A stretch of 43,619 nucleotides of DNA from the NCBI GenBank assembly GCA_937921995.1, contig CAKZVF010000018.1, positions 1 to 43,619 of the forward strand, given 5' to 3'. The notes under the pieces were generated by a model. The model had not been told where the DNA came from, made no database searches, and saw only the letters and a program-made list of their open reading frames with translations. This DNA is from an uncultured Pirellulaceae bacterium. GTDB lineage: Bacteria > Planctomycetota > Planctomycetia > Pirellulales > Pirellulaceae. Position numbers and translations under genes: made by a program. Positions 1 to 43,619 of this stretch are shown here, piece by piece; positions within the stretch are counted from its first letter, which is position 1, and each line of letters opens with the position of its first letter.

Positions 1-177
1 CAACACTGGCGGTGTCAGGCATTTGATTAACACCAGCACCCACAACAGATGGGAAATATGAGCGTTACGTCTCGACGTAAACGACGCGATTGGCCAAACC
101 ACTAACGCGACCATCGAGACTTGCACAATATGCCAAAAGAATAATTGACTAAAGCTATCCCAGGGAGCCCAACTCAT
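1..177 (-). CDS. BlaR1/MecR1-like M56 family membrane protein, N-terminal fragment
   Basis: The gene starts with ATG at 177 and runs off the left edge, so only 59 codons are visible. They encode a hydrophobic N-terminus with two membrane-like stretches and the segment LLWVLVLIKCLTPPVL, which resembles the first membrane hairpin of M56 peptidases. Its start overlaps the stop codon of the BlaI-type repressor gene as ATGA, so the two are translationally coupled. In BlaR1/MecR1 systems the M56 protein senses an envelope signal and leads to cleavage of the partner repressor. The zinc HExxH motif would lie outside the window, so peptidase activity cannot be checked here. The assignment rests on the partner gene and on this N-terminus. 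Confidence 0.72.
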   Translation of the reverse strand, partial: MSWAPWDSFSQLFFWHIVQVSMVALVVWPIASFTSRRNAHISHLLWVLVLIKCLTPPVL

Positions 178-566
178 GACTGATCCTTTCGTTCTTTGGC
201 GATACGCTTAACAAGTTTTTGAAGTTCGGCCAAGTCTTCCGCTGAGATGTCTCGTTCTTCGATTAAGTGTCGGACCAAGGGCATTGTTTCGCCCGCGAAT
301 AAACGACCGACCAGATCGTTAACGGTTTGCCGAATGACAGTTTTGGGTTTTGTGCGAGCCGAATAGACACGCACGCGGCCGTCAAGTTTCGACGTCGCGT
401 GCCCTTTGGCTTCTAAGCGTCTCAAATAGGTTTGGACCGTTGAGAAATCCATCGGTTCGTTGTCAGGGCAACCCTCGAAAACAGTTCGAACCGTCGCCGG
501 ACCGACCGTCCAGAGAATTCGAGCAATGTTAAGTTCGCCTTTTGAAAGTGCCGGACGGTCAACCAT
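174..566 (-). CDS. BlaI/MecI/CopY family transcriptional repressor
   Basis: A 130-residue protein of the usual BlaI/MecI length. The first ~75 residues form a winged helix: LSKGELNIARILW is helix 1, STVQTYLRRLEAKG is the recognition-helix region, and RVRVYSA is the wing. The C-terminal helices (AGETMPLVRHLIEE onward) would form the dimerisation domain. Such proteins bind TACA/TGTA palindromes in their own promoter and are inactivated by cleavage through an M56 membrane partner, which is encoded immediately downstream with an ATGA overlap. I chose ATG 566. A TTG at 596 in the same frame would add ten residues but lies against the operator-like repeats. Target genes beyond itself are unknown. 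Confidence 0.88.
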   Translation of the reverse strand: MVDRPALSKGELNIARILWTVGPATVRTVFEGCPDNEPMDFSTVQTYLRRLEAKGHATSKLDGRVRVYSARTKPKTVIRQTVNDLVGRLFAGETMPLVRHLIEERDISAEDLAELQKLVKRIAKERKDQS

Positions 567-596
567 CGCTTTGCCTGTTTGGATTGCTGGGTTCAA

Positions 597-636
597 GTAC
601 GAATGTACGTGAATGTTTTAAGCGTACAGTTGTACG
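597..636. promoter_or_regulatory. Candidate BlaI-type operators upstream of the repressor gene
   Basis: Two TACA/TGTA-like palindromes lie just upstream of the repressor gene. The better is CGTACAGTTGTACG at 623-636, symmetric except for its central two bases. The second is TACGAATGTA at 598-607, one base from TACA-N2-TGTA. BlaI and MecI bind this type of half site, so autoregulation is likely. No clear -35/-10 pair was identified. Confidence 0.6.
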
Positions 637-720
637 TAGTCAAGTCCGAGTTGATGTGTGCAAGCACCGTGGTTCTACCACCAGATCTTTGGGGTAGGCT
701 ACGCTGTATCCTAGGCGAGT

Positions 721-823
721 AACCGGACGGTTTGCGCCGGTACCGCTAAGTTTGGAAGCGGGACGGTTTTCGACGTGGCCGCTTACTTTGCGATCGTAGC
801 GGTAGGGCGCAAGCCCTCCGGTT
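721..823. repeat. Intergenic inverted repeat, family A
   Basis: The left arm (721-748, AACCGGACGGTTTGCGCCGG then TACCGCTA) and right arm (797-823, TAGCGGTAGGGCGCAAGCCC then TCCGGTT) are imperfect reverse complements, so the RNA would fold into a long hairpin. The same two arms recur at 32905-32983. This marks a dispersed palindromic element and not a gene-specific terminator. There is no transposase reading frame between the arms. Confidence 0.7.
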
Positions 824-856
824 ACGTCGCCAATGGTGGTCGCGTCAAAGTTTGGA

Positions 857-1639
857 CTACGGCCACTCCGGCGTGCGTTTCTCTAAAAACGCTGCGATGC
901 CTTCTTTGGCTGCGTCGGTCGTGCGGGCTGCGGCGGTGTTGGCGGCACCGATGGAAAGCTGCGTTAGCATCGCTTCGCCAATCGTTTCGTTGATCAGTTG
1001 CTTCGTCATTTGATGAGATTCGCGTGCACCGGCCGCGCAATCGGCGGCGATTTCGTTCGATCGCGCCCAGACAAAATCGTTGGGAACGACCTCGTGAAAT
1101 AGCCCACGTGACAGAGATTGCTGGGCCGTCAACGCGTTACCTGTCAGCATTAAACTGGCCGCGCACCCTGCCCCAAGGCGAAATGACAACAGAGGCAGCG
1201 TGAAACCGGCGCTCAATCCTCGACGCGACTCCGGAAATCCCACCGTTGCCGATTCTCCAGCGATCACGACGTCGGCAGCCAACATCAGCGCCGTTCCTAT
1301 GCCCATCACCGGTCCGTTGATCGCGGCGATGATGGGTTTGGGAAATCGCAGCATGGTCTCGATCAATGCCTTTAATTGCTGGCTCTGTTGATGCCAGGTT
1401 GCCATGCAGTCGGGCGTCTCGGATATCGCTTGGATCTCGGATAGATCCGTGCCGGCGCAGAACGTATCGCCGGCGCCCGTTAAAACAACCGCGCGAACGG
1501 AGCGCTCCTGCATGAAGTCGTCGAAGACTTGGGACAGTTGAGAGACAAGCTGGCTGTTGATCGCATTCCGCTTGTCTGGCCGATCAATAATGATCGTCCC
1601 CGAAGGAACGTCTTTCCGAATTTGAACAAAGGGTGTCAT
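857..1639 (-). CDS. Enoyl-CoA hydratase/isomerase (crotonase) family protein
   Basis: A 260-residue crotonase-fold protein acting on acyl-CoA thioesters. The oxyanion-hole regions are GDTFCAGTDLSEI and INGPVMGIGTAL. The first catalytic-type Glu is present in VGFPESRRG. The second Glu of true enoyl-CoA hydratases, normally just before the LTG turn, appears to be replaced (AASLMLTG), which suggests an isomerase or another crotonase activity; this rests on alignment by eye. The start is ATG 1639, because the 30 upstream residues look non-coding and TPFVQIRK matches the usual first strand. The gene is monocistronic and lies between two palindromic repeats, so its pathway cannot be inferred from neighbours. 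Confidence 0.85.
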   Translation of the reverse strand: MTPFVQIRKDVPSGTIIIDRPDKRNAINSQLVSQLSQVFDDFMQERSVRAVVLTGAGDTFCAGTDLSEIQAISETPDCMATWHQQSQQLKALIETMLRFPKPIIAAINGPVMGIGTALMLAADVVIAGESATVGFPESRRGLSAGFTLPLLSFRLGAGCAASLMLTGNALTAQQSLSRGLFHEVVPNDFVWARSNEIAADCAAGARESHQMTKQLINETIGEAMLTQLSIGAANTAAARTTDAAKEGIAAFLEKRTPEWP

Positions 1640-1718
1640 GGTTTCGATTGAGTTGGGGTGATTGGAGTTTGGGCAAAAAGCGAAATTTATATTGTAACCG
1701 ATCGTTGCAGATCGTCCC

Positions 1719-1816
1719 TTGAGCGGCAAGGCGCTAGCCGCTGGTTCGTCGTGATACCTTTTCCCGATGTCTTTGCTGTTCGCTCGGCTACCCGCGGCTA
1801 GCGCCTTGCGGCTCAG
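1719..1816. repeat. Intergenic inverted repeat, family B
   Basis: The arms are TTGAGCGGCAAGGCGCTAGC (from 1719) and GCGGCTAGCGCCTTGCGGCT (from 1794), near-perfect reverse complements of about 23 bp separated by some 50 bp. Related arms occur at 31759-31840 and, degenerate, at 41812-41928. It behaves as a dispersed palindromic repeat with no coding capacity. Confidence 0.7.
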
Positions 1817-1852
1817 GTGGTTAAAGAAAGTCCATGGGCGTTAGATACCGGT

Positions 1853-2866
1853 TCAACCTTGCAGATGTTTCCAGTATCGCTCGGGGTGGTCCAAGATTCC
1901 TTGGGTCAGCAGAAAATGATCGCTCTGCCGGTAGTCAATCGTTTCAAGGGAAGGCGAGTCCAAATTGATCACCGTCGCGCCGGGAAACGTCATCAAAATG
2001 GGCGAATGTGTGGCGATGATGAACTGACTGTTCCCATTTTTTAGGCGATCCAACATCAACGCCATCAGCGTCAATTGACGTTTGGGAGACAGCGCTGATT
2101 CGGGTTCATCAAGCAAGAACAAGCCGTGGGTTAATCGGCTGTCCATTAGTTGCAAAAACGATTCACCATGCGATCGTGTGTGAAGTGACTTTCCTCCATA
2201 TCGCATGTAGGGATCATCCTCAAAATCTTCATCGCGTTTTCGCGCATCTAATAGGCTGGCGAACTGAGCGTAGTACTCGGCGCGAAAGAAAAATCCGTCG
2301 CGCGGACGTTTGCGGAAATGGGGGTACAGCGCCTGCGCCAAAAGGCTTTCTTTTTCGGGACCGAATTGGTCCGTCAGATCGTTCCTGCCTCCACCCCAAA
2401 CCGGGAATCCGCTCAGCCCCGCGATGGCTTCGAGCAACGTTGATTTTCCGCTGCCGTTTTCGCCGACGAAAAAAGTTACCGCGTTAGGAAATTGAAGATC
2501 AAGTTCTTCGATCCAAGGGAAGTTGAAAGGAAACCGCGCTCGTCGCGGAAGCTTCAATTGTTCCTGTGGCTGAGCACCAAGTTCTGCAACGGTCTGCTCA
2601 GGTTGAACCTCTTGATCATCTTCATCGGGGGGCGGATCTTCCGTTGGCTGGTTCTCTAACGGCGTCAGCAGCGAATTGAGAAAATCGTCGTCTGACATCA
2701 TCGCCGAAAGTTTTGGGGCTGGCGTTGGCTCGGGTTCAGGGGTTGCCGGCTCTGGAGCGGAAGCGGTTGTCTTGAGGGCTGATTCGCAGCTGCTAAAATC
2801 AAAATCATCTTTGACAAAAACGCCATGCAAAAATGGAGGCGGCGCGTCAGGTTCAAAACTCTTCAT
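1853..2866 (-). CDS. AAA/ABC-type ATPase with Pro/Glu-rich N-terminal insertion
   Basis: A 337-residue soluble ATPase. It has Walker A GENGSGKST at 135-143, an ABC-like signature SHGES near 232-236, Walker B LFLLDEPE at 249-256 and an H-loop ATHSP at 285-289. There are no membrane segments, so it is not a transporter subunit by itself. It resembles single-gene predicted ATPases of the AAA_21 type. An acidic, Pro-rich stretch at about residues 36-100 (many EP, TP and DD repeats) sits between the short N-terminal strand and the start of the ATPase fold; family members usually lack it. It is probably a disordered insertion. No neighbouring gene suggests a substrate. Confidence 0.82.
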   Translation of the reverse strand: MKSFEPDAPPPFLHGVFVKDDFDFSSCESALKTTASAPEPATPEPEPTPAPKLSAMMSDDDFLNSLLTPLENQPTEDPPPDEDDQEVQPEQTVAELGAQPQEQLKLPRRARFPFNFPWIEELDLQFPNAVTFFVGENGSGKSTLLEAIAGLSGFPVWGGGRNDLTDQFGPEKESLLAQALYPHFRKRPRDGFFFRAEYYAQFASLLDARKRDEDFEDDPYMRYGGKSLHTRSHGESFLQLMDSRLTHGLFLLDEPESALSPKRQLTLMALMLDRLKNGNSQFIIATHSPILMTFPGATVINLDSPSLETIDYRQSDHFLLTQGILDHPERYWKHLQG

Positions 2867-3049
2867 GAAATTGCCGGCCGTTAATTATCGCGGGGATAGG
2901 GAAGTGATTTCGCCCTGTAATTATGGGGAGTTTCACCAAAAGTGGAAGTTCTTTGGCAAGAATGAAGGCGTGCTGCCGAATTGTAATCTACGGTTCGCAT
3001 AGGTGTGTAAGTTGTGGCGTCTGGGTTTATATAACCGGGAGAAAGAACC

Positions 3050-4507
3050 TTGGGACGAAGAAATCGAGAAGACAAGCGGGGCGGAATCGTCATCGGGGCA
3101 GGCCTCGTTTTGCTGGCTTTGACGGTGCTGTGGAAGAACGAAACCCGGTACGACTACTACCGCGCTGCCAGCAGAACGACCGAGATCACGTCGTTTGACG
3201 ATGCGACCGAACAGCAATTGATCTCTTACACCGGGGCGATGGATCAACGCCTGACCTTGCCAGGCAAGTACATTGAATCCTTCACCGGGTATTTGACCGT
3301 TCGCCGGTCGGCCGAGATCTATTGCTGGGATGAAGACAAAGACGACGATGGGCATACGACCTGGAGTCGAAAATGGATGACTCGCGTTGAAAGTAATTCG
3401 CGCAATCGCGGGTTAAAGCAACAGTTGTCGTCGGGAGATCTCAATCCGCCCAGCTATCGCCTTAACGACTTTGAGGTAGATTCAGCAAAAATTGAATTTG
3501 TTGACGCCTTTGATTCAATCTCACCAGTCGGGGCAAAGACAGCGCTCCCCGTTTGTCAAAGACTGACCCGAGAGGGAGATTATTTGATGCTCCGCAAGAA
3601 CAACGGACGTCAGTTGGGCGATGAACGTATTTCCTTTTCCGGTCTGCGCGTGCCCGATCAGGCGACTTGGTTTGGAAAATATAGTGCTGGAAAGGGAGTG
3701 CCCCACGATGAAAATCAACGGGACGGGTTCATCAACCAGATTATTCAGGACAGCGAAGTCTTGCATCATCTGGTTTTTGGCGATCGCACCACCGCGCTCG
3801 CGACCACTCGGCAATACCTTTCACGCCTGAAATGGATTGTCCGGTCGGCGGGAACCTTTGCAACGTATCTTGGATTTCAGTTCATCTTTTCGTCGATCGT
3901 CAGTTTTGTCTACGGTGTGCCGGGGATCGGTTGGTTGGCTGAAAAGGGGGCTTTTGTTCTGGCAATTCTTTGTGCGGTGCCGTTAGCCTTGATCACGATT
4001 GCTTGTGGCTACCTCTTTGGGCATCTGTACTTACTGTTATTTTTGCTGGCGGCGCTGGTGGCGTTGGGAGCATTTCTAATCGGTTCACGCAACAAGAGTA
4101 AACGCGTTACCAAACGGGTTCGCAAGACATTGGAAAAGGAACACGGCCGTCCTCTCGATTTCAACGACATCAAGGAAATGGAGTTTGCGGAACTGGCTCA
4201 TTTAGCGCTGGCCAATTCCGATGTCGCCGAGGGAGAACTGGAATTTCTATACAAGTGGGGCAAGCAAAACGGTTGGAAGAAAGACAAAGTCGATGATCTC
4301 TTGAAAGAGGTACGGCGCGTTGGCGATATTCCTGCCGCGGAACACCCTTCGGACTGGCATTTAAATCAGTTGATTCAGTTGGCGTTGGCCGACGGTAATC
4401 TTTCGCCGTATGAGATGCGAACCATTCGCAGCGCCGCCAAGAAAGCCGGTTTTGATCGACAGACCGTTGACGACCTGATGGTAAAGGTACAGCAGTCGGT
4501 TGCTTGA
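3050..4507 (+). CDS. TMEM43-like membrane protein with C-terminal TerB-like domain
   Basis: A 485-residue protein. Residues 12-28 form one membrane segment, followed by a large soluble region with the TMEM43-type motif SAEIYCWDEDKDDD. Several hydrophobic segments follow at about 275-350. The C-terminal ~120 residues are helical and contain two TerB-like half repeats (LAHLALANSDVAEGELEFLY and LIQLALADGNLSPYEM). TMEM43 proteins sit in intracellular or inner membranes and their bacterial role is unknown. The TerB domain, from tellurite/stress gene clusters, is acidic and may bind metal. The start is TTG 3050, preceded at good spacing by GGGAGAAAG. No ter genes adjoin it; the only other ter-like domain in the window is at 28.5-30.7 kb. 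Confidence 0.7.
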   Translation: MGRRNREDKRGGIVIGAGLVLLALTVLWKNETRYDYYRAASRTTEITSFDDATEQQLISYTGAMDQRLTLPGKYIESFTGYLTVRRSAEIYCWDEDKDDDGHTTWSRKWMTRVESNSRNRGLKQQLSSGDLNPPSYRLNDFEVDSAKIEFVDAFDSISPVGAKTALPVCQRLTREGDYLMLRKNNGRQLGDERISFSGLRVPDQATWFGKYSAGKGVPHDENQRDGFINQIIQDSEVLHHLVFGDRTTALATTRQYLSRLKWIVRSAGTFATYLGFQFIFSSIVSFVYGVPGIGWLAEKGAFVLAILCAVPLALITIACGYLFGHLYLLLFLLAALVALGAFLIGSRNKSKRVTKRVRKTLEKEHGRPLDFNDIKEMEFAELAHLALANSDVAEGELEFLYKWGKQNGWKKDKVDDLLKEVRRVGDIPAAEHPSDWHLNQLIQLALADGNLSPYEMRTIRSAAKKAGFDRQTVDDLMVKVQQSVA

Positions 4508-4526
4508 CTTCGGGCCGTATGCTGGC

Positions 4527-5249
4527 CTATACGCAAAAGAAATGCTTCCACTGGTATCCATCGGGTAGATCCCGTGTCCCGCAAAATTCCAAATGTAGAA
4601 TCCGGCGGTGCAGTTGTCTGTCAGGATCGGTGTGGCCGCTGCCGTGAGCGATCATGGGAACCATCGCCAGCGCGTCGCCTCGGTTGACCAAAACTTTTAC
4701 CGGATCTTTCTCGTAAGCGGTGACTGTTTTTCCTGAAAGATGAGATCCGGGGATCACTTGCAACGGACCGTTGGCGGTGGTGACTTCATCCAAGTGAATC
4801 CGCAACGTTAACATGTTCTTGAGGATCTCCTCGGAAGCTTCAACGTGATCGACGCCCGATTTACGCGTCGGTTTTGAAAAATGCTCTGTCGGCAGGCTGT
4901 TGTCTTGGACGGCGATCGTCAGATCTTTGTGAAAGGGCAGCGTCCACGATCGGTCGGAGGGTTTGTCGAAGTACAGCACGCGTACCAAACCGCAATCATC
5001 GCCAATGGCTTTTTTGAGATGATCAACAAGCCCCGTTGATTGGACAAGTGGAATTAGGTTGTCTAAATGATCGATCAGATTCCGAGCTGCGTAGACCGTA
5101 CCTTTGGAAGACCGAATAGAACCTTGATTGGTTTGCGAGGCGGTTTCGATCTGTGTTAGTAATTGGTCGCACTGCTCATCGTTTAGCGCGCCTTCGATGA
5201 TGTAATAGCCATCGGACGAAAGTGCATTGGGGCTCGATAATCTATTCAT
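4527..5249 (-). CDS. Phytanoyl-CoA dioxygenase (PhyH) family protein
   Basis: A 240-residue protein with the double-stranded beta-helix features of Fe(II)/2-oxoglutarate oxygenases. The HxD motif is H107-K-D109 in LPFHKD. The distal His is probably H202 in MIAHGSGH, followed by the 2-oxoglutarate-binding Arg at 215-216 (LHRRILHLEF). GPLQVIPGSH is the typical PhyH strand before the core. The substrate cannot be read from the sequence; bacterial members hydroxylate varied small molecules. It converges with the TMEM43-like gene, leaving only 19 bp between stop codons. A 104-bp inverted-repeat element lies upstream. Confidence 0.85.
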   Translation of the reverse strand: MNRLSSPNALSSDGYYIIEGALNDEQCDQLLTQIETASQTNQGSIRSSKGTVYAARNLIDHLDNLIPLVQSTGLVDHLKKAIGDDCGLVRVLYFDKPSDRSWTLPFHKDLTIAVQDNSLPTEHFSKPTRKSGVDHVEASEEILKNMLTLRIHLDEVTTANGPLQVIPGSHLSGKTVTAYEKDPVKVLVNRGDALAMVPMIAHGSGHTDPDRQLHRRILHLEFCGTRDLPDGYQWKHFFCV

Positions 5250-5299
5250 AGAGACGCGCGTAAGTAAACGGTTGAATCGGGGGGAGATTTAAGGTTTGA

Positions 5300-5403
5300 G
5301 GTAGTGGATGAGGCAACGAGTCCGGCCCCTCCTTGACCGTTTGATTCAGCCTTGAGGGTATCGTTTAATGCCGCTGCAGGATTCGTGGCCTCATCCACTA
5401 CCG
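5300..5403. repeat. MITE-like inverted repeat element in the 5250-5566 gap
   Basis: The arms GGTAGTGGATGAGGC (5300-5314) and GCCTCATCCACTACC (5389-5403) are perfect 15-bp reverse complements. Weaker pairing extends inward (AACGAGTCC against GGATTCGTG). The element is 104 bp with no open frame. It fills most of the gap between the PhyH gene and the small plus-strand gene. The form fits a short non-autonomous palindromic element. Confidence 0.65.
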
Positions 5404-5566
5404 AAAATAAAGATGTAACGCTGCCATCCTCACATTTCCCGCAAGAATTGATCACATTTTGACATTTTTCTTGGGAAGCTAATAGGTGACTGCGTGCAAG
5501 AGGCATGTGTAAAAGACCCCGAAAACCAAACGAACGTGGCGTGCTGGAATTTGCTATAATCTTGAT

Positions 5567-5827
5567 ATGGCGAACAATGCTTACACCACCGATACCACGC
5601 CCGAGGCACAACAGGTCCAGCTGGAGCTGTGGAAGTCAATGACAGGGCAGCAGCGCGTTGAAAAAGCTCTGGCATTGTCACAGCAAATTCGATCTATGGC
5701 CTTCGCTGCGATTGCCAGACGGCATCCCGATTTCGACGCAGCGCAAGTTCAACTGAAATTTATTGAACTAACCTACGGCCGGGAACTGGCAGCTGATTTT
5801 GAATGCTGGGCAAAGGAGCAGAATTGA
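5567..5827 (+). CDS. Small conserved-looking hypothetical protein
   Basis: An 86-residue, mostly helical protein with no signal peptide or membrane segment. The core contains QRVEKALALSQQIRSMAF, followed by RRHPDFDAAQVQLKFIELTY. I recall this arrangement from small uncharacterised proteins of planctomycetes and cyanobacteria, but I cannot name a function. Plus-strand signals are weak: the ATG lies 4 bp after TTGATA and there is no Shine-Dalgarno site. It converges with the TIM-barrel gene, 41 bp apart. A toxin-antitoxin role is possible for such small proteins, but no partner gene is visible. Confidence 0.7.
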   Translation: MANNAYTTDTTPEAQQVQLELWKSMTGQQRVEKALALSQQIRSMAFAAIARRHPDFDAAQVQLKFIELTYGRELAADFECWAKEQN

Positions 5828-5868
5828 ACCAGCCCGCATTACTCGCAGGCTGGCATTGCCCGACTGTC

Positions 5869-6909
5869 CTACGCTCCCATCGCGTCTTCGAAGGAACCTT
5901 CTTGGACCGGGAAGCACAGGTTGTCCCGCACATAGGCGATTCCGTCGGCGCTGGTCGCGTCGCCATCGCGGTAGTTACTTTCGGCTTCGACGACCAATGG
6001 CGCTGAATCGGTGCCCATGACGCTGCAGTAGCGTTGAGCGTAACCGAGTTTCATCATGACTTCGACGTAACGTGTCATGTTCAAATCGCCGGTTGCCAGA
6101 TCGGTGAATTGCATCGCGCGATTATGCCAGTTGCCGTCCATTTTGCGGAGAGGAACACCGTTGTGGATGGTGAAATTCTTCACGTGGCAGCCGTAGATTC
6201 GATCGCCCACTTTCGTGAAACGCGTCTCCCAGTCCTCGCCCTCCCAACAGTGCGAAGGATCTGCGTTGACGCCGAGACACTTATCCCCGTCGCAGATATC
6301 GACCAACATGTTGAATTCATCGGCGCACATCGCTCCGGTTCCCGGGTGAATCTCGTGGGCCAGAATCATGCCCAGCGAATTGGCGTGGTCACGCAGCTTT
6401 TGCGTCTTGGTGACAAAACGCTCTTGGCCTTCTTTCATCAAATCGAAATCGCCACCGGCCCAGAAACCCCACGGATAACCCGTTGCCATTTCCCAGCCAA
6501 ACGCCACACCCCAGAACATAGGCAGGATTTTGATGTTCAGTTCGGCCATAAGATCCATCAACCGGATGCAATAGTCTTCGTAGAATGCTTCGAGTGCATC
6601 GGGCGATTTCCCGGCTTGGGCTCCGTGAATAAATGGGTTGCCACTTTTGGTGCCCGTCCAAACACTGGTGTGCAGCCAAAACGGGCAGTGACCCGAGATG
6701 CCGTCCATCTTCAAACCGTTTTTCTCGAACGCCGATTTGATCTCGTCAGCGGACTTAAATTTCGTACCGTCCTCGGAGGCGTCGAGCATATAGTTCGAGG
6801 GTTGGGCTCCGCTGGCACCAGATGCTTTGGCGAATGCGAGAAAATCATCGAGTCCCTTAGGACCGTGTTGAGCACCTTCGATGCTGGAGTGGAAAATCGA
6901 CTTTGGCAT
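5869..6909 (-). CDS. Sugar phosphate isomerase/epimerase-like TIM-barrel protein (AP endonuclease 2 family)
   Basis: A 346-residue cytosolic TIM barrel of the xylose-isomerase-like superfamily. Metal-ligand positions can be followed along the barrel: Glu in LAHEIHPG, Asp/His in VNADPSHCWEGED, His in YGCHVKN and a late Glu in VVEAES. These match the four-ligand site that carries one or two divalent metals. Such proteins isomerise or epimerise sugars or inositol derivatives, and planctomycetes encode many with unknown substrates. ATG 6909 fits the first strand, KSIFHSS. The gene stands alone, so the substrate cannot be inferred. Confidence 0.85.
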   Translation of the reverse strand: MPKSIFHSSIEGAQHGPKGLDDFLAFAKASGASGAQPSNYMLDASEDGTKFKSADEIKSAFEKNGLKMDGISGHCPFWLHTSVWTGTKSGNPFIHGAQAGKSPDALEAFYEDYCIRLMDLMAELNIKILPMFWGVAFGWEMATGYPWGFWAGGDFDLMKEGQERFVTKTQKLRDHANSLGMILAHEIHPGTGAMCADEFNMLVDICDGDKCLGVNADPSHCWEGEDWETRFTKVGDRIYGCHVKNFTIHNGVPLRKMDGNWHNRAMQFTDLATGDLNMTRYVEVMMKLGYAQRYCSVMGTDSAPLVVEAESNYRDGDATSADGIAYVRDNLCFPVQEGSFEDAMGA

Positions 6910-7099
6910 GGCTTACTTCCGAAGCGTTCGCGAGTGTTCTTGAACGTCAAATGGGTAGGGAACGGTAAAGGAATACTGGTCAATCAAATCTAAGTGGACC
7001 ATTTTGGTCGTTCACTTATCTCAACGCAACTGTTTTGCTTGGGGAACTTCCCAGATCGGGCAAATTCATTGAACAAGTATTCCATTTGGAAAATGATAC

Positions 7100-8104
7100 T
7101 TATTGAATGATAAACACACGCGGTGGAAAACAGAATACGGGGATCAGCAACGAAGCCAGCCCGATCGTCCATCGGAACCAGCCCAGCGGCACCGTGTCAT
7201 CGCGTGTTGGTGGGTGATTGGTGCCTACCAGCAGCAGTAAGATCACCATCAGGATCATCATCATCGTTTGGTAGTAGACCATAAACGCGATCGCAAAAAC
7301 CATTGTTACCTTGGCAACGGTGTGGGCCGATTTTCCAAACAGCGTATAAGTCACATGGCCACCATCAAGCTGCCCCACCGGCATCATATTAAGCCCCGTG
7401 ATCAGCATCCCAACCCAACCGGCGACGAACATCGGGTTCAGCTGGCTGATCCAGACGACCGAATCTTTCTTATAGCCCGGCACCTGCCATAGCTCGGCAA
7501 ACCACTGCAGCAGCCAAGGCAATCGGAACCCCAACCCTCCCAGTTCCGGCGTCGTCAGGTCAAGCTGCCCCACGCCGTAATAAGAGATCGGCACCGCAGC
7601 GACCAGACCTGCGATCGGGCCGGCCAGTCCGATGTCAAAAATCTGTTTGCGATTGGCGGCGTACCCGTGCATGGCGATGACCGCCCCCATGGTGCCAATG
7701 GGATTGATCGGCAGCGGCAGGAAAAAAGGGTAGGACGCGGGGACTTTATAGATCAGCGTCGCCACAAAATGTCCCATCTCGTGCAAGAAGATGATCAGAA
7801 TGACACAGAACATATAGGCCAGCCCAATGTCCCAGTTCGTCAGGATCAGCTTCCGCACGCCTAACAGACTCTGTTGATCAAATGGGGCTGAGTAAAACAG
7901 CGTTTTATAAACGGCGTTGGCGGCCGGGGCTAACGGGACGATCGGCGACCATTTCGAAACACCAACCCAAAACGTGGACGCGCAAGTGGCAAGAAACAGC
8001 GCCAACGGCAACAACGTCTTCCGCTGGCCTGAATTGGCGTACATCGGTTCGGGGGATTCCCAGCCTTGGGGCGGTTGGGGGCGTTGGTAGTTGGGCTGGT
8101 CCAA
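7100..8104 (-). CDS. Site-2 protease family (M50) membrane metalloprotease
   Basis: A 334-residue polytopic membrane protein. The zinc motif HEMGH is at 108-112 inside a hydrophobic helix, and the second motif NMMPVGQLDGGH ends at 250 with the third ligand Asp247. A GxAGP-type membrane segment (GLAGPIAGLV) lies between them. A 30-residue Pro/Gln-rich cytosolic N-terminus precedes the first helix. Site-2 proteases cut membrane-embedded substrates such as anti-sigma factors. No sigma or anti-sigma gene adjoins it, so the substrate is unknown. It has no PDZ domain, unlike RseP, and resembles the short sporulation/planctomycete subgroup. Confidence 0.88.
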   Translation of the reverse strand: MDQPNYQRPQPPQGWESPEPMYANSGQRKTLLPLALFLATCASTFWVGVSKWSPIVPLAPAANAVYKTLFYSAPFDQQSLLGVRKLILTNWDIGLAYMFCVILIIFLHEMGHFVATLIYKVPASYPFFLPLPINPIGTMGAVIAMHGYAANRKQIFDIGLAGPIAGLVAAVPISYYGVGQLDLTTPELGGLGFRLPWLLQWFAELWQVPGYKKDSVVWISQLNPMFVAGWVGMLITGLNMMPVGQLDGGHVTYTLFGKSAHTVAKVTMVFAIAFMVYYQTMMMILMVILLLLVGTNHPPTRDDTVPLGWFRWTIGLASLLIPVFCFPPRVFIIQ

Positions 8105-8457
8105 GTTCGGTTCGCTGGTGGGCAGGGCTTGAGTTTGACGTATTTAGCGATCTGCTTGATCGTTATCGTTAGTCAAAGGATAACCAACTTTGGACATCTT
8201 TGATAACCCTGTTCGCAATCTCAAAAGCTGACCATGAGAGACATTGAAGATTCATCATGTCCAGTGTTTTGGCGGTGGCGACTGAGAAACCTTGCTGATC
8301 ACAACGGTCAACAGGGACTCCGAATAAATGTTCAAGCAAATAGATCCCCTTTTCATCGGATTTGGCTAATGTCGGTGCACACTTGAAGTGACGGATCTCG
8401 CAGACTCACGGAGCGATAAATTTTGCACACCTCGACACCTCGATGAGGAACTTGCTT
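8105..8457. other. Gap of about 350 bp with one unassigned open stretch
   Basis: No confident gene. On the minus strand an open frame without an ATG runs from about 8405 to a stop at 8169 (about 77 codons). Its composition looks protein-like, with segments such as GIYLLEHLFGVPVDR and FEIANRVIKDVQSWLSFD. It may be a remnant of a lost gene or chance. No repeat or RNA gene was recognised here. Confidence 0.3.
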
Positions 8458-8565
8458 ATGCCAATAGAATTTTTTCAGTCAATTATTGCGATAGGTTTTG
8501 TCACTGTCTGGTTGATGGTCGGACAATTCTCTTTCGCCAAACCTTCTTCTACCATGAGGCCCTGA
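8458..8565 (+). CDS. Possible 35-residue membrane peptide
   Basis: A short frame encoding MPIEFFQSIIAIGFVTVWLM and a 15-residue tail: one hydrophobic helix (about residues 4-22) and a basic C-terminus. A GAGGAAC ribosome site lies 7 nt before ATG 8458, which is unusual in this window, where most genes lack one. An intrinsic terminator follows at 8599-8630. Site, helix and terminator together support a real small gene, such as a membrane-complex subunit or a toxin-like peptide. I recognise no family. A longer overlapping frame (8388-8813) has poor composition and runs into the neighbouring gene, so I prefer this one. Confidence 0.4.
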   Translation: MPIEFFQSIIAIGFVTVWLMVGQFSFAKPSSTMRP

Positions 8566-8598
8566 GCCTTCGAGCCGACAATCTAAACTTCTTACCGA

Positions 8599-8630
8599 AC
8601 GCGGGGGCCTGGCTCTCGCGTTTTTGTTTT
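8599..8630 (+). terminator. Intrinsic terminator after the small membrane ORF
   Basis: ACGCG (8599-8603) pairs with CGCGT (8617-8621), with further inner G-C and G-U pairs, and is followed by TTTTTGTTTT. The orientation fits transcription of the 35-codon frame upstream. Confidence 0.55.
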
Positions 8631-8766
8631 GCAAAGATCGGTAGCCGGTCCCTTTTAAAACTGCTTGTCGATTTTCTGCTGGCTTTTGCCAGACCAAAGG
8701 GTATTCAATCACGGACATTCAATCGCAGCCTGGAAGATCTAATCACGCTCCACTGCGGCGGCAACG

Positions 8767-9492
8767 CTAATTCGACTTCACCGCGTTGTAAGTCACGTTT
8801 TTGGGGACTGTGATCCCGCCGGAGACGATGCCCTGCAGGGTCTCTTCGATATCCCAGTTCAGCGGAACGACATCCTGCTCGCGCACCATCAGCATGTAAC
8901 CCGATGTTGGAATGGGCGTCGTCGGCACGTAAACACAAAGAATCTTTTCACCGCTTCCTAAATCGGTGCATTCGCTAGTGACAAACGCCGGAGCCTTGAT
9001 GCCCGGATGAGGGAACTCGATCAGTACGACGCGTTTGAAATCTCTCACGCCTTGCGAACCTGAGATCGCGTTGAAGACATTGCTGACCGCAGCGTAAATC
9101 GTTTTGACTCCGGGCACATTTAACATAATCCAATTAAAAGCGCGATGTAAACGAGACTGCGCGAACATTCCCGCCACGTACAAAATCAAAAATAGACTTA
9201 TCATCGAAAGAGACGACAACATCACGTCGCCCATCAATCCATTGTCAACGCTCACCGCACCGCTAACGGTCTTGGTGGCTTCCTTGACCTCTTCGGATTG
9301 GAAAAAACTAACCTTCAGAACGTTGCCGATCGGCTCGAGCGCGTAAATGTATAAGGTGTCGTACAACCATCGAATGACGGCATAGGTGATGAAGATCGGC
9401 AGCACAACAAACACACCCGCAATAATTCGGTTGCGCAGGTGGCGAATGTTGTCGCCCCAAGTACCGCCTAGAGCTGAGTCGTCCGTTGTCAT
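8767..9492 (-). CDS. DUF502 family membrane protein
   Basis: A 241-residue protein. Membrane segments lie near residues 25-45 (IIAGVFVVLPIFITYAVIRW) and 95-115 (SLFLILYVAGMFA). A soluble C-terminal part follows with the DUF502 signatures RVVLIEFPHPG, VYVPTTPIPTSG and GIVSGG. The family function is unknown; in plants, related LIKE-COV proteins affect membrane trafficking. I start at ATG 9492 because the seven upstream codons are unsupported. It is transcribed alone, 169 bp after the large operon on the same strand. Confidence 0.85.
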   Translation of the reverse strand: MTTDDSALGGTWGDNIRHLRNRIIAGVFVVLPIFITYAVIRWLYDTLYIYALEPIGNVLKVSFFQSEEVKEATKTVSGAVSVDNGLMGDVMLSSLSMISLFLILYVAGMFAQSRLHRAFNWIMLNVPGVKTIYAAVSNVFNAISGSQGVRDFKRVVLIEFPHPGIKAPAFVTSECTDLGSGEKILCVYVPTTPIPTSGYMLMVREQDVVPLNWDIEETLQGIVSGGITVPKNVTYNAVKSN

Positions 9493-9661
9493 CCGTAGCC
9501 GTGCGTGAATCAAAAAATTACAATTTTTACCGACGAGGCGTCGCTTGTGGCACCATCATAACGGTTGCCTCTCCGCTCCGCGACCCTTCTCACGTACCCA
9601 TAGTTTTTACAGGGGCTGGGAATCGCGATGTTAAGAAAAAAATTAGTGCCGCGCGCGGAAC

Positions 9662-12034
9662 CTACCGCCCCAGCGGGACCAGCGGCGTTACATCAACCGG
9701 CGGCAGCGCTGCCTGAACGGAAGTGGGAAGCAGGATCGCTGAGAATGACGTTCTACCGGCATCCATCATCTCCATCGCCTCGGCCTCGATCTGAAGTAAC
9801 CGATCAAGTTCGAAGCTGGTTAGGGGCAGATCGGAGCTGGCCAACCAGTTTAGAGCCGCCACAATCTCGTCTGGTTTTGTAGGTTCGCGATCCGCCGGTT
9901 TCTCTCGAGGTGTCCGCCCCCGGCGAAGTTGTTGGCATTGGCGGATGATCGCTTTGCAAACGATTTGAGGTGAATTGACGTTGCCGCCATTGCCCTCATT
10001 GTTTTCATCGCCATCGTCGCTCGCGAACTTCGACAACGGTCCTGAGTGAACGCCGTTGACCAGACCCAACTGCCGGCGATAGCGGTTTCGATCTGTTTGG
10101 TTCTGGGCGATCGCCATCAACCCACGCAGGCAACTTCGAATCGTCGCGGCATCGCCACTATCAATCGCCGCCTTATACTTTGCCACAGCGTTTTCGATTT
10201 CAGCAGTATCGCCGGTCATCGCCGCGTCTTCGGCTTCGTCACGCAGACGACGGGCTCTAGTCACATTAATCCTGAGGGAGAGCCGCTGCTCAAGTGGCGG
10301 CGGTGCTGCGGTTGTCTCTTTGAGCCACTGCAAGTGCCGGGAAACCAGACTGATCGTCGTTTGACGAGAGAGCGCTAATTGCTCACCTAATGTCTTGGCC
10401 GAATTCAAACGGCTGAAATAAGTTTCAGCATCAGACTGTGATGCATCATCGCGTTTAGCAAACAACAATGCCTCGATCAAAATTTGTTGTAGCTCGATTC
10501 TGCGCTGCATCGACCGCTGTTTTAGATCCCGAATGTCAATTAGGTGGTTGAAATAACGCTGGTGCAGGCGGTCGCTGATATTTTCGGCGATGAACTGGCG
10601 AAGATGTTCGGCGAAGTCGCCTTCGATATTTGTTTCCACGTCTGCGCTGTTGTGTTCATGCTCCTTCAAAAGCTCCTTGAGTTTCGAACGCGCCAACGCA
10701 AAAAACGAAGCCGATAAATTTTCGTTGCTCCTCATTTTGCCATCGGTAATCGCGAAAGCAATGCGCTGGTTCCAGCTGTCGGTCGGCTTCTGCGGCTTTT
10801 TATCCGCAAACACATCGGCAACGGCCAGCAGAAAATTGGGCCAACGTCCAAATGGTTTGACCGCGCGGATAATGGCAACCTCCGTTGAGGCACTGTGCTT
10901 GTGAAAACAGAATGCTGCGATCGACGTTGCTTCCTCGGGAGTGATATCGCCGATGCTCTGTGTTAGAACGCTTAAGTCATCCAGAGCGCGGGCGTGAATT
11001 CGTGCGTTTGATGAGTCAGATTTCAGGGCATCCAAAGCGTCCTGCTTTTTTTGCCTCTCCGCCAAGGTCGGCGGGTTGGCGTCCGGCAGAGATTGCTCAA
11101 AGTCTTTGCCGATCAACTCAAGGAACCGTGCTTGCCATTTCTCAAACCTCAAAATACGTGCCGTGTTAGGCGTTCGCAGCAAATCGCCAATTTCGAATTG
11201 GGAAGCACCGGCGACGGTCGGTGGCAAATCCAAAATTTCTTGGGGGGCTTCATTGTTGGAAACATCAGGCGTAGGGTCGATTGGTGGCGCTTGGGCATCT
11301 TCAATGGCGATAGCTTTGGGTGCGACGATCGGTTCGGTCGTTGTTGGATCCGCAGACGCGCGGTGATGAGCGTTCAGCCAAAGCCAATAAACGGCAACTG
11401 CTAGTACGGCCGTCAGAACAGAGCCGGTAACAGCGATAAACCTGGTCTTGCGGCGATGCCTTTCCTGATCATGCCTTTGAATCTCAGCATCCCATAGCAC
11501 TTTCACCTCGTCAGCACTGATTCCAAAATTGGCCGCATGCGAAACAATCTCGTCGTCCAGCTCCCCTTGCCGATGATCAGAGGATTCAAGTCTTTGCTCG
11601 ATAATCGCGCGAATTCGATTTCGCGCATCGGCGGCTGAGATCTGTTGCAGTCCGCGCTGCTTGGCAGCATAGTCCAGTAACTGTTGGGCTCTTGAACTAC
11701 TGATTTGATATTCCACACCCGCTAGTCGAATCAATGTTTGTGATTCCTGCGGGCTGAGGACAGAAGCATTGGTTTTGGCAAGATCGGCGTTCAAGCGATC
11801 GAGGAAAACTTGCTCGTACCGCCCTACCCTGCCTAGTGCTGAGCCCCCGTCTCCGATTCGGTCCAAACACGCGCTGACCTGATCCTCCGAAAGACGTTGT
11901 TCATTGGCCAAATGCCGAATTTTGTTCAACGCCGTCGCCGTTAGGCCTCGTTCGATTGAAATAATGTTGCTGGCGGCAGCCGAAAACCTCTCCAATCGGG
12001 AATCGCGCGGCTGAGATTCAAAGGATGGATCCAT
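9662..12034 (-). CDS. Large helical membrane-anchored protein, last gene of the ExbB/ExbD operon
   Basis: 790 residues. About 195 helical, charged N-terminal residues are followed by a single membrane helix at 199-220 (VTGSVLTAVLAVAVYWLWL) flanked by Arg/Lys. A long, mainly helical C-terminal region of ~570 residues follows. By the positive-inside rule the N-terminus is cytoplasmic and the C-terminus periplasmic. The N-terminal part shows repeated short helices (ISAADARNRIRAIIEQRL and ISADEVKVLWDAEI) that could be EF-hand-like or SAP-like, but no family is recognised. Its ATG abuts the stop of the preceding gene (TAGATG), so co-translation is likely. It probably links the inner-membrane motor to a periplasmic partner; that is inference from the operon. 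Confidence 0.75.
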   Translation of the reverse strand: MDPSFESQPRDSRLERFSAAASNIISIERGLTATALNKIRHLANEQRLSEDQVSACLDRIGDGGSALGRVGRYEQVFLDRLNADLAKTNASVLSPQESQTLIRLAGVEYQISSSRAQQLLDYAAKQRGLQQISAADARNRIRAIIEQRLESSDHRQGELDDEIVSHAANFGISADEVKVLWDAEIQRHDQERHRRKTRFIAVTGSVLTAVLAVAVYWLWLNAHHRASADPTTTEPIVAPKAIAIEDAQAPPIDPTPDVSNNEAPQEILDLPPTVAGASQFEIGDLLRTPNTARILRFEKWQARFLELIGKDFEQSLPDANPPTLAERQKKQDALDALKSDSSNARIHARALDDLSVLTQSIGDITPEEATSIAAFCFHKHSASTEVAIIRAVKPFGRWPNFLLAVADVFADKKPQKPTDSWNQRIAFAITDGKMRSNENLSASFFALARSKLKELLKEHEHNSADVETNIEGDFAEHLRQFIAENISDRLHQRYFNHLIDIRDLKQRSMQRRIELQQILIEALLFAKRDDASQSDAETYFSRLNSAKTLGEQLALSRQTTISLVSRHLQWLKETTAAPPPLEQRLSLRINVTRARRLRDEAEDAAMTGDTAEIENAVAKYKAAIDSGDAATIRSCLRGLMAIAQNQTDRNRYRRQLGLVNGVHSGPLSKFASDDGDENNEGNGGNVNSPQIVCKAIIRQCQQLRRGRTPREKPADREPTKPDEIVAALNWLASSDLPLTSFELDRLLQIEAEAMEMMDAGRTSFSAILLPTSVQAALPPVDVTPLVPLGR

Positions 12035-14533
12035 CTATCGCCTCCCCCAGCGATCGGCAAGCTGCCCGAATCGAATCGCCCGGTCAGCTGGCATGTTCGG
12101 ATGAAGCGCGATCGTTTGACGCAGAAGTTTTTGCGCGGCCTGTTTGTCAAATTGATACAAAACCAAAAGCCGTTCCAGCCGCGCGTCCAGCCAAGTAACC
12201 GTGCCTGGCGAAAATTGCTTTTCCAACTGTTGCCATAGCATTGCGCTGCCACGTAGGTCATTCTTCTTCTCCGCCAGTTTCGCGCGGATCGGCAGCCACT
12301 GCGTTTTTTGTGCCAAACCCTCCACCTGCGATTCGGCCTCCAACAAACGGTCATCCGCCAGATACAGCCGCGCCAATTGAAACGCGACGACCTCTTGGTT
12401 GGTGGGCATCGCCGCATTGGGAAGGTTCGATACGAATTCGTAAAGGCTGATCATCTGGCGTCGAAAGATTGGGTCCCCCACTTTTTCTTCAGTTTCAGCG
12501 TTCTCAAAAATCTTGGCGATTTCAAGCGCGGCGGCCGCTGTCCACGGTGATGAATGGTTCGACTGTTTTACACGTTGGAAATATTCGTGTGCGATCGTGT
12601 AGTTGTCCCGTTGCAACGTCTTGAGCGCAAGTGACTGAAAGTATAAGAACTTTGCTGCTTGAGGTTTTCTTTGATTCAGCGCAAGCGTACCTTCGACCAT
12701 TGCTTTCACATTGGCGAGAACGTCATTGATCTCATCGGAAAAATCGAGCGGGTTTGGCAGCGCGAGAAGTTTTGAAACGTAGTAGTAATACGTTTGAATC
12801 CGCGCGTCATCGGAAATTCGACTGTCAGACTCAATCGCGTTAACGTAGTTGCGAAATCGAGCGATCGGGGTTTTGTTTGCCAGGCGGTAGCGCCTTGCCA
12901 GCTCTATCGAGGCCGCCGATCGGACGAGAACCGATGATTCGTTTTCACGGAAACGGTTCAAGTAGTCAATCGCGTCTTGATCGCTAAGGGCATCACGGCG
13001 TTCTAAATCAAGATCAAAGTTCGCCAGTTTGGTGAAAGCGGATGCGGGGGCGTTTGCATTCAACCAAGCGGCGATACGCTCTTGGTTTGGCTTTTGCTCA
13101 CCAACAATCAAACGCACCGATTGAATCGCGCGATAAGCAGCTTCGGCGGCGAGGTCTTCATCGCAGAGCCGAAAATCTTCAGACCGGCGCAGCAGTTCCG
13201 CGGCTTGTGCAAACTCACGTGCTGCATCGGGATAGTTTTTGTTCAGGTGCAAACAGCTGGCTAATAGAAAACGGCAATGCCCACGAATCTCGGCCGGCAA
13301 TTGTGGATCAAGCTGCTTGGTGGCTGTGCTAAGTTCAAGCGTTGCTTGTTCCAAAGAGGCGTCTTCTTCGTCCTTTTGGAAGTCGTCCAAGGAAAGATAT
13401 CCGCGGATCCAACACTCAACACTTGCATCCCCAGAACCTTTCGAGAACGCGTCGGGAAAACTTTCCATTGCTGCTCGAAGTTGATCCACCTCACGCATCA
13501 GCGTTAGTCCCGATAACGCTTTCTCCACAAGTTTATCCGCAGAATTCGAACGTTTGAGGATCGCTCCAAGCAATTCGTTGTTGCGTAGAAGTTCGGTGTG
13601 ATCCTCTAACATCTTTGTTGCACGATCGCGGTCGTCGCGCAGGTAACCGGCGAATTCCCATTGGTTAATCGTATCGACCTCCGATTCTGCACTTAATCCC
13701 AGACTCGCATTCTCTCGCGCTGTTTGAAAACAATAAGCGGCTTGCTTGTCGGCTCCGATGCCTTGCATAACAGCCCCCAACCCTGCGGTTGCCATTGTTT
13801 GAAAGCGACTTTGATTCCCAAACTGATCCGCCGAAAATTTCGTCAGGTTGGCGTGCGGATCAAGGTCGAGGAAAGATCGGAAAGAGGATTCCGCATCACG
13901 CAGGACGGGTTTGCTATGTTGGAGACTTGCTGCCGATTCAAAAAAGTGACTCCAGCCGAGAAGATATTCGCCATGGCGGAACTGTTGCCGCAACTGGCTT
14001 AAGAGCCTGGCGTCTCCAATTTCAGTTTGTTTCAGTTCCGTCAAACGATCCAGATTTTCGATTTGCTGTTTCACACCGCGCTGAATCAGGTCGATTTCTT
14101 CTGTGATTTGATCAACGTCCGTTTTGCCGATCGCAGCGGCTCTTAAATAGTCGCGCTGCAGCAACTCAATCTCACGATGAGCAACCGCCAATCGCAAGCG
14201 TTCGGATTTTCGGTTCGGGTGAGCCGCTAAAGAAAATTTTGCTTTCGCCAACACATTTTTAGACCAAGCTTCATTTTCAATTCGCCGAAACAGCTCGGTC
14301 GCGTAGGCCTGATGAAGCTGCTCGATCCGCTTGCCGCGATCGTTGGGTGCGTTTTCGGCCCGGACCTCCAGGTGCGTTATCAGCATCCGATTCAATCCGT
14401 TTTCACGTAGAAAAATTTCCAGCGGATCATTCTGAGACGCAGGCGGATTCGTTTGACCCATCACTGTTATCGAAGTCGACAACAAGATGCCGATGCAGCA
14501 AATAGCATAAATGATGTAACGACTAGTACTCAT
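12035..14533 (-). CDS. Secreted or periplasmic 832-residue TPR-like protein
   Basis: An N-terminal signal peptide (hydrophobic residues 6-25, cleavage near VMGQ) is followed by ~800 residues of helical repeats. Several units resemble tetratricopeptide repeats, for example LLASCLHLNKNYPDAAREFA, FLYFQSLALKTLQRDNYTIA and VAFQLARLYLADDRLLEAES. Its start overlaps the upstream ExbD gene by 11 bp, so it belongs to the operon. TPR proteins act as docking surfaces. By analogy with Tol-Pal, where CpoB is a periplasmic TPR protein, this one could coordinate envelope work with the ExbB/ExbD motor. That analogy is mine and is not shown by sequence identity. Confidence 0.75.
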   Translation of the reverse strand: MSTSRYIIYAICCIGILLSTSITVMGQTNPPASQNDPLEIFLRENGLNRMLITHLEVRAENAPNDRGKRIEQLHQAYATELFRRIENEAWSKNVLAKAKFSLAAHPNRKSERLRLAVAHREIELLQRDYLRAAAIGKTDVDQITEEIDLIQRGVKQQIENLDRLTELKQTEIGDARLLSQLRQQFRHGEYLLGWSHFFESAASLQHSKPVLRDAESSFRSFLDLDPHANLTKFSADQFGNQSRFQTMATAGLGAVMQGIGADKQAAYCFQTARENASLGLSAESEVDTINQWEFAGYLRDDRDRATKMLEDHTELLRNNELLGAILKRSNSADKLVEKALSGLTLMREVDQLRAAMESFPDAFSKGSGDASVECWIRGYLSLDDFQKDEEDASLEQATLELSTATKQLDPQLPAEIRGHCRFLLASCLHLNKNYPDAAREFAQAAELLRRSEDFRLCDEDLAAEAAYRAIQSVRLIVGEQKPNQERIAAWLNANAPASAFTKLANFDLDLERRDALSDQDAIDYLNRFRENESSVLVRSAASIELARRYRLANKTPIARFRNYVNAIESDSRISDDARIQTYYYYVSKLLALPNPLDFSDEINDVLANVKAMVEGTLALNQRKPQAAKFLYFQSLALKTLQRDNYTIAHEYFQRVKQSNHSSPWTAAAALEIAKIFENAETEEKVGDPIFRRQMISLYEFVSNLPNAAMPTNQEVVAFQLARLYLADDRLLEAESQVEGLAQKTQWLPIRAKLAEKKNDLRGSAMLWQQLEKQFSPGTVTWLDARLERLLVLYQFDKQAAQKLLRQTIALHPNMPADRAIRFGQLADRWGRR

Positions 14534-14960
14534 GATTAGGAAGCCACGCTACAGATTCATGGCCGCATGATCGGCACAGTGCGATCAACGATGTGGCGGA
14601 TTGAAACGGGATTCCATCGCCGACCTTAACAATCATAGGCGCTGTTTTCGATTCCATGGTCTCCAGCACCGTTTGAATCTCTCGGATGTCGTTGGTTTTA
14701 ACGCTGCCTAATTCGTATCCAAGAACGCCGTTTTCAGACGCGATTGCAAGAATCACCGGTTCCGTATTGTTGGTTGCGGTTGGATCGGGAGAAACCGATT
14801 GCGAGACGATCGGCGTCACCAGCGATTGGGTCGGCATGCGAAAGGAGGTGGTCACCAGAAAGAAAATCAAAAGTAGAAACACAACGTCGATCATGCTGGC
14901 CGTAGATAGTTTCATCGCCGACCCAGTATTTGCCCGAGAAGATTGTTTCGAAAGTCGCAT
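14523..14960 (-). CDS. ExbD/TolR family biopolymer transport protein (second copy)
   Basis: A 145-residue protein with a short cytosolic N-terminus, one membrane helix starting at about residue 22 (SMIDVVFLLLIFFLVTTSF) and a periplasmic domain. Asp25 is the proton-carrying Asp conserved in ExbD and TolR. The periplasmic part ends with the typical sequence of strand and helix (PMIVKVGDGIPFQS). Together with the ExbB homologue it should form an inner-membrane proton channel that transmits energy to the envelope. It differs clearly from the first copy, so the complex may contain an ExbD heterodimer. It lies 17 bp after that copy. Confidence 0.9.
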   Translation of the reverse strand: MRLSKQSSRANTGSAMKLSTASMIDVVFLLLIFFLVTTSFRMPTQSLVTPIVSQSVSPDPTATNNTEPVILAIASENGVLGYELGSVKTNDIREIQTVLETMESKTAPMIVKVGDGIPFQSATSLIALCRSCGHESVAWLPNHEY

Positions 14961-14977
14961 CGTTGGTCCTTTCGTCG

Positions 14978-15394
14978 TTACTGATTTCTTACGGCAACCG
15001 TTACCGATTTGAAACCAGATTCCGATAATCGGTCGAAAATGAAATTAACGTCTGTCGTCGAACATTCGGCTGCACATCGAAGTTTCGCGTGTGGAGACTT
15101 GTCGCCCGCATTTTGACCGGCGAGTGACTGCTGCAAGAATTCGTCCAATTCATTCCGCGCAATGGCTTGTTGATTCACCCGGAGTTGCCCTTGAGAGTCC
15201 AAATTTAAAACCAATGCCGATCGTGTCGTAGCGTCATCGGCGAAGGTGGAAAAGGGTAACTGCGTCGATGGTAGTGAATTTTGATTCAGCTGCGAAACGG
15301 TCATAAAGAAAATGATCAACAAAAACACAACGTCGATCATCGGCGTCATGTTGAAGCCGGCTTGTTCTACGATTGATTGTTGGCTCAGTTTCAT
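14978..15394 (-). CDS. ExbD/TolR family biopolymer transport protein (first copy)
   Basis: A 138-residue ExbD/TolR protein. The membrane helix NMTPMIDVVFLLIIFFMTV contains the conserved Asp21. The C-terminal periplasmic domain follows, with NQQAIARNELDEFL in the middle and SESGFKSVTVAV at the end. It starts 73 bp after the ExbB-like gene; that interval shows no separate promoter. The two tandem ExbD copies downstream of one ExbB are typical of planctomycete and Bacteroidetes-type clusters. Confidence 0.9.
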   Translation of the reverse strand: MKLSQQSIVEQAGFNMTPMIDVVFLLIIFFMTVSQLNQNSLPSTQLPFSTFADDATTRSALVLNLDSQGQLRVNQQAIARNELDEFLQQSLAGQNAGDKSPHAKLRCAAECSTTDVNFIFDRLSESGFKSVTVAVRNQ

Positions 15395-15467
15395 CGTTGA
15401 TTCTGATTCTGTGTCCCGAACTGTTTCTCTTGATCCCCGCAGTTGCGGTTCTTAGCCCCCGCGATCT

Positions 15468-16127
15468 TCAGCTCTTCTTTCCCAAAGGCAACATGATGTG
15501 TTCGATCCGTTTGCCCGCCATTGAAACGATCGACTCAATTTTGTGTCGAAAGTAGTTGCAGGCGACCATCGTGGGCATCGCGATGGCCAATCCTATCAAC
15601 GTCGTTACCAATGCTTGGCCAATGCCACCGGCCAGATCCTGAGCCTGTGCGGCGCCGTCCTGATTGGCGATGGTCATGAAGGCTTCGATCATTCCTACTA
15701 CGGTTCCTGTCAATCCCAACATCGGCGCGATGGCGGCGATGGTGGCTAACACTTCGGTGCGGCGAAACAGGCGAGCCGTTTCATCAGCGCCGGCTTCTTC
15801 GACGGCGGCTCTGTATTCGGCGAAACCGAATTGGCTGTTGCGATAGCGCTGCAAACCCGCGCCGATGACGCGTCCGGCCATCGAGTCATGTTCGCGCTGA
15901 TAACAGAAATCAATCGCATCGTCGATCTTTTTGGCAGCGATCAATTGTTCGAGTTCGATCAATTGACTCTCTGGAAACATTCGTTGCTGACCGATGGTCA
16001 AAAAATGATCAGCGATAAAGTAAAGGCTGACCATCGAGAGGACCAATAAGAGCACAATCACGCCCACGCCGATCCAACTGCCACCAAAGATAGCTTCCAG
16101 CAAGTTCATTGCTTCTGCTACGAACAT
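15468..16127 (-). CDS. MotA/TolQ/ExbB family proton channel protein
   Basis: A 219-residue inner-membrane protein with three helices: near residues 15-38 (VGVIVLLLVLSMVSLYFI), 125-150 (IAAIAPMLGLTGTVVGMIEA) and 170-195 (ALVTTLIGLAIAMPTMVA). The last two match the channel-lining helices of ExbB and TolQ, including the GLTGTVVGM signature. The cytosolic loop between helix 1 and helix 2 is of normal length. It forms the pentameric stator that works with the two ExbD proteins encoded next. ATG overlaps the upstream stop codon by one base (TAATG), so the pair is translationally coupled. Confidence 0.92.
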   Translation of the reverse strand: MFVAEAMNLLEAIFGGSWIGVGVIVLLLVLSMVSLYFIADHFLTIGQQRMFPESQLIELEQLIAAKKIDDAIDFCYQREHDSMAGRVIGAGLQRYRNSQFGFAEYRAAVEEAGADETARLFRRTEVLATIAAIAPMLGLTGTVVGMIEAFMTIANQDGAAQAQDLAGGIGQALVTTLIGLAIAMPTMVACNYFRHKIESIVSMAGKRIEHIMLPLGKKS

Positions 16128-16903
16128 TACGGCTTTCTCCCCAAATAACGAATCCGTTTTGGAAAAAGCGTTGACTTCAGCCTGTCAGCTTCAGCAGCGC
16201 GGTTCAACTTCATCAGTCCCTCAATGGCGGTGGTCATGGCTTCTCTGGTGAGCGTCGGATGCGCGACCCACTGGTCAAAAGAATGGTCTAACAATTTGTG
16301 GATCTCTCGATCGGTCGGTTGCGGGTTCTCTCTTACCAACAAGATGGCATCTAATATTTTTTGTTGTGCTGGCGATCGTTGATCCTTTCCGGCTTTGTAA
16401 TATGCCTCTGAGAGTTCGGTTTTCAAACAAACACCATTGGTAACCGCCTGGTCAAACTGTTTTCGGAAGCGAGACCGATCATCTGCGGTGAAAAACAAAG
16501 TCGGCAAGCATCTGCGGAACTTCTCAGTCTTATCGGCTGGCTCAACCAACAAAAGGTGATGAGGTTGTTCCTTCAGCTCAGTTTGCAAATGCAGCGCTAA
16601 TAAATAGGGAAGGATCGCGCGACTGTGATCCCCAGAGACCAAATGAAACCTCATTGCGGCCATTGCGACTAAGTGCTTTTGAGGCAAGTCCAAACTTGAT
16701 TCCTCTTTGCCTATAACCTGATTGAAAAGTGGTTCAATCAATTCGCCGATGCCGTCAAAGTCATCAATTTCGTACCGGTATTTAAGTCGCGCAATTTGAG
16801 AAGCGACAGTTTCCGCCACTTGTACCTGCTGTGCCAACAACTGGTGCGAAGGAAATAGCAGGCCAGACACTGCGAACAGCAAAAGCAACAATAGTTTCGG
16901 CAT
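16127..16903 (-). CDS. Secreted hypothetical protein of the ExbB/ExbD operon
   Basis: 258 residues with an N-terminal signal peptide (LLLLLLFAVSGLLF, cleavage near LLAQQ) and a helical mature domain with TPR-like spacing (LPQKHLVAMAAMRFHLVSG). It has no catalytic motif that I recognise. The stop overlaps the ExbB start. The gene begins directly after the previous stop, with no gap. Its place before the channel genes suggests a periplasmic partner of the motor. Confidence 0.72.
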   Translation of the reverse strand: MPKLLLLLLFAVSGLLFPSHQLLAQQVQVAETVASQIARLKYRYEIDDFDGIGELIEPLFNQVIGKEESSLDLPQKHLVAMAAMRFHLVSGDHSRAILPYLLALHLQTELKEQPHHLLLVEPADKTEKFRRCLPTLFFTADDRSRFRKQFDQAVTNGVCLKTELSEAYYKAGKDQRSPAQQKILDAILLVRENPQPTDREIHKLLDHSFDQWVAHPTLTREAMTTAIEGLMKLNRAAEADRLKSTLFPKRIRYLGRKP

Positions 16904-17386
16904 CTATCCCTCCGCTTCAATCGCAAACGCAGCAAACGTTTCAAAGTCGCTTGCGTTTAAGGACTCGGCCAGTTGATATCCCTTGGATGACAGTGAGAAG
17001 TCTTTCTGAAGGTGATGCATCATCAGTCCGTGGCGGCAAAGCTGAACAAAACCTTCGAAGAATTTGATGGTCTGCCGTGGCTGGGCCTTTCTACGGAACA
17101 TCAGAAACACTTCGGGCTCGGTTTCAACGCAGATCGCCAAGAATCGCTCCGTCGAATCAAAAGAGACCTTGGTCGCGCGGATTTCAAATGTGCCGCGCTG
17201 TTGCGCGGTGACCAACAACGTTTTGGCTTCATCGCTCAGTTCACTCAATTCGACCTCAGATGGCGGATCGGTAATGGCATTGGCACACAGCATCGCCAGT
17301 GCGGCGATCGTCGGGTAACCCTCACCCACAACCTTAATCAGCGTCGAAGGTTCAGGTTCGGTGGATCCAAGATTGCGGATAAGCAT
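16904..17386 (-). CDS. Hypothetical soluble protein, first gene of the ExbB/ExbD operon
   Basis: 160 residues, no signal peptide, and no membrane segment apart from a weakly hydrophobic stretch (YPTIAALAMLCANAI). The composition is mixed alpha/beta, with FEIRATKVSFDSTERFLAI and VFLMFRRKAQPRQTIKFFEG, and a C-terminal helix rich in Ala and Glu. I do not recognise a family. It is the first of seven tightly packed genes, with the promoter presumably in 17387-17480, where no clear consensus is visible. It might be a cytosolic regulator of the system; that is inference only. Confidence 0.7.
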   Translation of the reverse strand: MLIRNLGSTEPEPSTLIKVVGEGYPTIAALAMLCANAITDPPSEVELSELSDEAKTLLVTAQQRGTFEIRATKVSFDSTERFLAICVETEPEVFLMFRRKAQPRQTIKFFEGFVQLCRHGLMMHHLQKDFSLSSKGYQLAESLNASDFETFAAFAIEAEG

Positions 17387-17679
17387 GATTGAAATTTGAC
17401 TAACTGATGGCTTAACGGAATTGTTTGATCGACTTAAGCCGTGTTTGATTTATTGAAATTCGGCCAGCTGCGAAAACAAATACTACGTTGCGGATTGCGG
17501 CTCACTTTGGATATCAGATCAACCAAAGTATAACACTTATCGAAAATCTAATTACGACACTTCGGTTATCACGGTCGATATTTCGCCAGCAATGTTCTAC
17601 TCTGGGACTACATTTTGGCGAGATTCGTGGGTTCTCTACCGTACATCGTGTGGCTACAATTGTTCAAAGGAGAATGAAC

Positions 17680-17898
17680 ATGCAGATGACCGCAGTATTT
17701 ATGGCCTGCCCGGAAGGGTTCATTGGTTTCATAGAAGAGCTTCCAGGAGCAAATTCGCAAGGCGCCACTCTTGACGAGGCGCGGGCGAACCTCAAAGAAG
17801 CCGCCCAAATGGTGCTTGAGGCGAATCGTGAGTTGGCTAAAAAGTCGGTTGCTGGACAGAAGGTTTCTAGAGAACCTTTTGACTTGGCAACCAAATGA
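17680..17898 (+). CDS. hicB: HicB-type antitoxin
   Basis: A 72-residue protein with the partial RNase H-like fold of HicB antitoxins: MTAVFMACPEGFIGFIEELP is the first hairpin, GATLDEARANLKEAAQMVLE the main helix. It neutralises HicA by covering its active site. Start choice: AAAGGAG at 17666-17672 gives 7-nt spacing to ATG 17680, whereas ATG 17674 is too close. It lacks the C-terminal DNA-binding domain of long HicB forms. The order is hicB then hicA, opposite to the classical arrangement, with a 4-bp overlap. A short inverted repeat (ACTTTGG...CCAAAGT, 17504-17529) upstream could be an operator, but this is weak. Confidence 0.88.
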   Translation: MQMTAVFMACPEGFIGFIEELPGANSQGATLDEARANLKEAAQMVLEANRELAKKSVAGQKVSREPFDLATK

Positions 17899-18080
17899 AA
17901 CTCCGAGACCTTGTTCGCCATCTCCGCGATCATAGTTGCGTATTACTGCGGGAAGGCGGAAACCACTCGGTCTATGTGAATACCGAAAACAATCAAGTCT
18001 CGGCTGTCCCCCGGCACCGCGAAATCAATGATTTCCTAGCCCGTAAAATCTGTCGTGATTTAGGCATCCCCGCGCCCTAG
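17895..18080 (+). CDS. hicA: HicA-type mRNA interferase toxin
   Basis: 61 residues with the dsRBD-like HicA fold. The catalytic His is H24 in REGGNHSVYVN, and the C-terminal VPRHREINDFLARKICRDLG is the typical last helix. HicA cleaves mRNA and inhibits translation. Its ATG overlaps the hicB stop (ATGA), so antitoxin and toxin are made together. The frame is intact and the catalytic residue present, so the toxin is likely functional. Confidence 0.9.
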   Translation: MKLRDLVRHLRDHSCVLLREGGNHSVYVNTENNQVSAVPRHREINDFLARKICRDLGIPAP

Positions 18081-18162
18081 CAGATCGCTTTCGGGCGCGG
18101 GTTGTTAGGCGGAGCTGATTTCTTGAGAGGCTGGACTGTTTAAGTTTGCGTTAAGAATTGAA

Positions 18163-19134
18163 CTACGATTGGGCGGCTAAATCACCGCAAGCGGACTTCC
18201 AATTAGGATGTTGGAATTGATATCCTGCCTCCAGCAGTTTGCCGGGAACCACTCGGCGGCTTTTGAGAAGCAGTTCTGTTTCTGTCTTCATCAGGACCGC
18301 GCCGATTTCTAACATCCACTTGGCCGCAGGAAGCCCCAGCTTAACGCCCAACGACTTTCGCAGGGTGCTCATAAATTCAGCGTTGGGAAGCGGATTTGGC
18401 GATGCGATATTAACGGGGCCGGACAAGGTCTCGTCGAAAATCAAATGATCAATGCAACCACAGAAATCGGCTGCGTGGATCCATGAAACGAATTGCTGGC
18501 CATCACCGTTGCGACCGCCGAGCCCCTTTCGCGCCAAACCACGTAAGACATCAAACACGCCATCTTTGTCAGGGCTCATCACCATCGAACTCCGCATGAG
18601 CACTTGCCGAGTAGCGTCGGATTTGAATTCTTCAGCCGCCGCTTCCCACGCTTTGGCGACGTCGATGCTGAATCGCCAAGTGTCATCGACGTTGCATTCG
18701 TCGCCGCCGATGATGCCGGTGGCTTCGTCGTTAGCGGCATCGTACCGATGAGCGTAAATGGTCGCGGTGCTGGACTGAAGCCAAACCTTTGGCGGATCGC
18801 TGCACTGCGCGATCGCCTGCCCGATCGCGCGGGTGGAATCGACGCGCGAATCGAGAATCAATTTTCGGTTGGCCGGTGTGTAGCGGCAATTGACCGATCG
18901 GCCAGCCAGATTGATTACGGCATCGCTGCCGTTTAAGGCCTTTGCCCAAGGACCAACGTTTTGGGCATCCCAGTTCAGCAGCGACACGGCAGGATCGGTG
19001 AATGGATGATCTTCAGGAAATCGCGCCGTGGCAGCACGCCGGGAAAGGATCACGACCTCGTGCCCGGACTTCAGGAAGTGCCGCGTGAGGATGACGCCAA
19101 GTTGCCCCGTGCCTCCGGGGAGGATGATCTTCAT
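18163..19134 (-). CDS. TIGR01777 family NAD(P)-binding oxidoreductase (epimerase-like SDR)
   Basis: 323 residues of an extended short-chain dehydrogenase. The nucleotide-binding loop is GGTGQLG at residues ~7-13. The C-terminal segment VVPGKLLEAGYQFQHP is the signature of the DUF1731 tail in the YfcH/SulA-like family. Start at ATG 19134: the upstream 12 codons are not conserved and KIILPGGTG is the first strand. Substrate unknown; bacterial members are often annotated as cell-division inhibitor SulA-like, without proof. It is 55 bp after the beta-CASP gene on the same strand, so the two may be co-transcribed. Confidence 0.85.
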   Translation of the reverse strand: MKIILPGGTGQLGVILTRHFLKSGHEVVILSRRAATARFPEDHPFTDPAVSLLNWDAQNVGPWAKALNGSDAVINLAGRSVNCRYTPANRKLILDSRVDSTRAIGQAIAQCSDPPKVWLQSSTATIYAHRYDAANDEATGIIGGDECNVDDTWRFSIDVAKAWEAAAEEFKSDATRQVLMRSSMVMSPDKDGVFDVLRGLARKGLGGRNGDGQQFVSWIHAADFCGCIDHLIFDETLSGPVNIASPNPLPNAEFMSTLRKSLGVKLGLPAAKWMLEIGAVLMKTETELLLKSRRVVPGKLLEAGYQFQHPNWKSACGDLAAQS

Positions 19135-19189
19135 ATTGATTGAACTGCGATTGACGCGGAGATTTAACACGGTCGATCGTCATCGCTAA

Positions 19190-20602
19190 TTACATCGGCA
19201 TTTCATCGCCTGGGGCTGGGATCATCACCGGTCCGAGTTTCAGCTTTTCCAATTTCTTTTTAAATTCGGTCGCGCTGTCCAGTTCGCAATGGACCAGCGC
19301 GATTTGTTTCACATCCCCTTTGGCCGTAGTTTCCTTCGCCCATTCCAATAGGTTTTTCTGGTCGGCGTGGCCGCTGCTGCCGGTCAGATGCGAAACCTTG
19401 GCTTTCACTTCGTATTCTTCGCCGTAGATTTTCACTTTATCCAACGATCCATCCAGCAAGATCCTTCCCAGCGTGTGCGGAGCCTGATAGCCGGCGAATA
19501 AAATCCGCGTGGTGGGGTCTTCAATATTGTTTTTTAAATGGTGCAGGATGCGACCGCCCTCGCACATGCCAGAGGCGCTGATGATGATGCAGGATTCGGT
19601 GGAGGTATTCAGCGTTTTTGATTCTTCAACTTTGCGGATGTAAGTTAAATTATCGAAGTTTAGCGGGTCTTCGTCTTCTTCGGTCAAGATCGCGTTGACC
19701 ATGTCGTCGTTGTAGCATTCGACATGGGAGCGAAAGACATCCGTGGCATTGACGGCTAAAGGACTGTCGACGTACACCGGCATCGGAGGTAGTTCCCCCG
19801 CTTCGGCCAACAGGTTCAGACGATAGACGATCTCCTGAGTCCGCCCCACGGAAAAGGCCGGAATGATCAGTTTCCCACGATCGGCATAAGTCTCCTCGGC
19901 GATCTCTTTCAACGTTTGCTTGACGTCGCTACCGGGTTGATGGTTGCGGTTGCCATAGGTCGCTTCCATGATCACATAGTCGGCACCTTCAACGACGGCG
20001 GGGTCGCGCAAGATCGGCATGTCGGACCGCCCAATGTCCCCGGTAAACACCAGCCGTTTTGTTTCCCCCGAATCCGGGTCGGTAAGATTGACCTCGACGA
20101 TCGAAGCGCCCAACATGTGACCGGCCACATGAAAACGGCACTTCACCCCGTCTACCGGCGAAAATAGATGACCGTACTCAATCGTTCGAAACTGACGTAG
20201 CGCGGCGGCGGCGTGTTCGGGACCGTACAAAGGTTCAAAGAGCGCCTGGTTATTCTTGCGGCGTTTCTTGTTCACGTACCTCACGTCATTGACCTGGATC
20301 TTGGCACTGTCGAGCAACATAAACGAAGCGAGATCACGTGTCGCCGACGTGGAATAAATGGGGCCTCGAAATCCCGACGCGCTCAGCGACGGCAGGTTAC
20401 CGCTGTGATCAATGTGAGCATGTGAAAGCACAACCGCGTCGATGGAACTGCCGTCAAAAGGCATGTTGCGGTTTTTTTCGAAGGCGATTTTTCGTTTGCC
20501 TTGATACAGTCCGCAGTCCAGCAATATTCGTTTGTCGCCGACCTGAACGAGGTGCATCGAGCCAGTTACGGTTTGAGCAGCGCCCCAGAATTGAACTTTC
20601 AT
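19190..20602 (-). CDS. MBL-fold beta-CASP RNA-processing nuclease
   Basis: 470 residues. The metallo-beta-lactamase motif is HAHIDH at 61-66 (H61, H63, D65, H66). Further ligands are His in AGHMLGAS and Asp in FTGDIGRS. The beta-CASP insertion follows, with motif A (VIMEATYGNR), motif B (SASGMCEGGRILHHL) and motif C (GSSGHADQ). This is the set of RNA-specific endonucleases related to YsfI and CPSF73. It is expected to cut RNA in the cytosol. It lies 16 bp after the DUF2459 gene on the same strand. No KH domain is present at the N-terminus, which separates it from archaeal aCPSF1. Confidence 0.9.
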   Translation of the reverse strand: MKVQFWGAAQTVTGSMHLVQVGDKRILLDCGLYQGKRKIAFEKNRNMPFDGSSIDAVVLSHAHIDHSGNLPSLSASGFRGPIYSTSATRDLASFMLLDSAKIQVNDVRYVNKKRRKNNQALFEPLYGPEHAAAALRQFRTIEYGHLFSPVDGVKCRFHVAGHMLGASIVEVNLTDPDSGETKRLVFTGDIGRSDMPILRDPAVVEGADYVIMEATYGNRNHQPGSDVKQTLKEIAEETYADRGKLIIPAFSVGRTQEIVYRLNLLAEAGELPPMPVYVDSPLAVNATDVFRSHVECYNDDMVNAILTEEDEDPLNFDNLTYIRKVEESKTLNTSTESCIIISASGMCEGGRILHHLKNNIEDPTTRILFAGYQAPHTLGRILLDGSLDKVKIYGEEYEVKAKVSHLTGSSGHADQKNLLEWAKETTAKGDVKQIALVHCELDSATEFKKKLEKLKLGPVMIPAPGDEMPM

Positions 20603-20618
20603 GATCTCTTTCGTGTTG

Positions 20619-21413
20619 CTAATTTTCCAAGTGCCAAAATACCGTCTTGGGTAGCGGCGTAAAACGACCCACCTTGATCCCAGCCGCTTTCATCCCATCG
20701 CCCACCCAATTATTGCAGGTGTTAAAAAGATGATAGTTGCCCTTGGCAGGGAAGAACTGGTCAAAATCGCCAAACGAAACGCCTTCGACAGGTGCATCAT
20801 CGCCCAAGCTGGCGACAATAAAATCGCACAGTCGTTGGTATTGTTGGGGAGAAATGCGTGTCTTCAGTGACCGCGCACTGCTGTAGGGTTCATTGACGAA
20901 TTCAGCATGCAAAACGGAATCACTGGGAATGAACATGGCGGAAATGGCCGTCGCGATTTTCAGATCCGACCATCTTTGTGTTTGCGTATATAACGCGCGG
21001 TCACCCCAGCCGATGGCAATGTGCGATCGAGCGCTGTTGGACGCATCGGAAAAATGATCAGTCCAGTCTATCTCTGGGGTTTTTACCGGCAATATAAATT
21101 CGGAATGAGCATTGCCCGAATAGATGAAGATTTCGACGCCGTCGGTGGTCGGTTTGAAGTCGGCGTTCTCAGGCAACCATGCCCCCACACCCCCGATCGC
21201 GACGTAGCACACCAACGGCACGAGAATCAAAATGGCCGTCCACTTGAACAACCACCGAAAGATGACCCACAGCCAACCCAACAATCCGCGTTTAAGAGGC
21301 CGAGGTTCTCCATTGATGCGTTGCCAATCGACGGCCGGTTTCCGGCGTCCGGTCGTTTTAGAAGCGCCTAACGGGATAGGGGCTTGGGTGACTGAGGTTT
21401 CGAATTCGTTCAT
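20619..21413 (-). CDS. DUF2459 / TIGR02117 family membrane protein
   Basis: 264 residues. A basic, Pro-rich cytosolic N-terminus of ~50 residues precedes one strong membrane helix (residues ~55-78, TAILILVPLVCYVAIGGVGA). The periplasmic domain carries the family segments HSEFILPVKTP, IAIGWGDRALY and TCNNWVGDGMKAAG. The conserved His, Cys and Asn pattern resembles an NlpC/P60-like thiol fold, but the activity is unproved. It starts 16 bp upstream of the beta-CASP gene and likely shares its transcript. Confidence 0.85.
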   Translation of the reverse strand: MNEFETSVTQAPIPLGASKTTGRRKPAVDWQRINGEPRPLKRGLLGWLWVIFRWLFKWTAILILVPLVCYVAIGGVGAWLPENADFKPTTDGVEIFIYSGNAHSEFILPVKTPEIDWTDHFSDASNSARSHIAIGWGDRALYTQTQRWSDLKIATAISAMFIPSDSVLHAEFVNEPYSSARSLKTRISPQQYQRLCDFIVASLGDDAPVEGVSFGDFDQFFPAKGNYHLFNTCNNWVGDGMKAAGIKVGRFTPLPKTVFWHLEN

Positions 21414-21456
21414 CGTCGATGTACCGCCACGGCCTAAGTCAATTGTTTTCGCGCGT

Positions 21457-22254
21457 TCATGAACAATGATAGCCCAGTGCCGAAAGTATCTGTTGAAAGC
21501 GTTCGTTGAGAACGTCGATGGTTTCAGGTTTCAGTTTTCGTTTGTGATCGCCGGCGCGAACGTTACGTTTGTGGCCGTCGGTGCTGGGGTCGGGTTCGAA
21601 TTCATGCCGATAGTGTCGCGCTAGATGTTCAATGTCGCCGGCATTGTTGAGTCCCATAACAGGTAAGACTACCTCAAGCCAAGCTGGGAAATCCTCAACC
21701 ATCGTTTCATACTTCACGACGCGGGTTGTTGGTTTTTTTAGCTCCGCCAGCAACGGCAAGTAGCGGGTCAGCAATGGTTGTGCGCTGGTTTCATGTTCGC
21801 GCAATACGTATTGGTCAATGGTAAGTTGTTGGATCTGCGCCCGCCGCTGTTTTTCGGCTTCGTTCCACTCTTGATCTCGATGTCGCCATCCCAATGAGAA
21901 ATACTCCGAAACCAGAATGTCTCTCGGATCACGGACTTGAAACAAGTGGATTTGTTTCAGGTTGGGGAATCGAAAACGGTGGCAATCAAAGCTACGTTCG
22001 GGACAATAGACAAAACTCTCTGTCGCGGTATCGTTGACCGATTCGTGATTGGGCTGGGCGTGATTGATCGAGTGCAAGGGCACTTGAATATCTCGACAAA
22101 CGTGATCAAAAAACTTGAACAAAAACATAGATGCCGACTTATGCAGGCCATGCACGATCAACGCTGTTTTTTCTGTGCGAAAATCTGATCTCAAAGTGTG
22201 GCGGTAGCCCAAAGTCCGTTTTAGACGCCGCTTGACGTTGGCCAGTGCTTTCAT
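21457..22254 (-). CDS. Sulfotransferase domain protein
   Basis: 265 residues. The 5'-phosphosulfate loop is VHGLHKSASMFLFKF near residues 32-46. The 3'-phosphate motif is QVRDPRDILVSEYFSL near 102-117. Together they indicate PAPS-dependent sulfate transfer to an unidentified acceptor. ATG 22254 is used because the 56 upstream codons in the longer frame are Arg/Pro-rich and overlap a palindromic repeat. The gene follows efp on the same strand, but the hairpin at 22330-22350 separates them. Confidence 0.8.
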   Translation of the reverse strand: MKALANVKRRLKRTLGYRHTLRSDFRTEKTALIVHGLHKSASMFLFKFFDHVCRDIQVPLHSINHAQPNHESVNDTATESFVYCPERSFDCHRFRFPNLKQIHLFQVRDPRDILVSEYFSLGWRHRDQEWNEAEKQRRAQIQQLTIDQYVLREHETSAQPLLTRYLPLLAELKKPTTRVVKYETMVEDFPAWLEVVLPVMGLNNAGDIEHLARHYRHEFEPDPSTDGHKRNVRAGDHKRKLKPETIDVLNERFQQILSALGYHCS

Positions 22255-22329
22255 ATTAGCATCGTGCTTTGGAGAATTGCCGTGGCGACCGTAGGGAAGG
22301 TTTTTCGTCCGCCCAGGCCGGGCTGGGTT

Positions 22330-22350
22330 GTGCGGGCGGAGCGCCCGCAC
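22330..22350. repeat. Perfect GC-rich hairpin between efp and the sulfotransferase gene
   Basis: GTGCGGGCG (22330-22338), loop GAG, then CGCCCGCAC (22342-22350): nine perfect base pairs. There is no T-run on either side, so it is more likely a dispersed palindrome than an intrinsic terminator, though it may reduce read-through from efp. Confidence 0.6.
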
Positions 22351-22378
22351 GATGGGGGAGGCGAATGGTCGTCGCGTT

Positions 22379-22945
22379 TTAGTTTTTGACGCGTTCCATG
22401 TATTCACCGGTGCGGGTGTCAATGCGAATGGTGTCGCCCATGTTGATAAAGATCGGCGTCATGAACTCGCCGCCGGTTTCCACCTTCACGGGTTTCTTCA
22501 CGTTGGTGGCGGTGTCGCCTTTGGCCGCTGGTTCACAGTACTCAACCAACAGATCAACGTGGTTAGGAGGCGATACAAGGATCGGGTTCCCGTCGAAGAA
22601 AGTGACCGTGCAAGGCGCGTTGTCTTTGAGGTACTTCCAAGTGTCGCCAACCTTTTCAGCGGACATCTCATGTTGCTCAAACGTTTGACTGTCCATGAAC
22701 ACGAACGCGTCGCCTTGGCGGTAAAGGTATTGGACATTGGTGTCTTGGATATCGGCTTCTTCGAGCGTATCGTGGCCTTTGAAAGTGCGGTCGAGAGTCG
22801 TATCGCGGAGAAGGTTCTTGAGTTTGCAAATATGCATCGCGTTACCTTTGCCGGGCTTTTTGAACTCGACGCTGGTCATGATGTAGGGTTCGCCGTTGAT
22901 CTGAACTTTGAGACCTTTGCGAAAGTCGTTCACTTTGTATGCCAC
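22379..22945 (-). CDS. efp: Translation elongation factor P
   Basis: 188 residues, exactly the usual length for EF-P. It prevents ribosome stalling at polyproline stretches. The N-terminal KOW-like domain contains the loop KKPGKGNA, with Lys33 as the modified residue. The OB domains follow, and the C-terminal GDTIRIDTRTGEYMERV is characteristic. The correct start is GTG 22945, preceded by AGGA. The longer frame up to 23290 is antisense to epmB and is spurious. It faces epmB, whose product makes (R)-beta-lysine for this Lys, so the divergent promoter region of 95 bp serves a functional pair. Confidence 0.95.
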   Translation of the reverse strand: MAYKVNDFRKGLKVQINGEPYIMTSVEFKKPGKGNAMHICKLKNLLRDTTLDRTFKGHDTLEEADIQDTNVQYLYRQGDAFVFMDSQTFEQHEMSAEKVGDTWKYLKDNAPCTVTFFDGNPILVSPPNHVDLLVEYCEPAAKGDTATNVKKPVKVETGGEFMTPIFINMGDTIRIDTRTGEYMERVKN

Positions 22946-23040
22946 TTGATTGTCCTGAAAATCTGCTGAATTGAAGTTGTAAGAAGATCCTGTCGGCAAC
23001 TGGCACTGGAACCATATTGAAAACAGGCTATTCTGCTTGA

Positions 23041-24066
23041 ATGGAAAGTTTAACCCATTCGGTCGAATCTGTCGGCGCTGAACCCGATAGCAGCCCCACA
23101 AGTTGGCAGCAGCAGATGAAGTCCGCGATCCGCGATCTGGCGGAGCTGCGAAAAACGCTGGAATTGCCGAAGGATTTGACTGGTGAATCGGCCGAAGCGA
23201 CTTTTGGTGTGTTCGCCCCGCTGCCGTTTGTGCGCCGAATGGAACGAGGAAATCCTGCGGATCCGTTGCTTTTGCAGTTGTTGCCGACAAGTTTGGAGGA
23301 CACTTCGCCTCCCCATTTTACCAGCGACCCGCTCGCCGAATCCGATGCAGTTTTGGGGCCGGGCGTGCTGAAGAAGTACACCGGCCGCGCGCTTTTCATC
23401 GTCACCGGAGCATGCGCGATCCATTGCCGTTACTGTTTTCGGCGCGAGTTCCCCTACGCATCGAATTCGGTGTTGGGTGCAGGTTGGGACGAAGCGGTTG
23501 CCACGATCGCCGAAGATGATTCGATCGAAGAGGTGATCTTCAGCGGCGGCGATCCGCTGACGGTGGTTGATGATCGGTTGAAGGCATTGGTTCACCGATT
23601 GGGGGAAATCCCGCATGTGCTCCGGTTGCGCATCCACACGCGTCTGCCGATCATGATTCCCGATCGCGTCACCAATGACTTGGCCGCGATGTTGAAAGCG
23701 ACGCGCCTTGAGGTAGTCGTCGTGATTCACGCTAACCACGCCAATGAACTGGATGATGAAGTTGCCGCGGCGGTGGACCGATTGAAAGCAAGCGGTGCCA
23801 CGCTGCTGAATCAATCGGTGCTGCTAGCCGGCGTCAATGATGACGCATCGACTTTGGTTGATTTGAGTAAACGCTTGCTCTCCATCGGCGTCCTGCCGTA
23901 CTACCTGCACCAACTGGATCAAGTCACCGGCACATCGCACTTCGAAGTCTCAGTCGATCGTGGTAAAGAGATTATAGAAACAATGCGTGCCTCTCTGCCG
24001 GGCTTCGCGGTGCCACGATACGTCCAAGAAATTCCCGGCGAGCCGAATAAAACGGTGCTGGCGTAA
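23041..24066 (+). CDS. epmB: EF-P lysine 2,3-aminomutase (radical SAM)
   Basis: 341 residues. The radical SAM cluster motif CxxxCxxC is C125-AIH-C129-RY-C132 in the segment GACAIHCRYCFRREFPY. SGGDPLT is the S-adenosylmethionine-binding glycine loop, and HTRLPIMIP and LNQSVLLAGVND fit the lysine 2,3-aminomutase family. It is shorter than clostridial KamA (~416 residues), as expected for EpmB. It converts L-lysine to (R)-beta-lysine, which EpmA attaches to EF-P. The head-to-head position with efp supports this role. No epmA is visible in the window. Confidence 0.92.
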   Translation: MESLTHSVESVGAEPDSSPTSWQQQMKSAIRDLAELRKTLELPKDLTGESAEATFGVFAPLPFVRRMERGNPADPLLLQLLPTSLEDTSPPHFTSDPLAESDAVLGPGVLKKYTGRALFIVTGACAIHCRYCFRREFPYASNSVLGAGWDEAVATIAEDDSIEEVIFSGGDPLTVVDDRLKALVHRLGEIPHVLRLRIHTRLPIMIPDRVTNDLAAMLKATRLEVVVVIHANHANELDDEVAAAVDRLKASGATLLNQSVLLAGVNDDASTLVDLSKRLLSIGVLPYYLHQLDQVTGTSHFEVSVDRGKEIIETMRASLPGFAVPRYVQEIPGEPNKTVLA

Positions 24067-24094
24067 AGGGTATGGTCGAGGGCCGAATTTGATT

Positions 24095-24835
24095 TCAAGG
24101 TCCAATTCGTCCCCAGATTTTTTCCTGCAGTCCAAACATGCGCGGATCATGCTCTTTCAGTTCCGCCCGGACAAAAGGGTAGAAATCGTTGACCCCCAAA
24201 TAGCTTTCAGTCGACTCGGCAAAATACTCTTTATGGTTGGTTAACGAATAGTGTTTCACTTTTCTGTGATTGTGTGCCAGCACCGATTCATAGATGCCGG
24301 ACTCCTTCGCCTGTTTAAACGCGTCCATGATTTCGCCTTGATTAAATCCCAGAACCTGGTCGTGATAGGCGTGTGCAAGTTCGTGCATAATCGCATACGG
24401 GTGCTTCGCCCATTGGTTTCGATCCAGTAAATGGGCCATTTTAGGAACGTGCACGTGTTTTGCCAGTCGCCGGTCGAAACCATGACTCTCAAGCCAATTC
24501 GGATTGGGGTGGTAAACCAAACCCTGCCCCTTTCCGTCAAGCTCAACCCAGATCGAAATTTTTTGCAGCTCAATCACCTTCCTTGGCGGCAAGATAAAAC
24601 TGACGCGTTGCAGGTGGTTGGCGAGCGCTTTGAACAGACGTTCCGCATCAGCTTTATTCTCTTCGGCCAGCAGGGCGGGATCGACTTTGACTGTCCACCC
24701 TTCGACGTCACGGTCGATTGGATCGTAGAAACCTGATTGCTGTTCGTTTTCTTCTTGGGCACTTGCGGTTGAATAATCAACGGTTGCAATTGTTAGAAGA
24801 AAAACAAAAACTTTGAGAAGGAGCAAGCGATTCAT
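24095..24835 (-). CDS. Secreted gluzincin-like metallopeptidase
   Basis: 246 residues with a signal peptide (LLLLKVFVFLLTIATV, cleavage near ASAQE). The zinc motif is HELAH at 151-155 in IMHELAHAYHD. A probable third ligand, E206, lies in HKEYFAESTESYLG, about 50 residues later, as in gluzincins and lethal-factor-like peptidases. The mature protein has few other recognised features. It probably acts outside the inner membrane on an unknown substrate. Convergent with epmB, 28 bp between stops. Confidence 0.75.
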   Translation of the reverse strand: MNRLLLLKVFVFLLTIATVDYSTASAQEENEQQSGFYDPIDRDVEGWTVKVDPALLAEENKADAERLFKALANHLQRVSFILPPRKVIELQKISIWVELDGKGQGLVYHPNPNWLESHGFDRRLAKHVHVPKMAHLLDRNQWAKHPYAIMHELAHAYHDQVLGFNQGEIMDAFKQAKESGIYESVLAHNHRKVKHYSLTNHKEYFAESTESYLGVNDFYPFVRAELKEHDPRMFGLQEKIWGRIGP

Positions 24836-24946
24836 TGGTTTACAGCTTTTTCAATAGAGTGAGTCAATGCCCTGAAGCATTTGCGTGCTGAACGTTTAAA
24901 GAAAACATTTCAATCGGTTTAATCAAATCATTCACTTTTGGCGGAG

Positions 24947-25013
24947 GCTCACGAAAACAACTGCGTCAAATACTCAAGGCTCTCGGCACACTGTTTAACG
25001 GATTCTGATTCGG
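24947..25013. repeat. Duplicated 67-bp 3' end of the 25674-26459 gene
   Basis: This segment matches 25672-25738 in the same orientation with three differences, all transitions. In the original location it encodes the last residues of a TIM-barrel protein (CAESLEYLTQLFS). Here it supplies, in another frame, the last residues and stop codon of the broken secreted-protein gene. It is a partial gene duplication of about 0.7 kb offset. Confidence 0.85.
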
Positions 25014-25377
25014 TCTAGCCGCCTACCAGTATCGCGTGCATCAAGTGAAATTGTAGAGTCAGAAAACGCGGCGCCGTTGAGCTGAAATTCGCCGCCAATC
25101 AACTCTACGTCGCTGCCAGGTTGGGCGCGAAATTCATGGCCGAAGACGCCCCCACTGATATTTACCTCGCTACCGGAGAAGGCATCGAAATTATGGCCCA
25201 TGTTGCCCCGCTAATATTATTAGCAATGTCCGGATCTGTTGGCACGTTGATAACACTGTCAAACAATACTGGATCCGATGGCCCTGAGTCGAATACTTGG
25301 GCGATGGCCGGAGAGGCAAAAAGAATCAATCCGATCGAATAAAGCACTGCGCGCGAGATGATTTGTTTGAGATTCAT
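24995..25377 (-). pseudogene. Frameshifted, truncated secreted beta-helix-type protein
   Basis: The gene begins at ATG 25377 with a signal peptide (LYSIGLILFASPAIAQ). The first frame stops at 25162. A second frame entered near 25206-25209 carries on in register with a repeat-type protein: GHNFDAFSGSEVNISGG then GHEFRAQPGSDVELIGGEF. The shift falls in a run of four C on the plus strand. A fifth base would join the frames as SGGNMGHNFDAF, so loss of one base is the simplest explanation. The protein then ends early inside the duplicated 67-bp fragment, where the original C-terminus has been replaced. The family resembles planctomycete surface proteins with SGSEVNISGG repeats. A sequencing error could explain the shift but not the truncation. 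Confidence 0.75.
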
Positions 25378-25553
25378 AAGACCTTTTGTCGTCCAAGTGT
25401 TCTTGCCGCTGATGCATTATAGCATTGCTAAAAGTGCAGAAGCGGCGTGCTATTTGGAATTCCAAAAGTCTTTTTGAGAAAGTAGGCCGCGCCAATCCGC
25501 CAAAGACGCAGTTTCGGCATCGCAGCAACCCACGCGGCAATAACGATTGAAGG

Positions 25554-25630
25554 AACACTTATCTTCACTAATCGACACTAATCAAGAATCGGTCGCTTTC
25601 GATTAGTGAAGATTAGCGCAGATTAGTGTT
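25554..25630. repeat. Intergenic direct and inverted repeat of CACTAATC units
   Basis: AACACTTATCTTCACTAATC (from 25554-25555) is matched by the reverse-oriented GATTAGTGAAGATTAGCGCA GATTAGTGTT ending at 25630. CACTAATC units also recur directly. The 25378-25673 gap otherwise holds nothing recognisable. The arrangement looks like a dispersed palindromic element. Confidence 0.6.
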
Positions 25631-25673
25631 TCTCTTTTGCTCCGACTGAACGCTCAGTTGGACTTGCCAATGC

Positions 25674-26459
25674 TCACGAAAACAGCTGCGTTAAATACTC
25701 AAGGCTCTCGGCACACTGTTTGACGGATTCTGATTCGGCGTCGCGCTGAACCGTCAAATATCCCGCATAGTTTTTCTCTTCCAGCACGCCCAGTAGCTGA
25801 GCCCAATCGACGCTGCCGCGGCCCAGTTGAACCTCGATGCGTTTGCCTTGGGAAAGATCTTCGACCGCGTCGCGCGTGCGGACGTGAGCGACGTGTTCGG
25901 CGAGGACTTTAATCGCATCGCTGACGTTGTGGTTATGAAACATGAACCCGGCAGGATCAAAATCAACCGACAGGCTGCCGATGGGGAGATGGTCGATAAG
26001 GCCTTTGAGCTTTTCCCCGTCGTCGATGCCGGTTTGGGCCGCCAGTTTCGCGCCGCAGCGGTGGCTGTGATTACCGATATCGCTGAGCGCTTGGGTCATC
26101 GTGTTCCAGTCGTCAGTATCGACCTCCGGGACGCGTCCGATTTGGTTCACAACGACATTACAGCCCAGTTCATAGGCCATCGTCATCGCGGCTTTGGTGG
26201 CGTCGATGCGTTGTTCCAGCGATTCGGTCACGCTGTAGCCGCGGCGGGTGGGAAAGTGAACCGACGCAACCTTGAGATTGAAATCGGCCAAAGTCTTTTG
26301 AAAATGCCGAACGGCCGTGCGTGACATCTCGGCGGGACGTAATTGGGTGCGTCCGTTGATTTCGATCGCATCGGCCCCGATCGCGGCCGCGGTTGCGATC
26401 GCGGCCTTCAGTGGCTGGCGAAGGGATTCGAGATTGACGGCTTTTTTAAGCTTTAGCAT
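25674..26459 (-). CDS. Sugar phosphate isomerase/epimerase-like TIM-barrel protein
   Basis: 261 residues, xylose-isomerase-like TIM barrel. The first strands are DAIEINGR and VASVHFPTRRG. The usual metal ligands can be suggested as D/H positions in SVDFDPAGFMFHNHN, His in VAHVRTRD and an acidic residue late. Glu at the start of the canonical site (normally AxE) appears as AAQTG, so one ligand may be missing. That would make it a non-catalytic or altered member. Substrate unknown. It is divergent from the Nif3-like gene, 92 bp apart. Its 3' end is copied at 24947-25013. Confidence 0.8.
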   Translation of the reverse strand: MLKLKKAVNLESLRQPLKAAIATAAAIGADAIEINGRTQLRPAEMSRTAVRHFQKTLADFNLKVASVHFPTRRGYSVTESLEQRIDATKAAMTMAYELGCNVVVNQIGRVPEVDTDDWNTMTQALSDIGNHSHRCGAKLAAQTGIDDGEKLKGLIDHLPIGSLSVDFDPAGFMFHNHNVSDAIKVLAEHVAHVRTRDAVEDLSQGKRIEVQLGRGSVDWAQLLGVLEEKNYAGYLTVQRDAESESVKQCAESLEYLTQLFS

Positions 26460-26551
26460 AACGGCGTTGTTGGTTGGATTGGAATTTGAGGCATTCTAAC
26501 TTAAATTGTCGATTCGTATTCCGCCATCGCCTGAATTCTGTGAACGAAGCT

Positions 26552-27340
26552 ATGATCATTCAAAACGTTTGCCAATTTCTCGAAACGTTTGCGCCGCTGC
26601 GTCTGGCCGAAGACTGGGACAATGTCGGTTTGATCGCCGGCGACCGGCAACGGCAAGTCAAAAACGTGATGACGTGTTTAACCATCACGCCCGAAACGGC
26701 TGACGAGGCGGTGGCCAAGAACGTGGATTTGATCGTTTCCCATCATCCCCTGCCCTTTCGGCCGGTGAAAAAGTTGACGACCGATATCGTGCCGTCGGCG
26801 CTGCTGTGGAAATTGGCGAGCGCTGGCGTATCAATTTACAGCCCACACACGGCGTTTGATTCGGCAGCCGCCGGCATCAATAAAATGATCGCCGACAAAG
26901 TCGGCATCGTAAATGCAAAACCGTTGGTTCCGATCGTCGACGATGAAGCTGGTTTGGGGGCCGGACGCTATGGAAGGCTGGCCGGTAATGTGGTGTTGGA
27001 TGATTTTGTAAACGCTTTGAAAAAGGAATTTAGTCTGAACCATTTGCAATTGGTCAGCGGCGGTCGAGATGAAATTTCAAAAGTAGCAATTGCCTGCGGA
27101 AGCGGCGGATCTTTTCTGGACAAAGCCGCGCACGTCGGTTGCGACGCAATGATCACAGGCGAAGCCACCTTTCACACTTGCCTGGATGCCAAAGCAAAAG
27201 GTGTGACGCTGATGCTTCTTGGGCACTACACCAGCGAACGTTTCGCGGTAGAACAATTGGCGATGAATCTCAAAGAAGAATTTTCGGAACTCAACGTCTG
27301 GCCCAGCACCGATGAATGCGATCCGGTTGTGGTGGTTTAG
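26552..27340 (+). CDS. Nif3-like dinuclear metal centre protein (YbgI/DUF34)
   Basis: 262 residues. The first motif WDNVGLIAGD and the metal-binding HHP in LIVSHHPLPFRP, followed by HTAFDSA and later HYTSERFA, match the Nif3/YbgI fold, which binds two metals. This family is near universal; GTP cyclohydrolase-type activity has been suggested but its role is unsettled. Start ATG 26552: the 26 codons upstream lie in the region shared with the divergent promoter. It is transcribed alone and converges with the TPR-like gene. Confidence 0.9.
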   Translation: MIIQNVCQFLETFAPLRLAEDWDNVGLIAGDRQRQVKNVMTCLTITPETADEAVAKNVDLIVSHHPLPFRPVKKLTTDIVPSALLWKLASAGVSIYSPHTAFDSAAAGINKMIADKVGIVNAKPLVPIVDDEAGLGAGRYGRLAGNVVLDDFVNALKKEFSLNHLQLVSGGRDEISKVAIACGSGGSFLDKAAHVGCDAMITGEATFHTCLDAKAKGVTLMLLGHYTSERFAVEQLAMNLKEEFSELNVWPSTDECDPVVVV

Positions 27341-27371
27341 TTTCTGAATTTTGGAATGACGATGCTCACTG

Positions 27372-28352
27372 TTACCAGTAGTACTCGAGGCCCTCGCGTT
27401 TGAGCAGCTTCAACACACGTCTGCCGATTTCCGCTTGAAGTTCACCTTGCGCGGCTTCGATCAGGTAACGGGGGACCCATAACAGTCCTGGATTGGCCTC
27501 GTAGCTTTTTAAAGCTGATTCAAACAGTTCCATCGCGTGTGCACGATTGCCCGCATAAAGATAGCAGCTTGCCGTTTGATCTTTCACCAGAACACCGCGC
27601 CAAGCCGCCGGGCCGTTGAAAAAATTGACATCGATGTAATTGTAGGCCTTGATCGCTTCCTTCCACCGTTGCAAATCATGGAGCGCGTGGGCAAGGTAAA
27701 GTGCCGCCCACATTTGTTTGGAATCTAGCTCCAGAGCTTTCTCCGAATCAGCAATCGAGTCTTCGAGTATATCGAGTTCATAGTTTGTTCGGCCGCGGGA
27801 GGTGTATAGCATCGCTGAATCGGGCAATCTAAAAATTCCCCGTGCACAAACCTCAAGCGATTCTTTGAGTAAAACTTCGACCGCCGGATCAGCGCGGTCC
27901 AAGTTGCGCGTGCACGTTCGGGCCGACAACGCCATGGAATGATAGTGGTTTTCCCAAGTGTTGTCGTATTTGAGGGCTTCCAGATAGATTCTTCTAAGGA
28001 TTTTCCAACCCTTGGGCTGTTTCATCTGCGCGCAAACTGGCTCCCAATGAATTGCCAGTTGCCTAAGCCTTTCACTCGGTGCGATGTCAATTGAAACTGC
28101 GGGAGCTGTTTGCAAATATCGAACCAAGCTCATGTTGGGAAGAGCCGCTAATAGTTTCTGATCATCGGTTGGGAACTTTTCTTTCAACCAGTTTTGGTAG
28201 TAGACCAGCTTACTTTCCCAGTTGTGACTATCTGTTTTTGTCCTTAGCTCTTCGGTTGCCGTGGAAACACTGTTGTTGTGATGCTTTTTGCGTCGCCCAC
28301 GGTCAGATTGAGTTAGTTTCCCTGCCCGCATATGGCTTTTGTGTCGAGGCAT
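27372..28352 (-). CDS. TPR-like hypothetical protein downstream of the TerD-like gene
   Basis: About 326 residues from ATG 28352. A basic N-terminal stretch (HKSHMRAGKLTQSDRGRRKK) suggests nucleic-acid or membrane-surface binding. The C-terminal half contains tetratricopeptide-like units such as AALYLAHALHDLQRWKEAIK and KDQTASCYLYAGNRAHAMEL. No signal peptide. It follows the TerD-like gene on the same strand after 146 bp, containing a modest hairpin (28437-28457), so co-transcription is possible. I do not recognise the family; the basic N-terminus makes an RNA-related role conceivable. Confidence 0.7.
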   Translation of the reverse strand: MPRHKSHMRAGKLTQSDRGRRKKHHNNSVSTATEELRTKTDSHNWESKLVYYQNWLKEKFPTDDQKLLAALPNMSLVRYLQTAPAVSIDIAPSERLRQLAIHWEPVCAQMKQPKGWKILRRIYLEALKYDNTWENHYHSMALSARTCTRNLDRADPAVEVLLKESLEVCARGIFRLPDSAMLYTSRGRTNYELDILEDSIADSEKALELDSKQMWAALYLAHALHDLQRWKEAIKAYNYIDVNFFNGPAAWRGVLVKDQTASCYLYAGNRAHAMELFESALKSYEANPGLLWVPRYLIEAAQGELQAEIGRRVLKLLKREGLEYYW

Positions 28353-28498
28353 AAAGGTACTTTGGGTCTCAATTTCGAACTTGGCGATGCCCAACAGACA
28401 ACACAATTGATTTCGCTCTCTCCAGCGTTTTCGATGGCTGAAACTGGTCGTTTCAGCTTGCTGATCCCTACTAACGACAAAGCAAAAACGCCGATCTC

Positions 28499-30721
28499 TT
28501 AGCCAAGATACTCCGAGGAGATCACTTCGAAGTCGAACGGTGTGACACCATCGTCGACCGAGAAAACGGATTCAGCAGACTCCGCTGAATCGACCGCTTC
28601 GCCGCGCGCCTGAACATGAAGGGCGAACAACTCGCCTAGGTCAGGCTTGACCAACGTCTCGATGCCGACGCCATAGTGAACCATGCCGCGCATGTTTGAT
28701 TCGATGTTGATTTGATAGCCTGGCATTGAACGAAGCGCGAGATCTGCCCAGATAGCAGACCGATCTTCCAAGTCGATCAACATCGGAATGGAGATGCGAC
28801 TATCGGACGCCAAGTCAATCTTGTCTTGGACGGTTGCCGGTTCGTAAATTTCGCCTGAGTTTGGTTTCTTGCGAGACATCCAACCAAAGTAGCACTGGGG
28901 CAAGTCGCAAAACGGGTTGCTGGTGAATGACTGAATCGAACACACGATGTACCGGCCTCCAGCCGCGCGGAGTTTTTCGATGTCGATATCAATGAATTCG
29001 CTCGCACCCTTAGGAGCCGACGTAATGTCGCCACTATGGCAGCAACCGAGTCTGGTCTCTTTCAGATTCGTGTAAGAGATGTGACTCAAGTATGACCAGT
29101 TGTTGCCAAAGATTGTCGCCGACAGATCAAGGTCGACGCGGCCAGTTTTTTTGCCGTTGATCTTGCCTTCTTTCCACCACAGGAAGAAGCGCAGAACATT
29201 GGAATCAGGAAGTGCCAAACGCGAACCACGAGCCAACGTCTGCAACGACTTGTTGGCCGAACGCTGAGAAAATGGAACCATGAAACGAGAAAGTTCAGGA
29301 GCCACGAAGGACTTGCCAAGCGGCGGCAACTGGGCAAATCGCGACACCAATGTTTGTCGGCAAACTTCCACAACGGCATGCGCGTGCTCTGGCGCGATAA
29401 GTTCTTTCGCCAGCGGAACACGGAACAGTTTCGACGTTTGTCCTTTGGGAAACACGGTTCGCATAGGTGCAACGGGTGAAGTCTGCTTCCGGATTGGCTT
29501 CGTCAGAGATTTTACGGCCTTTTCAAAGAACTTCAGGGACTTTTCCTTTGGCACATCCTGCAGCATTCGTGGCGTTTGGTCCTGCGCGCGGTTGTTAAAG
29601 TGAGCAATCAGCTGAAGCAAAACGGGGGTCGATACTGCATCTGCAACCTGTTGAAACTCGTTAATAACGAAGGTCGCTTTTGCATTTGATTCGCGCAACA
29701 GCTGATCCAGTCGGCGCGCGAGCTCTCCGGGCCGTGTCTTCAACAGCTCAGTCGCCGCCATGCTGTCGCCCTCACGTAGACGGGCTTCGACCTTCGAATT
29801 GAAAGTCTCTGGTACTTCGCCGTCTCGGATTTTCTTAATCGCTGCGAACGCGTTTGGGAATCGTGTCGAATATTCACCCGGATGCAATCGTTCGGCCAAT
29901 CGAATCCACTTGCCGCGATGGCGATAGAGATCTTCATCAGGTCGGGATACGCGATCCAACGCACCCAAAAGGTACCGGCGGTGTTTGCGCTTGAAAGACA
30001 CATACCTCGTCGGAGCAGCAAGGCTCGCATCGCCTCCTGAAAGCTCTGTCGCGAGCCGCAATACATCGGTAGCCGTTCGTAGATATCGGCTCAGTGGCTC
30101 AGCCGAATCCTCAACGCGGTCCACAAGGAAGGCGCAAACGACTGATTGAACTTCCTTGAACGGAATAGATTCGGGCAGAACGTCGTTGATGTTGTCTCGG
30201 AAGGATTCCAGCAAACCGCGCAGATCTTTCAAATCTGATTCTGAAAGCGAAGTGTTAGAGACAAGCATAGAACGACACAAATCGAGCGCCTCGTCTTCGC
30301 TGGCCAGTTCCAATACTTTAAGATTTTGCTGAACCGGCAGCTGAGGACGCTGCTGTTTGTCGTAGTACGGCAAGATACGTTCGCCGATCCAATCACCCCA
30401 ATAATGAAAGTGCGCGTTGAGATAGAGTTCCGCGTCTGCCATCTCCATGACCTGAGTCGGAAAGTTTGGATACATTGGTGCGTATTTCACGTCGCCGCCG
30501 ACCATCTTCAGCAACTGTGGAATCAACGGTTCGGCAAATTCAAGCAGTTGCTGAGGCGTCCAGTTCAACAATCGCTCAATGACTTCAGCTGAGAACGTGA
30601 ATCCGATGGACTCGAGATTCTTCAATAGCGACGCAACGAACTCGGGTCGTGTTTCCCCTGAACGTTGCGCAACGGAGACTTTTCGCAATCGTTGAAGCAC
30701 TATCTTTTGGGCACGGTTCAT
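28499..30721 (-). CDS. Large helical protein with C-terminal TerD-like domain, partner candidate of the tRNA-like RNAs
   Basis: 740 residues from ATG 30721. Residues ~1-370 are helical with basic patches and motifs RYVSFKRKHRRYLLGALDRV and KWIRLAERLHPGEYSTRFPN, giving a HEAT/TROVE-like character without the vWA/MIDAS part of Ro proteins. Residues ~525-670 resemble TerD: GRVDLDLSATIF, CHSGDITSAPKGASEFIDID and the following strand YIVCSIQSF. TerD domains bind calcium and belong to stress and RNA/phage-defence gene sets. AAAGGA lies 13 nt before ATG; a TTG at 30763 is in frame but lies inside the terminator hairpin, so I reject it. The gene is directly downstream of two Y-RNA-like RNAs on the same strand, so I infer it binds them. 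Exact family not recognised. Confidence 0.7.
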   Translation of the reverse strand: MNRAQKIVLQRLRKVSVAQRSGETRPEFVASLLKNLESIGFTFSAEVIERLLNWTPQQLLEFAEPLIPQLLKMVGGDVKYAPMYPNFPTQVMEMADAELYLNAHFHYWGDWIGERILPYYDKQQRPQLPVQQNLKVLELASEDEALDLCRSMLVSNTSLSESDLKDLRGLLESFRDNINDVLPESIPFKEVQSVVCAFLVDRVEDSAEPLSRYLRTATDVLRLATELSGGDASLAAPTRYVSFKRKHRRYLLGALDRVSRPDEDLYRHRGKWIRLAERLHPGEYSTRFPNAFAAIKKIRDGEVPETFNSKVEARLREGDSMAATELLKTRPGELARRLDQLLRESNAKATFVINEFQQVADAVSTPVLLQLIAHFNNRAQDQTPRMLQDVPKEKSLKFFEKAVKSLTKPIRKQTSPVAPMRTVFPKGQTSKLFRVPLAKELIAPEHAHAVVEVCRQTLVSRFAQLPPLGKSFVAPELSRFMVPFSQRSANKSLQTLARGSRLALPDSNVLRFFLWWKEGKINGKKTGRVDLDLSATIFGNNWSYLSHISYTNLKETRLGCCHSGDITSAPKGASEFIDIDIEKLRAAGGRYIVCSIQSFTSNPFCDLPQCYFGWMSRKKPNSGEIYEPATVQDKIDLASDSRISIPMLIDLEDRSAIWADLALRSMPGYQINIESNMRGMVHYGVGIETLVKPDLGELFALHVQARGEAVDSAESAESVFSVDDGVTPFDFEVISSEYLG

Positions 30722-30740
30722 GAAGATATTCGCATCCTTT

Positions 30741-30795
30741 AAGAAAAACCAGCTGTTCGCCAAACGCGTGAGCTCTTGCTTGGTGAACAGCTGGT
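30741..30795 (-). terminator. Strong intrinsic terminator or attenuator between the tRNA-like RNAs and the TerD-like gene
   Basis: On the minus strand ACCAGCTGTTC-A-CCAA (30795-30780) pairs with TTGG-C-GAACAGCTGGT (30763-30748): 11 plus 4 base pairs with one mismatch. A TTTTTCTT tract follows at once (30748-30741). It would end the RNA transcript. Only 20 nt separate the tract from ATG 30721, and the AAAGGA ribosome site begins right behind it. So expression of the protein would need read-through, or the structure acts as an attenuator. Confidence 0.85.
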
Positions 30796-30803
30796 ATCAA
30801 AAG

Positions 30804-30931
30804 TGGTGGAAATTGAGAGCACTGAAATACCGGTGCTCTGCCACTGAGCTACTCTCCCCGAAGAGAGAGGTGGGAATCGAACCCACGACATCCGGTTCCG
30901 GATTTAGAAGGAAGCACTCTCATAGCCACCA
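30804..30931 (-). ncRNA. Circularly permuted tRNA-like RNA, copy 1 (Y-RNA-like)
   Basis: Minus-strand order: GAGAGTGCT (30921-30913), unpaired conserved TCCTTCTAAAT, ACCGG, variable ATGTC, T arm GTGGG-TTCGATT-CCCAC (30886-30870), 3' acceptor CTCTCTC (30869-30863), TTCG tetraloop (30862-30859), 5' acceptor GGGAGAG (30858-30852), TA, D arm GCTC-AGTGGCA-GAGC (30849-30835), A, CCGGT, ATTTC, AGTGCTCTC (30823-30815). The acceptor stem pairs in 7/7 positions with one G-U. CCGGT/ACCGG is the anticodon-stem equivalent. GAGAGTGCT pairs with AGTGCTCTC. An outer GGTGG/CCACC helix adds 5 bp. It cannot be aminoacylated, as there is no free 3' acceptor end. YrlA-type bacterial Y RNAs have this topology. Confidence 0.85.
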
Positions 30932-31038
30932 ACTGAATTGTCGCCTTTTGGCTTACCGAAAGCAAGCAATCGGGCTTGTGAAGTAGTAATTAGCAGACAG
31001 GAAACCTCGGCGAAGGTTCGGACAAATAGAAAAGTAGC

Positions 31039-31160
31039 GGTACTTGAGAACGCTGGCTCCGATGTTCTATCCAACTGAGCTACTTGCTTCGAAAAACGAG
31101 GTAGGGCTCGAACCCACGACCAACGGGTTTAATCTAGAAGGAAGCGTTCTCGTAGCAACC
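31039..31160 (-). ncRNA. Circularly permuted tRNA-like RNA, copy 2 (Y-RNA-like)
   Basis: Same plan as copy 1. GAGAACGCT (31151-31143), conserved TCCTTCTAGAT, CCG, variable TGGTC, T arm GTGGG-TTCGAGC-CCTAC (31117-31101), 3' acceptor CTCGTTT (31100-31094), TTCG (31093-31090), 5' acceptor AAGCAAG (31089-31083), TA, D arm GCTC-AGTTGGATA-GAAC (31080-31064), then AGCGTTCTC (31054-31046). The acceptor stem has one A-C mismatch, the D stem one C-A mismatch. The outer helix is perfect over 9 bp and carries the compensatory change relative to copy 1. Upstream promoter signals (31165-31240) are unclear. Both copies would end at the terminator at 30741-30795 if co-transcribed. Confidence 0.82.
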
Positions 31161-31324
31161 ATTTGATTCAATGTCTGCGCTTGGAATGATGCATGTGTCA
31201 TTGGAAAGTTCGCTCAAAAGCACGTAGAAGTCTATAGAATGGCAAAACGTCGAACGCCACAGTAGGTAGGATGCAAGGCGTTGAGTTTGACTAATTTGAG
31301 GGTGAGTTGGGGGAGAGCGAAACG

Positions 31325-31684
31325 ATGGCCAAAGAAGACCGCACTAAAATTTTGTTTGTCTGTTCGATGAACTAATGGCGGAGTCCGACGGCTGAGAAGA
31401 TTTACGCGGACGAGCCTTCGGTGGTCGCGCGGTCGGCTGGAACCAATAAGGGGGCTCGGCAATCTGTCCGCTCTAGCGATCTCCTGTGGGCGGATCTTGT
31501 TCTGGTGATGGAGCAGAAGCACAAACAAAGGGTGATGGCCGCTTTTCCGGGCGAGACGAAATTCAAAACGGTGCACGTCCTGGATATTCCCGACGACTAC
31601 CAATACATGGATCCCGAATTGATCGAAGAAATTACCTCAGCGGTCGATCCTTTGTTAGAAAATTTTCGCAGGGATGGCTCTTAG
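31325..31684 (+). pseudogene. Low-molecular-weight protein tyrosine phosphatase-like gene with a stop in the active-site loop
   Basis: The 120-codon frame from ATG 31325 reads ILFVCSMN-stop-WRSPTAEKIY, continues with SAGTNKGARQSV and ends DIPDDYQYMDPELIEEI. This matches short LMW-PTP-like proteins whose P-loop is C-x5-R-S, here CSMN(x)WRS. The expected residue at the stop is usually Gln; TAA (31373-31375) differs from CAA by one C-to-T change. The rest is intact and ordered, with GGGGGAG 9 nt before the start. So it is either a recently broken gene or read through. Restart at GTG/ATG codons after the stop would lose the catalytic Cys. Confidence 0.82.
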
Positions 31685-31758
31685 CTTGCACGCACTAGCC
31701 TCTCTCGGTCGGGTGAGCCTTGTGACTAATGGCACTCACTAAATCAACCACTGCCGCT

Positions 31759-31840
31759 GGGCGCTAGCCGCGGGTTGCGGAGCCTTTTTCATCAGAGGCA
31801 TCGGGGAAATGTTACTCAACGAACCAGAGGCTAGCGCCTT
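31759..31840. repeat. Intergenic inverted repeat, family B (in the 31685-32136 gap)
   Basis: The arms GGGCGCTAGCCGCGGGTT (from 31759) and AACCAGAGGCTAGCGCCTT (31822-31840) are near reverse complements and share the GGCGCTAGCC core with the element at 1719-1816. The rest of the 450-bp gap shows no gene or RNA that I recognise. Confidence 0.6.
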
Positions 31841-32136
31841 TCCGCTAACAATGTGCGGTGTCTCTCAAGTGTCGCATGGTCGGTTTTGCGGGCAATGCGA
31901 TTTCTGTTGGCGGCGTTCAATATTCGATGTTTGTTGTTTCCTCCCTAAAAATAGCCGATATCTTGTAGCACACCCAAGCCAAAAAGTGCTGTCGCGGCGA
32001 TAACTCAATAGTGGGTTGGACGCTCCTGCGTAAGATAATTACTGTGATTCTCGTCAAATACTGTCCGACTCCTCAACCCATTTTTTTAATGCGGTCGCAC
32101 TCTCCTCCTTTGGGGGACTAATCAAGGAAACGATTT

Positions 32137-32883
32137 ATGATCAACGACAAGAAGTTCCTCACCGCCCTGCCCGTGTTCAACGAAGTCGATACGGTCGACG
32201 CGGTGCTGAACGAAGTCACCTGGTATTCGCACGACGTGTTGGTTGTTGATGATGGTTCCAGTGATGGAACGGCAAAGCGGTTGGCGGCGCGCGATGACAT
32301 CATCGTGGTGACGCATCCACAGAATCGTGGCTACGGGGCGGCTCTGTCGACAGCGTTTGCGTACGCGATCGAACACGGTTACGACTACCTTGTCACGATC
32401 GATTGCGATGGCCAGCATGAACCTCAGCGCATTCGCCAATTCGTGACGGCATGTCATGAAACGGGCGCCGACATCATCTCCGGCAGCCGCTATCTCAAAT
32501 CCTTCGACGCTGACACACCACCACCCGAAGAACGTCGCAAGATTAATCATGAAGTTACTAAGTCGCTCAACGATCTGTTGGACTTTGAATTGACCGATGC
32601 CTTCTGCGGATTTAAGGCTTACTCGACCGAGGCACTGAAAAAATTGGAGATTACCGAGACGGGTTACGCGATGCCGCTGGAGCTTTGGGTGCAGGCTGCC
32701 TGCCATAAGCTGACGGTGAAAGAGATCGCGGTGCCTTTGATCTATTTGGATGAAACGCGCACCTTCGGCGGGCAATTGGACGATGGCAATACTCGGCTGA
32801 GTCACTATTATGATGTGATCAACCGGGCGATGAAGGCGTTGCCCAGCGACTGCGAAAAGATGCGCGGCGCACAAATCGGGTAA
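32137..32883 (+). CDS. Glycosyltransferase family 2
   Basis: 248 residues with the GT-A fold. LTALPVFNEVDTVDAVL is the first strand and helix, VVDDGSSDGT binds the nucleotide, and DCDGQHEP carries the DxD metal motif. GSRYLKSF and the DAFCGFKAYS segment fit dolichol-phosphate-mannose synthase-like members. There is no C-terminal membrane segment, so it is probably soluble or peripheral. It could transfer a sugar to a lipid carrier or glycan; the acceptor is unknown. A family-A repeat separates it from the next plus-strand gene. Confidence 0.88.
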   Translation: MINDKKFLTALPVFNEVDTVDAVLNEVTWYSHDVLVVDDGSSDGTAKRLAARDDIIVVTHPQNRGYGAALSTAFAYAIEHGYDYLVTIDCDGQHEPQRIRQFVTACHETGADIISGSRYLKSFDADTPPPEERRKINHEVTKSLNDLLDFELTDAFCGFKAYSTEALKKLEITETGYAMPLELWVQAACHKLTVKEIAVPLIYLDETRTFGGQLDDGNTRLSHYYDVINRAMKALPSDCEKMRGAQIG

Positions 32884-32904
32884 GCGCGTTTGGCGAAGCC
32901 AATA

Positions 32905-32983
32905 CTAGCGGTATGGCGCGAGCCCTCCGGTATCGTCGCGCCGGCCCCGCGCTAAAACCGGACGGCTTGCGCCCTACCGCTAG
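32905..32983. repeat. Intergenic inverted repeat, family A
   Basis: The left arm CTAGCGGTATGGCGCGAGCC and the right arm ACCGGACGGCTTGCGCCCTA are reverse-complementary with few mismatches. They match the arms of the element at 721-823, in the opposite arm order. Dispersed palindromic element. Confidence 0.7.
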
Positions 32984-33001
32984 GATCGGACCCTACACTT
33001 C

Positions 33002-34600
33002 ATGGCAGCAGAAGAGAAAACTGAACAAGACCACTTAGCCTACGTTCGGCTACGTGCGCCTCGGCAGCACGCGGCGGCGTTGGACGTGCCAGACCCGGTC
33101 GACGTTGACGACCTGTTTGCATCTAACATTGTATTGCGATCAGGTTATCCGGAAGCGCTTTCGGTTTTTGCTGCCGTTGCTCGCCAGAACGTGTTCGACG
33201 CGGCGGTCGGGTACACGCGGCAGTATCTTCCTGAAGTCGATCAGTGGCTGCCTGAGCTTTCTCTTGAGCGTTTCGTCATGGCGGGTCATCAGCCGACGTT
33301 GTTTCATCCTGGCGTTTGGTACAAAAACTTTCGCTTGGACGCGCTGGCAAAACGTTTCGATGCATTGGCTGTCAATCTGGTGGTCGACAACGATCTGTTG
33401 GCCTCGCCGGCCATTGGCTGTCCCAAGCAAGGCGATGCAGGGCCTGCTTCGGTAGCAATGTTGAAGATGGATCAACCAACGGCAACACTGCCGCATGAAA
33501 ACCGCAGCATCCTTGACGGAATGCTCTTTACTGCGTTTGGGAAACATGCGGCCGATGCGATCGCGCCGGCGGTTGCTGATCCTCTTATTAGTCAGCTGTG
33601 GCCGGAGGTGATTGCGGCGAAAGAGATACTTGGCGATCGGTCATTGGGGCAAATCTTAGCCGCCGGTCGACATCGGTTGGAGTGGCAGTTGGGGCTGCGG
33701 ACGTTAGAGGTGCCTATCAGCCACGTCGCGGGGACACTCGCCTTTGGATCGTTTGCCGGCGGTATCTTCATCGACATTGAGAATTTTCAAAACATCTACA
33801 ACCGCGTGTTAATGCGTTATCGAAAACAACATGGTATCCGAAGTTCTGCTCACCCCGTGCCGGAACTGACGCGCGACGGTCAATGGTACGAGTCACCATT
33901 TTGGGTTTGGTCAGACGCCGATCCTCAGCGCCGCGCGCTGTTTGTGAAAACAGATGACGAGCATTTTCATCTCTCCGATTCGAATCAATTCCAGCAATCG
34001 GTTGATATTGGCGAGTTTCCCCAGTGGTGGTCTGACAATGTTAAGGGCCGTCACGTTTGCATTGCTCCGAGAGCCCTCACGACGACGATGTTCAGCCGAT
34101 TGTTGGTCAGCGATCTTTTTATTCATGGGATCGGCGGCGCGAAATACGATCAGTTGACCGATCAAATCATCAACGACCTTTACGGTGTGCGTCCGCCGGG
34201 ATATTTAACATCCACCGCCACTTTCAGTTTGCCGATGCCTGGCCCGCGCGTGACCAAGCAAGATATTGCGCGGCAACGGCAATTACTGCGTGAGTATAGG
34301 TACCACCCTGAAGTGCATGTGACCACCTCTTCGGAAACCGATGCGCTAAAAGAACAGAAACGATTGGCCATAGATCAGTTTCAAAACGGCACCGCAAAGA
34401 AAATCGCGAATGACAAAATTGAAGCAGTCAATCAACAACTGGCAGCGACGTTGGAGCAGAAGATCACTGCGACGAAGGCGACGATAAAGCAATTGAAATC
34501 GCAACTGCGCGATAGTCAGATCCTACATTCCCGCGAATACAGTTTTGCTCTGCATCCGACGTCAATCGTCGAAGAATTAAAAACGCTCGCTCGGCGGTGA
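33002..34600 (+). CDS. BshC-like uncharacterised protein
   Basis: 532 residues, soluble. The early segment FVMAGHQPTLFHPGVWYKNF followed by LVVDNDLLASP resembles the nucleotide-fold part of BshC, which adds cysteine to GlcN-malate in bacillithiol synthesis (BshC has a GQQ-type motif at the same place). The C-terminal ~90 residues, rich in Gln, Lys and Glu, would be a coiled coil, also present in BshC. The similarity is distant, and no bshA or bshB gene is adjacent except the GT2 gene, which is not BshA-like. I therefore give this as a lead and not as an assignment. ATG 33002 directly follows the repeat region. Confidence 0.5.
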   Translation: MAAEEKTEQDHLAYVRLRAPRQHAAALDVPDPVDVDDLFASNIVLRSGYPEALSVFAAVARQNVFDAAVGYTRQYLPEVDQWLPELSLERFVMAGHQPTLFHPGVWYKNFRLDALAKRFDALAVNLVVDNDLLASPAIGCPKQGDAGPASVAMLKMDQPTATLPHENRSILDGMLFTAFGKHAADAIAPAVADPLISQLWPEVIAAKEILGDRSLGQILAAGRHRLEWQLGLRTLEVPISHVAGTLAFGSFAGGIFIDIENFQNIYNRVLMRYRKQHGIRSSAHPVPELTRDGQWYESPFWVWSDADPQRRALFVKTDDEHFHLSDSNQFQQSVDIGEFPQWWSDNVKGRHVCIAPRALTTTMFSRLLVSDLFIHGIGGAKYDQLTDQIINDLYGVRPPGYLTSTATFSLPMPGPRVTKQDIARQRQLLREYRYHPEVHVTTSSETDALKEQKRLAIDQFQNGTAKKIANDKIEAVNQQLAATLEQKITATKATIKQLKSQLRDSQILHSREYSFALHPTSIVEELKTLARR

Positions 34601-34630
34601 ATTCTGGTAAAATCAAAGCCTGCTCTAGTG

Positions 34631-34670
34631 AGTCGCCACTTTCTCGGAGCGAGAGGCGACTTTGCTTTTT
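34631..34670 (+). terminator. Intrinsic terminator after the BshC-like gene
   Basis: AGTCGCC (34631-34637) pairs with GGCGACT (34655-34661), with inner TCTC/GAGA pairing, followed by TTTGCTTTTT. It lies 30 bp after the stop codon. Confidence 0.7.
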
Positions 34671-34698
34671 ACACACTTCTAAAATAATGGGCGTGACA

Positions 34699-35367
34699 AT
34701 GATTCACTCGATTTCTGTACATGCAGTTCAATTTTTGACCGCAACGGCGGTCGCAGTTTTTTTACTATGCAGTGGGACACAAGCCCAAGACAAAGAGCAA
34801 GGCGCTGATTTCAAAGCTCTTTTCAATGGAAAGGATCTCAGCGGATGGAAGGTCAGCGAGAATCCTGAATCCGTTGTCGTCGAGGACGGCACGATCATCA
34901 CTCATGGCGAACGAGCCCACGCCTTCTATGTTGGGGATGACGGTAAAGCATCGTTTACGAACTTCCACCTGAAAGCCAAAGTGAAAACGGCCAAAGGCGC
35001 GAACTCGGGGATCTACTTCCACACGGAGTTTCAAGAAGCAGGTTGGCCGTCCAAAGGCTACGAATGCCAAGTCAACAATACGCAACAGGATCCTAAGAAA
35101 ACGGGCGGGCTTTACGGGGTGCAAGACAACTTCGAAGCGCCTGTCAAAGACGACGTGTGGTTTGACTACGACATCATCGTCGAAGGCAAACATGTCATCG
35201 TGAAGATCAATGGCAAAACGATCTCGGACTACACCGAACCCGATGATGTAGAGCGCGCGGAGTCGATGTCGGGGCGGCTGGTCGGCAGCGGCACCTTCGC
35301 CCTTCAGGCACACGATCCCGGTAGCAAAGTCTGGTTCAAAGACATTATGGTCAAGACATTACCTTAG
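34699..35367 (+). CDS. Secreted DUF1080 (3-keto-disaccharide hydrolase) domain protein
   Basis: 222 residues with a signal peptide (FLTATAVAVFLLCSGTQAQ). The DUF1080 domain starts FKALFNGKDLSGWK, continues SGIYFHTEFQEAGWPSKGYE and QVNN, and closes with GTFALQAHDPGSKVWFKDI. The domain has a concanavalin/LamG-like beta-sandwich. Members cleave 3-keto-glycosides or bind glycans, and are numerous in planctomycetes. ATG 34699 is used; ATG 34687 is an alternative four residues longer. An esterase-like gene follows on the same strand, past a terminator. Confidence 0.9.
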   Translation: MIHSISVHAVQFLTATAVAVFLLCSGTQAQDKEQGADFKALFNGKDLSGWKVSENPESVVVEDGTIITHGERAHAFYVGDDGKASFTNFHLKAKVKTAKGANSGIYFHTEFQEAGWPSKGYECQVNNTQQDPKKTGGLYGVQDNFEAPVKDDVWFDYDIIVEGKHVIVKINGKTISDYTEPDDVERAESMSGRLVGSGTFALQAHDPGSKVWFKDIMVKTLP

Positions 35368-35443
35368 TTTGTGCGCGAACTGTTAGCTGCTGAACAATTG
35401 TTAAAAGCATGCGCGCTAATTTTTAGCTTTTAGCTAATATATT

Positions 35444-35482
35444 GGGAGCTCCACCGGCTCGGCGGACCTCCCTTCTTTCTTA
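35444..35482 (+). terminator. Intrinsic terminator after the DUF1080 gene
   Basis: GGGAG (35444-35448) pairs with CTCCC (35468-35472). TCCACC pairs with GGCGGA inside, with one A-C mismatch. TTCTTTCTT follows. The next gene starts only 10 bp later, so this separates the two units. Confidence 0.65.
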
Positions 35483-35491
35483 ACACATGCC

Positions 35492-36478
35492 ATGAATCAT
35501 ATCACCCCAACCAGCAGATTTTCGATCGCATTGCTGACTGCGATTCTGTTGGTTCTGGCAGTCTGTTTCTTTTTTTCGATGGATTCCCAATCGCAGGCTC
35601 AGAAGCGTGACCCCAGCACGTCAGTAGTAAAGTTGTGGGGCGATCGTAAGCCGCCCGGGCCAAGTCATACCAACGGCGCGGAGCGCGATATGACCAAAGC
35701 GACCGATAAAGGCGTCGCCGGTCGGCGCATCATCAAACTGGGCAACGTCACAAGTCCAGAGCTGCATATCTTCCCTCGAGAGGAAGGAACCATCGGGGAT
35801 ACCGCGGTGGTCGTTTGCCCCGGTGGTGGATTTTCAATTCTTGCCTGGGACTTGGAAGGCACCGAAGTGGCCGGGTGGTTGAATTCGATTGGTATCACCG
35901 TCGGCGTGTTGAAGTACCGTGTGCCGACCCGAGATCTTGAGACGGTTTGGAAGGCTCCGGTTCAGGACACGCAGCGCGCGATCAGTATCATGCGCGATCT
36001 TTCGAATGACTTAGACGTCGACAAAACAAAAATTGGTGTGTTGGGTTTTTCAGCGGGCGCGATTGCCGCCGGTCGCGCTGGTTTGATGCGTCAGCGGCAA
36101 TACGAACCGGAGGATGAGATCGACCGGAGTTCATGTTCTCCCAATTTCATGATCCTGATTTATGGTGGCGGATTGATCGACGAATCAAAGAACGGGCTGC
36201 GGCCAGAGCTGACGATCGACAAATCAACGGCACCGACATTTATGGTGCATACGTTTGATGATCATGTTCCGCTGGACACGCCTTTGGTGCTGCTCAAAGC
36301 ACTCAAGTCCGTCGATGTTCCCGCCGAATTGCACGTTTATGATGCCGGTGGACACGGTTATGGCTTGCGTGCTGTGGAGGGTTTTCCGGTTACGAAGTGG
36401 CCAGATCGCTGTCGGGAGTGGTTGGATCGCAATGGTTGGCTGCAGACTACGCCCACCCAGGTCGTCGAGACGCCTTGA
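35492..36478 (+). CDS. Secreted alpha/beta hydrolase, esterase/acetylxylan esterase-like
   Basis: 328 residues with an N-terminal hydrophobic signal or anchor (residues 10-30). The oxyanion segment is VVCPGGGFSILAWDLEG. The nucleophile Ser187 lies in GFSAGA. The acid is in TFDDHVPLD (D256/257) and His288 in GGHGYG, so the triad is complete. It matches the family of secreted planctomycete hydrolases annotated as esterase/lipase or xylanase-associated. It probably deacetylates or hydrolyses plant or algal polysaccharide esters, consistent with the adjacent DUF1080 gene. Confidence 0.87.
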   Translation: MNHITPTSRFSIALLTAILLVLAVCFFFSMDSQSQAQKRDPSTSVVKLWGDRKPPGPSHTNGAERDMTKATDKGVAGRRIIKLGNVTSPELHIFPREEGTIGDTAVVVCPGGGFSILAWDLEGTEVAGWLNSIGITVGVLKYRVPTRDLETVWKAPVQDTQRAISIMRDLSNDLDVDKTKIGVLGFSAGAIAAGRAGLMRQRQYEPEDEIDRSSCSPNFMILIYGGGLIDESKNGLRPELTIDKSTAPTFMVHTFDDHVPLDTPLVLLKALKSVDVPAELHVYDAGGHGYGLRAVEGFPVTKWPDRCREWLDRNGWLQTTPTQVVETP

Positions 36479-36603
36479 GTCGTCTCCCAAGGCTTTTCTA
36501 TGTCTGGTATAAAGAAGGCTGAGTCTCTTGTATCGTTTGTCCGCAATGCCGTTGAATGAACTTAGTTGCTTGGCCTAAAAGTCATGCAATCAGTTTAACG
36601 ATT

Positions 36604-36656
36604 AGCCGGCAGGCGTCGGTGTTTAAGCCGGACAAAAACGCGGTCGCCTGCCGGCT
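36604..36656. repeat. Perfect inverted repeat upstream of ruvB
   Basis: AGCCGGCAGGCG (36604-36615) and CGCCTGCCGGCT (36645-36656), 12 perfect pairs with a 29-nt loop. TTGTCGTTAAA follows, without a full T-run. It may end the esterase transcript weakly or be a dispersed palindrome. Confidence 0.6.
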
Positions 36657-36720
36657 TGTCGTTAAACTCAGAGACGCCAACTTAAGATTCCTTTGGATCA
36701 GTGCCTACCGGTGGGAACCT

Positions 36721-37749
36721 ATGACGCGCGAAACAATTCTCTCAAACACGCCTCCCCCTGAGGAGGATGATCCGCACTTACGTCCGATGCGGATGGAAGA
36801 GATGATTGGCCAGAAAGATGTCATCGCGCGATTGAAAGTAGCGATCGACGCGGCTAAACAGCGCGACGAAGTCTTGGGGCATATTTTATTTGATGGACCT
36901 CCCGGTTTGGGGAAGACGACCTTCGCGCACTGCATTCCTAATGAACTCGACGTGCCGGTAGATCTCCTTTCGGGGCCAAGCTTGAAAGCCCCCAAGGACT
37001 TGGTTCCCAGTTTGACCAATTTGCGACCGAAACAGGTTCTGTTCATCGATGAAATTCATCGTGTTCCCAAAGCGGTCGAAGAGTACATGTACACCGCGAT
37101 GGAAGATTTTCGCATCGACCTGGTGTTGGGCGATGGTATCAACGCGCGGACCCATAATTTTAAGCTTAGGCCCTTCACACTGATCGGCGCGACGACCCGC
37201 GCCGGCATGCTGACGCAGCCGCTGCGTGATCGTTTTCAGTTGCGCGAGCACCTTGATTTTTATTCGTTGCAGGAACTTGGCCAGCTGGTGCATCGTAATG
37301 CGGATAAGTTAAAGATCGACATCGACGACGAAGCGGCGCTTGAAATTGCGTCGCGCGCCCGTAGCACACCGCGCGTCGCGAACAATCGGCTGCGTTGGGT
37401 CCGCGATTACGCTCAAAGTCGCGCTGACGGAAAGATCACGCTGGAGGTGGCTCAAGCCGCGCTGGCGATGGCGGAGATTGATAGCTTGGGGCTGGACCGG
37501 CAGGATCGAAAATATCTTGATACGCTGATTCGGATTTGCATGGGCGGCCCGACGGGCATTGAAACGATTGCTGCGACGATGAATTCGGTCGTGGATACGT
37601 TGTCTGATGAGATTGAGCCGTTTTTGCTACGCAGCGAGCTGATCTTGAGGACGCCGCGCGGGCGTGTTGCGACGCCCAAGGCATTTCAGCATCTGAATCT
37701 GATCCCGCCGAAGTCTGCGTTTCATGCGGATTTGTTCAACAGCGAGTAA
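36721..37749 (+). CDS. ruvB: Holliday junction branch migration helicase RuvB
   Basis: 342 residues, the normal RuvB length. Walker A DGPPGLGKTT is at about 58-67, Walker B is LFIDEIHR, sensor/Arg motif IGATTRAGML, and the C-terminal winged helix includes LRTPRGRVATPKAF. RuvB is the hexameric motor that drives Holliday junctions with RuvA. I start at ATG 36721 because TRETIL and the acidic lead resemble known N-termini; the 55 codons upstream cover the inverted repeat. ruvA and ruvC are not in the window. Confidence 0.96.
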   Translation: MTRETILSNTPPPEEDDPHLRPMRMEEMIGQKDVIARLKVAIDAAKQRDEVLGHILFDGPPGLGKTTFAHCIPNELDVPVDLLSGPSLKAPKDLVPSLTNLRPKQVLFIDEIHRVPKAVEEYMYTAMEDFRIDLVLGDGINARTHNFKLRPFTLIGATTRAGMLTQPLRDRFQLREHLDFYSLQELGQLVHRNADKLKIDIDDEAALEIASRARSTPRVANNRLRWVRDYAQSRADGKITLEVAQAALAMAEIDSLGLDRQDRKYLDTLIRICMGGPTGIETIAATMNSVVDTLSDEIEPFLLRSELILRTPRGRVATPKAFQHLNLIPPKSAFHADLFNSE

Positions 37750-37835
37750 ATCAGCCGATTCTAGCCGGTGCCATTTTGTAGTACGATAACGAACCGAATT
37801 CGCAGGTTCGCCACGATTGACTGGTCAGAGTGCCA

Positions 37836-37907
37836 TGGTGGTCGGGCAAGAGTGCCCAACCTACGATCTACTTTGGTGGTCGGGCAAGAGTGCTCGACCT
37901 ACGATCT
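37836..37907. repeat. Two tandem 34-bp repeats between ruvB and fabD
   Basis: TGGTGGTCGGGCAAGAGTGC followed by CCAACCTACGATCT at 37836-37869 recurs at 37874-37907 with two substitutions and a 4-bp spacer. The 37750-37949 gap otherwise holds only the fabD start region. This sequence type looks like a dispersed intergenic repeat. Confidence 0.7.
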
Positions 37908-37949
37908 CGAGTCCGCAAAAAAACAAACCCATCACCAGAGGATATTGCT

Positions 37950-38861
37950 GTGAGCAAGATTGCGTTTCTATTTCCGGGCCAAGGCGCCCAGACGGTCGGG
38001 ATGGCGAAGGAACTTTGCCAACAGTTGCCGGCGGCGAAACAGATGTTCGACCAAGCCGGGGGAATTTTGGGCTACGACTTGGCCGATATCTGCTTCAATG
38101 GCCCTGCCGAAAAACTGAATACCACCGCAGTGGCTCAACCGGCGCTTTACGTTTCCAGTTTGGCAGCTTTGGAGAAACTGAAGCAGGAAAAACCAGAAGC
38201 GGTGGAAAACTGCGTCGCGGCGGCCGGATTGAGTTTGGGCGAATACACGGCGATCGCATTTGCCGGCGGTGTTTCTTTCGAAGACGGTCTGCGACTGGTG
38301 CAAAAACGCGGCGAAGCCATGCAGGCGGCGGCTGATAAGGTTGCCAGTTCGATGGTCAGCGTGCTGGGATTGGACGCCGAAAAAACTCAAGCGGTATGTG
38401 ACGAAGCGCGTGTGGAGGGCGAGTGTTTGGTGTTGGCGAATTTTCTGTGCCCTGGAAACATCGTTGTCTCCGGAGGGCAAGCATCATGCGATCGCGTCGG
38501 CGAGATAGCCAAGGCCGCCGGTGCGATGAAGACGATTCCATTGGCTGTTGCGGGTGCGTTTCATACGCCGATTATGGAACCTGCGGTCGGCGAATTGACC
38601 GAAGCACTCAATAACGTTTCGATCAGCGCGACACGATTGCCCGTTTACTCCAATGTCGATGCGGCGCCGCACACCGAAGGAGAGTCGTTTAAGGATCTGT
38701 TAGTGAAACAGGTTTGCGCCCCGGTACGTTGGAACCAAACGATGGACCGCATGATAGAAGAAGGCTTTGATCAGTTCTACGAAGTGGGCAACGGACGTGT
38801 GCTGACCAGTTTGCTGAAACGAATCAAACGAAAAATTCCCTGCGAGCCCGTATTGGGTTAG
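37950..38861 (+). CDS. fabD: Malonyl-CoA:ACP transacylase
   Basis: 303 residues. KIAFLFPGQGAQ is the classic N-terminus, Ser95 in GLSLGEYT is the nucleophile, and His lies in VAGAFHTPIMEPA. It transfers malonyl from CoA to the acyl carrier protein, the entry step of fatty acid elongation. GTG 37950 is the start, with AGAGGAT 8 nt before it. The longer frame would begin inside the tandem repeats. First gene of the fab cluster fabD-fabG-acp-fabF. Confidence 0.96.
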   Translation: MSKIAFLFPGQGAQTVGMAKELCQQLPAAKQMFDQAGGILGYDLADICFNGPAEKLNTTAVAQPALYVSSLAALEKLKQEKPEAVENCVAAAGLSLGEYTAIAFAGGVSFEDGLRLVQKRGEAMQAAADKVASSMVSVLGLDAEKTQAVCDEARVEGECLVLANFLCPGNIVVSGGQASCDRVGEIAKAAGAMKTIPLAVAGAFHTPIMEPAVGELTEALNNVSISATRLPVYSNVDAAPHTEGESFKDLLVKQVCAPVRWNQTMDRMIEEGFDQFYEVGNGRVLTSLLKRIKRKIPCEPVLG

Positions 38862-38938
38862 CGCCGAGACGCCAAATCAGGGCCACGCCTGAAAACAAAT
38901 TAACTTAGAAGTAAACAACAAAATAAAACGGAAAACCT

Positions 38939-39700
38939 ATGAGCTTGGAATCCTTAAAAGTCGACCTGTCGGGTCAAAAAGCAATCGTCACCGGAGCCTC
39001 TCAAGGGCTGGGACGTTCAATCGCCATCGCTTTGGCCGCCGCCGGAGCACGGGTCGCATGTGTGGCTCGCAATGCTGAGAAGCTTGCCGAAACGGTGCGT
39101 TTGATCAAAGAGGCCGGTGGAGATGGTGAGGTATTTCCTGGCGACGTCAGCGATTCGAAAACGGCCGACGAGATTGTTGAAAAAGTCCATGCCGACTGGG
39201 GTGGGTTGGATATTGTCGTCAACAATGCTGGGATCACGCGCGATACGCTGATGCCGGTGATGACTGACGAACAGTGGGATGATGTGATCAATATCAATCT
39301 GCGGGGCACGTTTCTCTTCACTCGCGCCGCGGCTCAGAAAATGATGCGTAGTCGCTACGGCCGCATCATCAACATTTCCAGTGTCTCGGGTATCGCGGGC
39401 AACGCTGGGCAAACCAACTACAGCGCCTCCAAAGCGGGGGTCATCGGCATGACACGTTCGTTGGCGAAAGAGCTGGGTAAGCGAAAAGTAACCGTTAATG
39501 CCGTCGCGCCGGGATTCATTGAAAGTGAAATGACGGCGAAACTGGGCGAAGCGATCTTGGGAGAAGTCAAGAAACGAATTCCGGCCAACCGCGTCGGTCA
39601 TCCCGACGACGTTTCGGCCTGCGTTCTTTTCCTGGCCAGTCCTGCGGCCAGTTATGTAACGGGACAAGTGTTGACCGTCGATGGTGGTATGACGGCTTAG
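38939..39700 (+). CDS. fabG: 3-oxoacyl-ACP reductase
   Basis: 253 residues. The NADPH loop is [10 protein letters not shown], followed by NNAGITRD. The catalytic set is Ser in NISSVSG and Tyr/Lys in YSASK. The C-terminus [12 protein letters not shown] is typical. It reduces the beta-keto group after condensation. It lies 77 bp after fabD; a poor ribosome site suggests co-transcription. Confidence 0.95.
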
Positions 39701-39940
39701 GTTCTGCGGTTGGCGGCACGGTGCTAAAACGTCTGTTTGGAGGTTTGTGACCGCGTCGATTGCGCTCTGGCGCGGGCATATGATGTGGTTTGGTAAATTG
39801 TTCCCGTTGGTATAGATCACCATTGTGCATCGAAAAGCACGAATTTATCGCCTGCCGAACTTAAATAGGTCATCGTTGGCGAAAAAACGGTGCACCATCG
39901 GGATATCTGCCTGAAAAACGCTGGTTATTGCGTTTGACTA

Positions 39941-39970
39941 TTGACCCAAATTGCTCCAATCATCTATCCT
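39941..39970 (+). promoter_or_regulatory. Candidate sigma-70-like promoter for the acyl carrier protein gene
   Basis: TTGACC (39941-39946), an 18-bp spacer, and TATCCT (39965-39970). The 39701-40088 gap contains no gene that I recognise, so a separate promoter for the highly expressed acp gene is reasonable. Confidence 0.4.
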
Positions 39971-40088
39971 TACCGGCTTGTTCAGGTCGCCTTTTCGCGG
40001 CTTTGCTTTGTTACCGCTGGGGTCGATTTTTTTGATCGGTACCGGGGGGGGACATCTAACGAAAATTTTTTGAGAAGGAGGCCGATCC

Positions 40089-40331
40089 ATGGCGTCGGTC
40101 GAAGAACGAGTTGTCGATATTGTGGCTGAACAGCTGGGTGTGGACAAAGATAAAATTAAACGAGAGTCAAATTTCGTAAACGATCTGGGAGCTGATTCGC
40201 TGGACACAGTTGAATTGGTGATGGAACTCGAGGAAGAGTTCGACATTAACATTGCTGATGATGCGGCGGAGAAAATCCAAACCGTCGGCGAAGCAATTGA
40301 TCATATTACTAGCTCGTCAGATAACGCTTAA
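40089..40331 (+). CDS. acpP: Acyl carrier protein
   Basis: 80 residues, acidic. The phosphopantetheine site is Ser37 in [18 protein letters not shown]. It carries the growing acyl chain. A strong AAGGAGG ribosome site precedes ATG 40089, among the best in the window, fitting high expression. A 34-nt hairpin terminator follows. Located between fabG and fabF as in many bacteria. Confidence 0.97.
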
Positions 40332-40376
40332 GCACGATTGTGCGAAGCGGCGGACGAGTAACGTTTGTTGAATATT

Positions 40377-40418
40377 TTGACCGCCATTGCGATTGAGTGA
40401 TGGTGGTCAATTTCTTTT
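40377..40418 (+). terminator. Intrinsic terminator after acpP
   Basis: TTGACCGCCAT (40377-40387) pairs with ATGGTGGTCAA (40400-40410), 11 pairs with one G-U, followed by TTTCTTTT. It probably raises the acp to fabF ratio by limiting read-through. Confidence 0.8.
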
Positions 40419-40520
40419 ATGTGAGTAGCTTTTTTTCAAACACGGGTTGGTCGCAGCTGATTCGGCGTCGTTGATGCCGTTATGGTTGAGGGCCAATCAA
40501 AGACAGGGTCGAGCGTAACC

Positions 40521-41768
40521 ATGAAGCGACGGGTAGTGATTACCGGATGGGGAATTTTGACTTCTCTCAGTTGCGGAGTTGATGATCTGTTCAACCGGAT
40601 CCTCGCCGGAGAGAGTGGCTGCCACGACATCAAACTTTGTGATGTTTCGGATATTAAAGTTAAAATTGGCGGCGACATCTATGATTGGAGCTGCCGCGAT
40701 CTGGTGGGCTCCAAAGAGGAAAAAAAACTCGACCGCTACTCGCAGTTCATGATTGTCGGTGCCGATGATGCGGTGAAGATGTCGGGATTGGACTTCGAAA
40801 AAGAAGCCGACCTGACACGTTTTGGAGCCGTGCTTGGTTCCGGTATCGGCGGCATGACGACGATCTTTGAGCAAATGGAACGCTTGGTGCTGAAAGGTCC
40901 TGATCGCGTTTCACCGATGACCATCCCCAAGCTGATGCTAAACGCTGGCGGCGGCAACATCGCGATCAAGTACGGCATGCGTGGCATCAATTACAGCGTC
41001 GCGACAGCTTGTGCCAGCGCCGCCAATGCGATGGGTAATTCGCTGATGCACATTCAAAATGGAACCTCTGATTTGCTGGTCACAGGCGGCAGCGAAGCGG
41101 CGATGACGCGGATGGCCGTCAGTGCGTTTGCTAATATGCGAGCTCTTTCGATGCGGAACGATGATCCCCAAAGAGCCAGCCGGCCCTTCGACGCTGACCG
41201 AGATGGTTTTGTGTTCGCCGAAGGTGCGGGAATCTTGATCTTCGAGGAACTCGATCGCGCCAAAGCGCGGGGTGCGAATATCTTGGCCGAGGTGGTTGGG
41301 TTTGGTACCTCATGCGATGCAGGGCACATCACGTCTCCCGATGAACATGGTGTGGGTGCTGCTCAGGCGATGCAAGCGGCCCTCGATGATGCTAAGCTCA
41401 ATGCGGATCAGATCGACTATATCAACGCACACGGCACCAGTACGCCATTGGGTGATAAAGCCGAAACACGCGCGATCAAGACCGTCTTTGGCGACCATGC
41501 TTACAAGGTTGGAATCTCTAGCACCAAAAGTCAGCTTGGTCATTCGCTCGGAGCCAGCGGTGGCATCGAAGCGATTTTAGCGGTCAAAGCAATCCACACC
41601 GGTACGGTTCCGCCGACGATTAATCTTGATAACCCTGATCCTGATTGCGATTTGGATTACACCCCCAACACGCCCAAAGAACGGAACATCGATTACGCGA
41701 TGAGCAATAGTTTTGGGTTCGGTGGTCACAACGCATCGATCATCGTTCGCAAGTACGATGGTTCGTAA
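40521..41768 (+). CDS. fabF: Beta-ketoacyl-ACP synthase II
   Basis: 415 residues, thiolase fold. The nucleophile Cys164 lies in VATACASAANAMG, and the two His residues are in NAHGTSTPLGD and LGHSLGASGG. It condenses malonyl-ACP with acyl-ACP. Start ATG 40521 (KRRVVITGWG); the 13 codons before it are not typical. A region of ~40 residues after the first strand (HDIKLCDVSDIKVKIGGDIY) is normal for the family. Last gene of the cluster. Confidence 0.95.
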   Translation: MKRRVVITGWGILTSLSCGVDDLFNRILAGESGCHDIKLCDVSDIKVKIGGDIYDWSCRDLVGSKEEKKLDRYSQFMIVGADDAVKMSGLDFEKEADLTRFGAVLGSGIGGMTTIFEQMERLVLKGPDRVSPMTIPKLMLNAGGGNIAIKYGMRGINYSVATACASAANAMGNSLMHIQNGTSDLLVTGGSEAAMTRMAVSAFANMRALSMRNDDPQRASRPFDADRDGFVFAEGAGILIFEELDRAKARGANILAEVVGFGTSCDAGHITSPDEHGVGAAQAMQAALDDAKLNADQIDYINAHGTSTPLGDKAETRAIKTVFGDHAYKVGISSTKSQLGHSLGASGGIEAILAVKAIHTGTVPPTINLDNPDPDCDLDYTPNTPKERNIDYAMSNSFGFGGHNASIIVRKYDGS

Positions 41769-41811
41769 ATATCTATGCATGCCGAGCCCCCTGTGGGCCT
41801 ATATGCCTGAG

Positions 41812-41928
41812 CCGCAAGGGGTCAGCCGCCGGTCGCCGAGCCTTTACCAGAAACGCCGAGCCTTTACCAGAAACGCCGCGCCAACCGTTACTCAAAGAAC
41901 CAGCGGCCAGCTGCCTGCCGCTCACTGA
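41812..41928. repeat. Degenerate family-B palindrome with an internal 20-bp tandem duplication
   Basis: The arms GAGCCGCAAGGGGTCAGCCG and CCAGCGGCCAGCTGCCTGCC resemble the arms at 1719-1816. Inside lies a 20-bp unit, GCCGAGCCTTTACCAGAAAC, repeated twice exactly (41835-41874). This is in the 41769-42516 gap. Confidence 0.6.
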
Positions 41929-41976
41929 GCGTGTTATCTCAAAGCTTCTGATTCGAAAGAGATTGCTGGCAAGCAA

Positions 41977-42051
41977 ATTGCTTTATGGCAGATTGCTTTA
42001 TGGCAGATTGCTTTGTGGCAAATTACTTTATGACAAATTACTTTATGACAA
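41977..42051 (+). repeat. Five tandem 15-bp units in the 41769-42516 gap
   Basis: ATTGCTTTATGGCAG twice, ATTGCTTTGTGGCAA once, then ATTACTTTATGACAA twice, all exactly 15 bp. As the period is a multiple of three, a frame starting at ATG 41963 reads LLYGR-LLYGR-LLCGK-LLYDK-LLYDK-LPGG and ends at 42157 (64 residues). I consider it a tandem repeat first; the short frame is unproven. The rest of the gap to 42516 holds nothing recognisable. Confidence 0.75.
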
Positions 42052-42516
42052 ATTGCCGGGGGGAGCGAATGTCCTAAAAGTCGCGCTGACCACTTCTTTC
42101 GTCGAGAGCCGACAAAGATTCGCTTTTCCGACTAATTCACGCCTTTTTTGGATATGAATTCGCTACGCACTGAGAAAGCTTGCCCCTGCTAAGCCAACGG
42201 CAATAATTGCACAGCTGTCGAATTGATAGCAAGTTGTGATCGAATTGATCTCTTTTGTAGATCGTTCTAAGAAATCAATCGTTAGATTGATGGCAGACTT
42301 GCGTCCAATTACCAGCTCAAGTTTGGACCTGCGCGTCCAATGGTCGCGATTGAGTTAACCTTGCCGCAGTGAAACGCTTGTTAAACGGTAGGATTTTCCA
42401 TTCAGGAGCGATCAATCGTTTTTTGGCATTCCAGTTGCATCGGTATATCAGCAGTAGTTTGATTGAGGGTGCTTACTGGACCGCCGAACTACCTTCCACC
42501 TCCCAAGGAAATTATC

Positions 42517-42870
42517 ATGAAACGTTTTGTAGCAGTGGTTGCCGTCTTCGCGGCAATGTTCGTATTTACTTCTCAGGAATCACAAGCCCAATTCTATCGC
42601 GGCGGTTCCGGGATCAGCATTGGATTCGGCAGTGGTGGCTTCGGCCCAGGATTTGGTCCAGGCTTCGGCGGATTCAACCGCGGATTCGGTGGCGTTGGCT
42701 TCGGCAGTCCCTTTTATGGCGGCGGCTTTAATCGCGGCTTTGGTGGTTCTGGGCTCTCTGTTGGCTACAGTAGCTTCCGTCCTACGTACAGCTATCGTCC
42801 GGTCTACGGAAGATCGTATGGTGGAGGAGGATTTTATCGTGGTGGAGGGCGTAGCTGTGGCGGTTGGTAG
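42517..42870 (+). CDS. Secreted Gly-rich repeat protein
   Basis: 117 residues. A signal peptide (VAVVAVFAAMFVFTS, cleavage near SQAQF) precedes a mature part dominated by Gly, Phe, Tyr and Arg with GFGPGFG, FNRGFGG and YGGGF repeats. Such proteins form envelope or matrix material. ATG 42517 has AAGGAA 7 nt upstream. The sequence is strongly biased, so homology cannot be assigned. It ends in a strong terminator and converges with the SMP-30 gene. Confidence 0.75.
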   Translation: MKRFVAVVAVFAAMFVFTSQESQAQFYRGGSGISIGFGSGGFGPGFGPGFGGFNRGFGGVGFGSPFYGGGFNRGFGGSGLSVGYSSFRPTYSYRPVYGRSYGGGGFYRGGGRSCGGW

Positions 42871-42890
42871 TTTCGCTTGATTGTCAAAAA

Positions 42891-42933
42891 TTACAAAAAG
42901 GGGTGCCGGGAATTTCCCAGCACCCCTTTTTTT
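42891..42933. terminator. Bidirectional intrinsic terminator between convergent genes
   Basis: GGGGTGC (42900-42906) pairs with GCACCCC (42920-42926), with the inner GGGAA/TTTCC paired. T-runs flank both sides (AAAAA before, TTTTTTT after), so it can stop transcription of the Gly-rich gene and of the SMP-30 gene. Confidence 0.85.
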
Positions 42934-43005
42934 GATTGTCCAGCACTCCGATCGGGCTTAATTGCCGCCAATTTCTAAATTTGCATTGGCGTTTTTGCAT
43001 CGGTG

Positions 43006-43619
43006 TTAATGTTTTTCGTGCTGCCACCCCACCCCCTTCGTCTTCGTTTTTACTTTGCAGACAAAGTTGCTTGAGGTAATAAACAGCGTTGAACCGTCTT
43101 CCCCAAAGGCACAATTGGCAGTCGATTTACCCATCATGATTCTTCCCAGCAATTTTCCTTTGGGTGTGATAATCAAAACGCCGCCGGGCCCCGTCGCCCA
43201 GAGGTTACCGCTTTCATCGATCGCCATTCCGTCAGGCAATCCGGGGTCGTCATTTAGTTCGCTGGCGTCAAAGAGGAGTTTGCTGTCGCTGAGCGTTTTG
43301 TCTTGGTTGACTTTGAATGATTGGTAGATTGGTTTTTCTTTGTCGGACTGAGCCACGTACAGTGTCTTCTCATCGGGCGACAATCCAATTCCATTGGGGC
43401 GCGAAAATTCCTTGGTCAGCAGCGCTACTGATCCATCGGGTGATAAACGGTAAACGCCATGCCACGGAATTTCGCGGACGGATTCGTCAAGCATTCCATA
43501 GGGCGGATCGGTGAAGAAGATCGTACCATCAGAGGCCCGGACTAAATCGTTGGGGCTGTTGAATCGTTTTGTTTCGTGACGCTCAACCAGTGTCGTTTTC
43601 GAACCGTCTTTTTCCAGCC
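43006..43619 (-). CDS. SMP-30/gluconolactonase/LRE-like protein, C-terminal part
   Basis: The frame enters from the right edge and ends at 43006, about 204 codons. Before the first ATG in the window it continues in frame with RFNSPNDLVRASDGTIFFTD, the SMP-30 signature for the calcium site. Later blades include FSRPNGIGLSPDEKTLYVAQ and PGLPDGMAIDESGNLWATG. It is a six-bladed beta-propeller that hydrolyses sugar lactones in known members. The true start lies outside the window. The C-terminus has a short Lys/His-rich tail. Confidence 0.92.
   Translation of the reverse strand, partial: LEKDGSKTTLVERHETKRFNSPNDLVRASDGTIFFTDPPYGMLDESVREIPWHGVYRLSPDGSVALLTKEFSRPNGIGLSPDEKTLYVAQSDKEKPIYQSFKVNQDKTLSDSKLLFDASELNDDPGLPDGMAIDESGNLWATGPGGVLIITPKGKLLGRIMMGKSTANCAFGEDGSTLFITSSNFVCKVKTKTKGVGWQHEKH

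Follow-up and report, generated by a model that had tools for sequence, protein, structure and literature searches.

Two small RNAs encoded on the minus strand of a 43,619-nucleotide contig of an uncultured Pirellulaceae bacterium (the whole stretch is referred to as the window) are likely, judging from sequence comparison, to be the tRNA-bearing form of a modular RNA family that works like a Y RNA, with the adjacent MXAN_6230/SCO0854-type protein in place of Ro/TROVE. Y RNAs and Ro are a textbook pair of noncoding RNA and protein. We hold the existence of the RNA family and its link to the NF041916-type gene to be nearly certain. The family is large and apparently undescribed, and in many bacteria and phages its members adjoin the gene for the same uncharacterised protein. 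These data point to a second RNA-protein partnership, one resembling yet distinct from the Ro/Y RNA particles.

Both RNAs lie upstream of the gene for the 754-aa protein, on the same strand (Table 1). A first-pass annotation had described two circularly permuted tRNA-like RNAs here with the order T arm, 3' acceptor strand, UUCG, 5' acceptor strand and D arm, and this order was confirmed on the minus strand for both copies. From 5' to 3', copy 1 consists of the outer helix, the internal loop CUAU, the inner helix, UCCUUCUAA, a remnant of the anticodon stem, the permuted tRNA and the 3' strand of the inner helix. Its T arm is GUGGG-UUCGAUU-CCCAC, its acceptor CUCUCUC-UUCG-GGGAGAG (7/7 pairs) and its D arm GCUC-AGUGGCA-GAGC; the anticodon stem, CCGGU/ACCGG, is retained with 5/5 pairs. 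Copy 2 forms 5/5 pairs in the T arm, 6/7 in the acceptor, 3/4 in the D stem and 3/5 in the anticodon stem. Because the anticodon stem is retained in both copies, the RNA ends fall at the position of the would-be anticodon loop. The 9-bp helix that the RNA termini had been said to form is also present in both, as GAGAGUGCU/AGUGCUCUC in copy 1 and GAGAACGCU/AGCGUUCUC in copy 2, with the differences between copies that the annotation had named and with compensatory changes in the family. In copy 1, the inner helix ends with the first two bases of the CUUCCUUCUAA element.

Table 1. Positions in the window of the two RNAs, the parts of copy 1 and the neighbouring protein gene.
Feature	Position	Strand	Basis
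754-aa protein, MXAN_6230/SCO0854 relative (NF041916)	28499..30763	minus	NCBIfam; AlphaFold2; Foldseek
RNA copy 1, ~126 nt, tRNA-bearing	30805..30930	minus	sequence; model R1 119.2 bits (in training); Rfam YrlA core 40.6 bits
RNA copy 2, ~122 nt, layout as copy 1, weaker outer helix GGU/ACC	31039..31160	minus	sequence; R1 93.5 bits (in training); YrlA core 28.7 bits
Copy 1 outer helix GGUGG/CCACC	30930-30926 / 30809-30805	minus	sequence
Copy 1 inner 9-bp helix, 5' strand	30913..30921	minus	partner-swap test; RNAalifold
Copy 1 inner 9-bp helix, 3' strand	30815..30823	minus	partner-swap test; RNAalifold
Copy 1 CUUCCUUCUAA element	30904..30914	minus	invariant and nearly invariant columns, alignments A3 and A7
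Copy 1 T arm	30870..30886	minus	topology scan; T arm pairs in RNAalifold
Copy 1 acceptor stem, 3' strand first, UUCG-closed (UUCG 30862-30859)	30852..30869	minus	topology scan; RNAalifold
Copy 1 D arm	30835..30849	minus	topology scan; RNAalifold

ARAGORN found no tRNA in the window, and Rfam at the gathering level found nothing there. In a scan for the permuted topology, copy 1 scored 20.8; the highest score among 30 mononucleotide-shuffled versions of the window was 18.55. Copy 2 scored 18.8, barely over the shuffle maximum, and an unrelated place in the window reached 18.85, so that topology alone is no proof of copy 2. It is secured through its likeness to the family, with 93.5 bits from model R1, which has both copies among its 24 training sequences.

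The same permuted RNA was found beside NF041916-family genes in two other genomes of the phylum, G336 (locus L079) and G213 (L084), and also in Rhodococcus phage Weasels2, Rhodobacter phage RcXuper, Ruegeria phage RpAliso and viral contigs. Alignment A3 contains 24 of these long RNAs, both window copies included, and R1 was built from it; the training set includes the window, G336 and G213. Run on A3, RNAalifold independently arrived at an inner terminal helix, a T arm, an acceptor stem and a D arm, an architecture conserved by compensatory change: 21 of the 23 consensus pairs show it. When the strands of the inner helix were exchanged between RNAs, mean energy was -9.5 kcal/mol for native partners versus -4.2 for swapped ones; 14 of the 24 RNAs had no equally good partner among 23 swapped, and the other ten had 1-9. 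Likewise, the anticodon stem formed 3.96 of 5 pairs natively versus 2.51 after swapping. Within the UCCUUC region of A3, CUUC after UC/UA is invariant (24/24). The UUCG cap described earlier is indeed present in both window copies, but it is incidental: of the 24 RNAs, 4 have an acceptor loop that reads exactly UUCG, namely the two from the window, L166:3846 and L167, and we rejected the cap as a family feature. ACCA follows the 3' acceptor strand in 5 of the 24, a pattern that we infer would be expected if the gap between two tandem tRNA genes had become the loop.

The long RNAs score 70-122 bits with R1. At E <=0.001, the model matched 143 of the 246 genomes of the window's phylum; many of the matches listed were partial and confined to the tRNA-like core, and therefore only matches of at least 70 bits were used. 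There were 7 of these, in G213, G336 and the window's own genome (G000), all sources of training sequences; two of the four R1 places in G213 (C937 and C831) are outside the training set. The topology scan at a score of 19.3 picked out 21 of 78 viral loci compared to 0 of 78 when shuffled, and some of its viral matches (e.g. L124, L125, L164 and L174) resemble neighbouring ordinary tRNAs.

R1 also gave end-to-end matches, mostly about 60-110 nt, adjoining NF041916-family genes; at many of these genes no RNA had been apparent before. The short forms inspected retain the outer and inner helices, an internal loop with CUAU-like and AAUUU-like sides, and CUUCCUUCUA, and a plain loop or hairpin replaces the tRNA. 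Alignment A7 holds 24 closely aligning short RNAs, and model R2 represents this form. The family consensus has an outer helix of mostly 4-5 bp, an internal loop that is CUAU-like on the 5' side and AAUUU-like on the 3' side, and an inner helix of about 8-10 bp; behind CUUCCUUCUA comes an insert that varies among a short loop, a hairpin and a circularly permuted tRNA. The permuted tRNA is an optional insert in the RNA family, and many copies are without it. The most conserved stretch outside the tRNA-like part (A3 and A7) is CUUCCUUCUA, a candidate protein-binding site. In the 15-pair short structure, 93.0% of cells were paired versus 64.6% in shuffles, and the covariation score was 0.766 versus 0.196 shuffled and at most 0.153 slid. 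Changes on both sides occurred at 11 of the 15 pairs across the 24 short RNAs, a count reached by 29 of 500 shuffles. The topology scan had been empty at L016-L018, yet R2 finds short RNAs there (all three loci are in its training set); the early negative is a limit of the scan. An Rfam search at E up to 1 gave no family match in the L107 stretch with its three short copies (best E 0.97), and at the gathering level on ten loci it gave only tRNA and tmRNA families.

The short forms also bear on whether the window RNAs could be permuted tRNA genes with a functional tRNA as mature product, possibly tRNA-Arg(UCU), a scenario we regard as having almost no likelihood. The T, acceptor, D and partly the anticodon stems are present as such genes would require, the ACCA of five long RNAs would suit them, and CUUCUAA can presumably be read as an anticodon loop, which would give tRNA-Arg(UCU). 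However, the short forms keep CUUCCUUCUA and both helices without a tRNA, so the motif belongs to the stem, and the terminal helix is maintained by compensatory change. We rejected the idea that CUUCUAA is an anticodon loop left from a captured tRNA-Arg, since short forms carry the motif without the tRNA.

Occurrence of the RNA followed that of the gene almost one to one in the genome sets searched. In the window's phylum, R2 matched 9 of the 11 genomes with NF041916 (four of the nine are in its training set) versus 1 of the 235 without, and the association rises to 10/11 if the long form is counted. The window's own genome was counted through a partial R2 placement on copy 1 (30.1 bits); R2 misses copy 2. 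Also missed were G336, which has the long form, and G161, in which the gene is broken. The tenth genome with a match, G222, has no NF041916 and scored weakly (27.8 bits). Within the family of Paenibacillus turicensis (G392, the genome of L004), for which 148 genomes were searched, R2 matched 46 of 46 genomes with NF041916 (one of them, G392, in training) versus 3 of 102 without, or 49 in all. G506 and G522 contain only pieces of the NF041916 gene; G442 and G498 have an R2 match and no NF041916 match. Fisher tests, which ignore kinship between genomes, gave p = 7e-14 for the phylum and p = 4e-35 for the G392 family. In the window's own family, R2 matched 5 of 148 genomes, namely all 4 with the protein (149-genome protein search; three of the four in training) and G086. 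The 24 training RNAs of R2 include G219, G213, G190, G338, G025, G020, G127 and G392; matches outside training come from G000, G196, G165, G296, G325, 45 other genomes of the G392 family and plasmid loci L215-L224.

Records with a protein match were examined for 15 of 32 plasmids and 9 of 11 phages. For the viral set, 64 of 78 loci were used after 14 near-duplicates were dropped, with R2 at E up to 0.05. An R2 match was found in 57 of the 64, with 1-6 matches per locus at a median distance of 174.5 nt (123 within 500 nt), and all 150 of 150 matches were on the gene's strand. The seven viral gene loci without a match were L151 and L160, in both of which the contig end cuts the gene, and L170, L171, L176, L183 and L184. 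Thirty other gene-bearing stretches (the window and two G161 pieces included) gave R2 matches in 25, with the long form in L079; 44 of 44 matches were on the gene's strand, the weakest counted being L105 (19.6 bits) and L100 (21.9 bits). Ten further plasmid loci from Streptomyces, Kitasatospora, Embleya, Deinococcus, Mycolicibacterium, Hymenobacter and Vibrio yielded matches in 8, again all on the gene's strand (10/10), with four weak ones of 21-25 bits in Kitasatospora, Embleya, Hymenobacter and Deinococcus. Other protein loci without an R2 match were L101, L103, L221, L222 and the broken gene of G161. Conversely, tblastn found no NF041916-family frame in the stretches around four R2 matches, L232 (G086), L233 (G222), L234 (G219:C8, a second R2 place in G219, near a contig end) and L235 (G455). 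At these places the protein may be divergent, its gene may lie outside the stretch, or the RNAs may be orphans.

Proximity to the gene on the same strand, together with the U run that follows the outer helix in many short copies, could also indicate a cis-regulatory element, that is, a leader, attenuator or autoregulatory protein-binding site and not a particle RNA. We find this unlikely. The RNA lies upstream only in 26, downstream only in 13 and on both sides in 18 of the 57 viral loci, a mixed placement that suits a trans-acting RNA; moreover, a locus may hold up to 6 matches, and the insert is variable, extending even to a whole permuted tRNA. A type III-like toxin-antitoxin pair, with an antitoxin-like repeat RNA and the protein as toxin, would likewise place structured RNA units in tandem right next to a single protein gene. 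That pairing is very improbable, given that the aligned family proteins are mostly 680-910 aa, the window's protein has a TerD fold, the RNA units are often downstream of the gene, and PADLOC gave no match.

The 754-aa protein is the presumed partner of the RNAs. Its match to NCBIfam NF041916 (MXAN_6230/SCO0854 family RING domain-containing protein) scored 471.1 bits (E 6.8e-141) and so fell short of the 600 bits set as curated cut-off; by this profile match it is homologous to NF041916 but outside the equivalog. Pfam gave no match for the protein, hence none to RING or PF05731, and this member of the family is in that respect a relative without a RING match. Among 10 relatives scanned, Prok-RING_4 was above cut-off in L093 and L094 and weak in L096. 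The AlphaFold2 model, made from alignment A5 (48 members), had a pLDDT of 88 and a pTM of 0.86 and, with Foldseek, gave a layout of a helical N-terminal region and a C-terminal TerD fold. The TerD matches 2kxt, 3ibz and 2qz7 had E values of 2.3e-5 to 1.8e-4, and the six PDB matches at E <=0.001 were four TerD or TerD-homologue chains, 2qng (a protein of unknown function) and 9a6r. Annotations such as 'TerD family protein' suggest that a C-terminal TerD fold is a feature of the NF041916 family, and the window protein has it. The fold is common to the TerD of Ter stress proteins; in contrast to those, TerD in the window protein shares its chain with a long helical region and is linked with an RNA. 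Among the best 50 of 437 Foldseek matches, there was no Ro structure and, for the N-terminal region, no confident known RNA-binding fold. When hhalign was run against 15 TROVE sequences from the phylum, not all of them complete, the probabilities were 2.0 for the whole protein and 2.7 for its N-terminal part, and detectable TROVE homology of the partner protein was rejected on these values. A literature search under the names MXAN_6230 and SCO0854 found no paper.

Bacterial Y RNA is circularly permuted relative to tRNA, according to an excerpt of PMC11472068, and the YrlA type is built of modules, its basal stem serving Rsr and its tRNA-like domain PNPase (excerpt of PMC8394870). Rfam YrlA (RF02553) at E up to 0.001 matched 63 of the 246 phylum genomes, including 9 of the 11 with NF041916. 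The likeness to YrlA that the first-pass annotation had drawn was borne out in part: at relaxed thresholds RF02553 matched the core of copy 1 (40.6 bits, E 1.5e-7) and copy 2 (28.7 bits, E 4.3e-4), with only core positions 23-87 aligned, without the terminal stem, and below the gathering score of 69 bits. That score is a weak criterion for YrlA, as it was reached in only 3 of the 63 phylum genomes with a YrlA match. The two copies are the best two of 3 YrlA matches listed in their own genome; the third has E 0.86. Canonical YrlA in the phylum consists of CGGCGA-AUGC, a 7-bp inner helix, ACUAC, the permuted tRNA and ACUUG-UCGCCG, and a TROVE frame was found in 15 of the 28 YrlA loci examined. 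The new RNAs resemble the YrlA/Rsr system in having an end-to-end terminal stem, an internal loop, an inner helix, a short unpaired CUA stretch and a permuted tRNA with closed acceptor stem, which the window RNAs have, and in often lying beside their protein gene. They differ from YrlA in the sequences of the outer stem and internal loops, in the CUUCCUUCUA element, in the optional tRNA module, in the number of matches at one locus, and in a neighbouring protein with no detectable similarity to TROVE; the YrlA-type basal stem (CGGCGA-AUGC / ACUUG-UCGCCG) is absent from their consensus.

A rival reading takes the window RNAs for ordinary, divergent YrlA RNAs that act in trans for the TROVE protein of the genome. 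The annotation had noted no TROVE protein, which holds for the window, but there is one elsewhere in the genome (77% complete), on contig C158, with the window on another contig. The permutation is the same as that of YrlA, whose model matches the tRNA-like core, and shared ancestry is suggested by R1 scores of 65.2 bits on the TROVE contig C680 of G213 and 63.1 bits at a TROVE-adjacent YrlA locus. We nevertheless rate this explanation as quite improbable. The YrlA-specific outer stem and internal loops are absent, R2 at E up to 0.05 had no match in 15 TROVE/YrlA loci, and in the phylum set the RNA follows the MXAN_6230-type gene, whereas no more than 14 of the 246 genomes have a TROVE match; two of these 14, G000 and G213, carry the MXAN_6230-type gene too. 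The earlier suggestion of a Y-RNA-like system with a partner other than TROVE is thereby supported, in that the window RNAs have another terminal stem than YrlA and their family goes with the adjacent gene.

Several loci with TROVE or YrlA deserve separate description. The TROVE gene of the window's own genome (L003, G000:C158, 685-2255 and 2697-4379) is beside seven tRNA genes, and a weak R1 match at 1780-1905 (28.1 bits), where a T arm leads into acceptor and D-arm-like sequence, is perhaps the Y RNA of that TROVE; among the 39 R1 matches listed, L003 is the one that lacks the short-form motif. The match in G213:C680 lies at 6895-7029, about 400 nt from a TROVE match at 5542-6468, and its score is between those of the two RNA classes. 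L050 and L051 (G296 and G325) have strong YrlA-type RNAs of 66.8 bits, and blastp finds no TROVE frame in these loci; both genomes have an NF041916 match above the curated cut-off.

We think it quite likely that the RNA and the MXAN_6230/SCO0854-type protein form a physical ribonucleoprotein. The proposed layout resembles that of the Ro60/Rsr-PNPase particle (RYPER) as given in an excerpt of PMC8394870, with the protein on the basal stem and the module as effector; unlike RYPER, the new system has a C-terminal TerD fold and no Ro similarity, either by profile or among the best 50 of 437 Foldseek matches. In this two-part model, the helical N-terminal region would bind the basal stem and the CUUCCUUCUA element, binding would depend on the stem and the CUUCCUUC element and not on the tRNA module, and the insert could be the effector. 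The tRNA-bearing form may engage tRNA enzymes or serve as a decoy, and the TerD domain may sense a stress signal. The particle could then serve tRNA or RNA surveillance or repair under stress and, in phages, protect translation during infection. A role in tRNA surveillance is a tentative proposal that we consider somewhat doubtful. Quite possibly, although we stop just short of favouring it, there is a second, Ro/TROVE-independent class of Y-RNA-type particle in several bacterial phyla and phages, composed of a helical-TerD protein and an RNA with a fixed basal stem and freely swapped inserts, captured permuted tRNAs included, and serving either tRNA surveillance or a counter-defence directed at tRNA-cleaving enzymes. 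If so, the same RNA architecture and the same permuted-tRNA trick would be found with another protein, and the design would have arisen or re-partnered more than once. A protein family known only by locus names would gain a concrete candidate RNA partner, and the reason for the presence of these genes in the tRNA arrays of some phages would become open to testing.

Some phage members have tRNA arrays, RtcB and an annotated tRNA nucleotidyltransferase nearby, and some plasmid members have RtcR and an RNA ligase. An excerpt of PMC7790460 describes an rsr-yrlBA-rtcBA operon that is switched on when tRNA fragments accumulate, and an excerpt of a jumbo-phage survey notes that a small fraction of phages have TROVE and connects tRNAs and ligases with the repair of host-inflicted damage (PMC7824862). 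The tRNA and RNA-repair context of some members fits the proposed mechanism but is not general. Five queries for such neighbours each found only their source locus, plus L100 for the nucleotidyltransferase, and among 95 neighbouring viral ORFs scanned there was no dominant family, the commonest being HNH, in 5. We therefore rejected a universal RNA-repair operon, as such neighbours are sporadic. In phage RcXuper, a permuted tmRNA (RF04321, 108 bits) lies just before the permuted tRNA-like RNA, and ARAGORN found a permuted tmRNA in RpAliso as well (L100 3216-3632; L105 2864-3207). VWA domain genes are near both of the Streptomyces plasmid copies of the protein, L094 and L095, with an RNB ribonuclease also near the former and an AAA ATPase near the latter.
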